Shown here piece by piece: positions 1 through 64,000 of a stretch of DNA of 64,000 nt; position 1 is the first letter of the stretch; the number at the start of each line of letters is the position of its first letter. Both the position numbers and the translations under genes were made by a program. Where the stretch lies: assembly GCA_028288445.1 (NCBI GenBank), contig JAQBNT010000242.1, positions 62,001 through 126,000 of the forward strand, written 5' to 3'. Origin of the DNA: Hymenobacter sp. (GTDB lineage: Bacteria > Bacteroidota > Bacteroidia > Cytophagales > Hymenobacteraceae). Under the pieces are notes generated by a model, which did not search any database, was not told where the DNA came from, and saw only the letters and a program-made list of their open reading frames with translations.

Positions 1-306
1 ACCAGCCAGCGCGCCGCGTCTCAGTTGAAGCATTCTGATGCATAAGCGGCCTTCCTGCGCGCCTTGTATCCTGCTGGACGAGGCAATACCGGAGCTGTAA
101 TAAGTCAGCCCTGCCGGCTTTAAGCAATTGCAAAATGGCCCCTTTTAACCAGTGGGCAGCGGTAGCGCATATGTGCTCGTGGCGGCCCGGCCGGCACAAA
201 CTCCGTATTTTCTCCAACTATTTTTCCGGGAAAATGCGGATAATAAAGTAGTTATCGGCGCGGAAATTTGAGGATTCTTATTCCTTAACGCCTAGCCTCC
301 GCCGTC

Positions 307-645
307 ATGACTGTATTTCATGAACTGTTCCCAGCCAGCTACTTATTAGCCCTGGCCCCCCCGGCCACGGCTACGGCCGAAAATGAGCTGGCGGCACACC
401 TGGCCCACGCCTGCCGCAGCGGCAAGCCGGCCGTGTGGGTCGACTGCCGCCTGCTCGACACGCTGCCGGCCACGGCGGCCTGGCAGCTGTGGGCCTGCCA
501 GCAGCAGCTGCGCCGGCGCCACGCCCGCCTGGTACTGTGCCGGGTGCCCGCCGCTGTGGAGCGCACCCTGCGGCAGGCGCTGGCCTGCACGGGAGAAAGC
601 CTGCTCATCGTGCCCACACTGGAAGACGCGGCAGCGCTGGCCTAG
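307..645 (+). CDS. Small STAS-like (anti-sigma antagonist-like) protein
   Basis: 112-aa ORF with ATG at 307; alpha/beta pattern (VWVDCRLLDTLP...ARLVLCRVPAAVERTLRQ) resembling STAS domains; upstream of a histidine kinase. Confidence 0.55.
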   Translation: MTVFHELFPASYLLALAPPATATAENELAAHLAHACRSGKPAVWVDCRLLDTLPATAAWQLWACQQQLRRRHARLVLCRVPAAVERTLRQALACTGESLLIVPTLEDAAALA

Positions 646-846
646 TGCCGGGGCCGGGCGGAAGCCCCGGCGTTATCAGCCTCTGTGTGAAGGCCCCGGC
701 GGCAGTAGGCTGCTGCGAGCCGTTGCGGCCAGGGGCTTTCCATAAACCAACTTATTACGGCTCAGCTAATGAGCTTGGTCGGGATGGGCCGCCGGGGCCC
801 CTGGGCCGGCCTACCTTTACGAAGCCCTTTCACCCGCCCGACCAGC

Positions 847-3800
847 ATGGATTCCACCGCCAACGCTCAGCCCGACACCCTTCTGCCGGGGCCTCTGCCG
901 GGGCCGCTGATGCGCTGCTGGACACCCTGCCGTGGGGCGTGCTGGTGCTGGACGCGCAGCACATTATCCGGCGCGTGAACCCGCCGATGGTCCGCTGGTG
1001 CGGCTGCCCGCCCGAGGACCTGCCGGGCCAGCCGCTGGCCGGGGCAGCACTGCCGCCAGCCCTGCGCACCGCCCTGCTGCAGCTGCTGGCCTCGGACGCG
1101 GCCGCGCCGCAGGAAGTATTTCTGCCCCAACTGGAACAGTGGATTAGCCTTTCGGCCACCCGCCCGACGGAAGGCTGGATGGTGTGCGCGCAGGACATCA
1201 CCGAGCGGCGGCAGCGCGAGGCCCTGTTGCAAGCCAGTGAGGAGCGGCAGGCGTTTCTGCTGCAGCTCAGCGACGCGCTGCACCCGCTCACCGACCCGGT
1301 GGCCGTGCAGCAGGCCGCGCTGCGCTTTGTGGCCGAGCAGCTGGGCCTCGACCGCACGCTCTACAACGAAATCGACCCCGACGTGACCACCTACACCATG
1401 CGGGCCATCTATGTCCGAGAGGGCTTTGCCGCGTACGGCGGGGTGCAGCCCATGGGGCCGTTCACCGAGTCGGTGCGGGCCTTGCAGCAGGGCGTTACCA
1501 AGGTGGTCTACGATGTTGAAACCGACGACTCGTTCAGCCCCGAAGAAAAAGCCATCTGCGCGGGCATTCAGGTGCGGGCGTTTGTGACGGTGCCGCTGCT
1601 CAAAAACGGGCGGTGGGTGCTCAACCTGGTGGCACACAGCAGCCAGCCCCGCTCCTGGACCCCGCACGAGCTGCACCTGCTGGAAGAAACCGCCGACCGC
1701 ACCTGGGCCGCCGTGGAGCGCGCCCAGGCCGAAGAAGCCCGCCACGCCAGCGAGCAGCGCCTGCGGGCCGTGATGGAAAACCTGCCCGGCGGGGCCGTGT
1801 TCGTGGTGGATGCCGACCTGCACTACCAGGTGGCTGAGGGCGCCGCACTGCAACAGATGGGCCTGCTGGCGTCCGACTTCGTGGGCCGGACGGTGCCGGA
1901 AATGGCCCCGCCGTCCCTCTGGCCCGACTTTCAGCGCCTCTACGCGCAAGCCTTCACCGGCCGGCCGTTCGAGTACGAGCACGAGCAGGGCGGGCGCACG
2001 TTTGCCACGCGGGGCGGGCCGCTGCGTGCGGCCGACGGCAGCGTGGAAGCCGTGCTGGCGGTGAGCTACGACATTACCGCCCGCAAGCAGGCCGAAGCCG
2101 CCGTGCTGGCCTCCGAGGAAAAATACCGCACCCTGTTCGATTCCATCGACGAGGGCTACTGCATCATCGAGATGCTATACGACGCCGAGGGCCAGCCCCA
2201 CGACTGGCGCTACGTGGAGGTGAACCCGGCTTTCGAGAAAAACAACGGCCTGTCCAACGCCACCGGCAAAACCATTCGGGAGCTGACTCCCGCCATCGAG
2301 CCCAAGTGGTTTGCCACCTACGGCCAGGTGGCGCGCACCGGCCAGCCGCTGCGCTTCGAGGAAGACTCCGATGCGCTGGGGCGCTGGTTTTCGCTTTACG
2401 CCTTTCCGGTGGGAGGGCCGGGCAGCCCGCTGGTCGCCGTGCTATTTACCGACATCACCGCCCACAAGCAGAGCCTGGAAGCCCTGCGCCTGAGCGAGGC
2501 GCGCCTCACGCTGGCCCTGCAGGCCGGCCAGATGGGCAGCTTCGAATGGACCTCCGAGGGCAACCGCATCACCTTGTCGGCCATGTCGGAAGAAGTGCTG
2601 GGGCTGCGGCCCGACACCGCAATTGCTACCAGCGAGGCCTTTTTTGCGCTGGTGCACCCCGACGACCGCGACCGCCACCAGGCCATATTTGCCGAGGCCG
2701 GCCGCACGGGCGAGGACTTCCACAGCATCTACCGCATCATTCGCCCCCGCAACGGGGCCGTGCGCTGGATAGAAGAGCGCGGCATGGGCACCCACGAGCC
2801 GGGCAACAGCGGCGTGTGCCTGCGCGGCGTGCATTGGGACGTGACCGCGGCCATGCTGGCCCAGCAGCAGCTGGCCGAGTTCAATACCCGACTGGAGCAG
2901 CGCGTGGCCCGCCGCACCCGCGACCTGCAGGCCAGCCGCGACCTGCTGCAGTCCGTGTTCGACACCAACCTGATTGCCATGTCGGTGCAGGAGGCCGTGC
3001 GCGATGAAACCGGAGCTGTGCAGGACTTCCGCCTGCGGCTGGTGAGCAAGGAGCTGGAGCGCGAAACCGGCCGCACCGACCTGGTGGGCAAGCTTTATTC
3101 GGTAGAATACCCGGGCATCCGCGCCACGGGCCTCTTCGACCTGGCCGTGCGGGCCCTGGAAACCGGCGAGCCCCAGGGCATGGAGTACTACTACAACCAC
3201 GAAGGCTTCGACAAGTGGTTTGCCTGCCAGTTTGTGAAGCTCGGCGACGGCATAGTGGCCACCAACCTCGACATCACCGAGCGCAAAAACGCCGAGCAGG
3301 AGCGCACCCGCAACCTGCGCCTGCTGGAACAGGCCGAAGCCGTGGCCGGCCTGGGCAGCTGGGACTACGAGCTGACCACCGGCACCATGCGCTGGTCCGA
3401 CGGCATGTATCAGCTTTTTGGCCTGCCCGTAGGCAGCCCCGTGGCCCCGGCCGACTACCTGGGCCGGGTGGTGCCCGACGACCGGGTCCGGGCCGAGCAG
3501 CTGGTGTGCCGCCTGGCCACCGGCGCCGGCGACTTTGAGGAAACCCTGCGCCTGCGCGTGAACGACGAGGTGAAGACCGTGCGCATGAAAGCCGTGACGT
3601 TTCACGACGCGCAGGGCCAGGCCGAGCGCATACTGGGCATCGAGCTGGACATCAGCCAGCTGCAGCGCCTGGAGCAGGACAACCTGCGCCTGCGCCTGCG
3701 CCAGCAGCGGGCCTTGTTCGAGGCCGTGCAGGCCGCCCAGGAAGCCGAGCGCAAGCGCATGGCCGAGAGCCTGCACAACGGCATCGGCCAGATGCTGTAC

Positions 3801-4364
3801 GCCACTAAGCTGCGCCTCGACCGCCTGCACGCCCCGCTGCTGGGCACCGACCCCGCCCTGGCCGCCGCCCGCCACGAGGCCGACCAGCTGCTGGGCGAGG
3901 CCATCCGGCAAATCCGGGCCCTCTCGCACGAGCTGGTGCCCCTGGTGCTGGAAGAGTTTGGCCTGCCCACCGCCCTGAAAGACATTTGCCGCAGCATGAG
4001 CAGCTCGCAGCTGCGCCTGCATTGCCAGGTGCTGCTCGACGAGGCCGCCGCCCCCCTCGGCCCGGCCCTGCAAATGGCCCTCTACCGCATGGCCCAGGAG
4101 CTCACCCAGAACATCATCAAACACGCCCGCGGGGCCACCGAGGCCAGCCTGGAGCTGGAAACCATGCCCGGCTGGGCGCTGCTGCGGGCCGAAGACAACG
4201 GCTCCGGCTTTGCCCCGTCCCCCGCCGGGCGCACCGGCCTGGGCCTGCGCAGCATTCGCGACCGGGTGGCCCTGCTGGGCGGCCAGCTCGAAACCGGGTC
4301 CGTCGCTACGGGCGGTGCTTACGTACGCATTCGCATTCCCTTACCTGTTCCCCTCACGCGATGA
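847..4364 (+). CDS. Multi-PAS/GAF sensor histidine kinase (HisKA_3/NarX-like), possible N-terminal frameshift
   Basis: Repeated PAS/PAC signatures (DITERRQ, DITARKQAE, LDITERKNAE), C-terminal ERKRMAESLHNGIGQMLYATKLRLD and ATPase DNGSGF / TGLGLRSIRDRVALLGG. ORF track starts at 435, overlapping the upstream gene; the likely ATG at 847 is in another frame. Confidence 0.85.
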
Positions 4365-5002
4365 TTCGCTTATTTCTTGTTGACGACCACGCCGTGCTGC
4401 GCCACGGCCTGCGGCTGCTTTTCCAGCAGGACGCCTCGCTGCAAGTAGTCGGCGAAGCCGACAGCGGCGAACAGCTGCTCGCCCGGCTGCCCACCACGCC
4501 CTGCGACGTGGTGCTGCTCGACCTGCACATGCCGGGCCTCGACGGCCTGGCCACCACCGAGCGCCTGCACGCCGAGTTTCCCGAGGTGCGCGTGCTGGTG
4601 CTCTCGATGGTCGACAACGAGCGGGCCATCGGGCAGGTGCTGGCCGCCGGTGCGTCCGGCTTTATCCTCAAAAACGCCGGCCATGACGAGATTGTGGTGG
4701 CTGTGAGGACCGTGGCGGCCGGCCGGCGCTACCTGTGCTCCGAGCTGGGCCTGGCCATGCTCGACAAGCTGCTGAACGGCATTGCGGAACCGGTGCCCAA
4801 GCCCACGGGCGGCCTCTCGGCCCGCGAGCAGGAGGTGCTACAGCTCGTGGCCGACGGCCTGACCACCGCCGCCATTGCTGATAAGCTCTTCACCAGCCCC
4901 CGCACCGTGGAAACCCACCGCCAGACCATCATGGAGAAAACCGGGGCCAAAAACACCGCCGCGCTCATAAAAGCCGCCGCCAGCCAGGGCTGGCTGAAGT
5001 AG
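4361..5002 (+). CDS. NarL/FixJ (LuxR-type) response regulator
   Basis: MIRLFLVDDHAVLRHGLRLLF receiver; C-terminal LSAREQEVLQLVADGLTTAAIADKLFTSPRTVETHRQTIMEKTG HTH; ATGA overlap with the kinase stop. Confidence 0.93.
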   Translation: MIRLFLVDDHAVLRHGLRLLFQQDASLQVVGEADSGEQLLARLPTTPCDVVLLDLHMPGLDGLATTERLHAEFPEVRVLVLSMVDNERAIGQVLAAGASGFILKNAGHDEIVVAVRTVAAGRRYLCSELGLAMLDKLLNGIAEPVPKPTGGLSAREQEVLQLVADGLTTAAIADKLFTSPRTVETHRQTIMEKTGAKNTAALIKAAASQGWLK

Positions 5003-5038
5003 GGCGTTTGGCTGGGTTGGAGCGGCAGACTAAAAGAC

Positions 5039-5139
5039 CGTCATGCAGCGCGCAGCGAAGCATCTCGCGTGGGGTAGTAATCAAACTGATTAGGGTTAGT
5101 CAAAGCATGCAAGATGCTTCGCTGCGCGCTGCATGAACG
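5039..5139. repeat. Palindromic REP-like repeat
   Basis: CGTCATGCAGCGCGCAGCGAAGCATCT ... AGATGCTTCGCTGCGCGCTGCATGAACG inverted arms. Confidence 0.8.
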
Positions 5140-5193
5140 TTCCTTTTTAATCCTGCCACCATCCCAAAACAGGTGTAACTACGGACTCCGCAA

Positions 5194-5221
5194 TTTATAC
5201 GGAACAAAAAAACCGTATAAA
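5194..5221. promoter_or_regulatory. Inverted repeat TTTATACGG-N10-CCGTATAAA upstream of SDR gene
   Basis: Perfect 9-bp arms read directly, about 70 bp upstream of ATG 5289. Confidence 0.45.
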
Positions 5222-5288
5222 TCAGCCCGGTAGCGGTTGGCAACCCGCCGTACAACCCGGACAGGCATTTGCTTTTTGCCTGCCGCCT

Positions 5289-6152
5289 ATGAAAACCAAA
5301 CCAACCGCGCTGCCCCCACAGCACCAGAACCACCAGCCGGGCCTCGAAACCGAAATGACCCCGCCGCCGGAGTACATCCGGCCCAACTACCGCGGCAGCG
5401 GCAAGCTGGAGGGCAAAGTGGCCCTCATCACGGGTGGCGACTCCGGCATCGGCCGGGCCGTGGCCGTGCATTTTGCCCGCGAAGGAGCCGCCGTGGCCAT
5501 TGCCTACCTGCCCGAGGAGCAGGCCGACGCCAACGAAACCCAGCGCTTGGTGCTGGCCGAAGGCCTCCGTTGCCTGCAGTTGCCCGGCGACCTGCGCGAC
5601 GCCCGTTTCTGCGAAGAAATAGTGGCCCAAACCGTGCGGGAGCTGGGCCAGCTCAACATCGTAGTGGGCAACGCCGCTGAGCAGTTCATCAGCCAGGACG
5701 TGGCCACGCTGCCCCACGAGCAGTTCGAAGACACGTTCCAGGTCAACTTTTTTGCGCTGGTGCGGGTGGTGAAAGCTGCCCTGCCACACCTGCACGCCGG
5801 CGACAGCATCATCGCTACCTCGTCCATCAACGCCTACCGCGGCAACCAGCAGCTGGTCGACTACTCGGCCACCAAGGGCGCCATCACGGCCTACATCCGC
5901 TCCATTGCGCAGCAGCTGGCCGAGAAGGGCATTCGGGCCAACACCGTGGCCCCCGGCCCCATCTGGACGCCCCTCATCCCGGCCAGCTTCCCGGCCGACA
6001 AGGTGGCCAAGTTCGGGCAGGACACCACCCTGAAACGCCCCGGTCAGCCATCGGAAGTGGCTCCCGCATTCGTGTTCCTGGCTTCGGAAGATGCCTCTTA
6101 CATCACCGGCCAGGCCATTCACCCCAACGGCGGCGAGGTGCTCAACACCTAG
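5289..6152 (+). CDS. SDR family oxidoreductase (general stress protein 39-like)
   Basis: GKVALITGGDSGIGRAVAVHFAREGA; YSATKGAI; C-terminal GQAIHPNGGEVLNT. Confidence 0.92.
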   Translation: MKTKPTALPPQHQNHQPGLETEMTPPPEYIRPNYRGSGKLEGKVALITGGDSGIGRAVAVHFAREGAAVAIAYLPEEQADANETQRLVLAEGLRCLQLPGDLRDARFCEEIVAQTVRELGQLNIVVGNAAEQFISQDVATLPHEQFEDTFQVNFFALVRVVKAALPHLHAGDSIIATSSINAYRGNQQLVDYSATKGAITAYIRSIAQQLAEKGIRANTVAPGPIWTPLIPASFPADKVAKFGQDTTLKRPGQPSEVAPAFVFLASEDASYITGQAIHPNGGEVLNT

Positions 6153-6186
6153 GCGCAGGGGCTTTTGTTTCACGAAAAGACTTGTA

Positions 6187-7473
6187 ATGAAAAACGTTGA
6201 ACTCTGGGGCGGCGTGGAATGCACCTGCCGCCGGGTGGGCGACGCCTACTCCGACCAGCTCACGCGCAGCGGACACCGCCACCGCCTCACCGACCTCGAC
6301 CGCTTTGCCGAATTGGGCCTGCGCACCCTGCGCTACCCCGTGCTCTGGGAGCACGTGGCCCCGGCCAGCCTCGAAAGCCCCGACTGGCGCTGGCCCGACG
6401 AGCGCCTGCCCCGCCTGCAAACCCTGGGCATCGAGCCCATTGTGGGCCTGGTGCATCACGGCAGCGGCCCCCGCTACACGGCCCTCAACCAGCCCAACTT
6501 TGCGCCCGGCCTGGCCCGCTACGCCGGTATGGTGGCCGCGCGCTACCCCTGGGTGCGCTACTACACGCCCGTGAACGAGCCGCTGACCACCGCCCGCTTC
6601 AGCGGCCTCTACGGCCTGTGGTACCCGCACGGCACTTCCGATGCGATATTCGTGCGCCTGCTCTACAACCAGGTGCTGGGCACGAAGCTGGCCATGCAGG
6701 CCATTCGGCGCGTGAACCCGGCCGCCGAGCTGGTGCAAACCGAAGACCTGGGCCACACCCACGCCACGCATGCCCTGGCCGACCAGGCCACCTTTGAAAA
6801 CCACCGCCGCTGGCTCACCTTCGACCTGCTGAGCGGGGCCGTGACGCGGCACCACCCACTGTGGGGCTACCTGCGTCGCCACGGCCTGACCACCGCCGAG
6901 CTGCTGGCCTTGCAGCACGACCCGCTGCCGCCCGACATCCTGGGCATCAACTACTACGCTACCAGTGAGCGGTTTCTGGACGACCGGCTGGCCTACTACC
7001 CCGGCCGGGGCCCCTTGCCCGCCACGGGCGGCCGCCCCGCCTACGTCGACACCGAAGCCGTGCGTATTGCCGACGCCGGATTGATTGGGCTGGAAGGCCT
7101 GTTGCATCAGGCCTGGGTGCGCTACGGCCGCCCGCTGGCCGTTACGGAATCGCACCTGGGCTGCACTCGCGAGGAGCAGATGCGCTGGCTGCACCAGGCC
7201 TGGGAAGCCGCCAACCGCCTCCGGGCCCGCGGCGTGGACATGCGCGGCCTGACCGTGTGGTCGCTGCTGGGCGCGTTCGACTGGGACAACCTGCTCACCC
7301 AAGACGGGGCATCGTACGAAAGCGGTGCCTTCGACCTGCGCGGCGGCGAGCCCCGGCCCACGGCCCTAGCCAAAATGGTGCATAACCTAACCCACCACGG
7401 CCACCACGAGCACCCCGTGCTGCACAGCCCCGGCTGGTGGCAGCGCGACACGCGCTTCTACGCCATTCCGTAA
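6187..7473 (+). CDS. Glycoside hydrolase family 1-like protein
   Basis: MKNVELWGGVECTCRRVGD...; YYTPVNEPLTTARFSGLYGLWYP and ITESHLG-like VTESHLGCTREEQ motifs. Confidence 0.8.
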   Translation: MKNVELWGGVECTCRRVGDAYSDQLTRSGHRHRLTDLDRFAELGLRTLRYPVLWEHVAPASLESPDWRWPDERLPRLQTLGIEPIVGLVHHGSGPRYTALNQPNFAPGLARYAGMVAARYPWVRYYTPVNEPLTTARFSGLYGLWYPHGTSDAIFVRLLYNQVLGTKLAMQAIRRVNPAAELVQTEDLGHTHATHALADQATFENHRRWLTFDLLSGAVTRHHPLWGYLRRHGLTTAELLALQHDPLPPDILGINYYATSERFLDDRLAYYPGRGPLPATGGRPAYVDTEAVRIADAGLIGLEGLLHQAWVRYGRPLAVTESHLGCTREEQMRWLHQAWEAANRLRARGVDMRGLTVWSLLGAFDWDNLLTQDGASYESGAFDLRGGEPRPTALAKMVHNLTHHGHHEHPVLHSPGWWQRDTRFYAIP

Positions 7474-7584
7474 TGCGGCTGGACAAATGGCGCGGACTTT
7501 TAGGCCGTACATGGTAACGCCTGGAACTCGCGAACGAAAAGACCGCGCCACGCCCACTGCGCATTTCTAATTCTCCTTTCTCTT

Positions 7585-8502
7585 ATGAAAACGACTTCCC
7601 CCGCTACTGCTCCTCCCCCATTCAGCAGCCCGCCGCTGCTCATCACCGGCCGCACGGGCACGCTGGGCCGGGCCTTCCGGCGCGTGTGCCACATTCGCGG
7701 CCTGGAGGCCGTGTGCCTGGGCCGCGCCGAGCTGGATATTGCGGACTTGGCATGCATCAATCAAGCGTTGGACCACTATCAGCCCTGGGCCGTGGTGAAC
7801 ACCGCCGGCTACGTGCGCGTGGATGAAGCCGAGGCCGACGAGGCCCGCTGCTACCGCGAAAACGCCGTGGGCCCGGCGCTGCTGGCCGAGGCCTGCGCGG
7901 CGCGCGGCATCCAGCTGCTCACCTTTTCGTCAGACCTGGTTTTTGATGGGCAGCAGCAGCACGCCTACTTCGAAACCGACCGCGCCCGGCCCCTCAACGT
8001 GTACGGTCACAGCAAGCTGCGCGCCGAGCAGGTGGTGCTGGCCCGGCTGCCGGCGGCGCTGGTGGTGCGCACAAGCTCCTTTTTCAGCGCCTGGGATTCG
8101 CACAATTTCGTGCACCACGCCCTAGCCGCCGCCCGCGCCGGCCAGCCCTTCGCCGCCGCTGAAGACCTGCTCATCACCCCCACCTACGTGCCTGACCTCG
8201 TGAACACCGCCCTCGACCTGCTGCTCGACGAGGAGCGCGGCATCTGGCACCTCACCAACCACGGCACTTGCACCTGGGCCGAGCTGGCCCGCCAGGCCGT
8301 GGGCGCCGCCGGCCTCGATGCGGCGGGCATCGTGCCACGGCCCGTGGCCTCGTTCGGCTGGGCGGCGGTGCGGCCTACGTTCAGCGCCTTGCGCAGCCAG
8401 CAGGGCATTCTGCTGCCGAGCGTGGAAAGCGCCTTGCAGCGGTATCTGGCCGATGAGCAGCTGCTGCAATCGGCCAGCCCGCCGGCGGTGCTGGCGGCGT
8501 AG
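7585..8502 (+). CDS. RmlD-like (dTDP-4-dehydrorhamnose reductase-like) sugar nucleotide-binding protein
   Basis: LLITGRTGTLGRAFRRVC; FSSDLVFDGQQQHAYFETDRARPLNVYGHSKLRAE. Confidence 0.88.
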   Translation: MKTTSPATAPPPFSSPPLLITGRTGTLGRAFRRVCHIRGLEAVCLGRAELDIADLACINQALDHYQPWAVVNTAGYVRVDEAEADEARCYRENAVGPALLAEACAARGIQLLTFSSDLVFDGQQQHAYFETDRARPLNVYGHSKLRAEQVVLARLPAALVVRTSSFFSAWDSHNFVHHALAAARAGQPFAAAEDLLITPTYVPDLVNTALDLLLDEERGIWHLTNHGTCTWAELARQAVGAAGLDAAGIVPRPVASFGWAAVRPTFSALRSQQGILLPSVESALQRYLADEQLLQSASPPAVLAA

Positions 8503-8517
8503 CTATCAAATTTGAGA

Positions 8518-8558
8518 GCCCGTCATGCTTCGCTGCGCTCTGCATGACGGGCTTTTTT
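8518..8558 (+). terminator. Rho-independent terminator-like hairpin made from a REP-type palindrome
   Basis: GCCCGTCATGC-N13-GCATGACGGGC followed by TTTTTT directly after the 7585-8502 stop. Confidence 0.8.
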
Positions 8559-8599
8559 GCTTTCGAATAAATTCAAAATACCCTTAATACCTCTACACC

Positions 8600-8857
8600 A
8601 TGCCCCTGCACCCCGAGCTAGACAAAAAACTCAGCAAAACTTACGAGCCCAAAAGCACCATCGACGACGTGTTCAAGGGCTACGACATCACCTTCACCAC
8701 CAACGAGCACGGCGAGCCGGTGCTGCTGTTCTTCGGCAAGCGCCGGCCAGACGGCCTCATTGCCGGCGAACGGTACACGCGCACCATCAAGCGACAGCCG
8801 GGCAGCCTGGAAGTGAAATCGAGCCACTGGGACAACCAGGGCAAGATAATGCGCTAA
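8600..8857 (+). CDS. Small conserved-looking hypothetical protein (85 aa)
   Basis: ORF with ATG, balanced composition, no overlap with a larger gene. Confidence 0.65.
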   Translation: MPLHPELDKKLSKTYEPKSTIDDVFKGYDITFTTNEHGEPVLLFFGKRRPDGLIAGERYTRTIKRQPGSLEVKSSHWDNQGKIMR

Positions 8858-8864
8858 AAAATAA

Positions 8865-8954
8865 CGTCATGCTGAGCGGAGCCGAAGCATTTCTACTGCA
8901 GTAGTAAATGAATACTTGCGTGGTAGAGATGCTTCGGCTGCGCTCAACATGACG
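8865..8954. repeat. Palindromic REP-like repeat
   Basis: CGTCATGCTGAGCGGAGCCGAAGCATTTCTAC ... GTAGAGATGCTTCGGCTGCGCTCAACATGACG. Confidence 0.85.
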
Positions 8955-9006
8955 GGCTTTTGTGTTCTGCCTTCAGGCAGCGGCCCGGCACCGGAGCCGC
9001 TTTGAG

Positions 9007-9864
9007 CTACTCCGGGTTTTCCACCGGTGGCTTGGTGGACGCGAAGCCGGGCAGGGTGAAGCGCTGCCCCATGGCCAGCAGGTGCACGCGCAGGTCGCGG
9101 ATGGAAAACACCTCGCCGGGCTTCACGTCGGAAATGGTGTTGCCGGTGCATTCGTGGCCGTCGAGCAGGACCACAATGCCGCTGCCGATGACTTCCAGCT
9201 CGGTGCCTTTGGTGACGAGTACGGCCGTGTCCTCCTCCAGGCCCAGGCCGATGCAGCCGGGGTTGGTGGCGATAATCTGGGCCATGCGCACGATGCGGCC
9301 CCGGGCAATGAAGTGGGTATCGACGGCCACGTCGCGCAGCAACTGCAGGCCGGTGGTGATGTGGATTTCGTCCTTCACAAAGCCGGCATCGTTGCGGCCC
9401 TGGTAAATCATGGGCGTGCTCATGGCCGCGGCCCCGGCGCTGGTGCCCGCGATGACGATGGGCTCGTGCAGGTAGCGCTCGGTGAGGCGGGCAAGCACCA
9501 GCGTGCCGCCGAGCAGCGCCGTGAGCCGCAGCTGGTCGCCGCCCGTGAACATGACGCCGTCGGCCCGGTTCAGCATGTCCAACGCTTCCACGCTGTTGGC
9601 TTGCTCGCGGCTTTGCACGTTCAGCACTTCGACCTTTTTGAGGCCGAGGCTGTTGAACAGGTCGACGTAGTCCTGGGCCGATTCTTCGGGCTCTTCCGAC
9701 GCGGTGGGGATGACGACGATGGTGCCTTTTTTGTGCAGCTCGTCCACGAAGCGCTTCAGGATAAATTCGGGCGATTGTTCGTGCGAGGGACCGGCTTTCT
9801 CGCGCTGCTCGTGGCCGCCGATGAGGAGTAGCTTGCCTTTGGGGGTGGGAAACAGATGGCGCAT
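9007..9864 (-). CDS. cphB: Cyanophycinase
   Basis: KGKLLLIGGHEQRE; VMFTGGDQLRLTALLGGT; IAGTSAGAAAMSTPMIYQG (nucleophile Ser); IGLGLEEDTAVLV. Confidence 0.93.
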   Translation of the reverse strand: MRHLFPTPKGKLLLIGGHEQREKAGPSHEQSPEFILKRFVDELHKKGTIVVIPTASEEPEESAQDYVDLFNSLGLKKVEVLNVQSREQANSVEALDMLNRADGVMFTGGDQLRLTALLGGTLVLARLTERYLHEPIVIAGTSAGAAAMSTPMIYQGRNDAGFVKDEIHITTGLQLLRDVAVDTHFIARGRIVRMAQIIATNPGCIGLGLEEDTAVLVTKGTELEVIGSGIVVLLDGHECTGNTISDVKPGEVFSIRDLRVHLLAMGQRFTLPGFASTKPPVENPE

Positions 9865-10117
9865 GACGGGTTAAAAGAGTTAAAAAAAGGTAGCGTAGCT
9901 ACCCGGCACAGACGCCCCGGCCGGCCCAGGCCAGCGGAGCATCTGTGGAGATAGAACGGGGTGCGGCAAATTGGCAGCCCCAGCTTATCGCTGCCCGGTT
10001 GGTGTCGGCAGCGAAAAGCTCACTAGGGTTTACGGCGCTGCACCAGGGCGAATAGCGCCAGAAATACGGGTTTTGAGCTTCGGAAAACCCGTATTTCTGG
10101 CCGGATATTTTTGAAAA

Positions 10118-10162
10118 AACCAGCCCGTCATGCAGAGCGCAGCGAAGCATGACGGACTGGTT
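10118..10162 (-). terminator. REP-like hairpin acting as leftward terminator
   Basis: AACCAGcCCGTCATGC ... GCATGACGGaCTGGTT with T-rich tail when read on the minus strand. Confidence 0.6.
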
Positions 10163-10201
10163 TCGTTCAGTACGACGTTCTGAAGCATACAACCTGCTCT
10201 G

Positions 10202-11113
10202 CTACTCGTCCTTCCACATGGCCACCACGGGCTCGCCGTTGCCCACGCGGTAGGCGCGGCGCATGAAGTTGGAGTTGAATTCGAGGGCGATGTTGCCGTG
10301 TGGGTCGATGGCAATCATGCCTTTGTCGCCCTTTAGCTCGTCGTCGCGCAGGGCCAGGGCGGCCTGGCAGGCTTCGGCCAGCGGCAGGCCCTTGTACTTC
10401 ACCAGCGCATATACCTCGTGGGCCAGCGCGCCGCGCATAATCACCTCGCCGTCGCCGGTGCAGGATACGGCGCAGGAATCGTTGCTGGCGTAGGTGCCGC
10501 CGCCCAGGATGGGGCTGTCGCCCACGCGGCCTTTCAGCTGGCCCTCTATGCCGCCGGTGCTGGTGGCCACGGCTAGGTTGCCGTCCTGGTCGAGCGCCAC
10601 GGCGCCCACGGTGTCGTGGCCGGCCATTGCGCCTTCCTTCTGCACGATTTCCAGCCACTGCTGGTACGTTTTTTCGGTGATGAAATAGCTGGGGCCGCGC
10701 ACGGGCAGGCCTTTTTCGAGGGCCAGCTCTAGGGCGCCCAGCTCGGCGAGGCCCACGTGGGGGCTGTGCTCCATCACGGCGCGGGCCAGGCTGATGGGGT
10801 TTTGCACATAGGGCACGGCGCTCACGGCCCCGGCTTTCAGGGTGCGGCCGTCCATGATGGCGGCGTCCATCTTCACCTCGCCCTGCTGGGTGAGGCCGCT
10901 GCCCCGGCCGGCGTTGAAGTGCTCATTGTCTTCGAGGGAACGCACCACGGCCTCCACGGCATCGAGGGCGGGGCCGCCGCGGTGCAGGATTTTCCAGCCG
11001 GCCTGCAGGGCGTCGGCCAGGCCTTCGCGCTGGGCGGCTTCTTCTTCCGGGCTCAACTCACCGGGTTTCATCGTCACGGCCCCGCCGTGAATAACAAGGG
11101 CGTATTTTTTCAT
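10202..11113 (-). CDS. iaaA: Isoaspartyl peptidase/L-asparaginase (Ntn-hydrolase)
   Basis: YALVIHGGAVTMKPGELSPE; FNAGRGSGLTQQGEVKMDAAIMDG; HDTVGAVALDQDGNLAVATSTGG (Thr nucleophile). Confidence 0.95.
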   Translation of the reverse strand: MKKYALVIHGGAVTMKPGELSPEEEAAQREGLADALQAGWKILHRGGPALDAVEAVVRSLEDNEHFNAGRGSGLTQQGEVKMDAAIMDGRTLKAGAVSAVPYVQNPISLARAVMEHSPHVGLAELGALELALEKGLPVRGPSYFITEKTYQQWLEIVQKEGAMAGHDTVGAVALDQDGNLAVATSTGGIEGQLKGRVGDSPILGGGTYASNDSCAVSCTGDGEVIMRGALAHEVYALVKYKGLPLAEACQAALALRDDELKGDKGMIAIDPHGNIALEFNSNFMRRAYRVGNGEPVVAMWKDE

Positions 11114-11116
11114 GCG

Positions 11117-11536
11117 CTAGATGTGGCCGATGGGAGTGAGTTGCCAGAGCTGCCCGCAGCCGGTGGGCAGGCACTGCAGGCGGTAGTAGCCGCGCAAAAG
11201 CTGGCCGTTGAAATTGAGCCGGAGCACGCCCTGGGCCAGCTCGTGGCGCAGGGTGGCCGGGCGGCCGGGCCGGTCCGAAGCCAGCTGCATGGTACCGGTT
11301 TCGACGCAGGCCAGCGAGCTGAGCATGGGTGAGACCGACAGCAGCCACAGCAGCACGGGGCGCTTGGCCAGCTGCTTCAGCGGCATGGGCACCACCCAGT
11401 GGGCCTGGCCGCCCTGGTCGTCTTCCAGCGCCAGCTCGTAGTAGGAGGGCATTTCGCGCGAGTTGCGCACGGCAAACGAGAGGCCGGGCGGGGCGTCCAG
11501 CACCGCTTCGTCGGCGTAGGTGAGGGTGGGATTCAT
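11117..11536 (-). CDS. Hypothetical protein
   Basis: 139-aa ORF directly upstream of the asparaginase gene, same strand, 3-bp gap. Confidence 0.6.
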   Translation of the reverse strand: MNPTLTYADEAVLDAPPGLSFAVRNSREMPSYYELALEDDQGGQAHWVVPMPLKQLAKRPVLLWLLSVSPMLSSLACVETGTMQLASDRPGRPATLRHELAQGVLRLNFNGQLLRGYYRLQCLPTGCGQLWQLTPIGHI

Positions 11537-11666
11537 AGCTTGGGATATTAGGAAAGAACAGACCGGTTTATAACGAGTCTTAAGCTCAACGGAGCGACGG
11601 GGAAAAGACGGATTTTGGTTGGAATAAGTCCGGTATTTGCCCTGCGGTTTCTACGCACGGCGGCCA

Positions 11667-12551
11667 TCAGGCGCAGCGCCACTCGCCGTTTTGCAGCCAG
11701 CAGTCGGCGGCGGTGCTGCCCTCGCGCAGCACCCAGTTGCCGGGGCGGCCCTGCCACTCCAGGCGGCCGTCGGGGCCGACGCGGTGGGCAATGTCGAGGG
11801 AACGCACGTCCAGCACGTCGGTATTGGGCGACACGTAGTGCACGCGCAGCTGCTCCACGTAGTCGAGCGTGAGCTTGCCGGCATCGAGGCAGCCGGGGTG
11901 CAGGGCCAGGTTGTGGGCCGGCGAGGCCATGGCTGCCGACGGGTACAGCAGCCCATCAAACGCTTGGCCCAGCTGGCAGGCCTCGGCCACGGCAATGGAG
12001 AGGCGGTAGTGGTGCGGGTTGTCGTCGGCCACGGCGCGGGTGAAGGTGCGGGTGAGGAAGGTGGCCAGCGCACGGGTTTCGGCAGGCACCTGGGCCAGGG
12101 CCTCGTGCAGGGCCTTTTCGCGGTCGGAGTGCGGGTCGTCGGCGCAGGTATCGGCGTAGCCGAAGCTGAGGATGCGCAGCGGCTGCCGCGTCTGCCAGCG
12201 GCTGATGACAATGCCATCGCCGGGCTGCACGCGGGCCTCAAAAAACGGCGGGTGCCAGGTGGCGCTGCAATAGAACATGGGCACCCCGGCCCGGTTGGCG
12301 CGCTGGTCGTGGCGCACCGCCTCGGGCGGCGGGTACGACACGTCGGCCAGCCGGGCTGGCAGCTCCTCGCCCGTAATGCCCCGGTAGAGCAGCCGGCCCG
12401 GGGCTAGCGTGAGGCAGCGCAGGGGCTGGCCATCCAGCAGCTCGCGCACCCGCACCACCAGCTCATCAATGGAGTGCCGCCGCAAATCGAGGCGTCGCAG
12501 AGAGGCAAGCTGATGCGCAACAGGGACGGTAGCGGAAGGACTGTTTTTCAT
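11667..12551 (-). CDS. RES-domain-like protein
   Basis: LYRGITGEELPARL...RANRAGVPMFYCSATWHPPFFEARVQPGDGIVISRWQTRQPLRIL resembles RES-domain spacing (Arg...Tyr/Ser...Glu/Arg). Confidence 0.6.
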   Translation of the reverse strand: MKNSPSATVPVAHQLASLRRLDLRRHSIDELVVRVRELLDGQPLRCLTLAPGRLLYRGITGEELPARLADVSYPPPEAVRHDQRANRAGVPMFYCSATWHPPFFEARVQPGDGIVISRWQTRQPLRILSFGYADTCADDPHSDREKALHEALAQVPAETRALATFLTRTFTRAVADDNPHHYRLSIAVAEACQLGQAFDGLLYPSAAMASPAHNLALHPGCLDAGKLTLDYVEQLRVHYVSPNTDVLDVRSLDIAHRVGPDGRLEWQGRPGNWVLREGSTAADCWLQNGEWRCA

Positions 12552-12575
12552 GGAAAATGACAGGCTGAATTCACC

Positions 12576-12604
12576 AAAAATGCCCGCTGGAGGCGGGCAT
12601 TTTG
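12576..12604 (-). terminator. Terminator-like hairpin for the 12764-13261 gene
   Basis: AAAAATGCCCGC-TGGAG-GCGGGCATTTT. Confidence 0.65.
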
Positions 12605-12642
12605 TGGCTGTTACAGGGGATATTCTGAAAATTTATGAACCG

Positions 12643-12734
12643 GTCATGCTGCGCTTGTCGAAGCAGCTCTGCCACGCAACCAATCCATTCAATGCACCCA
12701 ATCGGCAGAGCTGCTTCGACAAGCTGAACATGAC
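12643..12734. repeat. Palindromic REP-like repeat
   Basis: GTCATGCTGCGCTTGTCGAAGCAGCTCTGCC ... CGGCAGAGCTGCTTCGACAAGCTGAACATGAC. Confidence 0.8.
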
Positions 12735-12763
12735 ATCCAGCATAGCAGACGGCCCGATGCTGG

Positions 12764-13261
12764 CTACAGCGCTTTCTGGTTGAGGTAGTTCTTGGCCAGG
12801 TCGTTGAGCTTGGTATCGGTGAGCTGCTCCTCGTCCAGGGTTTGGCGCAGCAGCGCGGCCACTTCGGTGTGGCCGAGGCGCTGGGCGTAATGGGCGGCGG
12901 TGCCGTAGCCCGAAATCTCGTAGTGCTCGATGCGCTGGGCGGCGGCAATCAGGGCGGCGTCCATCACCTCCTCGGTGGCGCGTTCCGACATCGTTTCCTG
13001 GCCTTCGGCGATGAGGCCGGCCATAGCCTTGCAGGTGTGGCCGTCGAGGTCCAGGTCCAGGGCTTCGCCGATGGTTTCGAGGCGCTGGAGCTGCTTTTCC
13101 GTCTCGTGCAGGTGCTTGGTGAAGCCGGCCCGCAGGCGGCCGTCTTTGGCCTTTTCGGCCATCAGGGGCAGGGCCTTTATCAGCTGGCTTTCGGCGCTGT
13201 ACAGGTCTTTGAGCTGCATTTCGAACAGGTCGTCGAGGGTTTCAAGTTTGTCGAAGAACAT
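12764..13261 (-). CDS. DUF892/YciF-family ferritin-like protein
   Basis: MFFDKLETLDDLFEMQLKDLYSAESQLIKALPLMAEKAKDGRLRAGFTKHLHETEKQLQRLE; similar to 15007-15510. Confidence 0.9.
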   Translation of the reverse strand: MFFDKLETLDDLFEMQLKDLYSAESQLIKALPLMAEKAKDGRLRAGFTKHLHETEKQLQRLETIGEALDLDLDGHTCKAMAGLIAEGQETMSERATEEVMDAALIAAAQRIEHYEISGYGTAAHYAQRLGHTEVAALLRQTLDEEQLTDTKLNDLAKNYLNQKAL

Positions 13262-13822
13262 AGGAAAGAACGAATGGTGGGCGTGAGAAAAAACGGGCTT
13301 GCCGGCCGGTTTGGCGGCGCCCCTTGCTTACGCTACCACTGCCGGGCACGTTCCCTGCGCCAATCATGCTATTCGAGCATTTTTTGCAATGAATATTTAT
13401 CGCAATAGTCTGTATAAAAGCCAATTATGTTACTCCACGCATCTCATCATAACCACCGGTTGCAGGAAATACGGAGTAAGGAAATCCGCATTAGTTCTAC
13501 TGAAATCAGGACTAATCGCACGGGCAAATCACCTCCAGGCCGCGCCCCATCATGGTAAGCCAAACCGTGGCTGCTCCCAGTGGGCTCGGCTCCATCACAT
13601 TTGAAACCGCAGGTAGCGGCCGCCTTCCGGGCAGGCGCATTTAACGTGTTTGTCCCTACGTATTATCCGGACAAAATACGTGGTTTTTACACCATTTATA
13701 CTTCATTATCAACCGTATAATTCGACAGGCCAGCCATTCCGACAGCATTCGTCGGGCACTTGCCTCACCACTTCCATTATTTTTTCTTCACCCATTTCCA
13801 CCCTCACCTCATTACACAGCTT

Positions 13823-14278
13823 ATGAACAAGCGCATTTCCCAACCGCTCCGCGCGGTCACCTTCCTGCTGGGCCTGGGCCTGGCCACCAGCACCGCCTAC
13901 GGCCAAACCACCGCCAGCGGCAGCACCTCGGGCTCTACCAGCGGCAGCACTGCCGGCTCCACCAGCGGTAGCACCAGCGGCTCAATGGGTTCCACCTCCG
14001 GCTCCACGTCGGGGTCGATGGGCTCTACCTCTGGTTCGATGGGTTCCACATCGGGCTCTACGTCGGGTTCGATGGGGACTACCTCCGGCACGGGTGGCCG
14101 CAGCTCGGGCTCCATGGCCTCCACGTCGGGTTCCCGCAACGGCTCTTCGCGGGGCAGTTCCACTTCGGGCAGCCGGAGCGGCCATAGCAAAGGCAGCAAA
14201 GGCAGCCACGGCAGCACTTCGGGTAGCACCAGCGGCTCCAGCACCAGCGGCAGCACGTCGGGCAGCACCACCCACTAG
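13823..14278 (+). CDS. Secreted low-complexity SGST/GSMGSTS repeat protein
   Basis: Signal peptide MNKRISQPLRAVTFLLGLGLATSTAYG followed by (SGST)n / SGSMGSTSGSTSG repeats to the C terminus. Confidence 0.8.
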   Translation: MNKRISQPLRAVTFLLGLGLATSTAYGQTTASGSTSGSTSGSTAGSTSGSTSGSMGSTSGSTSGSMGSTSGSMGSTSGSTSGSMGTTSGTGGRSSGSMASTSGSRNGSSRGSSTSGSRSGHSKGSKGSHGSTSGSTSGSSTSGSTSGSTTH

Positions 14279-14295
14279 GGACGCGGCATTCTGAT

Positions 14296-14360
14296 GCTTC
14301 AATCCAAACAAAACAGGCAGGCTCCGTAGCGGGGCCTGCCTGTTTTGTTTGGATTGAAGC
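14296..14360. terminator. Long bidirectional terminator-like hairpin
   Basis: Perfect 27-bp arms GCTTCAATCCAAACAAAACAGGCAGGC / GCCTGCCTGTTTTGTTTGGATTGAAGC, 11-nt loop, between convergent genes. Confidence 0.85.
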
Positions 14361-14391
14361 GGCCAGGTTGGCGCTGGATCAGGCGTTTTAC

Positions 14392-14994
14392 TCAGCCCGC
14401 GCCGCCATCTACCAGGCTGGGTACATAAAAAACGTCCGGAGCGAGGGCAGCCAGCGCCTGCAGCAGCGCCTCGTAGGGCAGACCGCCGGCCAGCACCGCG
14501 CCGGGCCCTGAGCCGCGCAGCACCACAATAGCCGGAAGGCGGTTGATTTGGTGCTGGTGCGCCTGCTGCACATCCTCCCGGAAAGCCGTGGCGCCTGCGT
14601 TGGCCGCCAGGTCGCGCTGGAACGTGGCGGCATCGAATACGGCGGGCACCTGCGTGGCCAGCTCGTCGGCCACGGCGGCCAGCACCTCGGGGCGGGCCAC
14701 GTTGCGGCCGGGCCGCCCCGCGGCAGCGGCCACCGCGTGCAGGAACAGCTCGCCGGCCGGGGCACCTTGCCGCTCGGCGCACTTCACCGCCAGGCAGGCC
14801 GGGTACGATGCCAGGGACGGGCCGCCCAGCCGGTATCGCCAAGCAAACCGGTGGCCGAACTCGGCCCGCAGCCGCTGCCAAGCCGGCTCAAAAGCCCGGC
14901 ACTGCGGGCAGAGCGGGTCGGTGTAGCACTCCAGCAGCACGGGCTTGGCCGGGGGCGGGTTTAGCGAAGCGGGCAGTTCTACAGCGTGTTCCAT
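14392..14994 (-). CDS. DsbA-family/FrnE-like thioredoxin-fold protein
   Basis: VLLECYTDPLCPQCRAFEPAWQRLRAEFG CPQC motif; NRLPAIVVL cis-Pro region. Confidence 0.8.
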   Translation of the reverse strand: MEHAVELPASLNPPPAKPVLLECYTDPLCPQCRAFEPAWQRLRAEFGHRFAWRYRLGGPSLASYPACLAVKCAERQGAPAGELFLHAVAAAAGRPGRNVARPEVLAAVADELATQVPAVFDAATFQRDLAANAGATAFREDVQQAHQHQINRLPAIVVLRGSGPGAVLAGGLPYEALLQALAALAPDVFYVPSLVDGGAG

Positions 14995-15006
14995 TACGGG
15001 TGGCTT

Positions 15007-15510
15007 TCAGGAAGAGCTAATTGCTTTTTCATCGATAGAGCTGATGGCCAGCTGGTTCAGCAGTTCATCGGTGTTTTTCTCCTCGGCCAGCGTGGCAGCC
15101 AGTATGTCGGCCGCGCTGGCCAGGCCCAGGCGCTTGGCAAAGTGCACCACGGTGCCGTACTGGGCTATTTCGAAATGCTCCACGCCCTGCGCCGCGCTGA
15201 TAATGGCGGCATCGCGCACCTCGTCGGTGGCACGCAGGGCCATCAGCTGCTCGCCTTCTTCAATCAGGCCTTTCATGGCGTGGCAGCTGGGGCCGTTCAG
15301 GTTCATGTCGAGGCCTTTGGCCACTTGTTCGAGGCGGGCAATGTGGTTTTCGGTTTCGCGCAGGTGCACTTCCAGCGCCCTTTTCAGATGGGGGTCGGTG
15401 GCCTTGGCGGCCATTTTGGGCAGGGCTTTGGTGAGTTGCTTTTCGGCGTCGTACAGGCCTTGCAGCTTGATTTCGAGCAAGCCTTCGAGGGATTCTATTT
15501 TATCGAACAT
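15007..15510 (-). CDS. DUF892/YciF-family ferritin-like protein (second copy)
   Basis: MFDKIESLEGLLEIKLQGLYDAEKQLTKALPKMAAKATDPHLKRALEVHLRETENHIARLEQ. Confidence 0.9.
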   Translation of the reverse strand: MFDKIESLEGLLEIKLQGLYDAEKQLTKALPKMAAKATDPHLKRALEVHLRETENHIARLEQVAKGLDMNLNGPSCHAMKGLIEEGEQLMALRATDEVRDAAIISAAQGVEHFEIAQYGTVVHFAKRLGLASAADILAATLAEEKNTDELLNQLAISSIDEKAISSS

Positions 15511-15588
15511 GGGAAAGAGAATAAGGAGTGAAATGAAAACGGGTAATAGGCCCGCCTGCCAATGCCTGCTGGGTAGCAGTTCATTAGC

Positions 15589-15623
15589 AAAAAAGCCCCT
15601 GGAGAACACCCCAAGGGCTTTTT
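15589..15623 (-). terminator. Terminator-like hairpin downstream of the KGG stress gene
   Basis: AAAAAGCCCCTGG ... CCAAGGGCTTTTT. Confidence 0.6.
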
Positions 15624-15678
15624 CACAACTGAATACTGGGGGGCTGGCACCTTCGGTTAACTCCCACAGGAGCGTGGT

Positions 15679-15981
15679 CTAGCGTTTGCCGCCGCTTTTT
15701 TCGCCGCCTTTGCGGCCGGCCTCACGGGCCTCTTCCGAGGTGAACTCGTGGCCCCGGCCACTCTCGTGCGAGGCTTTGCCGCCTTCGCTGGAAATGCGGC
15801 GCTGCTCCTCGGGGTCCATGCCGGCAAAGCCCCGGCCGCCCTGACCGCCGCCGTTACCGCCCTGGTTGCCGCCACTGTTGCCGCCCTGACCTTTCTGCGC
15901 TTTGGCTTCGCCGCCTTTGCGGCCAGCTTCGGCGTGCTGCTCGGAGCTGCCGCCACGGGTGTTTTTCTGGTTATCTGCCAT
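15679..15981 (-). CDS. KGG-motif general stress protein
   Basis: EAGRKGGEAKAQKGQGG...GGKASHESGRGHEFTSEEAREAGRKGGEKSGG repeats. Confidence 0.88.
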   Translation of the reverse strand: MADNQKNTRGGSSEQHAEAGRKGGEAKAQKGQGGNSGGNQGGNGGGQGGRGFAGMDPEEQRRISSEGGKASHESGRGHEFTSEEAREAGRKGGEKSGGKR

Positions 15982-16181
15982 GAGTGAAAAGAGTTAAAAA
16001 GTGAATGATAACTACCCTTCCTCTAACGGCCTACACAGGCCCAGCGGTTACGAAAAATACATTATAATACGCTGCTTATTAATGAATTGGTAATTTATCC
16101 GGAGGGCCGATACGTGACTTTCCACCGCGGCTGCGTAGTTCCTGCATCCGGCTCCGTATTGTGCCCGGCAGCCCGTTTGGC

Positions 16182-17381
16182 TTAGTGCAGCTCCACGAAA
16201 AAGCAGGTGCCCGCGCCCTCCTGGCTTTCCACCCACAGCTTGCCGCGGTGCAGCTGCACAATCTGGCGGCTGATGAACAGGCCCAGGCCCGTGGCCGCTT
16301 CGCCCCCCACGCCGGGGCGGGCTGCGGGGCTGAATTTCTCAAACAAGTCGGCTTGCAGGGCCTCCGGAATGCCAATGCCCGTGTCGCGCACCGTGAGCAG
16401 CATCCGGCCCGCCCGCTCCCGCAGTCCCACCGTCACCTGGCCGCCGGCGGGCGTGAATTTCAGCGCGTTGCTCACCAGGTTATCCACCACCCGGCCAAAA
16501 ATGTCGGCGTTCAGGTTGGCGTGCAGGGCCTGGGGCGGCAGGTCCAGCGTTAGGGCGAGGCCCTTGTTGTGGGCCGCCAGCTGGTAAGTGGCCAGCCGGC
16601 ATTGCAGCAGGGTGCTGAGGTCGGTGGGCTGTTTTTTCAGGTGGCTGGCATCGAGCGAGCCCAGCAGCAGCACGTCCTGCAGCAGCTTGGTGGCATTGGC
16701 GCAGGCCCAGCGGATGGGGGCCAGGTAGTTGGCCGTGTCGGCGGCGTTGTCCGTCGCAAACGTGGCCGCGTCTACCTGGCGCTGGAGCAGGTCGACCAGC
16801 AGCTGGATGTGGCCGATGGGCGCCTTTAAATCGTGCGTCACCAGGTACAGAATCGTCTCCTGCGCGTCGTAGAGGCGCTTGAGCGACAGCTCCAGGGCCT
16901 TGCGGTCGCTGATGTCTTCCAGCTGGGTATAGCCCAGCTCCTCGTCGCCATCAGGAAAGCGAATGGACGTGACCTGGCACCAGAACGAGCTGCCGTCGCA
17001 GCGCACCAGGCAGGTTTCCAACGTGAAGCTCGGCAGCTTGTGGCTCCACAGCCGCTGCTGCAGAAACTGCCAGTCGGCGTGGTGGTCGGGGTGGGCAAAC
17101 TCCAGGATGCGGTGGCCCACCACTTCGTCCGGCCGGGCACAGCCCAGCATGTCGAGCACGGCCCGGTTGGCCTGTCGAATGACCAGGTCCGAGGTAATGA
17201 TTTTCTGGCCGAACGGCGCGTTTTCAAACACCGTCCGGAAGCGGGCCTGTTGCCGTGCCTCTTCGTCGGAGGTGGTCTGTTGCGCCTGTGCCGTTACCTG
17301 TTCGGCGCGCAGCTGCTGGTTTTCTTCGCGGAGGTCCGTGTTTTGTTGCTCAGGAGCTGTACTATCGGCCAGGGTTTTCAT
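16182..17381 (-). CDS. PAS-domain sensor histidine kinase
   Basis: FRTVFENAPFGQKIITSDLVIRQANRAVLDMLG PAS; LVTHDLKAPIGHIQLLVDLL HisKA; NLVSNALKFTPAGGQVTV and DTGIGIPEALQADLFEKFSPA...GLGLFISRQIVQLHRGKLWVES ATPase. Confidence 0.95.
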   Translation of the reverse strand: MKTLADSTAPEQQNTDLREENQQLRAEQVTAQAQQTTSDEEARQQARFRTVFENAPFGQKIITSDLVIRQANRAVLDMLGCARPDEVVGHRILEFAHPDHHADWQFLQQRLWSHKLPSFTLETCLVRCDGSSFWCQVTSIRFPDGDEELGYTQLEDISDRKALELSLKRLYDAQETILYLVTHDLKAPIGHIQLLVDLLQRQVDAATFATDNAADTANYLAPIRWACANATKLLQDVLLLGSLDASHLKKQPTDLSTLLQCRLATYQLAAHNKGLALTLDLPPQALHANLNADIFGRVVDNLVSNALKFTPAGGQVTVGLRERAGRMLLTVRDTGIGIPEALQADLFEKFSPAARPGVGGEAATGLGLFISRQIVQLHRGKLWVESQEGAGTCFFVELH

Positions 17382-17598
17382 AGCAAGATTCGGCGCGAAG
17401 CCGAGGGGAGGGAAAGCAAGTTACGCGCAACGCCAGCGCCGGGCTGGGCTATTGGCAGCAGAGCAGTGCCGAAAAGGCGGCCGCCCACCGCGGGGCTGGC
17501 CCATCGTCCCGACGGACGGTGCGCACCCAATGCCGCTGGCGGTACCGTAGCCCGGGTTCGGCTCAGGGTTTCCCGCAGTGCCCCTCCGTAATTTCCCG

Positions 17599-17646
17599 AA
17601 GGCCCTTGCAGAAAGTACTTAATTTGAGCTGCAGGGCCTTTTTTGC
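17599..17646 (+). terminator. Terminator-like hairpin
   Basis: AAGGCCCTTGCAG ... CTGCAGGGCCTTTTTT. Confidence 0.5.
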
Positions 17647-17727
17647 TCATCCCAACCCAGAAAATGGTCGTTTAACTGGTCCCGCCGGCTTCCACGTCGG
17701 CGGCACTTCCACTGTCTTTTCTGAGCT

Positions 17728-17922
17728 ATGAAAACTACCCCAACCTCCGCCCATCCGGCCTCGCTGGCCGACCCGAGAATCGTGAAGAAGATCCGGCGCG
17801 ACCACGCATCCGCTGCGCTGTCTGATGGCCTGCCCGGCGAGCAGGACCACGACTACCTTCCGCCGCTCAGCGCCCTGCCCCAGGGGCTGCGCCTTACGGA
17901 TTTTGGCCGGCCCCGGCTGTAG
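17728..17922 (+). CDS. Small hypothetical protein
   Basis: 64-aa ORF, weak support. Confidence 0.35.
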   Translation: MKTTPTSAHPASLADPRIVKKIRRDHASAALSDGLPGEQDHDYLPPLSALPQGLRLTDFGRPRL

Positions 17923-18001
17923 CCTTTCCGCTGGCCGGCCCCGCGCCGGCCGCACGCCTCGGAATGCCCGCTGGCTAGCCGCTCCTTAACCTGTTTTTCT
18001 G

Positions 18002-18226
18002 ATGCAAATCACCATCCATCGGCAGAAAGCGCCCGCGTTTGCCACGCCCGAGGAGCACGACCGCCACTACCGCTACTTGGTGGTGCGGCCCCTGGCTACC
18101 TCCCCGGCCGACATCCTGGGCCGCTACCGCTCCCGGCGCGAAGCCGAGCACGCCGCCGCGCAACAATTCGCGGGCACCGATGTGGAGGTAATGACGGCCC
18201 AGGCCCTGCGCCGCCTGGCCGGGTAA
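18002..18226 (+). CDS. Small hypothetical protein
   Basis: 74-aa ORF, plausible composition. Confidence 0.45.
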   Translation: MQITIHRQKAPAFATPEEHDRHYRYLVVRPLATSPADILGRYRSRREAEHAAAQQFAGTDVEVMTAQALRRLAG

Positions 18227-18277
18227 TTACGGCATTAGCTCTCCTGAGTCACTGGGAGCGTTTTCCACCTCAGCCCC

Positions 18278-18607
18278 ATGAATTCTGACCTGATTAGCGA
18301 AATCAACGCGGCCATTCGGGCTTACTGCACCCAGGCGCGGGCCCTCACGCTCACGGCCACCGACTTTTACGACTGGCTCAAATCCCTGCCGCCCGCCCGG
18401 CGGGCCGAGGTGCGGCAGCGCGGCCTGCGTGCCAGCCGCGCCGAGCCCGAATTCCTCCGCTTCTGCCTCGAATGGCGCGGCATCGACCTGTGGGGCTTCA
18501 TGGCCGCCAACCTGTCCCTCCCCGCCTTCGACCTCTGGGTGGCCACCGGCCAAAGCGCCTGCCCACAGCCCATTCACCGCCCTTATTCCACCCCTGCCGT
18601 CTCTTAG
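18278..18607 (+). CDS. Hypothetical protein
   Basis: 109-aa ORF with well-formed helical composition. Confidence 0.5.
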   Translation: MNSDLISEINAAIRAYCTQARALTLTATDFYDWLKSLPPARRAEVRQRGLRASRAEPEFLRFCLEWRGIDLWGFMAANLSLPAFDLWVATGQSACPQPIHRPYSTPAVS

Positions 18608-18685
18608 CGGAGTAAGGTTATTCTATTTCAAGAAAATCAGGCAGCCCATTGCTTCGGCCCGGCTTTAGTTCGAAAACACCGTCGG

Positions 18686-18725
<40 letters not shown>

Positions 18726-18916
18726 GCATTCCGATGACTACGCCGGGTGTTAGTACCACCTCGGCAAGCGAGAGCTCCCGCCAGCGTGCTACCGCCACAT
18801 CAATCGTGTCGGACGCTACTCGTTTCTGCCCGACGAAACCGCGTTGCGGACGGGACTATGGCCGCTAAGAACCGGCACTTAGCGCAGGAGTATGCCCCTT
18901 TACTGAAAGAACCCCG

Positions 18917-19153
18917 TTACGCTTCATTTTTCCACTCTTGGTCAAAACACGTATCGAGCAAGGCGTGGGCGGCCTGCACGCGGAAGAGTTCTGCTTGCGT
19001 GTCCAGCTCCTCGTTCCGTAGCTTGGGGCGCAGCAGCTGGGCAATGGCGCCTTTGTCCGCCGCCGGCTCCAAGGGGCCTTTCATGGCTTTGATAACTTCA
19101 CTCGCGGACAGCCTGGATTCGTTGGCCTCCGGGCGGGTTAAGAGGAAGCGCAC
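18917..19153 (-). CDS. Hypothetical protein
   Basis: MRFLLTRPEANESRLSASEVIKAMKGPLEPAADKGAIAQLLRPKLRNEELDTQAELFRVQAAHALL; natural-looking composition. Confidence 0.4.
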   Translation of the reverse strand: MRFLLTRPEANESRLSASEVIKAMKGPLEPAADKGAIAQLLRPKLRNEELDTQAELFRVQAAHALLDTCFDQEWKNEA

Positions 19154-19232
19154 GAAAAACGAGAGGTGAGCCGAGCAATCGTAGCGGGCACAGGCCCACA
19201 GGTATCACTAAGCAAAGTTGGTGTTCGCCAAA

Positions 19233-19562
19233 TTAACGACGCCCCGCATCAAGGAAATCCTCGACCGTGGGCTTGTAGAGCCAAATCGCCAGGTAAAAGG
19301 TGGGATAGCGGCTTTTCAACTGCGCGTGCCACTGCGGGAAGGTCCGCAAGAAGCGCTCCACCCACAGGGCGCGAAAGGCCGGCTTCTGAGTCACCGCTTC
19401 ATGGGACAGCCAGGGGTCGGCAATTACTTGGTGATAGGTCTGTTGGTAGCGGGAGAGCCAAGTTAAATCGACCAGCCGCATCTGGCTGGGCCGCTTCGCT
19501 CGTTGCCGCAAGTTGCGGAAATGCCGCCGTAAGCCCCGAATTCGATTTCTGCTCCAGTTCAT
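19233..19562 (-). CDS. Hypothetical protein
   Basis: 109-aa ORF, Trp/Tyr/Arg-rich, natural-looking composition. Confidence 0.4.
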   Translation of the reverse strand: MNWSRNRIRGLRRHFRNLRQRAKRPSQMRLVDLTWLSRYQQTYHQVIADPWLSHEAVTQKPAFRALWVERFLRTFPQWHAQLKSRYPTFYLAIWLYKPTVEDFLDAGRR

Positions 19563-19687
19563 AGAAGGTTCTTCTTCTCAAATGTAGCCTTCTGTTCACA
19601 TAAAGGGTCGGGACCGAAACTACTCTATTCTCTCAAAGGAAGGTATGTTTGAGCAACCGGAAGGGTTTCCGATTTGATTGTTACTCG

Positions 19688-19975
19688 ATGGCCAGCCGCT
19701 ACACACTGACGTGGTTTAAAGACGAACTGGCACCCCGCTTCGCCGGGTTTGCGCTGGCTTACCGTTCCTGTGGACAAGGCGATTTTGGCACTTTGGAGCG
19801 CGTGGAATTTGAGTCCGACGCCCTGTTGGGCACCCTCGATTTCTGGAGTCATGACTGGCTTGATGTGCACGTAATTGTCCGGGTAAGCGTCGAGGAACGA
19901 CTCAACTTGTTCTTGGGGCCCAATCAAGAGACCGACAAAGCCCAGGTCATTGCCGCCTTGTTAGCCCTGCTGTAA
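19688..19975 (+). CDS. Hypothetical protein
   Basis: MASRYTLTWFKDELAPRFAGFALAYRSCGQGDFGTLERVEFESDALLGTLDFWSHDWLDVHV... Confidence 0.55.
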   Translation: MASRYTLTWFKDELAPRFAGFALAYRSCGQGDFGTLERVEFESDALLGTLDFWSHDWLDVHVIVRVSVEERLNLFLGPNQETDKAQVIAALLALL

Positions 19976-20072
19976 GCTGACGAGCTCAAGAAAACGGTCC
20001 GACTAGCAAAAGGAGCCTATTATTTACCCTCCGCTGGGCTTACTACCTTGTGGCCTCTACTACATCACACTA

Positions 20073-20381
20073 ATGTCACTCCCCTATCCCTGGCAAGAAC
20101 CGTGGGTCGCTTTGCCGGAAAGCGTACAGGCCACCTTTCAGCTTCAAATGGCGCGCGAACTAGTGCAGGGGCACCCTTTGTACGGGCGCAAGTGCACGCT
20201 CCTAGGCAAACATGCGGGCACCGATGATGTGCTGGTAGCACTCGAAGATGGTCGGCTGGCCGTGGTACACCTGACCTGGGGCGGGCCTGGCGACGCACTG
20301 TATCCCCACACCACCTTTTTTGCCGACTGGGATGACTTTGCTACCCATCGCATGGCTCCGGACACGCTGGATTACCTCTAA
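20073..20381 (+). CDS. Hypothetical protein
   Basis: MSLPYPWQEPWVALPESVQATFQLQMARELVQGHPLYGRKCTLLGKHAGTDDVLVALEDGRLAVVHLTW. Confidence 0.6.
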   Translation: MSLPYPWQEPWVALPESVQATFQLQMARELVQGHPLYGRKCTLLGKHAGTDDVLVALEDGRLAVVHLTWGGPGDALYPHTTFFADWDDFATHRMAPDTLDYL

Positions 20382-20489
20382 GTCGCCGCGTTCAAGAAAA
20401 CGGTGGTACGTTGAACGAGCCTCGCCCAAATTGAGAAGGGAATTCTAAAGGACTATTGTGTCCAATCTCTTACCAATCACCTGGTTAGT

Positions 20490-21104
20490 TTACCCCTGCT
20501 TCCGCTTTCCTAAACGCGCGCGAATGCGGCTGAGCGAAGGGCCCTGAATGCCCAAATAGGAGGCGATGTGCCCCAACGAAACCCGGTTGGTTATATTCGG
20601 AAATTGCACCAGCAGGTCCAGGTAGCGCTGCTCAACGGTTTGAAAAAGCGTGGCTTCCCCCTTCGCCTGGTATAGCACCAAGTATTGCTCGGCCAGCAGG
20701 CGCCCAAACCGTTCCCAGCCGTGCGATTGGTCGTAGAGTTTGTGCAACTGCCCTACGCTGATAACCAACAGTTCTGAGTCTTCCAGCGCGGCAATGTAGT
20801 AGGGGCACACCTCCTGGGTGACCAGGCTTTTGAGGGAAGTGAGAAACGTGCCCTCGGGTACAAACGCCACGTTGTGCTCCATATCCGTGGCCGGGTCCAC
20901 GTAATACACGCGAAACAGGCCGCGCACGATAAAGCCGATGTACTGGCACACGGAATTGCGGAAGTTGAAAAACTCATTGCGCGGGATGGAGCGCAGCGTC
21001 CAGTGGTCTTCGGCCAGGCGAAGGTCCTCTTCGGAAAGGCGCGCGAAAGCCTGGAGCTGCTGCGTCAGCAGCTGGCGAGGGGAAACGTCAGGGCTCTTGA
21101 GCAT
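20490..21104 (-). CDS. Crp/Fnr-family transcriptional regulator
   Basis: Cyclic-nucleotide-binding-like N terminus; C-terminal VSLGHIASYLGIQGPSLSRIRARLGKR HTH. Confidence 0.85.
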   Translation of the reverse strand: MLKSPDVSPRQLLTQQLQAFARLSEEDLRLAEDHWTLRSIPRNEFFNFRNSVCQYIGFIVRGLFRVYYVDPATDMEHNVAFVPEGTFLTSLKSLVTQEVCPYYIAALEDSELLVISVGQLHKLYDQSHGWERFGRLLAEQYLVLYQAKGEATLFQTVEQRYLDLLVQFPNITNRVSLGHIASYLGIQGPSLSRIRARLGKRKQG

Positions 21105-21344
21105 GAAGTAGTAAGGCCAAAAGGTGAGGAGCGTGGAGGAAGACCATTTGCGTAAGAGCCTACTCGGGTGGTTGAGAGGAAAGTGGTCTAGGCAACGCGA
21201 GTGCGCAAGTACGCGAGCGAGGTAAGTTAAGGGTTTCCACCGCGCTGGCGGAGCAACCGGTGCTAGGCGAACCGGGCCGTGGGACTTAAAAAAGCTGTGT
21301 TCGACACTTTTTAACTTGGGTGAAAAATCAGGTTGGCGGGCGCC

Positions 21345-21358
21345 GGGACCTTTGTCCC
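21345..21358. promoter_or_regulatory. GGGACctttGTCCC inverted repeat in duplicated upstream block
   Basis: Same palindrome and flanks at 24612-24625. Confidence 0.55.
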
Positions 21359-21396
21359 ATCATCCACCTCAACAAAAGCCTTGCGCTTGCCTGATT

Positions 21397-22206
21397 ATGA
21401 GAAAAGTCATTTTTGCCCTTTTGGCCCTCGTGGCCACCACCGCGACGGCCTGCCAGAAGTCCGACACGGAGCCTGCGAAGAAAAAGGCCACCGTGGTACT
21501 GGTGCACGGCGCCTGGCAGGGACCCTATGCCTGGGTACCGGTGGTCAGCAAGCTCCAGCAGCAGGGCTACACGGTGGTCAACGTCGAGCTGCTGGCGCAC
21601 GGCAAGGACCAGACGGCAGCAGCCGGGCTCACGATGAACCGCTACCGCGACCAAGTGCTGGCCGTCGTCAACGCCCAACCCGCCGCGCAGGTGGTGCTGG
21701 TCGGCCACAGCCTCGGGGGCGCTATTATTTCGACGGTCGCGGAAGCCGCCCCGACCAAGATTGCCAAGCTGGTGTACGTGGCCGGGTTTCTGCCGGCCAA
21801 TCAGCAATCGGTGTTTGAGCTGGCCGGGCAGGACACCCAGTCATTGTTGGGGCCGGCCCTCTCAACAAGCCCCGACGGGGCGCTGGCCGCGGTGAACCGC
21901 GCCCAACTGGTGAACATCTTCTGCCAGGACGGCATGGTGGCCGTGCAACAGCAAGTGCTGGATAACTACCGCGACGAACCCGCCGGCCCGCCGGCCGAAA
22001 AAGTCACCCTCTCGGCCGCCAACTACGGCCGCGTGCCCAAGTACTACGTGCGCACGTTGCAGGACCACGCCCTTTCGCCGGTCTTGCAAGACCTGATGCT
22101 GCGCGCGACGCCCGTGCAGCAGGAATACCGCCTCAACAGCGGCCACACGCCGCAGCTGACCAACCCCGAGGAGCTGAGCCGCATCATCGCGGAAATCGCC
22201 GAATAA
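21397..22206 (+). CDS. Alpha/beta hydrolase (EstC-like), predicted lipoprotein
   Basis: Signal peptide with Cys (LVATTATAC); VVLVHGAWQGPYAW; VVLVGHSLGGAIISTVAE; C-terminal SGHTPQLTNPEELSRI. Confidence 0.9.
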   Translation: MRKVIFALLALVATTATACQKSDTEPAKKKATVVLVHGAWQGPYAWVPVVSKLQQQGYTVVNVELLAHGKDQTAAAGLTMNRYRDQVLAVVNAQPAAQVVLVGHSLGGAIISTVAEAAPTKIAKLVYVAGFLPANQQSVFELAGQDTQSLLGPALSTSPDGALAAVNRAQLVNIFCQDGMVAVQQQVLDNYRDEPAGPPAEKVTLSAANYGRVPKYYVRTLQDHALSPVLQDLMLRATPVQQEYRLNSGHTPQLTNPEELSRIIAEIAE

Positions 22207-22347
22207 CGGCTGTCGGGAAACGACTCGCGCACTGTTCCCACAAAATGCCCTTAGCGGGGTCAGTGAACGAGCCCACGCGGCTGATTTGCCAGGCGCGCCC
22301 ACTTTCTCCTGCTTCCAACAACGGCGCGACTTCGTGCCTTATCGAAT

Positions 22348-23733
22348 ATGAATCAGTCTTTTGATGCAATAATTATTGGGGCGGGCCAAGCCGGTCCGTC
22401 CCTGGCCGGCCGGCTCACGGCCGCCGGCTGGAAAGTAGCGCTGGTCGAGCGCAAAAACCTCGGCGGTACCTGCGTAAATGTGGGCTGCACCCCAACGAAG
22501 GCCATGATAGCCAGTGCCAAGGCCGCGCACGTCCTGCGCCAGTCCACCGACTATGGCCTGCCGGCCGTGGGGGATTTCAGGGTAGACCTCGCCGCCGTGA
22601 AGGCGCGCAAAGACGCCATTGTGCAGGCTTCGCGTGCGGGGTTGGAGAACTGGCTACGGCACCTGCCGGGCTGCACGCTCTTCGAGGGGACGGCCCGGTT
22701 TGTTTCGCCCACGGCGGTGCAGGTGGGCGAGGAAGTACTGGAAGCCAAACACATTTTTCTAAACGTAGGAGCCCGGCCGGCACGCCCCTATATGCCAGGC
22801 ATCGCCCAGGTGGCGTACCTGACCAGCAGTACGCTCCTGGCGCTGGAAGAGCTGCCGACTCGCCTGGTCATTGTAGGAGGAGGAGCGGTGGGACTAGAAT
22901 TTGCGCAGCTGTTTCGGCGGCTAGGCTCGCAGGTGACCCTGATGGAGCGAAGCTCCCGTCTGCTGCCCAACGAGGACGAAGATGTATCTGCCGCGGTCAC
23001 CAAAACCCTGGTTGACGAAGGCATCACGGTTCGGGTCGGGACGGACTGCATCAGCCTGGGGCAGGAAGACGGCCAGCCCGTGGTGCACGTGGGTTGCGCG
23101 GGCGACTCGACGCCAATCCGTGGCTCGCACCTGCTGCTGGCCATGGGCCGCCAGCCGAATACCGACGACCTGGCGCTGGAAAAGGCCGGACTACAAGCGG
23201 ATGCGCGGGGCTTCCTTCCCGTCGATGAGCAGCTGCAAACGGTCGTGCCGGGCATCTGGGCGCTCGGCGACTGCAACGGGCGCGGCGCCTTCACGCACAC
23301 GGCCTACAACGACTATGAAATTGTGGCGGCCAATCTGCTCGACCACGGGCAGCGCCGCGTCAGCGACCGGTTGCCGGTATCGGCCATTTACGTCGACCCC
23401 CCGTTCGCCAAAGTGGGCCTCACCGAAGCCGAAGTGCGCGCCTCGGGCATTCCCGCGTTGGTCGGCAAGCGGCCGATGACCAAGGTGGGCCGCGCCGTGG
23501 AAAAAGGCGAAACGCAGGGTTTTATCAAGGTGCTGGTGCACGCCGAAACCGACCAGATTCTGGGCGCCAGCCTTGTAGGCGTTGGAGGCGACGAAGCCAT
23601 CCACTGCATCATCACGGCCATGTACGCCCAGCAGACGGCGGCCTTTATGCGCCGCAACGTCTTCATCCACCCCACGGTGGCGGAGCTGATTCCCACGGTA
23701 TTTGGCGAGTTACAGCCCCTGGCGAAGAAGTAG
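22348..23733 (+). CDS. FAD-dependent pyridine nucleotide-disulfide oxidoreductase (mercuric reductase/RclA-like)
   Basis: IIIGAGQAGPSLAGRL; GGTCVNVGCTPTKAM redox centre; VIVGGGAVGLEFAQLFRRLGSQVTLMER; FIHPTVAELIPTVFGEL. Confidence 0.92.
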   Translation: MNQSFDAIIIGAGQAGPSLAGRLTAAGWKVALVERKNLGGTCVNVGCTPTKAMIASAKAAHVLRQSTDYGLPAVGDFRVDLAAVKARKDAIVQASRAGLENWLRHLPGCTLFEGTARFVSPTAVQVGEEVLEAKHIFLNVGARPARPYMPGIAQVAYLTSSTLLALEELPTRLVIVGGGAVGLEFAQLFRRLGSQVTLMERSSRLLPNEDEDVSAAVTKTLVDEGITVRVGTDCISLGQEDGQPVVHVGCAGDSTPIRGSHLLLAMGRQPNTDDLALEKAGLQADARGFLPVDEQLQTVVPGIWALGDCNGRGAFTHTAYNDYEIVAANLLDHGQRRVSDRLPVSAIYVDPPFAKVGLTEAEVRASGIPALVGKRPMTKVGRAVEKGETQGFIKVLVHAETDQILGASLVGVGGDEAIHCIITAMYAQQTAAFMRRNVFIHPTVAELIPTVFGELQPLAKK

Positions 23734-23998
23734 CGATAAACAATGCCGCGCCGGTTGCTGCCCTGCGCCTCGAAGCCGCGGGCTTTCGCCCCTGAGGCCA
23801 GCCCGCATGGTTTCGGCCCGGGAAGCAGCGTTGCGCCAAGTCGCATAGTAACCGGAAATACCGGTCTCTTACAGCTGGGCACAAGCCAAGCGTGTGGCGC
23901 GCTGGCTCACCGAAGCAGCGCGCCCTTCGGTCAAATCATCGGGAGGTTTAGGTAACTCCTTGCGCTTATTTTTTCACAACCCATAAATTTTCAAGCAC

Positions 23999-24442
23999 AT
24001 GTCAACCATTTTGCATACTTCCCAAGCCAAATCCATTGGTGGCCGCGACGGCCGCATCGAATCCGATAATGACGTGCTCAGCTTGGAGCTGACCATGCCC
24101 CGCACTCTGGGTGGCCGCGGCCGCGCAGGTGCGTCCAATCCCGAGCAGCTGTTTGCCGCCGGCTACGCCGCCTGCTTCGGCAACGCCGTCATTCACGTCG
24201 CCCGCCAGGAAAAGGTAAACGTGGGTGAAATCAGCGTCAATGCCACTGTGAACCTGCTGCTGAACGAAGAAAACTTGCCCACCCTCGGCGTAGCCTTGCA
24301 CGCCAACCTGTCCGGCGTCGACCAAGCCCGCGCCGAAGACCTCGTGGCCAAGGCCCACCAGACCTGCCCGTACTCCCGGGCCACGCGCGGCAACATCGGC
24401 GTGAGCATCACGGTCACGGCGACTCCCGAAGTACCAGCCTAA
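23999..24442 (+). CDS. Ohr/OsmC-family peroxiredoxin
   Basis: NPEQLFAAGYAACFGNAVIHVA; KAHQTCPYSRATRGNIGVSI (both catalytic Cys). Confidence 0.92.
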   Translation: MSTILHTSQAKSIGGRDGRIESDNDVLSLELTMPRTLGGRGRAGASNPEQLFAAGYAACFGNAVIHVARQEKVNVGEISVNATVNLLLNEENLPTLGVALHANLSGVDQARAEDLVAKAHQTCPYSRATRGNIGVSITVTATPEVPA

Positions 24443-24611
24443 GCATAGGGCTGGTTCAGTATTGCTGTCAGAGCAGGCGCCTCCCCAGGGCCAACTCTGG
24501 GGCGGTATTGACCGCCACTTTCGCTCAAGTGGCGCGGCTGAAAAAAATAGCCCGCGCCGGTAAAAAGGGCGCATTTTTTAACCTGGGTGAAAAGTAGGGT
24601 GCATCAACGCC

Positions 24612-24625
24612 GGGACCTTTGTCCC
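24612..24625. promoter_or_regulatory. GGGACctttGTCCC inverted repeat in duplicated upstream block
   Basis: Same palindrome and flanks at 21345-21358. Confidence 0.55.
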
Positions 24626-24929
24626 ATCATCAAGCCCCCGCAAAACCCCTGTTTATTACCTGCCCCCCCCCGGCCGCCCCATTGCGCGTGCCGGTGCCCC
24701 GCTCATCACCGCCGGCCAACCGGTGCATCATGGCGGCGAAGACCGGAATAACCCCGGCCAAGAACGAGACCTGAACCAGCCAATGCCCGACACTACACGC
24801 CCCAAAGCGGGCTCCGCTCTACCTCTACCAACTTGATAAAAAAGGGGCATTCAGCGAGGAAACCGCCCACAAAGCCAGCATCTGCTGGTACCTATTCCTC
24901 CCATTTTTTCACGACTCAACTTAAACACC

Positions 24930-25505
24930 ATGTCCACTTCCTCAACCGCCACCCTTTCGGCTCCCGTTCAAACCGCCCAGGCAATCCGCTCCTTGTACTT
25001 CGTGCGGGCCGCTTTTTCCGTGGTCTGGGTCAGCCTTGTTTTTCTGTTCATCAAATCCTCGCCTACGGCCACGGCGGTCTTGCTGCTGCTCTACCCGGCG
25101 TGGGACGTCTTGGCCACCTTCGGAGACATCCGGGCCAACCGTGGCACCGGCGGCACGCTGTTGCCGCAATACGTGAACATCGTCGTGGGCAGCATCACGA
25201 CGGTGGCCGTCGGCCTGGCGCTGCGCCAGGGCATTCCGGCGGTCCTCCTCGTCTTTGGCGTGTGGGCCGTGCTGACGGGGCTGATTCAGCTGCTGCTCGG
25301 CCTGCGGCGCCGTAGCCAATTGGGCGGGCAGTGGCCGATGATGCTCAGCGGTGGGCAATCGGTCCTGGCCGGCGTGCTGTTTGTGGTCCAGGCCCACGAC
25401 CCCACGAAAGGGATTACCAACGTGGCTGGTTATTCAGCAGTCGGGGCGATTTATTTTCTCATCGCCGCGCTACGCCTGCGCAAATCGGCGCATCCCACGG
25501 AATAG
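24930..25505 (+). CDS. DUF308-like multi-pass membrane protein
   Basis: Multiple hydrophobic segments; SLVFLFIKSSPTATAVLLLLYPAWDVLATFGDIRANRG. Confidence 0.7.
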   Translation: MSTSSTATLSAPVQTAQAIRSLYFVRAAFSVVWVSLVFLFIKSSPTATAVLLLLYPAWDVLATFGDIRANRGTGGTLLPQYVNIVVGSITTVAVGLALRQGIPAVLLVFGVWAVLTGLIQLLLGLRRRSQLGGQWPMMLSGGQSVLAGVLFVVQAHDPTKGITNVAGYSAVGAIYFLIAALRLRKSAHPTE

Positions 25506-25631
25506 CCACGGCCAACCCTGGCACTTCCCGCTCGCTCGCCAGCGCCCCAGGGAAGAAGCTAGCCCTGAGAGAATCGTTTTTCCAAGTTTGGACTTGGGGA
25601 TTATTCCACCGAACCTTTAAATCAAAAACAC

Positions 25632-26660
25632 ATGAATTATCAACTGTTTGGCACCAAAACGGGGCTGCGGGTTAGCGACTTGGCGCTGGGAACCAGCAAC
25701 TTTGGCACGGCCACGGGCTACGGGGCTGACCCGGCGGAGGCCCGGCGCATATGGGACGGCTACGTGGAGGCCGGCGGCAACTTCATCGACATGTCCAACG
25801 CCTACCAACAAGGGGAGGCCGAGCGGTGGGTGGGCCAATTTATGGGCACTAGCCGGGGCGATTTTGTGCTGACGTCCAAATACACGCGCACGGAAAACCC
25901 CACGGCGGCCCTGGCGCAGCTGGGCAACCACCGCAAGGCCATGACCCAGGCCGTGGAAGCCAGTCTGAAGCGGCTGGGCACCGACTACCTCGACCTCTAC
26001 CTCGTGCACTTGCCCGACGGCGTGACGCCCGTGGCCGAAATCGCCCGGGGCTTCGAGGACCTGGTGCGGGCCGGCAAAATTCTTTACGGGGGCTTTTCCA
26101 ACTTCCCGGCGTGGCGCGTGGCCGCGGCCGTCACCCTGGCCGAGCTGCGCGGGTGGGTGCCGCTGGCCGGCATTCAGGTGGAATATAGCTTGTTGCAGCG
26201 CACGGCCGAGCGGGAACTGCTGCCCATGGCCGAGGGCCTGGGGCTCGGCGTCATGGGCTATTCGCCGCTGGGCGGCGGCGTGCTCACCGGCAAATACCGC
26301 CAGGGCGAAACCGGCCGGGCCTCCTTGCTCGGCGCGCCCACCAGCTCGGCCCCTATCGATGCCATTCTGGACGTGCTGCTGGCCCTCGCGCAAGAGGTGG
26401 GGGCCGCGCCCGGCCAGGTGGCCACGGCGTGGGCCATGACGCGGGGGATAGTGCCCATTATCGGGGCGCGCACCCGCCAGCAATTTGACGAGCAGCTCGG
26501 GGCCGCTACGCTCACGCTCAGCCCGGAGCAGTTGCAGCGGCTGGCCGTGGCCTCCGCGGTGCCGCTAGGCTATCCCCACGAACTACTGGCGGGGCAGCAG
26601 AATCTGCTCACCGGAAACCGGGCCGACCGCGTGAGCTGGCCGACCCGTACCGTGGCCTAA
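25632..26660 (+). CDS. Aldo/keto reductase
   Basis: GLRVSDLALGTSNFG; GGNFIDMSNAYQQGEAERWVGQF; LKRLGTDYLDLYLVH; ILYGGFSNFPAW. Confidence 0.94.
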   Translation: MNYQLFGTKTGLRVSDLALGTSNFGTATGYGADPAEARRIWDGYVEAGGNFIDMSNAYQQGEAERWVGQFMGTSRGDFVLTSKYTRTENPTAALAQLGNHRKAMTQAVEASLKRLGTDYLDLYLVHLPDGVTPVAEIARGFEDLVRAGKILYGGFSNFPAWRVAAAVTLAELRGWVPLAGIQVEYSLLQRTAERELLPMAEGLGLGVMGYSPLGGGVLTGKYRQGETGRASLLGAPTSSAPIDAILDVLLALAQEVGAAPGQVATAWAMTRGIVPIIGARTRQQFDEQLGAATLTLSPEQLQRLAVASAVPLGYPHELLAGQQNLLTGNRADRVSWPTRTVA

Positions 26661-26689
26661 GAAGATGTTTGGGAATTTGAAAAGAATGT

Positions 26690-26773
26690 CATGCTGAGCT
26701 TGTCGAAGCATCTCTACTGTTTCGTTGAAACGCTCAAACGAAGCAGTAGAGATGCTTCGACAAGCTCAGCATG
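26690..26773. repeat. Palindromic REP-like repeat
   Basis: 35-nt arms with a single mismatch: CATGCTGAGCTTGTCGAAGCATCTCTACTGTTTCG / CGAAGCAGTAGAGATGCTTCGACAAGCTCAGCATG. Confidence 0.92.
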
Positions 26774-26984
26774 GCGTTTTGAAGGAGTTTAGGCAAAATC
26801 CAAACACGCTCTAAGGCGCGAAGAGCAGCGGCCCCGAAACGGTAGGCGAGAGTGCCCAACACCCGCGCCAATTGCGCGCGGTGCGCTTCGCCCCATTGTC
26901 CCAGCAGCATAATCACCGGCATCAGCGAGTAGCCCAGCGGGGAAAGCGGGTAATTTCCCCGTGGAGGGGTTTGGGCAAACACTG

Positions 26985-27330
26985 TTTTGATAATCGAAAC
27001 AGCTGGCGGGTGCGGCTCACGGTCGAGTGCCAGGGCAGTTTTCGTCCACCTCGTAGCCCAGAAACAGCAGGATGTCGAGCCGCAGGGCGCAATGCTCGAC
27101 CAGGCGGCGGTCGCTGACTAGGTTTTCCAGCCGGTCCACGAGCACGAGCTTGAAAAACACGACGGGGTCCAGCAAAGGCTGGCCCGTGTGGCTGTAGAGG
27201 TCCCGGGTCTCTGCGTAGAGAAACGACCAGTCCACCAGCTCCACGAGTCAGCGGTACAGATTGTGGGGCCGCACCCGCTCACTGAGCCGAAAGCGGGTCA
27301 CCTCTTTATCAAGAAACAGCTTCTTGCCTT
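26985..27330 (-). mobile_element. Transposase remnant (IS1182/IS5-like), interrupted
   Basis: VELVDWSFLYAETRDLYSHTGQPLLDPVVFFKLVLVDRLENLVSDRRLVEHCALRLDILLFLGYEVDE; upstream FRLSERVRPHNLYR then TGA; frameshift after VDENCP to HSTVSRTRQLF. Confidence 0.75.
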
Positions 27331-27391
27331 GCATCCGACTTTTACGAACCCGGGTTCTGCAACAGCCACGGTCCGAAGCTAAACGCGCGCT

Positions 27392-27951
27392 TTATTTCCT
27401 TGCCCCTTTGCCCAACCCTCGTTTCGCGAGCGGGAGCTTCTCCAGCACGTAAACCACGCGGACGGAATCCACCCCGGGCAACGTATCGGGTGTAATAGCC
27501 GGCCCAAAGTCGGACGGGTCTTTTCGTCGAAAGTGCCGTGCGTAACTGGCGGCGGCTTCTTTTCGGGTGTAGAACCGGCCCTGCATCGGGCGTTCCAAGG
27601 GCGTCACGTTTACTTTTCGGTTGTTGAAGGGGTACTCGCCCGACCCTTGCGCCACCGGCCGGGCCCGGCGGTATTTTCCTGTCGGTTTTACCGGAGCAGT
27701 GCTGCTGTACAGGGTCGAAAAGTAGATGCCTGGGTGGCGCAGCATCCCCTGAAACGAGAGGGTACCAGCGCCGGCACCAAGACCGCTTCCATCACCAACA
27801 CGTATTCGGCTTCTGCCACGGGGGAGTTCAATCGGAAGTAAACTTCCACGGGTGCTCGGAAGTGGACTTGGTTATCCTGCCGAGTCACGGGGGCCGTCTG
27901 ACCCCTGGACGGCCATGGAAAGAACAGGAAAAGCCAGAGTAATCGATACAT
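27392..27951 (-). pseudogene. Frameshifted secreted hypothetical protein
   Basis: Signal-peptide half (MYRLLWLFLFFPWPSRGQ...) in frame 27688-27951 and C-terminal half in frame 27392-27745, overlapping. Confidence 0.5.
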
Positions 27952-28126
27952 GAGGGCAGGAGGAACACTAAAGGTAGATAAGGCCTGGTTCTAGTTCATT
28001 GAAACGGTCTGAATTCATGGGAAGCACTTTACTCCGCTACCTGCGCCCCGCCTACCAGCCGCCCGAAACTGAGTAAGCGAAACTTTCTTTGCCCGCCGCA
28101 GCAGCCTTTCCGGCCGCCGACCGGTC

Positions 28127-28351
28127 ATGCCTCCCAACGAAGGGAATCGCCCCCAAGCCTGGTCCGCCGAGTTGGCCCAGCAGAGGCAGAACCTATGCGA
28201 CGCCCTCCAGCAAGCGGCCCAGCCGCTGACCGCGGCACAGGTAGCCAACCGCTTCCGCCACCTGAAATCTGACAACGTAGCACCTCTTTTTCAAACACTT
28301 GCGGCACTATCCTTGCTCCGCCAAACGCCCGAGGGCACCTACGTGCTCTAG
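28127..28351 (+). CDS. Small winged-HTH-like protein
   Basis: LCDALQQAAQPLTAAQVANRFRHLKSDNVAPLFQTLAALSLLRQTPEGTYVL resembles a winged helix. Confidence 0.5.
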   Translation: MPPNEGNRPQAWSAELAQQRQNLCDALQQAAQPLTAAQVANRFRHLKSDNVAPLFQTLAALSLLRQTPEGTYVL

Positions 28352-28379
28352 TCTTTCACTTTTACCCCCTGCCGTTTGT

Positions 28380-30107
28380 ATGAAAACAATTACCCTTCGT
28401 TTTGCCCAGCTGGCCGCAATGGCCCTGAGCAGCTTGGCTTTCGGCCCTCGCGCTGCGGCCCAAACCGCCACCCCGGCCTGGGTGAGCGCATCCAACACCG
28501 GCGAATACTTTTCCTTTAACCGGGGCAACCTACACCTGGCAACGGACCCCGCGGGCAACGTGTATGAGGTGGGCATGTTCAGCGTGGCGGCCAACGTGGG
28601 CCATACCTACCTGCGGAGCCAAGGCAGCTACGATGGCTACTTGGGCAAGTACAACCCCGATGGCACGGCGGCCTGGGTGCGGCAGTTCGGGTCGACCGAC
28701 CAGGACGGCGCCGACGACGTGGCATTTGACGCAGCCGGCAACGCCTACGTGGTTGGCTCCTTCACGCATTCCATCGACTTGGGCGGCGGCCAGACCCTGA
28801 GTGCAGGTACGGACCCCGGGCGCAAGATTTTTCTCATCAAATACGACCCCGCCGGCAATCCCCTGTGGGCCCAGCAGAGCGACTCCTATCCGGGCACCAT
28901 GCTGCCCACCTGCCCACCCGCGGCCACCAGTTTCGGCGTGCAGGTCGACGGGGCCGGCCACGTGAACGTGACCTGCACGTATGATTTCGCCACCGGCTTT
29001 GGCTTTGGCGGATTGCGGCCGGCAGCCGGCCCCGCCACGAACGCCGATAAGGTGTATATGGCCCGTTTTTCGGCCGCCACCGGCGCGCCTCAGGCGCTGT
29101 TTCCGCTGCTGTACTCCACCGCCGCCAATGGAAGTCGGTTGCTTTACAAGCAAACGCTGCTGACCGCTCCCGACGGGGGCACCTACCTGGTGGCCAACTA
29201 CGTCACGGCCCTGTCCTTTGCCACGGGGCTGGCCCTGCCCGCGCCCACCAGCCCCGACATGCTGGTGGCCAAGTACACCGCCGCCGGCCAAGTGGAGTGG
29301 GCCCGCACCTTTGGGAGCCCTGGCTGGGACGAGATGACCGGCGCCGCCCTTGACGCGGCCGGCAACGTCTACGTCAGCGGTTCCTTCCGCGGGTCGTTGC
29401 GCTTTGGCACCACCACCCTGCCCGGGGCGGGTGCCGAAGACGGGTATGTCGTAAAATATTCTTCCCTAGGCGTCCCGCAGTGGGCAAAGTCGCTGGCGGG
29501 CCCCGGGGCTGACCTTTTTCGCGGCGTGTGCGCCGACCCCGCCGGCAACGTGTACGTGACGGGCAGTGCCAGTCCCAACGCTCAGTTTGGCACCCGGGCC
29601 TTCACGTCGGCGGGCAAGCTCGACTTGGTGGTGGCCGCCTACACGCCGCAGGGCGTGTTGCGGTGGGTGCAGCAGGCCGGCAGCGCCGAAGACGACGAGG
29701 GGTTTAGCCTGGGCTTCACGGCCCAGGGGCGCTTGCGCGTGTTTGGCTACGCGGGCCGTGGCGCGACGTTCGATGCCATCCAGTCGGGCACTTGGTACAA
29801 TTGGATGGGGGTTATGGCAGAGGTGGCCGCTTCTCCGCAGACCGCGCTTGCGGTGGTCGACGCGCAAAGTCCGGACCGGAAAATGCTCGCCTTGTACCCC
29901 AACCCGGCTGCCACCGTAGTCCATGTGCCACGCACGCCAGTGGGCACCCGGGTGCAACTGGTCGATGCGCTGGGCCGCGTAGCGCGCGAAACCTCCGTTT
30001 TGGCTGCTGCGCAAGTATCGGTGCGGGGCCTGGCCCCCGGCCTTTACACACTCCGCGCCACGGATGTGCAGGGCCAGCCGTATGCGGCCCGCGTGTTGGT
30101 GGAGTAG
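28380..30107 (+). CDS. SBBP/NHL-like repeat secreted protein with type IX secretion C-terminal sorting domain
   Basis: Signal peptide; repeated D(A/P)AGN(V/A)YV(T/S)GS motifs; LALYPNPAATVVHV...GLAPGLYTLRATDVQGQPYAARVLVE tail. Confidence 0.9.
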   Translation: MKTITLRFAQLAAMALSSLAFGPRAAAQTATPAWVSASNTGEYFSFNRGNLHLATDPAGNVYEVGMFSVAANVGHTYLRSQGSYDGYLGKYNPDGTAAWVRQFGSTDQDGADDVAFDAAGNAYVVGSFTHSIDLGGGQTLSAGTDPGRKIFLIKYDPAGNPLWAQQSDSYPGTMLPTCPPAATSFGVQVDGAGHVNVTCTYDFATGFGFGGLRPAAGPATNADKVYMARFSAATGAPQALFPLLYSTAANGSRLLYKQTLLTAPDGGTYLVANYVTALSFATGLALPAPTSPDMLVAKYTAAGQVEWARTFGSPGWDEMTGAALDAAGNVYVSGSFRGSLRFGTTTLPGAGAEDGYVVKYSSLGVPQWAKSLAGPGADLFRGVCADPAGNVYVTGSASPNAQFGTRAFTSAGKLDLVVAAYTPQGVLRWVQQAGSAEDDEGFSLGFTAQGRLRVFGYAGRGATFDAIQSGTWYNWMGVMAEVAASPQTALAVVDAQSPDRKMLALYPNPAATVVHVPRTPVGTRVQLVDALGRVARETSVLAAAQVSVRGLAPGLYTLRATDVQGQPYAARVLVE

Positions 30108-30191
30108 TCTTAACACAAATTCACTGTTCCGCAGTCTAAGAAATATGCAAGCCATTTTCCACCATGCAAACGAGGTTTTGAGTTTATAGGG

Positions 30192-30596
30192 TTATCCTAA
30201 TAAACCTTTCGACCAATTGCATGACAACCCCGTGGCTTTGTAGTTGCTAATAAATGGTGGGAGTATGATCAATGTGCCTAGGCGGTACGAGTCGGCTGAT
30301 GCGCCATATTTCCACTGGGTCGATTTCCATCCTTCAATTTCGCGTTTGGGAACCGGCCCATAGGCTGAAATCTCGATGTATCCGGGAACCGGCAGGATAA
30401 ACATTTGGGACCACGCCGAAGGCTCATTTTGGTTCCAGAGCTTAACCCGTGTGGCACTGGGCAAGGAGGAGGTCAACGCATCAATGACTTCTGCGACTTG
30501 CATAGTGTTCGTGCCCCAAGTAGTTGTGGATGACAGACCCCGGCGCCTTAAAGGCAGATTCTTGTTCACATAAACGGTACTGCCTTGAACGCGCAT
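30192..30596 (-). CDS. Hypothetical protein
   Basis: 134-aa ORF with balanced composition. Confidence 0.5.
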   Translation of the reverse strand: MRVQGSTVYVNKNLPLRRRGLSSTTTWGTNTMQVAEVIDALTSSLPSATRVKLWNQNEPSAWSQMFILPVPGYIEISAYGPVPKREIEGWKSTQWKYGASADSYRLGTLIILPPFISNYKATGLSCNWSKGLLG

Positions 30597-30602
30597 CAGG
30601 TG

Positions 30603-30974
30603 TTAGTGTGGCGCAACCACCGCCAACTCCTGCACCTGTTTCAGCTCCGCCTCTGCCTGCCGTTTGTCTACCACTCCCTTGAACAACGCAATGAGTCCTC
30701 CGTCGTCAATGAGCAAGTACATCAGGAACGAAAGGGACACGCTGCCGGCCGCGACGACCGCCCCAATGGGAATGAGCATGTTCGCCGTTTTGCGTTTGGC
30801 TCGGCTGGCGGTGGTGCGTACGAACAGGTAACTGGCGTAGTACTCCCGGGCCAGGGCCTCGGCCTCCTCGGGGGCGGCACCTTCCGCCACGACCATTTGC
30901 GCCACAGCCGCGACCGGCTGCTGGTCGTAGTACATGCGTACGGCGGCTTGTTGAGCATATTTGGCGCGGTACAT
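30603..30974 (-). CDS. Hypothetical membrane-anchored protein
   Basis: Hydrophobic segment MLIPIGAVVAAGSVSLSFLMYLLI; adjacent to 30192-30596 on the same strand. Confidence 0.55.
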   Translation of the reverse strand: MYRAKYAQQAAVRMYYDQQPVAAVAQMVVAEGAAPEEAEALAREYYASYLFVRTTASRAKRKTANMLIPIGAVVAAGSVSLSFLMYLLIDDGGLIALFKGVVDKRQAEAELKQVQELAVVAPH

Positions 30975-31154
30975 CAGTAGGGCAAGAGTTGAGTGAATGG
31001 AAGCATTTGGTCAGCAAATATGCCACGTTTGCGCGAAGAGGCAACTGATAGGCTGCATTGTCTACCGAAACGCTGGGTTGAAAGAGGCGCTGAATTTTAC
31101 ATGTTATAAACGAACGTTCACGAAATGCACCGAGCAACTGAGTTTCGCAAACTT

Positions 31155-33237
31155 TCATCCGTCCCCTTGGGGACTGGCCTGATGCCGGGTGGCGGTGGTG
31201 CGCGACGGGCGCCGGATGCGCAGCCGGCACGGCCGGGCGAGGTCGGTGTACTTAAAGGCGTTGCTGAGCAGATTGAGCACGGTGGTGTGTAGCGTGGCGC
31301 GCGGGTAGGCCACCACGGTCTGGACCGCAAAGTCCACCGTCACGCGGGCGCGGGCTGCCCGCTGCTGCGGTTAGAGCACCTGCACCACGTCCTGCACCAC
31401 GTCTTCCAGCACCAGCGGCTCGGCTGGGGCGGCCTGCGGCATTTGCCCCGAGGCAGCCAGGTCGTCGAGGGTGCCCGTGAGCGGGGCCAAGGTTCGCGCA
31501 ACCAGCGGCACGAGGAGGCTTTCTTTGGCCGGGTCGGTGAAGGTAATGCCCCGGCGCAGCTCCCCGAATAGCCCGGCCAGGTTGAGCACCGGCCGCTTCA
31601 GGCCGTGGCTGGCCGCTTACGCGAAGCTGTCGAGGTCGGCGTTGGTGCGCGTGAGATGGGTGTTGCGCCGGCTCTGGGCGGCGTTGGGCGGTTCGCTGTC
31701 CACGTGGGCCACCTGCAGGGTGGTGTAGGCCAAGTCTTGGCCGAGCTACTCCTGCTGCCGCCGGACCCGCACCTGCTCGCTCACATCGGTGGCCACCGCC
31801 GCGGTGCCGGTCCGCGCGCCGACGACGCCCAGCAAGGGCTGGCCACAAAATTCCAGCACCCGGTGTCGCGGTGCCCGGCGCGGTCCAGCGTGGAAGGTAA
31901 TTCAGGGACCACGTAGGGCACGCCGGTGGCCAGCACGCCGGCCAGTAGTCCCTCAAAGCCTTGGCCCGCCGCTTCGGGCAGCGCCTTAAACAAGGGCTTG
32001 TTCAGCACCTGCTCCGCGGTGCGGCCCCAGATGGCGCACACGGCCGGGTTGGCCAGTTCAATCACGTAGCGCGCCCCCGGAAGATGGCCACGGCCACCTA
32101 CTCGCGGACCCGCACCTGCTCCGTCACGTCGAAGGCGCACAAAGCCACCCCCACCACGGCCCCGTCTTCGCGGAAAGCCTGGCAGGTAAAATCAAAAAAC
32201 CGCGTCCGCGGCCCGTGCGGGCCCGCGTCGGTCAGGGGAACTTCCTGGCCGTGGTACGGCTGGCCAGTCGCAAACACCTGGTCGAGGAACGCCATGACGA
32301 CCTGCGCCTGGATTTCGGGCATGGCCTCGGCCAATGGGAAACCCTGTAGCGCCCGGCCCGGGTACAGCGCCTGGTAGCTGTCGTTCACGTACGCAAACCG
32401 GTGCTCCGGGCCCCGCAGCAAACACAACGCCGCCGGCGTCTGCGCAAACACCGCCGCGATGGTGGCCCGCTGGTGCTCCGAATCGCGCAACGCCACCTGC
32501 AACTGCTCAGTGCGTTCACTCACGCGGCTTTCCAGCCGGGCGTTGAGGGCGCGCAAGACCTTTTGGGTGCAGTGCAGCTCCGCGACATGGGCCCGGATTT
32601 CGTCGTTCACGGCATGCAGCTGCGCGTTGGCCCGGCCCAAGTCGTGGTTGGTTTCCGTCAACTGGTTGTTGGTGGCGTCCAGCTCCGCGTTGGTCACCGA
32701 CAGCACTTCCATCGCGGTGGCCAGCTGCAGGTTGGCCGTGCCCCGCTCCAGGTTGGCCAGTTCCAGCGCGGCGGCGGGTAGCGGCGGCTGTCCCGCCCGG
32801 ACCGCCACCTGCTGGCGGGCCTGCGCGTGGGCGCTCACGTCGTACACGAACAGCAGCAGCCCTTCCACCGCGCCCGCCATGTCGCGCACGGCCTGGGCAA
32901 TAAACGTGAAGTGCACCGGCCCGTCCAGGCCCGGGCGGACGGCGTTGCGGAACGTGATTTCCTGCCGGCCGTGGCACATGGTGCCGGTGGCGTATACCGC
33001 ATCGAGCGGCCCGAAAAAGGCTTGGTCCGCCAGCTCGGGTAGCGCCGTGCGCAGGGGCAGGCCCGCTAGGGGCCGGTGGCCGAACATCTGCCGAAACAGC
33101 TGGTTGGCCACCGTCACCATCAGGTCGGGTCCTGACAGGCTGGCCAGGCACGCGGGCGAATCCCGCAGCAGCGTGTCGAGCCGGTGGCGTTGGACCTCGG
33201 CTGCCGGGCGCTCGTCGGAAGGGGGGGCGGGGTCACA
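31155..33237 (-). pseudogene. Decayed PAS-domain sensor histidine kinase
   Basis: PAS text in 32098-33120, then recognisable continuation across in-frame stops and frame changes (YVIELANPAVCAIWGRTAEQVLNKPLFKALPEA; LNLAGLFGELRRGITFTDPAKESLLVPLVARTL; LHTTVLNLLSNAFKYTDLARP). Confidence 0.85.
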
Positions 33238-33315
33238 AAATCACTGAATAAACCTCCGACACGGCTCGGTTATGGAAGGTAGTCATTCCCCTTCCAGCAA
33301 AGAGCAGGGCGTGGC

Positions 33316-33545
33316 CTACCCGAACTTGTTTTTTTCAAATTGCAGGTCCCCGCTCAGGGCTTCCTGCTTCAAAATGGATTGATGCACCACGCGGGCCTGC
33401 TGGCCGGTTTCATCGGCTTTGCGAAAGAATAGTTCCGCCACCTCCGGTTGCTGCGTTTCGGCAAATTGCATGCCGATGTTGTGGAGCAGCTCTTGGTTTC
33501 TTCCAGCCAACGCAACAAACCGGAAGGCTTCTGCGAATAGCCCGG
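33316..33545 (-). pseudogene. C-terminal fragment resembling the tail of a CheB-type protein
   Basis: AGRNQELLHNIGMQFAETQQPEVAELFFRKADETGQQARVVHQSILKQEALS; no upstream methylesterase domain present. Confidence 0.45.
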
Positions 33546-33548
33546 TTA

Positions 33549-33930
33549 ATGAACGTCGAGCAATTCAGAACCTACTGCCTCGCCCTGCCTTTTGCCCAGG
33601 AGAAAACGCCCTTTGCCGGGTTTTTTCCCAATGCGCGCAACATCCTGGCCTTTTATGTCGGCGCAAAAATATTTTGCTACTTCGACCTCGACAAGTTCGA
33701 CAAATGCTCCCTAAAAAGCACTCCTGAGCGCATTGCGGAGCTAAAGGGAGCGCTACCAGGCGGCGGGCAACCCCTTCAACATGAGCTCCACCTATTGGCT
33801 AAGCATTGCCTTCAACGACGACCTGCCGGATGCCCTGCTCCTCAACCTCGTGCACAGCTCTTACACCTTGGTGCGCCAAAGCCTGCCCAAAAAACAACGC
33901 GAGCAGTTGAGCGGCGCGGGTACCCTCTAA
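33549..33930 (+). pseudogene. MmcQ/YjbR-family protein, frameshifted
   Basis: MNVEQFRTYCLALPFAQEKTPF...FDLDKFDKCSLKSTPERIAEL then, in another frame, ERYQAAGNPFNMSSTYWLSIAFNDDLPDALLLNLVHSSYTLVRQSLPKKQR. Confidence 0.8.
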
Positions 33931-35300
33931 AAGTGGGACACAGCTGGGACGTGAGTTGGAGTAGGCATTAAACGGTAGTAAATGCAGGAACACTCTCCGT
34001 GCTGCGGTATCAGTTAGTTAAGCCGCCCGTAGCGGTCCTCAGCTACTTCCAAGGGCTGATTGTGAAGCATCCCCAGGTTTACGAAAGAGCGTCCCTTTGA
34101 CTCCGAGGGCAGACGTATCATCAATCTATCCTCTAGCTTGGGCTACCGCCCCACGCCGGGAAGGTAACATTCCGCCGCCTCGAAAGCGGCAGTACATTTA
34201 CTCACTAAAAGCATAGCAGACGACTTGGGAGCGCCAGATTATCTTAAACGCGGTAGCTGAGCCTGACGCAAACGGACATGATAAGCAGGCACGTCGGTTG
34301 AATTTGGTTCGCAGGGGCGTGCCAGAACCGCACTGGGCCGCGTTGCTCAGCCCGAAGTTGTTTCCTTTTTGGTCGGAACGGAGGTAATTGGATTAGGGGG
34401 TAAAGACTTTAATACGACGACGGGGGCTGCGCTAGTAATCCTTCTATACATGATGTTGCCCATACGTCAATTAGGCTACTTTTCCTCCGCGACTTGGCCG
34501 GCCGCCTATTTCTAGCTCGCAGCTAAAGGCACAAAATTCTCGCGAGTGTAGTCTCGCCTATAATTAATACTGCTACCTTAATTAATTATTTACTATATTC
34601 ACGTATAGGATAATTAAATCTTATGTTCCGAAAGGTCCGCCTCCCATAGTGACCCGGAGTGCTGGAACATGGTAAACTCCGCATAAGCCAACATAACGCT
34701 TATGGACGAGCGATGGTGAATTCAACGTCACTCCGCTGGACTTCCTGGTGTCGTCGTGTGCACAGTCAACGAGTGCTTGCCCTCTGTAGTCACCGTTTCG
34801 ACCGCTCACTACCTCACCCCGCCTTGCCTATTGGCCGCACCAGCGTAGCGACCAGAGAACTGGAGCTTTTTTGAAAAGCAGTGCAATCCGGCGCCAACGG
34901 TATGTGCCCCCGAACTGATTCCTACTCACTGCGCTGCTTGAGCATTTTGCTTCAGCCAATAAGGATGCGGCAACGCATCACAACGTCACTGACGTGTCAG
35001 ATGGCATTAGCGCCGACTACTGCTACGAACAAGGCTGCTTCAACGGCATCGCCCTGCCCACACTCCGCCGCATGGCATTCGGCATTCCTCAGATAGCCAT
35101 CCAGGGTCCCATTTCCGTGTTGATTGTTATTCACGATGTAGCGTCAGTGAAGACAATTGTGCGGCTCTGTCTGCTGGTTAACAATGATATAATCCTAGCT
35201 TGTGCAGTACGCGTGCATAAGTGCAGGGGGCTGCATACATCATGTATCTAATATACGCTATGTATCAATTCGCAGAACCCAACCATACACCACTCAACTC

Positions 35301-36671
35301 ATGAAAAACGCATTGTTCGTGGTTATTACTGCCACAGTTGCCTTCAGCCAAACCCTGCTCCCGGTTGCCAGCTACGCACAGACCGTAGCCGCTGCTCAAG
35401 TTCGTGGGACCGGCATCCCCCCAGTTTCCAAGGCTGGCGCGGCGGCCGCTGACAATTCTGTTCGGCCTTTTCACATCAACGTTTCAGAGGAGGCGCTAAC
35501 CGACCTGCGCCGCCGCATAAAGAACACCCGATGGCCCGAACGGGAAACCGTGAAGGACCAGTCGCAGGGCGTGCAACTAGCCAAGATTCAGGAACTGGTC
35601 CGCTACTGGGGGACGGACTACGACTGGCGGAAAGCCGAAGCCAAACTCAACGCCTTGCCGCAGTTCGTGACCACCATTGACGGGTTAGACATTCAGTTTG
35701 TGCACATCCGCTCCAAGCACAAGAATGCTTTGCCGTTGATTATGACCCACGGTTGGCCTGGGTCCGTTCTGGAGCTCACCAAGGTTATTGGTCCGCTGAC
35801 GGACCCCACCGCGTACGGCGGACGGGCCGAAGACGCCTTTGATTTGGTGCTGCCCACCTATCCGGGCTACGGTTTCTCGGGCAAGCCGCAGGCCCCTGGG
35901 TGGGGCCCCGACCACGTGGCCCGCGCCTGGGACGAGCTGATGCAGCGCCTCGGCTATAAGCAGTACGTCTCGCAGGGCGGGGATTGGGGCGCTATTATCT
36001 CGGAGGTGATGGCCGTGCAGGCCCCGGCAGGCTTGCTCGGCATCCACATCAACATGCCCGGCACCGTGCCGCCCGCTGTGGTGAAAGCCGTGCGCAGCCG
36101 CGAGCCGGTGCCCGCCGGGTTTTCCCCGGCTGAGAAGGCGGCCTATGCTTCCCTCGACGTTTTTTACAACAAGGGCTTCGGCTACGCCGAGATGATGAAT
36201 ACCCGCCCGCAGACCCTGGGCTACAGCCTCGCGGATTCGCCGGTGGGCCTGGCCGCGTTCTTCTACGACAAGTTCGCCACCTGGACCTACACGGGCGGGG
36301 AGCCGGAGAAGTCGCTGACGCGCGACGAGATGCTCGACGACATCACGCTTTACTGGCTCACCAACACGGGCACCTCTTCCTCGCGCTCCTACTGGGATGC
36401 GGCGCAGCTGGGCGGTGGACCCTTCACGGCCATCGACATTCCCAAGGTACCGGTCGCCGTGACGGTTTTCCCGGGCGAAATCTACCAAGCTCCCCGCTCC
36501 TGGGCCGAGCAGAACTTTCACAAGCTCATCTACTGGAACGAGGTCGGGAAGGGCGGCCATTTCGCGGCCTGGGAAGAACCCGCGCTCTTTTCCACCGAGC
36601 TGCGGGCCGCCTTCAAGCCCTTGCGCAAAGCTGGCAGCCTGTCGACGGCGGACGCCAAGAAACAACGCTGA
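35301..36671 (+). CDS. Epoxide hydrolase (EHN-domain alpha/beta hydrolase), secreted
   Basis: Signal peptide; FHINVSEEALTDLRRRIKNTRWPE; PLIMTHGWPGSVLELTKVIGPLTDP; YVSQGGDWGAIISEVM; HFAAWEEP. Confidence 0.95.
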   Translation: MKNALFVVITATVAFSQTLLPVASYAQTVAAAQVRGTGIPPVSKAGAAAADNSVRPFHINVSEEALTDLRRRIKNTRWPERETVKDQSQGVQLAKIQELVRYWGTDYDWRKAEAKLNALPQFVTTIDGLDIQFVHIRSKHKNALPLIMTHGWPGSVLELTKVIGPLTDPTAYGGRAEDAFDLVLPTYPGYGFSGKPQAPGWGPDHVARAWDELMQRLGYKQYVSQGGDWGAIISEVMAVQAPAGLLGIHINMPGTVPPAVVKAVRSREPVPAGFSPAEKAAYASLDVFYNKGFGYAEMMNTRPQTLGYSLADSPVGLAAFFYDKFATWTYTGGEPEKSLTRDEMLDDITLYWLTNTGTSSSRSYWDAAQLGGGPFTAIDIPKVPVAVTVFPGEIYQAPRSWAEQNFHKLIYWNEVGKGGHFAAWEEPALFSTELRAAFKPLRKAGSLSTADAKKQR

Positions 36672-36775
36672 TTTCTGTTCCAGCCAGCGGCCAGCGCTAC
36701 TGCATGGATTAATCAAAAAATCAGACCACTACGATAAACAATGAACCCGGTGGCCCAGCCACGCATATCGCAATC

Positions 36776-37528
36776 ATGGAAACCATAACCCTTCCCCCAA
36801 CCACCGCAACCGAAACCTTTTTAGCGGAGATTCTTGCTGCCCACGGCGGGCTGAAACAATGGCGCAAATTCACGAAAGTCAGTTCCCAAGTCGTCTCCGG
36901 CGGCTTCCTGTGGGCCATGAAGGGCATGCCCCTTGATGATTTGCCCCGGACCATTACGTCGGAATTTCGCCGGCAGTGGACCCGCGTCGATGCCTTCGGC
37001 AACCCCGACTGGCACATGATTTACGAGCCCCACCACCTCTTTATCGAAACGCAGGCGGGGGAAATCATCGCCGAGCAGTACGAGCCCCGCGACACCTTCT
37101 CCGGCCACGCGTGGGAAACGCCCTGGACACCCCTGCACTTGGCCTACTTCAACGGCTATGCGATGTGGACCTACTACAACCTGCCGTTTATCCTTAGTGA
37201 GCCGGGCTTCCAGCTGACCGAGATTTCCCCGGTTATGCACGAAGGACAGCGCTTCCGGGGCCTGCGGGTGCGGTTTCCGGAGGGCGTGCACACGCACAGC
37301 CGGGAGCAAAACCTCTACTTTGACGACAGCGGCCTGTTACGACGCCAGGACTACCAGGTAGACGTAGCCGGCAAAACCTCGGGGGCGCATTTCATTTCGG
37401 ACTACGTGGACGTCCAGGGCCTGAAGTTCGCCACGAAACGCCGCGTTCATCCGGTAAATGCGGATGGCACGCTCCAGTTCGACCGCACCATTGTGTCGAT
37501 TGACCTCTCGGACTTTCAGCTCAGCTAG
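36776..37528 (+). CDS. Hypothetical protein
   Basis: 250-aa ORF, same strand and tight spacing in hydrolase cluster. Confidence 0.8.
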   Translation: METITLPPTTATETFLAEILAAHGGLKQWRKFTKVSSQVVSGGFLWAMKGMPLDDLPRTITSEFRRQWTRVDAFGNPDWHMIYEPHHLFIETQAGEIIAEQYEPRDTFSGHAWETPWTPLHLAYFNGYAMWTYYNLPFILSEPGFQLTEISPVMHEGQRFRGLRVRFPEGVHTHSREQNLYFDDSGLLRRQDYQVDVAGKTSGAHFISDYVDVQGLKFATKRRVHPVNADGTLQFDRTIVSIDLSDFQLS

Positions 37529-37573
37529 CGCAACGACAAGGCGCACGGCATCTCTCACCAAACCAATACCATC

Positions 37574-38413
37574 ATGGCTTCTGCTTTCATTTCCCGATTC
37601 TCGCTCACCGGCCTGCTCCTGGCCGCCGCCTTCGGCAGCTTGTTTGCCCAGTCTCCGTCCACTTCCTCAGCCCGCCCAAGCACTCCCATTGCAGCGGAAG
37701 GCAGCAGTCGTCAGGCCGCCAAGCCCACCATCGTGCTCGTGCACGGTGCCTTTGCCGACGGCACCGGCTGGCAGCACGTGATACCCCTGCTGGAACGCGA
37801 TGGCTACACCGTCATTGCCGTGCAAAACCCACTTACCTCCCTGGCCGCGGATGTGGAAACGACCAAGCGGGTGATTGACGTGCAGCCGGGGCCGGTGGTG
37901 GCCGTGGGGCACTCGTATGGTGGGGCGGTCATCACCGGGGCAGCGGCCGGCAATGCCCACGTGAAAGCCCTGGTGTACATCGCGGCCTTTGCGCCCGATG
38001 CCGGCGAACCCATTGGGGCTTTCGGCGAAAAGTATCCGGCCGCGCTCGGCCAGGCATTGCGGCCCGATGCCGCCGGCTTTCTCTACATCGACCGGAAGCA
38101 ATTTCGGGAGCTTTTTGCCAAAGACGTGCCGCTGACGGAAGCGCAGGTAATGGCAGCCACGCAGAAACCCATCATTGGCAGCGCCTTCGGCAGTTCCGTG
38201 CCGCAGGCCGCATGGAAAACGATTCCTTCCTGGTATCTGGTGGCGCAGCAGGACCAGGCCATTAATCCGGACCTGGAGCGCTTCTACGCCAAACGCATGG
38301 GCGCGAAGACCTCCGAAATCAACTCCAGCCACGTGCCCTTCATCTCGCACCCGGCCGAAGTTGCCCAACTGATAGAGCAGGTGGCCAGCACACCGGCCGT
38401 TGCGGCAAAATAG
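37574..38413 (+). CDS. Alpha/beta hydrolase (EstC-like), secreted
   Basis: Signal peptide; PTIVLVHGAFADGTGWQHVIPLLERDGYTVIAVQNPLTSL; VAVGHSYGGAVITGAA. Confidence 0.93.
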   Translation: MASAFISRFSLTGLLLAAAFGSLFAQSPSTSSARPSTPIAAEGSSRQAAKPTIVLVHGAFADGTGWQHVIPLLERDGYTVIAVQNPLTSLAADVETTKRVIDVQPGPVVAVGHSYGGAVITGAAAGNAHVKALVYIAAFAPDAGEPIGAFGEKYPAALGQALRPDAAGFLYIDRKQFRELFAKDVPLTEAQVMAATQKPIIGSAFGSSVPQAAWKTIPSWYLVAQQDQAINPDLERFYAKRMGAKTSEINSSHVPFISHPAEVAQLIEQVASTPAVAAK

Positions 38414-38529
38414 CATGTGCCGCTAGGGAGAGTGCCCGAATGCACCGCAACGTTGCCTGGCACCGAGCATTGGGCTTCACTCATCTTTTTCCACCATTCA
38501 CCCCGTCACCCTTTTTACGCTAAAACGCC

Positions 38530-38970
38530 ATGCTTAAAGAAATGAACCTCCCCCAAGTCGAATCGGCCTACTACACGGCCCGCACGCACACCACGGGCGG
38601 CCGAGACGGCGCCTCGCGCAGTTCCGACGGCCGCCTGGACATCAAACTGTCGACCCCGGGTACCGCCGACAACGGTACCAATCCCGAACAGCTGTTTGCT
38701 GCCGGATGGTCGGCCTGCTTTATGGGGGCCATGAGGATTGCCGCTGGCAAAAGGAGGATTCGATTCCCGGCCGACGCAGCCATCGACACCGAAGTGGACC
38801 TGTGCAACACGGACGGCAGCTTCTTTTTGCAGGCGCGCCTCAACGTCAGCCTGCCGGGGTTGGAGCACGAAGTGGGCCAGGACTTGGTGGAAGCAGCCAG
38901 CCAGACGTGCCCGTATTCCAAAGCCACCCACGGCAACATCGACGTCACCTATAAGCTGGTGGAAGCCTGA
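38530..38970 (+). CDS. Ohr/OsmC-family peroxiredoxin (second copy)
   Basis: YYTARTHTTGGRDGASRSSDGRLDIKLSTPG; NPEQLFAAGWSACFMGAM; ASQTCPYSKATHGNIDVTY. Confidence 0.93.
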   Translation: MLKEMNLPQVESAYYTARTHTTGGRDGASRSSDGRLDIKLSTPGTADNGTNPEQLFAAGWSACFMGAMRIAAGKRRIRFPADAAIDTEVDLCNTDGSFFLQARLNVSLPGLEHEVGQDLVEAASQTCPYSKATHGNIDVTYKLVEA

Positions 38971-39035
38971 ATCTGGCCCAGAGCAGGCCGGCCCGATGAC
39001 GATAAGCGGGCCTGCTCGACTTATCCGTAAAAAAC

Positions 39036-40010
39036 ATGGCCCCTGACTTTCCCAGCGCCCACTCGTCGATGGAACCGACGCCCGCCCGCAACGCGCCCGC
39101 CATGCCCAGCTTCTCGCCCATCAAACAGGTAAGTGCCGGGGTGCTGGACGTGGGCTACTACGAAGCCGGGCCGAGCACGGGCCCACCGGTGCTGCTGCTG
39201 CACGGCTTTCCGTATTCTATTGAGAGCTACGCGGGCGTCGCCCCACTACTGGCCGCGCGGGGGTGCCGGGTCATCGTTCCGCACTTGCGGGGCCACGGCA
39301 CCACGCGCTTCCTGCAGGCTTCAACGCCGCGTTCCGGGCAGCAAAGCGCCTTGGGCGACGATGTAATTGCGTTGCTCGATGCCTTGCAGCTGAAGCGGGC
39401 CGTGCTGGCCGGCTATGACTGGGGCGGCCGCGCCGGCTGCGTGGTGGCCGCCCTGTGGCCGGAGCGGTGCACCGGGCTGGTGTCCGTCAATAGCTACCTG
39501 ATTCAGGACATTGCCAAGGCCGGAATCCCGCTGGCTCCTGCCATCGAATCGGGACTTTGGTACCAGTATTACTTTCAAACCGAGCGCGGCCGCGCCGGGC
39601 TGACGGCCAACCGCCGCGAACTGGCCCGCACGCTTTGGCAGCGCAACTCGCCCACCTGGCCCTTCGACGAGGCCACGCTGAACCGGCACGCCAGCACGTT
39701 CGACAACGTGGATTACGTGGAGGTGGTGATTCATTCCTACCGTCATCGACTGGGCCTGGCCGCCGGCTATTCCGCCTACGAGGACCTTGAACGACGCCTA
39801 GCCGCCCTGCCCGCCATCACCGTGCTAAGCATTACCCTTGATGGCAAGGCGGATGGCGTAGTGCCCGCTACGGACGGCCGCGCATCGGCGGCAAAGTTCA
39901 CCGGGCCGCGCGTGCATCGCATCATCGACGGCGCCGGGCATAACCTGCCCGAAGAGGCCCCCCAGGCATTTGCGGATGCCGTGTGGGAGGTAGCGTCCGC
40001 GAAACGCTAA
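39036..40010 (+). CDS. Alpha/beta hydrolase (epoxide hydrolase/dehalogenase-like)
   Basis: VLLLHGFPYSIESYAGVAPLLAARGCRVIVPHLRGHGTTRFL; LAGYDWGGRAGCVVAALWPERC. Confidence 0.92.
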   Translation: MAPDFPSAHSSMEPTPARNAPAMPSFSPIKQVSAGVLDVGYYEAGPSTGPPVLLLHGFPYSIESYAGVAPLLAARGCRVIVPHLRGHGTTRFLQASTPRSGQQSALGDDVIALLDALQLKRAVLAGYDWGGRAGCVVAALWPERCTGLVSVNSYLIQDIAKAGIPLAPAIESGLWYQYYFQTERGRAGLTANRRELARTLWQRNSPTWPFDEATLNRHASTFDNVDYVEVVIHSYRHRLGLAAGYSAYEDLERRLAALPAITVLSITLDGKADGVVPATDGRASAAKFTGPRVHRIIDGAGHNLPEEAPQAFADAVWEVASAKR

Positions 40011-40133
40011 TTGATTCCGAAGCCCTGCCTGAGCCTCTTGGTGCACGTTGCAGAAGTGACAGGCTAACCGCTTGCTGGCCAAGTTAACCCCAGCCGCCCG
40101 GCCACCGCTCATTCCTTAATTTACAAGACCGAC

Positions 40134-41192
40134 ATGGCTGAAGAACGCAATTATAGCCGCCGACGCTTTCTGGGCACGGCCGCCATGACCCTTGCCGCTG
40201 CCGAGATGGGCTTTATGCACTTAGCCGACGCTACGCCAAGGGACCGTTACCCCGCAATTGAGCCGGCAGATAAGCAGCCTTTGCCAGCTGCTTTTGACTC
40301 GGTGAAGCAAATCAAGGCAGGCCTGCTGAACGTGGGCTACGCCGAAGCTGGCCCCGCCAGTGGCCCAGCGGTGCTGCTGCTCCACGGCTGGCCCTACGAC
40401 ATCCACAGCTTTGTCGAAGTCACACCCCTGCTGGCCGCGGCCGGCTACCGGGTGATTGTGCCGCACCTGCGCGGCCACGGCACCACCCGCTTTCTGTCCC
40501 CGGATACGTTCCGCAACGGGCAGCAGGCAGTGGTTGCGCTCGATATTCTGGCGTTGATGGACGCACTGCAGATTAAGAAAGCCATTCTGGCCGGCTACGA
40601 CTGGGGGGCGCGGACCGCCAACATCATTGCTGCTCTCTGGCCGGAACGCTGCCAAGCCCTGGTTTCCGTCAATGGCTACCTCATCAACAACCTGGAACGT
40701 AACCAGCGGCCCCTCCCGCCCAAGGCCGAGCGGGGCTGGTGGTACCAGTACTACTTCGCCACCGAACGGGGCCGCGCCGGCCTAGAGGCCAACCGGAACG
40801 AACTGGCCAAACTCGTTTGGAAGGACAATTCGCCAACCTGGGCCTTCGACGAGGCTACGTTTGCCCAAACCGCGGCCTCCTTCAATAACCCGGACTATGT
40901 CAGCATCGTGATTCATAATTACCGCTGGCGGCTGAGCTTGGCCAAGGGCGAGGTGCAGTACGACGCGCTCGAACAGCGCCTGGCCGCGGGGCCGGTCATC
41001 ACCGTGCCCACGCTTACGCTCGACGGGGATGCCGACGGCGTGGCCCCGGCCACCGACGGCACGGCTTACGCCCCGAAGTTCACGGGCAAACGCACCCACC
41101 GCATCCTCAAAGGCATTGGCCACAACTTGCCCCAGGAGGCACCCCAGGCCTTTGCCGAGGCCATCTTCGAAGTTGCTGGACACGGCAAATAA
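40134..41192 (+). CDS. Alpha/beta hydrolase with Tat-like signal (paralog of 39036-40010)
   Basis: NYSRRRFLGTAAMTLAA twin-arginine signal; VLLLHGWPYDIHSFVEVTPLLAAAGYRVIVPHLRGHGTTRFL; LAGYDWGARTANIIAALWPERC. Confidence 0.92.
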   Translation: MAEERNYSRRRFLGTAAMTLAAAEMGFMHLADATPRDRYPAIEPADKQPLPAAFDSVKQIKAGLLNVGYAEAGPASGPAVLLLHGWPYDIHSFVEVTPLLAAAGYRVIVPHLRGHGTTRFLSPDTFRNGQQAVVALDILALMDALQIKKAILAGYDWGARTANIIAALWPERCQALVSVNGYLINNLERNQRPLPPKAERGWWYQYYFATERGRAGLEANRNELAKLVWKDNSPTWAFDEATFAQTAASFNNPDYVSIVIHNYRWRLSLAKGEVQYDALEQRLAAGPVITVPTLTLDGDADGVAPATDGTAYAPKFTGKRTHRILKGIGHNLPQEAPQAFAEAIFEVAGHGK

Positions 41193-41392
41193 CCCGCAAG
41201 CCTACTGACAATCTCCTTGGAAACATCCGGTGCTCCCGGGTGGTCAGCCCCTCGCGGGTTTGGCGGGACTTGCTTGTGTCCGGGCTATTGAAGCGCATAG
41301 CGAAGTGCCATTGTGGCAGCCCGGACCAGGCCGCAAGCCTCGTCCGGGCATTGGCCACATTTAAATAAACAGTGAAAATCAACCTGTCGGTC

Positions 41393-42154
41393 ATGGGAAA
41401 TACTCAACTTACGACCAAGCCATTAGCTGGCAAAGTAGCCCTTGTTACGGGCGCTTCCCGGGGCATTGGTCGCGCCATTGCCCAACGCCTAAGCGAGCAA
41501 GGGGCCGCCGTAGTGGTCAACTACGCCCAGAACGCGGAGAAAGCGGAGGCCCTTGCGGCGGACCTCGTGGCCCGGGGCGGGCAGGCAATGGCAATCCGGG
41601 CAGATATGGGCGACCTTGCGGAAATATCCAAGCTATTTGAACAGGTCGTGGCCCATTTTGGGCGCTTGGATATCTTAATCAACAATGCCGGGGTGCTCGT
41701 TGACGGGCCTTTCGAGGAGCTGGACGCCGCGGCGTATGCCCGCAGCTTTGATGTAAACGTGCGCGGGGTGCTTTTTGCCTCCCAGGAAGCCGTGCGGCGC
41801 TTTGGTCCGGAGGGCGGCCGCATCGTCAACCTTTCCTCGGTTTTAGGCAACCGGCCCGCGCCCGGCAGCGCGGTCTACGCAGCCACGAAAGCGGCGGTGA
41901 ACTCGCTTACCCAGAGCCTGGCGGCCGAGCTCGGCGCTCGGCACATTACGGTGAATGCCGTGGCCCCGGGCCTGACGGATACGGATATGGGGGCCGCCAC
42001 TGCGCCCGCCATTCACCAATACGTGATTGCCAATACCGCCCTGGGCCGCCTGGGCCGGCCCGAAGACATTGCGGAGGTCGTGGCCTTTTTGGTGAGCGAC
42101 GCCGGCCGGTGGATTACGGGGCAGCCCCTGTACGCCGACGGAGGACTGCGTTAG
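41393..42154 (+). CDS. SDR family oxidoreductase (3-oxoacyl-ACP reductase-like)
   Basis: [53 protein letters not shown]. Confidence 0.94.
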
Positions 42155-42640
42155 CAAGTAAAGCGGGCAGCGGGCTGGTTTATGGCGGGGTGTATCGGCC
42201 AATGCTCGGTGCATGGACTCAGGGCCGCCTCTATTGAACCTGCGCAGGTTCGTTTCCACTCTGCTCCGCTCTCAAAGGCAAAAGGCCCGGAAACCGTAGA
42301 AGTAACAATGAGCATTTCATACCACTAAAAGCAGGCACTGTGTGCACGAGGAGCCGGTTTAATCAAATGTTCGAAGTAGCATCCGCTTCGTGCTTTTGCT
42401 GCTTTTTTTCCACTGGCACAACCAAGATTGGTCTTCATTCGGCCGGTTTTTGGCGGCTAAAGGCAGCTATTGGCCTCCTATGCGGCCCGCTCAGTTCAAG
42501 TTTCGCCTCATAATCGGCGACAAAAACACCAATTCGGAGGTGGTCCCGGCGGCGGTACGGCTAGTAACGTGGCGTGCCTTTTGGTCCAGTAAGCTAGATT
42601 ATATTAAACGCAGCCGGAGTAGGAGCGAAAAGCTTCGGGC

Positions 42641-43735
42641 CTATGCTAGTCGATAACTTGTGCTCCGCCCACCCGCCTGCTCTTTAAGCAGAATACCGGA
42701 CTCCAACAAGCTGGCAATATCGCGGCTGGCCGTGTCCTGTGAGCATTTGGCAATGGTTGCCCACTTAGAACTGGTCAGCTTGCCTTCAAATCCGTCGAGC
42801 AATTGGTTCAGCAGCTTCCGTTGGCGTTCATTGAGCGGTTGCCCGGCTAACTGCTCCCAAAAATGCGCTTTGCGCAATACAGCGGCCACGGTGTGCTCAC
42901 TCGCCGTCAGGGCCCGGCCCAGGCATTCGAGAAACCATTCTAACCACGCCGTAATGTCCAGGGAGGCCTGCTGCGTTTTTTCCAAAATAGTATAGTACGC
43001 TTTTCGCTCGCGCAGAATCTGCGCCGACAGGCTGTAAAAGCGCTGAGAGGAGCCATCAGCACGGGCTAGCTGTAAGTCGGTAATAGTCCGCGCTATCCGG
43101 CCGTTACCATCCTCAAATGGATGCAGCGTTACAAACCAGAGGTGGGCCACACCAGCCTTGAGCACGGCATCTAACGCAGGCCCATCGTTGAACCAAGTAA
43201 GGAATTGTTGTACGGCCTCCTCCAAGCCCGCAGCCGCTGGGGCTTGAAAGTGCATTTTTTCGCGGCCTAATGGGCCCGACACGACTTGCATGGGACCGGT
43301 ACGGTCGTCGCGCCAGGCACCTGCCCGTACTTGGTAGAAGCCGCTGCGTCCCCCGGGAAACAAGGCCGATTGCCAGCCGAGCAGCCGTTCTGCCGTGAGT
43401 CGTTGCGCATACCCCTGCACCGCGTCTAGGGCCGTGGTCACCACGCAGTCGATGTGTCGGCTGGCCGGTTCTAGGCCGGCGGTATCCAGCCCCAGTCGCC
43501 GGGCCGCCGAGGAACGTACCTGCACGGGGTCTAACCGTTCGCCTTCTATCTCATGGCTTTTGACCACTTCCTGCGTAAGGGCTTGCACGGCCGCTTCCGT
43601 ACGCACGCCAAAGCCGAGGTGCTGCATCTGCCCCAGCAAACGGCCCTGCTGATGACGTACACTACCAAGCAACGCTTCAAGCCGGTCAGTTTGCCAAGTG
43701 AATCGGGGCCAATCGGGAAGTTCGTAGATGTACAT
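42641..43735 (-). CDS. Fic-family protein with DUF4172-like N terminus and C-terminal winged helix
   Basis: MYIYELPDWPRFTWQTDRLEALL; HPFEDGNGRIAR Fic motif; inhibitory-type SHEIEG; C-terminal TSSKWATIAKCSQDTASRDIASLLESGILLKEQAGGRSTSYRL. Confidence 0.95.
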   Translation of the reverse strand: MYIYELPDWPRFTWQTDRLEALLGSVRHQQGRLLGQMQHLGFGVRTEAAVQALTQEVVKSHEIEGERLDPVQVRSSAARRLGLDTAGLEPASRHIDCVVTTALDAVQGYAQRLTAERLLGWQSALFPGGRSGFYQVRAGAWRDDRTGPMQVVSGPLGREKMHFQAPAAAGLEEAVQQFLTWFNDGPALDAVLKAGVAHLWFVTLHPFEDGNGRIARTITDLQLARADGSSQRFYSLSAQILRERKAYYTILEKTQQASLDITAWLEWFLECLGRALTASEHTVAAVLRKAHFWEQLAGQPLNERQRKLLNQLLDGFEGKLTSSKWATIAKCSQDTASRDIASLLESGILLKEQAGGRSTSYRLA

Positions 43736-43770
43736 AAGGCTCTGCGCAAATAGCAAAGCAAGCTAACAAA

Positions 43771-43859
43771 TATTCTCCGCACATCATGCGGAGTTTAGCC
43801 AATCTATTCTCCGCATTCACCCCCTTGGGTGAAGGAACAGACTAATGTTGCGGATAATG
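43771..43859. promoter_or_regulatory. Repeated TATTCTCCGCA operator-like sites upstream of fic
   Basis: TATTCTCCGCA at 43771-43781 and 43805-43815, inverted TGCGGAG at 43787-43793, related TGCGGATAATG at 43849-43859. Confidence 0.6.
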
Positions 43860-43904
43860 ACAAGTATGAAGCAAGGATACCGCCGCTCATTCCTCTTCTC
43901 ACGT

Positions 43905-44270
43905 TTATCGCAGGTTTGGCAGTTTCTTTTTCAGCTTTTCTTTCGCCTTTGCAGGTAATTCGCGGTCAGCTTCCGCTTTGCCAGCGAAAAAAGCAGTCAG
44001 CGCTTCCTCCAGAATGTCCTGAATTTCCATTCCTCCCCAGCATTCGAATTGCTTAAGCCGCAAAAAGGTATCGGGAGTAAGTTGGTTAGTAAATGGCACC
44101 TTAGCAACTGCTGCCTCTCTGATGGGCAAAGGCGTAGTAGTTTCATGACTTGGCGTAGCCTTAATGGTCAGGTCATAGAGTAAAGCATCTGCGGCTTGCG
44201 CTGGAACTGACTCAACCTTGGTCATATTTTCTATCATGTTTACCTTGCCTGCCTTTTTCATATTTTTCAT
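43905..44270 (-). CDS. Small ParA-partner protein candidate (ParB-like/centromere-binding)
   Basis: Directly downstream of parA on the same strand; ORF extends to 44414, start assigned at MKNMKKAGKVNMIENM; FLRLKQFECWGGMEIQDILEEALTAFFA. Confidence 0.6.
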   Translation of the reverse strand: MKNMKKAGKVNMIENMTKVESVPAQAADALLYDLTIKATPSHETTTPLPIREAAVAKVPFTNQLTPDTFLRLKQFECWGGMEIQDILEEALTAFFAGKAEADRELPAKAKEKLKKKLPNLR

Positions 44271-44271
44271 A
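44259..44271. promoter_or_regulatory. CATATTTTTCATA site over the start of the ParA-partner gene
   Basis: 13-mer identical to one arm region of the palindrome at 45122-45155. Confidence 0.45.
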
Positions 44272-44295
44272 TTTATAATATGTATGACATTGATA

Positions 44296-45057
44296 CTATC
44301 CGACCGTCTGCCGTATTTCCGCCGTGAGGTTGCGGTAGTCAAGTGCTCCATTAGAATGCGGAGCCCAGGAAAAAATGCTTTGTCGCATGCTTTGCGACTC
44401 TGGTAAAGCGACATTTTCCCGAATAGTTGTCTGCATCACTAAAGGCCCCAGCGTGGGGTCGTCGCGCAACTGCTGTACCACCTGGTGATGCAGTGCCCGC
44501 CGATACGATGGAGCATACTCGGTAAAGAAAATTCCTCCGACCCGGAGTTTAGGATTGAAGTTCTTCTGCAAGCGTGAACACATATCCAGTAGTGCAGTCA
44601 TACCCTCGTTACCGAAGAACTCTGGATGCAATGGCACAAAAACGGCTTCGCTGGCCACCAGTGAAGCCACAGTCAGAGCAGCGAGAGAAGGGGGAGTATC
44701 TATAACTACATAATCAACATTAGTTATCCCTGCCAGTTGGTCTCGCAGAAAGAAGATATAATCAGGCTGCGTACCAAAGACCTTCTCTTGTTGGGCGAGC
44801 GAACGTTCCGCTCTTATGAGCTGCAGTTGCGGTCCGACCCGGTATAGTGCCTGTGGCAGACTTAGCTTTTCCGCGAGCACTTCCCCAATGTGTGGTACGC
44901 TAGCTGGCACCTGGAATGTCTTGCTAGCATTGGCTTGTGGGTCACAATCAAGTAGCACGACTTGAAAGCCCTGTTCGGATAGCGCGTGGGCTACACAAAG
45001 GGCGGAGGTGGTTTTGCCCACTCCACCTTTGTTATTGGCAAAAGAAAGAATATGCAT
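44296..45057 (-). CDS. parA: ParA-family partition ATPase
   Basis: ILSFANNKGGVGKTTSALCVAHALSEQGFQVVLLDCDPQANASKTF deviant Walker A; YVVIDTPPSLAALTVASLVASEAVFVPL. Confidence 0.95.
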   Translation of the reverse strand: MHILSFANNKGGVGKTTSALCVAHALSEQGFQVVLLDCDPQANASKTFQVPASVPHIGEVLAEKLSLPQALYRVGPQLQLIRAERSLAQQEKVFGTQPDYIFFLRDQLAGITNVDYVVIDTPPSLAALTVASLVASEAVFVPLHPEFFGNEGMTALLDMCSRLQKNFNPKLRVGGIFFTEYAPSYRRALHHQVVQQLRDDPTLGPLVMQTTIRENVALPESQSMRQSIFSWAPHSNGALDYRNLTAEIRQTVG

Positions 45058-45121
45058 AAAGCGCTGAATTGTTTAAAGCCAACAAATCTAATCAAGGCAT
45101 CCAATATCGTACGTATTGTAA

Positions 45122-45155
45122 ATACATATTTTTCATAAATATGAAAAATATGTAT
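45122..45155. promoter_or_regulatory. AT-rich perfect palindrome, candidate parS/par operator
   Basis: ATACATATTTTTCAT-AAAT-ATGAAAAATATGTAT, 15-bp perfect arms, upstream of parA. Confidence 0.7.
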
Positions 45156-45229
45156 CGTATTGCTCTGAAAAGCTTGGTATCTAGAATAAAATATTGCTAC
45201 GCTTGAGGTGGTCTAGGGATAGCGGACAG

Positions 45230-45840
45230 AAGAAGGGCGTATATTTCTTCTGTTATAACAGTCAGAAAAAGCGGATTGCTGCCCGACCAACGACGCAAAT
45301 ACGACGAGCTATTTAAGGCCGAGGCTCCTGCGCCTGGGCAGTTGCCGAGCCGCAGCACGCAGGCCGGGGCTTGGCAGTTAGGCATGAGCTCTAAGCTGCT
45401 CTATAGCTGGCAATAGGCCTGTGGCCGAAGTGGGGAGCGTAGAAGTGGCGAGCGACCCAGAGTTACGGGGCCTGCGTGTGGCCAACAAGCAGCTGGCGCA
45501 AGAGTTCGACAGTTAATAAAGCGTTGGCCATCTCCGGCCAATTCGGGGGGTGAGCACCGACCAGTACATCACCCAGTGTCAGGCCCGTGTGTCCGTGCGC
45601 CAGCTTTGCCAGTCCTACAGGTCGCGCATAGTGCGTGCTACGCCTGGCAGCACAGCCAGCCAGCCCCCATTGGTCGAGTCCGCTTGGCAAGTGGCAGTGT
45701 GCGAAGTGTTTGGGCAATACAGCAATCATATCGTTTATTATAACGCCGAACGACGATATTTCGCACTTGGCCACCACTCGCCCAACCAATTCCAAACCCA
45801 CGTTCCAATTCTGTCCGGCTCGGGTAGACCACCTCACCAG
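45230..45840 (+). mobile_element. IS3-family remnant (orfA and start of orfB), multiply interrupted
   Basis: RRKYDELFKAEAPAPGQLPSRSTQAGAWQLGMSSKLLYSWQ, then VAEVGSVEVASDPELRGLRVANKQLAQEFD, then YITQCQARVSVRQLCQ / WQVAVCEVFGQ; stops and frame changes between. Confidence 0.6.
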
Positions 45841-45895
45841 TGACCCTATTTTTGTGGGGGAATGCCTATTCCCCCACAAAAATAGGGTCACTGGT
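45836..45895. repeat. Inverted pair of iterons with perfect 28-bp arms
   Basis: ACCAGTGACCCTATTTTTGTGGGGGAAT-GCCT-ATTCCCCCACAAAAATAGGGTCACTGGT. Confidence 0.95.
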
Positions 45896-45958
45896 TTCCG
45901 AATTGAAAACCCTCTCTACCGACTCTCAGGCGGCTTTTTTCATTGGTAAAAGATAATA

Positions 45959-45978
45959 CCCCCACAAAAATAGGGTCA
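45959..45978 (+). repeat. Iteron CCCCCACAAAAATAGGGTCA
   Basis: Perfect 20-bp copy. Confidence 0.95.
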
Positions 45979-46138
45979 ACGCCCTAGTGTTTTAACTTAC
46001 TGATGCCAGTTTGAGAATTGGTTTTTATAAAACCTTTTCAAAAAACTACTCAAGAACTAGCAGTTTACTTTGTTTATTACTATTATATAGTTTACGGGTG
46101 TCGTAACACTTTGATTCATCTGGTGTTGCAGGCGTATT

Positions 46139-46224
46139 CCCCCACAAAAATAGGGTCACTCCCCCACAAAAATAGGGTCATTCAAGCTTGACTCCCCCAC
46201 AAAAATAGGGTCATTCCCCCACAG
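46139..46224 (+). repeat. Iteron cluster upstream of rep: three perfect 20-mers and one partial
   Basis: CCCCCACAAAAATAGGGTCA at 46139-46158, 46161-46180, 46194-46213; partial CCCCCACAG at 46216-46224. Confidence 0.95.
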
Positions 46225-46290
46225 GAATTAAAACGTGTGGGAAAATGCGGGATAATTGAATATATTTGTCTGGTCCTAAATCCTTCTGCC

Positions 46291-47460
46291 ATGGAGTCAA
46301 CTTCTGTCACAGCTCTGCCGCTAGTCGTACAGCATAATGCGCTGGTGAACGCACGCTTTAACATGTCAGCGTTGGAAATGCGGTTTTTTTTAGCGCTACT
46401 AAGCCGGATTGGTAGGGATGATGACAGCTTTACGGTGTGTGAGGTGCCTGTTCGAGAGATATGCTCAAGCAGTGCCAGTAATGCCATTTATAATGAGGTT
46501 CGGGAGATGGTGCGGAGCATTGGTACGCGAGCACTGTTTATTGAGGCTTTAAGCCCGGAAGGCAAGCGGGTCAAAGACCCAGATGTGCTGACATTGCCAT
46601 TGATGGGTCGTGCTCACTACCGCCGCAAGACGGGAGTAGTGGAGGCTAGTTTCAATGAAAATATTCGGCCTTACCTATTGGAACTGCGCGACAATTTTAC
46701 CAAAGCCCAGCTGAGCCAGCTATTAAAACTAAAGAGCCCTGTCTCTCATCGAATATACTGGTTGCTAAGGGAGTATGCAGCCTTTGGTAAACGCGTAATT
46801 GGATTGGCTGAATTACGCAATGTCCTGGGACTGACAACTGAATACCAAAATCGGTTCGACCACTTTCGTGACCGTGTACTGGACCGGGCACAAACTGAAC
46901 TGGCACAAACGGATTTGCCATTTACTTATGAAGTCATAAAGCAGGGCAGAGTAATTACCGAAATTCGCTTTCTGTTTGAGCCTGCTGGAGGCACTTCTAT
47001 TGACTCAGTGAAGTTTGAACCCACCGGTTGGGAAACTGCCCTATTGGCTGCTGGAGTAGGAGAGAAGAGCCTTCCTGTAATTCGCTTACAATTGGAAAGC
47101 GGAGTGTATGAGGAGCAGTATATCTATTTTGTGTTGCAGACTATACGGGCAAAAGTTCTTCAAGGGAAGGTGAAGAAGGAGGGAGGTGCCGTTTTTAAAG
47201 CTTTAACTGAAGGGTATCTGCTAAACGATTTCCGCAAGCAGGTTGCCAATATTCAGGTTAAACAGCAGAAAATTGGTAAAAGAAGTGGGGATAGTGCAAG
47301 TGTACGGATTCGTTTAGAGGATGCCGAGGCTGCGTATGAAACCATGCGGAAAAAGGGTAAAGCACCAAGCACGTTTGCTGAAAACCTAGAGCAAACATAT
47401 CTAAATCAAGGGTTTATGATAGTGCAAAATGAAACCGGCAACTGGTTAATTAAAGATTAG
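46291..47460 (+). CDS. Rep_3-superfamily-like plasmid replication initiator
   Basis: LPLVVQHNALVNARFNMSALEMRFFLALLSRIGRDDD; KSPVSHRIYWLLREYAAFGKRVIGLAELRNVLGL; directly downstream of iterons. Confidence 0.9.
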   Translation: MESTSVTALPLVVQHNALVNARFNMSALEMRFFLALLSRIGRDDDSFTVCEVPVREICSSSASNAIYNEVREMVRSIGTRALFIEALSPEGKRVKDPDVLTLPLMGRAHYRRKTGVVEASFNENIRPYLLELRDNFTKAQLSQLLKLKSPVSHRIYWLLREYAAFGKRVIGLAELRNVLGLTTEYQNRFDHFRDRVLDRAQTELAQTDLPFTYEVIKQGRVITEIRFLFEPAGGTSIDSVKFEPTGWETALLAAGVGEKSLPVIRLQLESGVYEEQYIYFVLQTIRAKVLQGKVKKEGGAVFKALTEGYLLNDFRKQVANIQVKQQKIGKRSGDSASVRIRLEDAEAAYETMRKKGKAPSTFAENLEQTYLNQGFMIVQNETGNWLIKD

Positions 47461-48068
47461 AATCTTAAGTTTCTTCCAGTGTCATTAAGTCGCCTCAGTG
47501 GCTGGTGCTAGAGGGTACAAAACGGCAGGGGCGAGGCAAGAAAATAACAAAATAAAGGGCATATTTTAGTACAAATTGACATTGCACTATTTTATGGAAA
47601 ATTATGCTATTATTTACCTCAACAGCCTCTTGACACGATACCCTTAGCCTTCAAAGATAGTATAAAATTGTCTTATTGCATCATGAAGGCTGTTTTTACT
47701 CAGATGCTGAGTTCCTTAAGACTCTACAGTAGCACGGGCTTTCCACACCCCGCGCCAACGAGGTCCGCGCGACCAACTGAAGCCAAACCGGTGGCCTACC
47801 GAGCCGAGCCCGACTTCCCATCAACCTGACTTATTCGGAAGCAGATGCGGCCTTAAAAACCACTTTTTATAAGTGAGAACCAGAGGAAAAAGTCCCAATC
47901 TCACGCCAATTTGTATACTAAATGAACGCATCTAACTATGCTAAATAAGCAACATAAACCCAGGTTATACCATTTGATAACTATACCCAGTGACCCTAAA
48001 AGCCTCTGATTCGCCATGAGTACTACCCCACCAACAGCCCCGAGATTGTCGAAGAAGCTTACACTATT

Positions 48069-48326
48069 TTACTGCAGTTGGGCGGACGCCGGCTCCTGGA
48101 CATAACCGGGGCCGATAAGCTCATGGCCGCCGGCTGGACGGCCAGCAACCCGAATCCCTGGCTGCGCCTGAATCTGCGCCGCCTGCCCGATTCCGGTTTC
48201 GACGCGCAGGATGTGGTCGCAGTCGTCCAAGTCAAAGCTCCAGCGCCCCACCGCATCCAAGCCAAGGCGCAGCGGGGGAATGTGGTGAGAACGGGTAACC
48301 GAGGTTTTGAACACGAGCACGTCCAT
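48069..48326 (-). CDS. Small hypothetical protein (ferredoxin-like/HMA-like fold possible)
   Basis: MDVLVFKTSVTRSHHIPPLRLGLDAVGRWSFDLDDCDHILRVETG. Confidence 0.5.
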   Translation of the reverse strand: MDVLVFKTSVTRSHHIPPLRLGLDAVGRWSFDLDDCDHILRVETGIGQAAQIQAQPGIRVAGRPAGGHELIGPGYVQEPASAQLQ

Positions 48327-48462
48327 AGACACAAAAACAAGACGGTAAGCCACGAACGGGAGGGGCAGGGCGGGTTCGCGAAGTAGGGTCGAAACAGAAG
48401 TTAGAGAGTTTCGCGGGCACGACGTGCATGCCGATTTTCTCGAAAAGCTGCATCATTTCCGG

Positions 48463-48876
48463 CTACGAGAGGCTCATGCCCATGCCCGGCGGGGACAACT
48501 CAAAATGGGTGGCCGCTTTCCCGCCGTGGATGATGACCTGCTCAAAGCCTGCCGGGGTGTAGGAGTTGAGCAGCGTAGCCGTGGGTGAATCGACTTTGAA
48601 GGAGTGGACCGTGCCGCGCGGAATCCATACGAAGGAGCCAGTGGTGGCCACCAGCGTTTCGCCGCCCGCCCGGTAGGTTATCTGCCCGTCGAGCACGTAA
48701 AAGCTCTCGTCTTGGTCGTGACAGTGGGGCCCCGGCCCGGACCCTTGCGGGCACAGCTGCCACATCAGCGAGTAGGTGCCGTTGGTCGTGCTTTGCTCGG
48801 CCAGCACCACCCACAAAATGTCGACCATCCAGTAGGGCTTGCCGTCGCGGATGTTGAGTTCATACGGTTTGTTCAT
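48463..48876 (-). CDS. Cupin-domain protein, possibly truncated by an amber codon
   Basis: GPGPHCHDQDESFYVLDGQITYRAGGETLVATTGSFVWIPRGTVHSFKVDS. Confidence 0.85.
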   Translation of the reverse strand: MNKPYELNIRDGKPYWMVDILWVVLAEQSTTNGTYSLMWQLCPQGSGPGPHCHDQDESFYVLDGQITYRAGGETLVATTGSFVWIPRGTVHSFKVDSPTATLLNSYTPAGFEQVIIHGGKAATHFELSPPGMGMSLS

Positions 48877-48934
48877 GGCAATCTGATATTAGGATTGGGA
48901 ATGATTTGATGGGCAGGTCCCGGGTTGGCGGTCC

Positions 48935-49633
48935 TTAATTGGCGGCCAGCACGTCCCGCACGCCGGTCCAGCGCAGTTCCGGGTAGCGGGCGTTGTCGAG
49001 TGGGGTATTCTGGACGCTGAACATGCTGTGCAGGTACTGCGACTGCTGCCAGCGGGGGTAAATTTCTTGCTCCCCCTCGGGGTGGGCCGCCCGCTCGCGG
49101 CGGTTAAATGCCGCCAGGGCATCCCGGCTTCCCAGGTCATTGAGGGTGTAGGGCACCCCGGCCACTTCCCCGGCCACTTTGGCCAGCTCGCGTGGGCTCA
49201 GTTGGAAGGAAGCAATGCGCAGGTAACGCGGCGTGGTATGGTCCAAGGCCGCCGCGGCCGTGTAAGCCGCCGTGTCATCCATGGTAGTAAAGTCCACCTG
49301 CCAGTCGGTATCTTCCACGTACCCGACGCGGTGCTGCTGGCGGTTGAGCAGTTGCGGGTTGTAGGCCAGTACCTCGGCGAAGGCACCGTTGAGGATGGAG
49401 GTGCCGGCAATGCCCGCCTGCTGGTCGAGGTGGTGGTTGAACTCGCGCCGCAGGTCGAAGTTGCAGTTGTCGCCTTCCCGCGTCTTGGTGTAGTCGCTGG
49501 CAAAGTCTGAGGGGATGAAGCGGGGCACGCCCGCGGCAATGGCGGCCGCCAGCAGCGTGGCCTGGGCGTCTACATTGATGATGCGTCCGCCGAGGTTACC
49601 GGTGCCGCCGACAATTACAATGGGAGTGGCCAT
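48935..49633 (-). CDS. NmrA-like NAD(P)-binding protein
   Basis: MATPIVIVGGTGNLGGRIINV; LLAAAIAAGVPRFIPSDFASDYTK. Confidence 0.9.
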   Translation of the reverse strand: MATPIVIVGGTGNLGGRIINVDAQATLLAAAIAAGVPRFIPSDFASDYTKTREGDNCNFDLRREFNHHLDQQAGIAGTSILNGAFAEVLAYNPQLLNRQQHRVGYVEDTDWQVDFTTMDDTAAYTAAAALDHTTPRYLRIASFQLSPRELAKVAGEVAGVPYTLNDLGSRDALAAFNRRERAAHPEGEQEIYPRWQQSQYLHSMFSVQNTPLDNARYPELRWTGVRDVLAAN

Positions 49634-50181
49634 GGAATTACTTGTTTGGGAGGAAAGAAAAGTGCGCCCCAGCTTCGTTTGCTCGGGCGAGCCGCGAGCA
49701 AAACATAAAGCGCAAGTAGCGGCACAAAGGTGGCCGGTCCCCCCTTTGTACGGCCTGCACTTTCTTGCGCTTTTCTAGTGAATTCTTGCGGAATTGCACG
49801 AGTAGAATTTCGCCGAGTCGCTACCGTAGGCTAGGCATGACGAGGGCTGGCTGGTGCACTGCGATACCCATTGGGCAGCAACTCCAGGTCCCTGTAAATC
49901 CGCGCATCCCTTGCAAGCCATTGGCTATAAGCGGCGTTTGTTTAAAGAGGACCGCGATGGAGAACCGCAGTAAGTATTTTGGCCCGGTAGTCCCCAACTG
50001 CTAGAAGCCGAGCAGTCTGCGCGGGTTAAACGGCAGCATGCCGGAGGGGTGCGGTCGCTTCACGCCTGGCCGCATCGACATCGTGCCCGACCTGTTGCGG
50101 TAATTGCAGCGCTAGATTAACGGAAACTTATCCTCGAAAACTCATTTGGTTGGCCTACCCGTCCAGGCTTCCCGCGCACTT

Positions 50182-50328
50182 CTACCAGCCGGCCAAGTAG
50201 CCGGCCATGTTCAGGTCCGGCAGCAGGAAGGTGGCGGGCAACACCCACCAGGCGTAGGGTAGGCGGGCAAAAACGGCCGGGGTGAGCAGCGCTTCGGCAG
50301 GTTCTTCGATTTTCAGCAGGGTTTTCAT
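50182..50328 (-). pseudogene. N-terminal remnant resembling a DUF4260-type membrane protein
   Basis: MKTLLKIEEPAEALLTPAVFARLPYAWWVLPATFLLPDLNMAGYLAGW then stop. Confidence 0.5.
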
Positions 50329-50534
50329 GAGTAGATTTGGAAATAGCCCAAAACAGTCCAACTCAGCTCATCGAAGCATCTCTCCCGCTTCTTTGCCTGA
50401 TACTCACCAGACCAGGCAGCGCGGATTTGCCTTTTCATTCGTTGCAGCGAATGATTTACGGCTGCGGTAACGACGCTTCGACGAGCTCAGCCGGACTGTT
50501 CTTTTTTCAAGTTATTTCGGTTCTTTACCTCCGT

Positions 50535-51827
50535 TCACTTCTTCAATTCAGCTTTCAGCGCTGCAATGACGTCCGGGTTCGGCAGGCAGTTTTTGAACTT
50601 GATGTTCTCCAAAATCGGTGGGAGTTCGGCAGCCGATTTTAACTCGACGAGGTAAGGCGGCTTGATGCGTAGCAGTGCAGCAATGGGCTTGTCATTGAAG
50701 CGCTTGTAGGTCCACTGGCACCAGCCGATGCCGGCGGCGTTGAGGTTGCGGGCGGCTTCGCCCATCCACTCGGGCGTGTTTTCGCCGGTTTCGCCCACCC
50801 ACACGGGCACGTTCTGGGCTTCGCGGAAGCGCAGCAGGTTGCCAATGGTGCCGAGCTGGTTGGCGTCGGGGTTGTTGGCCTCGGGCGCGTTGCTGAGCGG
50901 GTACTTGGCCATGTTGTAGCGGTGGGCGTTGTACACCAGGTTTTCGGGGTGCGTGAAGGTCTTGCGCTCGATGGCGTTGTAGTTGTTGCCGTAGCCGTTG
51001 CCTTCGAGCAGCAGCAGGTGCTGGTCGCCCTCGGCCCGCACCGTGTTGATGAGCCGCTCCAGCATGGCCTGAATGGCCGGGTTGTCGCCGGGCACATGGT
51101 TGGGCTCGTTCACGAGGTCGTACATGGCAATGCGGCTGTCGTTTTTGTAGCGCCGGGCCAGCATGGCCCACAGGCCATTGGTGATGTCCTGGTACACGGG
51201 TTCTTTCCAGAAGCCGTTGGGCTGCAGGGCGTCGGAGATATTGGAGTCGGTGCCCTGAGCGCCGGGGGCGGCGTGCAGGTCAAGCACCACGTACATCTTG
51301 TTGGCCGCGCACCAGACCAGCGTTTTATCAATGAGGCGAATGGCTTCCAACCGCTGCGGCTCCTGAAACAGCTCGCCTTTCTGCTGCCATTCCTTCAGCT
51401 TGGCCACGTAATCGGCATACGGCACCGTGCCGCGGATAACGCCATTGCGCACCGCCCGCTGCTTTTCGGTCAGAAACAGGTCGTAGTGCAGCGGCAGCCG
51501 AATGCAGTTGAAGCCCTGCTGGGCAATAAAATCAATATCGGACTTGGTGATGAAGTTGTCGCGGTACTGCTGGTAGAATTTCTCCACGGCCGCATCGCCC
51601 ATTCCCGCGCCGTAGAGCACCTTTTTCACCGCGCCCTGGGTGCCGCCGTAGCCGGGCTTCATCATGTAGCCTTCCTGCAACAGCCAGCCGCCCAGGTTCA
51701 TGCCTTGCAGCAGGACTTCGTGGTTCTGCGCATCTACTATTTGGGGGCCGTTGGCGTGCAGGAACGGGGTTTGGGCGTGGGCCGCGAGGGCCAGGATGGC
51801 CAGAAAAGCGGTGGCAAAAAGCTTCAT
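50535..51827 (-). CDS. Glycoside hydrolase family 5-like secreted enzyme
   Basis: Signal peptide MKLFATAFLAILALAAHAQ; GMNLGGWLLQEGYM; GFNCIRLPLHYDLF; AMYDLVNEPNHVPG; VPVWVGETGENTPEW. Confidence 0.93.
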   Translation of the reverse strand: MKLFATAFLAILALAAHAQTPFLHANGPQIVDAQNHEVLLQGMNLGGWLLQEGYMMKPGYGGTQGAVKKVLYGAGMGDAAVEKFYQQYRDNFITKSDIDFIAQQGFNCIRLPLHYDLFLTEKQRAVRNGVIRGTVPYADYVAKLKEWQQKGELFQEPQRLEAIRLIDKTLVWCAANKMYVVLDLHAAPGAQGTDSNISDALQPNGFWKEPVYQDITNGLWAMLARRYKNDSRIAMYDLVNEPNHVPGDNPAIQAMLERLINTVRAEGDQHLLLLEGNGYGNNYNAIERKTFTHPENLVYNAHRYNMAKYPLSNAPEANNPDANQLGTIGNLLRFREAQNVPVWVGETGENTPEWMGEAARNLNAAGIGWCQWTYKRFNDKPIAALLRIKPPYLVELKSAAELPPILENIKFKNCLPNPDVIAALKAELKK

Positions 51828-51936
51828 GCGCAGGTGGGTTCTGGCGCGGACGCTGGAAGTCCGCGCGTAAGGCAGTTGGTCGTGATTTCTGCAATGCGCG
51901 GACTCCCAGTGCCCCCGCTACAAACCGCTTATTTAG

Positions 51937-53439
51937 TTAGTTAATTACATAAGTAACAATGGAATGTGCCGCGCTGGTGGTAGTGGCCGACTGCCCTTTT
52001 ATCCAAAGCTGAAACGCCTGGGGCTTGTCGCCGCTGTTCATTACCACCACGGCTACTTTGCCGTCGGGGTTGCGGAAGGCCGTGGCTTGCAGCCAGTCGC
52101 GGGTGGAGGTGCTGGCAATGCGCTTGGCCCCGGGGCGGATGAACTTCGAAAAGTGGCCGATGTAGTAGTAGGCGTTGGTGTAAATGAGCTTGCCGGCCTT
52201 GGTGTCGCCGATGATGGGGGCGAAGCAGAAGTTGCTGACGTGGTTGGGGCCACCGGTTTCGTCGAGCAGGATGTTCCAGTCTATCCAGCCCACGGTGCCG
52301 GCGTTGAAGTCGTTTATCATCGAGTGGCCATATTTCTCGCCCAGCTTCCAGTCGTTCACCTGCTCAAACTTGAATTTCTCCACGCAGGCTTCCGTCAGCA
52401 TCAGGTTGGTGCCGGGGTAGGCCTCGTGGGTGCGGCGCACGTTGTCGAAGAGCATGCCGCTGCCGGTCCAGGTTTCGTACCAGTGGTAGCCGATGCCCCA
52501 GACGTACTTGGCGGCCTCGGGGTCGTCGAGCACGGTGCTGGCACGCTGGTACACCAGGTCGCGGTTGTGGTCCCAGGCAATGAGCTTTTTCGAGCCCAGA
52601 CCGCCTTTTGCCAAGGTGGGGCCAAGGAAGTTTTTGATGAAATCCCGCTCCTCTTCGCCCGTGTAGAGGCACGATTCCCATTTCTGGGTAGCCATGGCTT
52701 CATTCTGCACCGAAAGGCCCCAGATGGGCATGCCCAACTGCTCGTAGGCCTTGATGAACTTCACGTAGTGGTCGGCCCAGGCTTGGCGGTATTGGGGCAG
52801 CAGCTTGCCGCCGTGCAGCCGGTTGTTGTTGTCCTTCATCCAGGCCGGCGGGCTCCAGGGACTCACAAACAGGGGCAGCTGGCCGCCCGCCGCCGCCGTG
52901 GCCTGCTTGATGAGTGGAATACGAAACTGCTCGTCGTGCTGCACGCTGAAGGTTTTCAGGCTGGCGTCATTCGCCGCGATGTAGTCGTAGCTGCCGCTCG
53001 AAAAATCAGAGCTCGCGATGCTGGTGCGGGCCAGCGTGTAGCCAATGCCCTCCGTGGGGCTGTAGTAAGCTTTCAGAAATTCCTGCTGCTGGGGTTTCGG
53101 CAGCTTGGCGAAGGTTTCGGCCGCCGCGTCGGTTATCGCCCCGCCAATGCCCAGCAGGGTCTGGAAGGACTTGCCGGGGTCCACAAATACGCAGACCTGG
53201 GTTTCGAGCGGCTGCCCCGACGGCTGGAATGCCAGAGCCGGCCCGGCCGCTAGGCGCTGGTCGGTGCCTTGGGCGGTAGTGTACACCTGGGCGGTTCGGC
53301 CCGCCGCCGAATACAGCGTGGTGGCCAGTGGCTTAGCAAGGGGTTTGGCTACCGCTTTGGCCGAAGTCTGGGCAAGGGCCGCCGCGGGGCCGAGAGCGAC
53401 CAGCAGCAGAGTGGGCAGCGATTTGGGCAATGAAAGCAT
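51937..53439 (-). CDS. Glycoside hydrolase family 30-like (secreted)
   Basis: LLGIGGAITDAAAETFAKLPKPQQQEFLKAYYSPTEGIGYTLARTSIASSDFS; LFVSPWSPPAWMKDNN; GLSVQNEAMATQKWESC; NLMLTEACVEK. Confidence 0.94.
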   Translation of the reverse strand: MLSLPKSLPTLLLVALGPAAALAQTSAKAVAKPLAKPLATTLYSAAGRTAQVYTTAQGTDQRLAAGPALAFQPSGQPLETQVCVFVDPGKSFQTLLGIGGAITDAAAETFAKLPKPQQQEFLKAYYSPTEGIGYTLARTSIASSDFSSGSYDYIAANDASLKTFSVQHDEQFRIPLIKQATAAAGGQLPLFVSPWSPPAWMKDNNNRLHGGKLLPQYRQAWADHYVKFIKAYEQLGMPIWGLSVQNEAMATQKWESCLYTGEEERDFIKNFLGPTLAKGGLGSKKLIAWDHNRDLVYQRASTVLDDPEAAKYVWGIGYHWYETWTGSGMLFDNVRRTHEAYPGTNLMLTEACVEKFKFEQVNDWKLGEKYGHSMINDFNAGTVGWIDWNILLDETGGPNHVSNFCFAPIIGDTKAGKLIYTNAYYYIGHFSKFIRPGAKRIASTSTRDWLQATAFRNPDGKVAVVVMNSGDKPQAFQLWIKGQSATTTSAAHSIVTYVIN

Positions 53440-53485
53440 GGGGAATTAATAAAATAGATGCCGGGAATAGCAGGAAAAGCGGGCG

Positions 53486-55033
53486 TTAAAGCCGGAAGGC
53501 TTGGTTGGGAAAGGCTGCATCCTCGTAAGGCGCAAGCAGAGGCCGGGCCCGGCTCACCGAGTCAAACACCATGGCCTGGGGCCGTTTGGGGGTGTAGGGC
53601 GGCCACTCCGCGCCGGGCGTGCCGGTGGTGATGAAGCTCACCCAGCGCCGGTGCATCTGCTGGGCCAGGGCGCGGCTCGGGGCGGCTTGGGCGGCCTTGG
53701 GGCTCAGCGTGTTCCACACGTAGCCCAGCTCCTGGGCGTGCACCGGGCCGGGCCCGCCGGGCGTGCGGTAATCGAAGCGGTAGAGCCATACCGGGTGCCC
53801 GGCCCGGGCCAACGTGCCTGCCAGTAGGTACGAGGCCAGGCGGTAGAGGTAGTCGGTGGTGGTGCGCAGCCAGGCTTGGTCGGTGGGCTGGGCGCGGTGG
53901 GCCTGCTCGTAGGCGCGCCACACCTGGGGGCCGTTGGTGCCGAAAAGCTCGGTGAGCACCGCCGGATTAGGCTCTTTCAGCGTCGGCCAGAAACCCATGA
54001 ACAGGCCGGCCTCGTCGCGGTTGGTGCCGACCAGGGCGCGCACCCGGGCCCGGCCGAGACGGGCCAGGTGCGTCAGGGGTGCCTCGGGAATGGTAATGCC
54101 ATCGAGCACCGGGCCAAATAGTTGCAAGCCACCGGGCCCGGCCGCCAGCTTCTGCTGCGCCCGGATGAGGTCGGCCGCCGGCAGCGTGAGGAGCTGCGCC
54201 GTTTGGTCGGCGTGCAGCCCCAGCACGGCCAGCAGCCGCGCCGTGACGGCCGTCGCCGTAGCGGTGTCGCGCACGGCCTGCGTGCCCCCGCTTTCCAGAA
54301 TAACCTGTTGGTAAAGGCCATCGGCGGCGGGGGTAGCCATCACGGCGCTCACCAGCTTGGCCCCGGCCGATTCCCCCATGACTGTGACCCGGCCCGGGTC
54401 GCCCCCAAAAGCCGCGATGTTGGCGTGCACCCAGCGCAGGGCGGCCACCACGTCGAGCACCCCCGCGTTGCCGGCTGGCCGGTAGGCGGCACCCAGTTGG
54501 TGGCCCAGCTGCAAAAAGCCAAACGCGCCCAGTCGGTAGTTAATGCTCACGGCCACAAGGCTGTCGCGGCGGGCAAAATTCTGCCCCGGAAAATCATCGC
54601 CGGAGCCACCCGTGAACGCGCCGCCATGCACCCACACCACCACCGCCTTGGGCCGGGCGGCGCGGAGTGAAGGCGTCCACACGTTCAGCGTGAGGCAGTT
54701 TTCGTCACCCTGCGGCCCGGCATTGCCACCTTGCGGCGCACGCGGGCCGAAAGCCGTGGCGGGCCGCACCCCGGGCCAGCGCGGCAGCGGCTGGGGCGGC
54801 AAAAACCGTAGGTTCCCGGTTGGCGGCAGGGCATACGCTATGCCTTTAAATATGAGCATGCCGGTACTGTCGCGCAGGCCTTGCAGCCCGCCCGCCGGCG
54901 TCTGGCAAATGGGGCCCACAAGGGCGGCCGGGGCTTGGGCAGCCGTTCGGCCAGGGGCCAGGCCGGCCAAGGCAGCCACCAACAGCCACCGGCCCAATGC
55001 CGGTGACCCGGTTAAAGTGACGAGCCCTACCAT
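53486..55033 (-). CDS. Type-B carboxylesterase, secreted
   Basis: ICQTPAGGLQGLRDSTGMLIFKGIAYALPPTGNLRF; VVVWVHGGAFTGGSGDDF; FGGDPGRVTVMGESAGAKLVSAVMAT. Confidence 0.95.
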   Translation of the reverse strand: MVGLVTLTGSPALGRWLLVAALAGLAPGRTAAQAPAALVGPICQTPAGGLQGLRDSTGMLIFKGIAYALPPTGNLRFLPPQPLPRWPGVRPATAFGPRAPQGGNAGPQGDENCLTLNVWTPSLRAARPKAVVVWVHGGAFTGGSGDDFPGQNFARRDSLVAVSINYRLGAFGFLQLGHQLGAAYRPAGNAGVLDVVAALRWVHANIAAFGGDPGRVTVMGESAGAKLVSAVMATPAADGLYQQVILESGGTQAVRDTATATAVTARLLAVLGLHADQTAQLLTLPAADLIRAQQKLAAGPGGLQLFGPVLDGITIPEAPLTHLARLGRARVRALVGTNRDEAGLFMGFWPTLKEPNPAVLTELFGTNGPQVWRAYEQAHRAQPTDQAWLRTTTDYLYRLASYLLAGTLARAGHPVWLYRFDYRTPGGPGPVHAQELGYVWNTLSPKAAQAAPSRALAQQMHRRWVSFITTGTPGAEWPPYTPKRPQAMVFDSVSRARPLLAPYEDAAFPNQAFRL

Positions 55034-56505
55034 ACGTAGGTCGCTACCGAGCCGCTGTAAAGCGACGTGTTGACCATCTTGCCCTTATACTGAATGTTGA
55101 AGTTTTGCAGCGCGGAACCAGTGTTCAACACTACCAGCACGCGCTTGCCGTTGGGGGTTTTATAGGCCACGTTGGGCAGGTTGGGGGGCACGTTGGTGGC
55201 CACGCGCACCGAGCCGGGGCGCACAAATTTGCTGCTGTGGGCCACCGTGTAGTAGGCCACGTTGCGCGTCACGGTGTTACCCGAAATCGTAACTGCGCCC
55301 AGGCATTGGGTGCAGCCCCCGGGCGTGGATGGACCAAAGCTCGGGTCGCTGGCCAGGTTCCATTCCAGCACGTTGCGGCTCCAGTTGCGCACCGCCCCGA
55401 TTTCGAGGTTGTTTACGTGGTAGCTCAAGTCACTGCCGAAGGACGTGGTGCCGGGCGATTGGGTCCACTGCTCGGTGAAGTACACGTGTTTGCTGGGAAA
55501 CTGGTCGTGGATGCCGCCCAGCGCACTAATGGAGCCGCCGTAGAGGTGAAATGCCGAGCCATCGACATAGGCGCTGGCGGCGGGGTCGCTCAGGACGGTA
55601 TTCACGAAGTTCAGGCCGGCCTGGTCGGGGTTGTGGTCGTAGGCAATGATTTTGGTCGTTAGTCCCGCCGCCTGGAAAGCGGGGCCTACGTTGTTCTTGA
55701 TGAAGGTGGCCTGCTGGGCACCCGTCATCAGCATGCTGGGATTGTTGCCACCGTAGAGGGGCTCGTTTTGCAGTGTCACGGCATCAACAGGGATACCCTG
55801 GGCGGCCATTTGCTGGATGTATTTCACAAAGTAGCGGGCGTAGGCATCGTAGTACTGCGGCAGCAGGCTGCCGCCCACGGAGCTGTTGTTCGATTTCATC
55901 CACGACGGGGCCGTCCAGGGCGAGCCGAGGATTTTGATGGCCGGGTTCACCGCCAGAATCTCGCGCAGCACCGGAATGAAATAGGCCTGGTCCGGAGCCA
56001 GACTGAAGCTAGCCAGGCTAGGGTCGGGCAAGCTGGCATCGTCGTAAGTATATACCTGGCTGCTCAGGTCCGAAGCACCGATGCTGACGCGCAAATAACT
56101 CACGCCCAGGTACGTGCTGTCCGTCGCAAACAATTCCCGGATGAGCGCCGCCCGGCTGCTGGCCGTCATCTGGCTCAGCACGTAGGCACTGCCCCCGGTG
56201 AGGGTATAGCCGAAGCCGTCCATGGTCTGGAAAGTCTGGGTGGTATCCACCGCAATGGTGGGGTCGGTGTTGGTATTCGGGCCAAAAACCAGGCTGACTT
56301 TGGGCCGGGAAAACAGCGCCGTCTTATCGGGCATCGTCAGCCACACGGCTACCTGCGACGGAGCCGTGGGCGTGTTCGGCGTAGTGGGAGTAGTGGGCGT
56401 GTTCGGCGTAGTAGGCGTGTTCGAGGCCGCCGGCTCGGCGTCTTTCTTGCAGCCGCCCAGCAGCAGGAGCGCCAAAAACAGAGTGGCCGCAGTAGGAAAG
56501 GTCAT
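55027..56505 (-). CDS. Glycoside hydrolase family 30-like lipoprotein
   Basis: Lipobox FLALLLLGGCKKD; NTPTTPNTPTTPTTPNTPT linker; TMDGFGYTLTGGSAYVLSQM; LGSPWTAPSWMKSNN; AVTLQNEPLYGGNNPSM; VYFTEQWTQSPG. Confidence 0.95.
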   Translation of the reverse strand: MTFPTAATLFLALLLLGGCKKDAEPAASNTPTTPNTPTTPTTPNTPTAPSQVAVWLTMPDKTALFSRPKVSLVFGPNTNTDPTIAVDTTQTFQTMDGFGYTLTGGSAYVLSQMTASSRAALIRELFATDSTYLGVSYLRVSIGASDLSSQVYTYDDASLPDPSLASFSLAPDQAYFIPVLREILAVNPAIKILGSPWTAPSWMKSNNSSVGGSLLPQYYDAYARYFVKYIQQMAAQGIPVDAVTLQNEPLYGGNNPSMLMTGAQQATFIKNNVGPAFQAAGLTTKIIAYDHNPDQAGLNFVNTVLSDPAASAYVDGSAFHLYGGSISALGGIHDQFPSKHVYFTEQWTQSPGTTSFGSDLSYHVNNLEIGAVRNWSRNVLEWNLASDPSFGPSTPGGCTQCLGAVTISGNTVTRNVAYYTVAHSSKFVRPGSVRVATNVPPNLPNVAYKTPNGKRVLVVLNTGSALQNFNIQYKGKMVNTSLYSGSVATYVW

Positions 56506-56538
56506 GGAGAGGGGTGGGTTTTAGAAAAAGCCGGCTCG

Positions 56539-57993
56539 CTACCACACGTAGGTGGCCACCGCGCCGGCCGGCAGCGTGGCCGGCACGGTGCGGCCCTGGT
56601 AGCGCAGGCTGAAGGTTTGGGGTGTGGCCTGGTCGTTTTGCACCAGCAAAACGTGGCGGCCGGTGGGGGTGCGGTAGGCCACGTTGGGCAGCCCGGCCGC
56701 CGTGCTGGAAGCAATTCGCACCGAGCCGGGGCGCACAAACTTGCTGCTGTGGGCCACCGTGTAGTAGGCCACGTTGCGCGTCACGGTGTCGCCGGCCAGC
56801 GTAATGGCCCCGAGGCACTGGTTGCAGCCGCCGGGCGTGTGCGGGTTCTGATGCGGGTCGGCGGCCAGGTTCCATTCCAGCACGTTGCGGGCCCAGTTGC
56901 GGGGCGCACCCACAAACAGATTTTTGACGTGCCAGCCCAGGTTGTCGGCAAACTTGCTCCGCGAACCCACCCACTCTTCCGTGAAGTAGACGTGCTTCTG
57001 CGGAAATGCATCGTGCACTTTGCTCAGCGCCTCAATGGGGCCGGCGTAGAGGTGAAAGGCCGAGCCGTTCACGTAAGGGTTGGCCGTGGCGTCATTCAGC
57101 ACCGTGAGCGGGTATTCGGGCTTGTCGGCGTTGTGGTCGTAGCAGATGATTTTGGTGTCGAGCTTGGCCGCTTTGAAGGCCGGGCCCAGGTGCTTGCCAA
57201 TGAATTCGGCCTGTTGCTCGGCCAGCATCAGCAGGCTGGGGTTGTTGCCGGGGTGCAGCGGCTCGTTTTGCACCGTAATGGCATCGAGGCGAATGCCGGC
57301 GGCTTTCATGCCTTGAATGTATTTCACGAAATACTGGGCGTAGGCCGGGTAAAACTCCGGCTTGAGGCTGCCGCCCTTGGTTTCGCCGTTGGTTTTCATC
57401 CAGGTGGGCGGGCTCCAGGGCGAGCCCAGTAGCTTGATGCTCGGGTTGATGGCCAGAATCTCCTTTAGCACCGGAAGGAGGTGCTTTTCGTCGGGGGCGA
57501 GGCTGAATTTGGCCAGTGTGGGGTCGGTCTGGCCAGCGGGCAGGTCGTCGTAGCTGAAAACCTGGGCATCAAGGTCCGAAGCCCCAATGCTCAGGCGTAA
57601 GTAGCTCACGCCAATTCCCTTGTCATCCGTCCCGAATAACTCGCGCAGCAGTGCCGCACGCTTGGCCGGGCTCATGGCCTGCAGCAATTCGGCGCTGCCG
57701 CCGGTGAGGCAGTAGCCGAAGCCATCCATGGTCTGGAAGCGCTGGCTATCGTCTATTTCTATAACAGTGCCGGTTGTGGCGGCAGTACCGAAGGACTGCT
57801 TGCCTGGCTGCAGCTGCAGGGCTTGGGTCTGGTCGGCGGTGGTCAGCCAGCAGGTTACGGAGGCAGTCGTTTTGGTTGGGTTTTTGGGTGCGCCTTTGCG
57901 CGTCTGGCCGTGGCCGGGCAGCAGCGTGAGCGTGAGCAGGGCCGCCGTGCTCCAGCGGAATGTGCTCCAGCGGAATATCGAAACCGGGTTCAT
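56539..57993 (-). CDS. Glycoside hydrolase family 30-like (secreted), paralog of 55027-56505
   Basis: Signal peptide; TMDGFGYCLTGGSAELLQAM; LGSPWSPPTWMKTNG; AITVQNEPLHPGNNPSLLM; VYFTEEWVGSRS. Confidence 0.95.
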   Translation of the reverse strand: MNPVSIFRWSTFRWSTAALLTLTLLPGHGQTRKGAPKNPTKTTASVTCWLTTADQTQALQLQPGKQSFGTAATTGTVIEIDDSQRFQTMDGFGYCLTGGSAELLQAMSPAKRAALLRELFGTDDKGIGVSYLRLSIGASDLDAQVFSYDDLPAGQTDPTLAKFSLAPDEKHLLPVLKEILAINPSIKLLGSPWSPPTWMKTNGETKGGSLKPEFYPAYAQYFVKYIQGMKAAGIRLDAITVQNEPLHPGNNPSLLMLAEQQAEFIGKHLGPAFKAAKLDTKIICYDHNADKPEYPLTVLNDATANPYVNGSAFHLYAGPIEALSKVHDAFPQKHVYFTEEWVGSRSKFADNLGWHVKNLFVGAPRNWARNVLEWNLAADPHQNPHTPGGCNQCLGAITLAGDTVTRNVAYYTVAHSSKFVRPGSVRIASSTAAGLPNVAYRTPTGRHVLLVQNDQATPQTFSLRYQGRTVPATLPAGAVATYVW

Positions 57994-58158
57994 ACGCTTC
58001 ACAAATAGAAAACGCGGCTGGCAGGCGCTCGCGAGGCCTGCCAGCCGCATCGGATTCAAAAGGATAATTAATTGCCCGATAGCGTGTCGCTCCGGGGCCG
58101 GAAGCAGGAAAGATTGTTCCCACCACTTATCCGCCTCCGTCCCGAAACGACAGCTAGG

Positions 58159-59646
58159 CTAGAACCCCGGGTTTTGCTTGGCCTGGGGGTTGGTGTTGAT
58201 TTCGGCCTGCGGAATGGGGAAGAGCAGGTAGTTGGCATCGCGGACGCCGGTGCGCCGTTGCGCAATGATGTCCAGCGCGGTCACGGTGTGGGTGGCCGCG
58301 GCATCGGCGGCCGTGTGGCGGGCGTAGCGCACCAAATCCCACCACCGCTCGCCTTCGAAAGCCAGCTCCAAGCGGCGCTGGCGGTCTATTTCGTTGCGCA
58401 GGGCCTGCTTGCTGGCGGCCTGCGGCGAGGCCGTGGTGAGGGCAGAGAGGCCGGCGCGCTGGCGCACCAGGTTCAGCTTGGCCAGCACGTCGGGGCTGGG
58501 GCCGGTGAGCTCGTTGCCGGCTTCGGCGTAGGCCAGCAGCACTTCGGCGTAGCGCAGCACGTAGGTGTTGTCCACGGAGTTGAAGTTGCCGCCGATGCTG
58601 GTCGACTTGTACACGAAGGGGCCCCGGTCGCTGATGGCGTTGGTGCCGGGGAGGCGGTTTTTGCGGCAGTCGATGTAGCTGACGTGGTTGCGCCCGATAA
58701 AGCCGCCGCCCGAGGTCAGCACGTTGCCGACAAAGGCCCAGCGCTGGTCATTCACCGTGTCGGCATAGGCAATCAGCTCATCCGAAGGCAGGTTGTACTT
58801 CGAAAAAGAGTACGTGGCCAGCGGAAACGGCAGCACCAGGTCGGGCACGCCGTTGCCCGAGTCGAGCGTGCCGGCAAACTGCACTTCGAAGAGGGACTCG
58901 GCTCCTTTGTTCTCGGCGGGGAAAAGTGACCGGAAAGGGGGAAGTACGATGTTGTTGGCAATGACCTTGTTGGCCGCCGCTTGGGCCGCGGCCCAGTTGC
59001 GTTGCGTGAGCTGCACGCGGGTTAGCAGGGCGTTGGCCGATTTTTTGGTGGCGCGGTTGGGGTTCACGTTGGCCATCTGCACGGCCGCCTGGCTCAGGTC
59101 ATTCACCACTTGTGCGTACACTTCTTCGGCAGAAGCACGGGGCAGGTTCAACTCCGCTGGCGAAGCCGATTCGGCCGGCGCAAGGTGCATGGGTACGCCG
59201 CCGTAGGCGCGCACCAAGTTGAAGTAACACAAGCCGCGCACGAAGCGGGCCTCGCCCAGAATCTGGCTGCGCCGGGCGGTGTCCATCGTGACGGTAGGCA
59301 CGTACTTAAGCACGATGTTGGCCCGGTTGATGCCCAGGTAGGCCTGCCGAAACACATTGCCAACCTGCCCGGTGCCAGAGGTCCAGGCAATGTTGCGTAG
59401 CGCAATCACGTCGTTGCTGAGGCTGGTGACGTTGTCGCTCGGCATCTCGCCCATCGTCAGCAGGTCCTGGCCGTAGGCCCCGGAGGGTTGCAGGGCATCG
59501 TACGCCGCCGTGAGGCTGGATTCGGCATCGTCGGGCGAGGTAAAGAAGTTGCTGGGCGTGATGCTGGTGAGCGGCTCCTTCTGGAGGAAATCGCAGCCGG
59601 CCAGCAGCGTAAGCGCGCAAATAGGGAGGATAAATAACTTTTTCAT
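58159..59646 (-). CDS. susD: SusD/RagB-family glycan-binding lipoprotein
   Basis: Lipobox LTLLAGCDFLQKEPLTSITPSNFFTSPDDAESSLTAAYDAL; FEGERWWDLVRYAR; LLFPIPQAEINTNPQAKQNPGF. Confidence 0.97.
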   Translation of the reverse strand: MKKLFILPICALTLLAGCDFLQKEPLTSITPSNFFTSPDDAESSLTAAYDALQPSGAYGQDLLTMGEMPSDNVTSLSNDVIALRNIAWTSGTGQVGNVFRQAYLGINRANIVLKYVPTVTMDTARRSQILGEARFVRGLCYFNLVRAYGGVPMHLAPAESASPAELNLPRASAEEVYAQVVNDLSQAAVQMANVNPNRATKKSANALLTRVQLTQRNWAAAQAAANKVIANNIVLPPFRSLFPAENKGAESLFEVQFAGTLDSGNGVPDLVLPFPLATYSFSKYNLPSDELIAYADTVNDQRWAFVGNVLTSGGGFIGRNHVSYIDCRKNRLPGTNAISDRGPFVYKSTSIGGNFNSVDNTYVLRYAEVLLAYAEAGNELTGPSPDVLAKLNLVRQRAGLSALTTASPQAASKQALRNEIDRQRRLELAFEGERWWDLVRYARHTAADAAATHTVTALDIIAQRRTGVRDANYLLFPIPQAEINTNPQAKQNPGF

Positions 59647-59671
59647 GGGAATTCCAGGGAGGGGAAGCGGC

Positions 59672-62600
59672 TTAGAAATTGGCGTTGAGCCCTACGGTAT
59701 AGATGCGCGAAGTGGGGTATACCCCGAAGTCGCGGCCCAGGCTGGTGGAGGAGAAGGGGTCGGCGCTGACCTCCGGGTCGTAGCCGAGGTAATTCGTCCA
59801 GGTCACTAGGTTCTGGCCCGTCACGTACAGGCGCAAGGTCTTGATGGCCGCGTGTTTGGAGAAGCTGGCGGGCACGTTGTAGGCCAGCGTCAGGTTCTTG
59901 AGGCGCACGTAGGAGCCGTCCTCGATGAAGCGGGTCGAGAGGCGGTTGTTGCCGTTCGGGTCGCTGCGCACGGGGCGCGGAATGTCGGTATCGGTGTTGG
60001 TAGGCGTCCAGTGGTTCAGCACGCGGGTGCTTTGGTTCAGCGGGTCGGTCTGGCCTTCGGTCACGGTGCGGGTTTGGTTGTAGATGTCGTTGCCGAAGCT
60101 GCCCTGGAAGAACACGCTCAGCTCAAGCCCTTTGTAAGCGAAGGAGTTGGTGACACCCGCAAACACCCTGGGGTTGGGGTTGCCGATGATGGTGCGGTCG
60201 CTGGCGTTGATGACGCCGTCGCCGTTCAGGTCCTTGAATTTGATGTCGCCGGGAGCCGTTTTGGTGTTCTGGTAGATGCCCGTGGAAGAGCCTTTGTTCA
60301 GGGCCGCCAGCTGGTCGGCGGTTTGAATGATGCCATCGGCCACGTAACCGTAGAACACGCCGAGCGGCGTGCCGGGCTGCAGGATGGTGTTGCCCTGGAG
60401 GATGGTGCGCGGCACCTGCACGCCAGCGTCGTTGGCCTGCGTGCCCAGGTCCAGCACCTTGTTGCGGTTGCCCGAGATGTTGAAGTTGGTGGTCCAGGCG
60501 AAAGCGCCGTTCTGGCCGTCCACGTTGTTCGTCACCAGGCCCAGCTCGATGCCCCGGTTCTGAATCGTGCCAATGTTTTGGAGGATGGTCAGGTTCTGCG
60601 CGCCCGAGCTCTGCGGGATGGGCACGCTGTTGAGCAAGTCCTTGGTTTGCTTGTCGTAGATGTCGAAGGTGAAGGTGAGGCGGTTGTTGAACATGCCCAA
60701 ATCGATGCCCCCGTTGTACTGGTACGTGGTTTCCCACTTCACCTCGTTGCCGATGTCGCTTTGCGAAATCCCGCCCACGATGGTGCCGCCCGTGCCCTGG
60801 TAATTGTAGCCCAGGCCGTAGCGCGAGTAGCGCTGGTAGGTGTAAAACTCCGAGTTGCCGTTGGCCCCGAAGCTGGCGCGCAGCTTCAAATCCGAAATAG
60901 CCTTGGTTTGCGGGAAGAACGATTCTTTCGACACGCGCCAGCCCAGCGCCACGGCCGGAAAGTAGCCAAAGCGGTTGGCCGCGCTGAACTTGCTGCTGGC
61001 ATCGGCCCGGAAGCTCACCGTGGCCAGGTAGCGCTCATCGTAGTTGTAAATGGCACGGCTGAACAGGCTGAACAGCGCCCATTGGTCGGCGTAGCTGCCC
61101 GGAATACCGTCTGCGATGGACCCGCCGCTGAGGTAGGGCACGGCGTTGGAGGCGAAGCTCTTGGTGCCCGCGCCCGAAGTGAAGCGGTCGGACGCCTGCA
61201 TCGACTGGCCGGCCAGCACCGTGAGGTGGTGCTTGTCGCCGAGGGTGGGGTTGTAGGTCAGCGTGTTTTCCAGCAGCCAGATGGTCTGCTGGTTGGTAGC
61301 CGTGCGGGCCGAGCCGCGCAGCGAGGGGTCCACGCCGGGCAGGGCCAACGGCGGGTAGTTGCGGCTGATGAACGTATTCTCGGTCTGGTAGCGCAGGTCG
61401 AGGGCCGCCGAGGAGCGCAGCGTCAGGTTCTTGAGGATGTCCAGCTCGCCGAAGATGTTGCCGATGGTCTGGTACACCACGGCCTTGTTGCTGCTTTCCT
61501 GCAGGTTACCAATCGGGTTGTCGAAGTTCGAGGCGAAGGTATTCACGCTGTACATGCCCAGCGCATTCAGCACCGGAATGGTCGGAATCTGGGTCAGGGC
61601 GGCTATCACCGTGCCCGAACTGCCCGCGCCCAGCTCCGAACGCACGCTGCCGTTGGTGAAGCTGCGGCTCATGTTCAGGTTCGTGCCCAGCCGGAACCGG
61701 TTGCTGATGTGTTGGTCCAGGTTCAGCTTGAAATTGTAGCGGTCGAAGCCCGAATTGATGTTGATGCCGTCCTGCTTGAAGTAGCCTCCGGCCAGGTAGT
61801 AGCGGGTTTTTTCCGTGCCGCCGCTCACATTGAGCTGGTAGCTCTGGATGTCGGCCGGGCGGTACACTTCATCCTGCCAGTCGGTGTTATAAGGCGGCAG
61901 GTTGTTGAGGTCGGCGAAGCCGGGGGCCTGGCCGGCATTGGCCAGCACCTCGTTATACTCCTTCGCAAACTGCGCCGAGTTGAGCACGTCCAGCTTTTTG
62001 CGCAGCTTCTGGCGGCCGTAGTACACGCTCAGGCCCACCTGCGCCTGGCCCACTTTGCCCTTCTTGGTCGTAACCACCACCACGCCGTTGGCGGCGCGTA
62101 CGCCATAAATGGCCGCGCCCGCGCCGTCCTTCAGCACGTCAATGCTCTCAATGTCGCTGGGGTTGATGGTGTTGAGCGGGTTCAGGCGCTGGTTGCCCAC
62201 CTTTAGCTCCTGGCTGCCTTCGTAATCGGGCAGTACCGGCACGCCGTCAATCACATACAGCGGCGAGCCGTTCAGGCTTACTGAGGCGTTGCCCCGTATC
62301 CGCACGTTGATGCCCGCGCCGGGTGCACCCGATGGGGCCGTTACCTGCACGCCGGGCGCCTGGCCCTGCAGCGCTTGGTCGAAGCCCGCCACCGGCTGGC
62401 GTGCCAGCGCCGCGCCGCTTACTGACGCTACCGACGTAGTCAACTCCTGGCGGGTTTGGGTGCCGTAGCCCACCACCACGACTTCTTTCAGCGCCTGCGT
62501 ATCGTCTTTCAGCTGGATGCTGAACGTGGTGGTAGTGCCCACCGGCACCTCCTGCCGGACGAAGCCAACGGAGGTGAATACCAACGTGCTGCCTTCCGGG

Positions 62601-62881
62601 GCACTCAGCGAAAAGTTGCCGTTGACATCAGTCGCCGTACCGTTGGTGGTGCCCTTCACGAGCACCGTAACGCCGGGCAGGCCTTCGCCGGCCGCATTCG
62701 TTACGCGCCCCGTCACGGGAGTGTCGCGCACGGCACGGGCCGGGAGCACGGTCCTAAAACTGGCAGCCTGCACGGCGGGCGCGGCCCCCAGGCCCGTGAG
62801 TAATGTGCCGCTCAGCGCGGAAGTGAGCAGCGCCTTCCTAAAGGGCCCGGGGCCCGGTAAAAATGGTAAAGGAGTTGGCAT
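59672..62881 (-). CDS. susC: SusC/RagA-family TonB-linked outer membrane protein
   Basis: VTGRVTNAAGEGLPGVTVLVKGTTNGTATDVNGNFSL; EVVVVGYGTQTRQELTTSVASVSG; plug GVQVTAPSGAPGAGINVRIRGNASVSLNGSPLYVIDGVP; VLKDGAGAAIYGVRAANGVVVVTTKKG. Confidence 0.97.
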   Translation of the reverse strand: MPTPLPFLPGPGPFRKALLTSALSGTLLTGLGAAPAVQAASFRTVLPARAVRDTPVTGRVTNAAGEGLPGVTVLVKGTTNGTATDVNGNFSLSAPEGSTLVFTSVGFVRQEVPVGTTTTFSIQLKDDTQALKEVVVVGYGTQTRQELTTSVASVSGAALARQPVAGFDQALQGQAPGVQVTAPSGAPGAGINVRIRGNASVSLNGSPLYVIDGVPVLPDYEGSQELKVGNQRLNPLNTINPSDIESIDVLKDGAGAAIYGVRAANGVVVVTTKKGKVGQAQVGLSVYYGRQKLRKKLDVLNSAQFAKEYNEVLANAGQAPGFADLNNLPPYNTDWQDEVYRPADIQSYQLNVSGGTEKTRYYLAGGYFKQDGININSGFDRYNFKLNLDQHISNRFRLGTNLNMSRSFTNGSVRSELGAGSSGTVIAALTQIPTIPVLNALGMYSVNTFASNFDNPIGNLQESSNKAVVYQTIGNIFGELDILKNLTLRSSAALDLRYQTENTFISRNYPPLALPGVDPSLRGSARTATNQQTIWLLENTLTYNPTLGDKHHLTVLAGQSMQASDRFTSGAGTKSFASNAVPYLSGGSIADGIPGSYADQWALFSLFSRAIYNYDERYLATVSFRADASSKFSAANRFGYFPAVALGWRVSKESFFPQTKAISDLKLRASFGANGNSEFYTYQRYSRYGLGYNYQGTGGTIVGGISQSDIGNEVKWETTYQYNGGIDLGMFNNRLTFTFDIYDKQTKDLLNSVPIPQSSGAQNLTILQNIGTIQNRGIELGLVTNNVDGQNGAFAWTTNFNISGNRNKVLDLGTQANDAGVQVPRTILQGNTILQPGTPLGVFYGYVADGIIQTADQLAALNKGSSTGIYQNTKTAPGDIKFKDLNGDGVINASDRTIIGNPNPRVFAGVTNSFAYKGLELSVFFQGSFGNDIYNQTRTVTEGQTDPLNQSTRVLNHWTPTNTDTDIPRPVRSDPNGNNRLSTRFIEDGSYVRLKNLTLAYNVPASFSKHAAIKTLRLYVTGQNLVTWTNYLGYDPEVSADPFSSTSLGRDFGVYPTSRIYTVGLNANF

Positions 62882-63232
62882 GGGTTGGTGAGTTGGGTGG
62901 GAAATGAGAATTGGGATGCAGCAACTAAAAATCGGCGGCCCCGGCTTGGCTTTGCCTGCCCGGGTACCGTTAGCAGTTCGAGGGTATTGGGGCCGGGCCA
63001 CTCTCCGCTCGCTCGCCAGTAACTGCGGAAAAAGACGTTTGGCTGCCGACCGGAAGCCCGGTGCCGCTAGCTTTAGCAATGCAAACGATTGGGGCTGGAA
63101 TGGTCATTTAGGCAGATGATTCCAACAAAGGTCCTGGCCCAGCCCTGGCATCACTATCTCATTTGTACCAAAATCTGTTCATCAGAATACATTCAAGTAA
63201 AACTGATGTTAATCAGCAGGTTGATTAATAAA

Positions 63233-63267
63233 AAAAGTGACACCCGCACGAGGCGAGTGTCACTTTT
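63233..63267. terminator. Terminator-like hairpin between HTCS and susC
   Basis: AAAAGTGACAC ... GTGTCACTTTT. Confidence 0.8.
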
Positions 63268-63290
63268 AGCACACGATTCGAGACAATCTA

Positions 63291-64000
63291 TCAGTGCGTC
63301 GAGGAGGTGTGCAGCGCCCGGAACTTGGAGGGGGTGAGCTGGTAGCGGGTGCGGAAGCTGGCCGTGAAATACGACGGCGACGAGAAGCCCAGCTCGTAGG
63401 CAACCTCGGCAATGGTAAGGGTGTCGTCGAGCAGCAGGTCGCGGGCCTTGGTGAGGCGCACGCCCTGAATAAAGTCGGTGACGCCGGTGCCCAGCACGGC
63501 CTTCACTTTGCGGTAGAGCTGCATGCGCGACACGCCCAAGCTGCGGGCCACGTCCTCCACGCTCAGGTCGGTTTTGGTAAGATTGGCCTCGACCGTAGCG
63601 GTGAGGTCGGCCAGGAATTTCTGGTCTGGGTTCGTCTGTATCGTAGCCGTGTCGACGCTTAGTTGGCGGCGGACATGCTCGCGCTGGCGGGCGCGGTTGG
63701 CCAGCAGGGTGCGCACGCTTTCGAGCAGGAAGGTGGGGTTGAAGGGCTTGGTGAGGTAGAGGTCGGCCCCGGCCTGCACGCCTTCGAGCTGCTGCTCCGC
63801 GGCACCGCGGGCCGTGAGCAGGACGACGGGAATGTGCGAGGTGCGCCAGTCGGCGCGCAGGCGGGCCACGACTTCCAAACCGCTGAGGCCGGGCATCATC
63901 ACGTCGCACACGACCAGGTCGGGAATGAGCTCGGTGGCCAGCCGAAAGCCCGTGTGGCCATCGGTGGCGCTTTGCACCCGGTAGCTGCCGCCGAGCTTAC
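63291..64000 (-). CDS. Receiver plus AraC-type HTH C-terminal part of a probable hybrid two-component regulator (HTCS); 5' end outside window
   Basis: PDLVVCDVMMPGLSGLEVVARLRADWRTSHIPVVLLTARGAAEQQLEGVQAGADLYLTKPFNPTFLLESV; AraC HTH LSVEDVARSLGVSRMQLYRKVKAVLG...IAEVAYELGFSSPSYFTASFRTRYQLTPSKFR. Confidence 0.93.
   Translation of the reverse strand, partial: KLGGSYRVQSATDGHTGFRLATELIPDLVVCDVMMPGLSGLEVVARLRADWRTSHIPVVLLTARGAAEQQLEGVQAGADLYLTKPFNPTFLLESVRTLLANRARQREHVRRQLSVDTATIQTNPDQKFLADLTATVEANLTKTDLSVEDVARSLGVSRMQLYRKVKAVLGTGVTDFIQGVRLTKARDLLLDDTLTIAEVAYELGFSSPSYFTASFRTRYQLTPSKFRALHTSSTH

Follow-up and report, generated by a model that had tools for sequence, protein, structure and literature searches.

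The origin of plasmid RK2, oriV, combines a main direct array of iterons with outlying upstream iterons, some of them inverted, and this is also the arrangement of the locus described here; RK2 differs from it in that TrfA is encoded away from oriV and in that DnaA boxes are present. In the case of the F plasmid, RepE initiates replication as a monomer and, as a dimer, binds inverted repeats in the repE operator; the incC iterons stand apart from the origin and are believed to reduce the copy number by looping to it (PMC13028717).

We analysed a stretch of 64,000 nucleotides from a Hymenobacter sp. contig (the window) and put the probability at about 0.88 that its region 45836-47460 represents the basic replicon of an iteron plasmid of the Rep_3 type, or a plasmid-derived part of a larger replicon, that works along the lines proposed below. 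The Rep_3 iteron origin at this position is genuine, well-formed and of a kind already known, and the original prediction of helically phased iterons upstream of a Rep_3-type initiator is borne out. The undescribed parts appear to be a layout that extends over the genus and a near absence of consensus DnaA boxes; a limited literature search returned no description of Hymenobacter plasmid origins.

Iterons, initiator and promoter region

A scan of the whole window recovered six perfect copies of the 20-mer iteron CCCCCACAAAAATAGGGTCA, all at this locus and exactly where they had been predicted, one on the minus and five on the plus strand (Table 1). No further match was found in the window with up to three mismatches allowed (expectation from shuffled sequence 0.00), nor was there any beyond these six in the 5.49-Mb genome with up to two mismatches. 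The predicted array spacings of 22, 33 and 22 bp were likewise recovered, where the last step runs from the third full copy to a partial iteron that starts at 46216 (ATTCCCCCACAGGAAT, 46213-46228). Several of the features by which an iteron origin is recognised are present, i.e. at least three direct repeats of about 17-22 bp that are in helical phase and adjoin rep, an inverted repeat of half-iterons at the rep promoter and, judged on sequence, an unwinding region, namely a block that is 72% AT over the 100-bp stretch scored and that is the probable DNA unwinding element.

Table 1. Positions of the features at and next to the proposed replicon (window coordinates).
Feature	Position	Strand	Basis or remark
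Putative small ParB-like partner directly after parA	43905..44237	(-)	Position only; no family match
parA, plasmid-type partition ATPase	44296..45057	(-)	AAA_31, E=1.2e-37
Possible centromere/parS, an AT-rich palindrome 5' of parA	45122..45155		Self-complementary match
Degenerate IS3-family element, ~633 bp of a ~1.25-kb element, ends TGAGGTGGTCTA / TAGACCACCTCA	45204..45836		Alignment
Inverted repeat with 28-bp arms and 4-nt spacer (head-to-head iterons and flanks)	45836..45895		Sequence and folding
Inverted upstream iteron	45841..45860	(-)	At least one inverted upstream iteron in 32/33 loci
Direct iteron opposite the inverted copy	45871..45890	(+)	Close pair limited to window, L015 and L016
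Lone direct iteron, 180 bp 5' of the array	45959..45978	(+)	Counterpart at 174-214 bp in 29/33 loci
AT-rich block, AGTTTAC at 46062 and 46089, candidate DNA unwinding element	46035..46125		Genus conservation
Origin array: three full iterons at 46139, 46161 and 46194 (steps 22 and 33 bp)	46139..46213	(+)	
Half-iteron dyad TTCCCCCAC-N12-GTGTGGGAA, putative rep autoregulatory operator	46214..46243		9-nt arms, 1 mismatch
-7 box TATATTTG	46261..46268	(+)	Fits TAnnTTTG; 22 bp before rep start codon
rep, Rep_3-type initiator, 389 aa, WH1 + WH2 + ~160-aa C-terminal extension	46291..47460	(+)	Pfam

The assignment of the adjoining gene as Rep_3-like is confirmed by Pfam, as both winged-helix domains score above cut-off: Rep3_N (PF01051, WH1) with E=6.2e-29 and 101.6 bits (cut-off 22.4), and Rep3_C (PF21205, WH2) with E=1.2e-13 and 51.6 bits (cut-off 21.1). 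The protein also resembles RepE of the F plasmid (1rep/2z9o) with an E-value of about 1e-8. Its C-terminal ~160 residues (46963-47457) have no Pfam match; those homologues with a full-length alignment have this region as well. An AlphaFold model based on three close sequences has a mean pLDDT of 47 and is unreliable in the winged-helix part. The nearest relatives, which are 88% identical, are found in H. jeongseonensis and H. siberiensis (loci L015 and L016), and the Rep of two Hymenobacter plasmids (BRD128 and BRD67) is 59% identical over 87%.

Bacteroidota promoters have the -7 consensus TAnnTTTG, and a box of this form precedes rep. Half-iteron dyads similar to the one listed in Table 1 occupy the same place at the promoter in most relatives. 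Neither TTWTNCACA nor a one-mismatch form of TTATCCACA was found in the 1-kb origin region of the window; the DnaA box of Hymenobacter itself may differ from these.

Origin layout among Hymenobacter Rep loci

A Rep match was present in 104 of the 120 Hymenobacter genomes searched (own genome counted) and in 65 Hymenobacter plasmid records. Iterons were scanned de novo upstream of related Rep loci, and 33 non-redundant loci, the window included, were tabulated. In this layout the inverted iteron or iterons come first, followed by a lone direct copy, an AT-rich block that contains AGTTTAC motifs, an array with steps of 22/22/22/33 bp and, at the rep promoter, a dyad of half-iterons. The order is kept while the iteron sequences themselves diverge (e.g. 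ACTACAAAAAAGGGG, CTATTACAAAAAGCACG and CGACTACACTTTTGGTG). Inverted upstream iterons occur in 32 of the 33 loci, and shuffled upstream regions yielded no inverted iteron matches; the lone direct iteron lies 174-214 bp before the array in 29, an array of at least three copies with steps of 21-23 bp is found in 31, and a 33-bp step within the array in 30. In 30/33 loci the AGTTTAC motif follows the lone iteron and precedes the array frame by 43-58 bp. A match to the DnaA-box consensus TTWTNCACA, from which Hymenobacter itself may deviate, is near the origin in only one of the 33; this scarcity counts only against an assignment to the DnaA-dependent type of iteron origin.

The AGTTTAC block is absent from four outgroup loci in other Cytophagales genera and the layout differs there as well. 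These include two Spirosoma plasmids with arrays of 20-22-bp iterons and a Bernardetia locus with 21-22-bp repeats. The Spirosoma oryzicola plasmid (L060) carries an unusually long family, with 17 iterons, mostly in 20-22-bp steps, between 580 and 1223 on the 5' side of rep.

The genome that contains the window has two more Rep_3 genes with different iterons, on contigs C46 (L057) and C289 (L058), and upstream inverted iterons were observed at both. The C289 iteron and that of the window have CCCCCACAAAAA in common but differ in their 3' halves. Divergence of Rep and divergence of the iterons were compared with the C289 iteron out of frame, and the Mantel correlations, which are confounded by shared ancestry, were 0.65 for WH1, 0.63 for WH2 and 0.46 for the C-terminus. 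Residues 176 and 191 of WH2 follow the class of the iteron 5' half-site, a correlation that is confounded in the same way.

Taken further, the Hymenobacter Rep_3 plasmids might form a distinct class of origins, with few consensus DnaA boxes, an unwinding block with AGTTTAC that is specific to the genus, outlying inverted iterons that are nearly obligatory and limit the number of copies by looping, and a spacing that stays fixed while the iterons diverge such that co-resident plasmids are compatible; we put this forward tentatively and hold it to be somewhat less than an even bet. Hymenobacter strains often carry multiple plasmids, and on a conserved plan incompatibility groups would be predictable from the iteron sequence. 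In addition, the 30 or more origins offer a natural series for relating the spacing of inverted control iterons to copy number, and the locus in the window could serve as a minimal replicon in the construction of genetic tools for the Cytophagales.

Proposed function and state of the replicon

From the sequence and positions of the elements, the family of Rep and the conservation of the layout we infer a working scheme of binding, melting, repression and pairing. Rep monomers would bind the phased direct iterons of the array and melt the AT-rich block, where the helicase would be loaded, and Rep dimers would bind the half-iteron dyad and repress the rep promoter. The outlying iterons (45841, 45871 and 45959) would hold additional Rep and pair with the origin array, either in cis by forming a loop or in trans by handcuffing, so that the copy number would be limited.

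The head-to-head pair would, in this scheme, be a lineage-specific arrangement of copy-control sites. The original prediction of perfect 28-bp arms around a 4-nt spacer was recovered exactly (45836-45863 and 45868-45895, 100% complementary). A tight pair of this kind is found in only three of the 33 loci, namely the window, L015 (22-bp arms) and L016 (21 bp, 95%), whereas an inverted upstream iteron is found in 32, and therefore the pair is not the conserved element; we read it as a lineage-specific form of a more general feature, i.e. outlying inverted control iterons. A role of the 28-bp repeat in copy control by handcuffing or looping is plausible.

Comparison with the F plasmid makes the dyad the better candidate for the operator and the outlying iterons the better candidates for copy control, and the rep operator is most likely the half-iteron dyad. 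The earlier idea that the 28-bp repeat is itself the rep operator was dropped in favour of the dyad, which fits better. Together with its variant, in which the repeat is a cruciform element needed for initiation, we consider it very unlikely: the perfect arms and the strong predicted hairpin (-34.2 kcal/mol for the single strand, z = -13.9 versus shuffles) speak for such a role, but the repeat lies ~400 bp away from rep, the dyad is proximal to the rep promoter, and the pair is missing from 30 of the 33 related origins and is shorter in the closest two. Even more improbable is a partition or resolution site instead of replication control. Partition genes do adjoin the pair, and in L016 the parA-parB genes end ~10 bp before it; the repeat unit is, however, the iteron of the neighbouring rep and is not common to the par module, which has an AT-rich palindrome of its own.

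The left border of the pair seems to have been rearranged. Homology of the window to L015 and L016 fades at the inverted iteron, and position 45836 is both the outermost base of the left arm and about the last base of the IS3 remnant, which was delimited by alignment with copies from other genomes, matches rve_2 weakly (E=5e-4) and shows no visible target duplication. In L016, parA and a 115-aa partner immediately precede the inverted iteron and have the orientation of rep, whereas the parA module of the window (43905-45200) faces away from rep and has its best DNA matches (76-79%) next to Rep genes of another subfamily, in G115 and G065. The oppositely oriented module and the IS3 remnant abutting the inverted iteron suggest a swap of the partition module, with its breakpoint at the inverted iteron, as the simplest reading. 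A second partial IS3-family copy was seen just left of the window (contig 61613-61966), and a Fic/DOC protein with DUF4172 is encoded next to the parA module (42641-43756).

The Rep_3 iteron origin supports the plasmid ancestry that had been claimed for this DNA, and in our judgement the replicon is probably a plasmid rather than an integrated one. The contig (136,008 bp) is open, as its ends are SusC paralogues that are only 93% identical and do not constitute an overlap; the genes sampled on it are for polysaccharide utilisation and accessory enzymes, and no tRNA or Rfam RNA was found on it, which is uninformative for the type of contig. A chromosomally integrated relic, with iterons that have lost their use as an origin, is rather unlikely, although several observations point in that direction: large contigs of relatives run collinear with the right flank (50.4-64 kb), among them the 778-kb contig C5 of G008 and C1 of G105, a related Rep with full iterons is located in G075, 4.68 Mb into a 4.87-Mb contig, the array is shortened and there is an IS remnant at the border of the inverted repeat. 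Against a relic, Rep, dyad, iterons and AT-rich block are intact, with no difference among the six iteron copies, a plasmid of H. volaticus (330 kb) carries the same PUL block, a 246-kb contig that holds part of the left flank also bears a Rep homologue, only one of the Rep matches listed lies beyond 400 kb in its contig, and the Rep family is common on Hymenobacter plasmids. The chromosomal neighbours of the G008 PUL block have partial matches on several contigs of the window's own genome, the best long ones at 67-72%. Since the G075 Rep and iterons lie inside a 4.87-Mb contig, integration of such replicons probably does occur; that locus (L055, contig C1), with its Rep homologue and complete iteron set, is a probable integrated plasmid. 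For the replicon in the window, the array is 44 bp shorter than in L015 and L016, which corresponds to two iterons fewer (three versus five copies), and its function as an origin could be weakened.

Comparison with known systems

The scarcity of consensus DnaA boxes sets the 33 Hymenobacter loci apart from the classical, DnaA-dependent iteron plasmids. With oriS/incC of the F plasmid the window shares the Rep_3 initiator, direct iterons beside an AT-rich region and, on our reading, an inverted-repeat operator and separate control iterons; it differs by the extra C-terminal region of Rep and by the consensus DnaA box, which was not found. Moreover, the control iterons of F are downstream of repE (PMC13028717), whereas those of the window are upstream and include inverted copies.

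Closer to the window are the plasmids unnamed3 of BRD128 (NZ_CP053911) and unnamed3 of BRD67 (NZ_CP053907), with iterons CCCCCACA[A/G]AAATGGGGT, which equally have a lone direct iteron that precedes the array by 181 bp, upstream inverted iterons and a half-iteron dyad, but which lack the tight head-to-head pair, have a five-copy array and carry a convergent parAB downstream of rep. The loci of H. jeongseonensis BT683 (L015) and H. siberiensis PAMC 29290 (L016) differ from the window by their five-copy array and shorter inverted-repeat arms and, in the case of the latter, by a different parAB; they have the same iteron, the head-to-head pair and a closely similar Rep in common with it.
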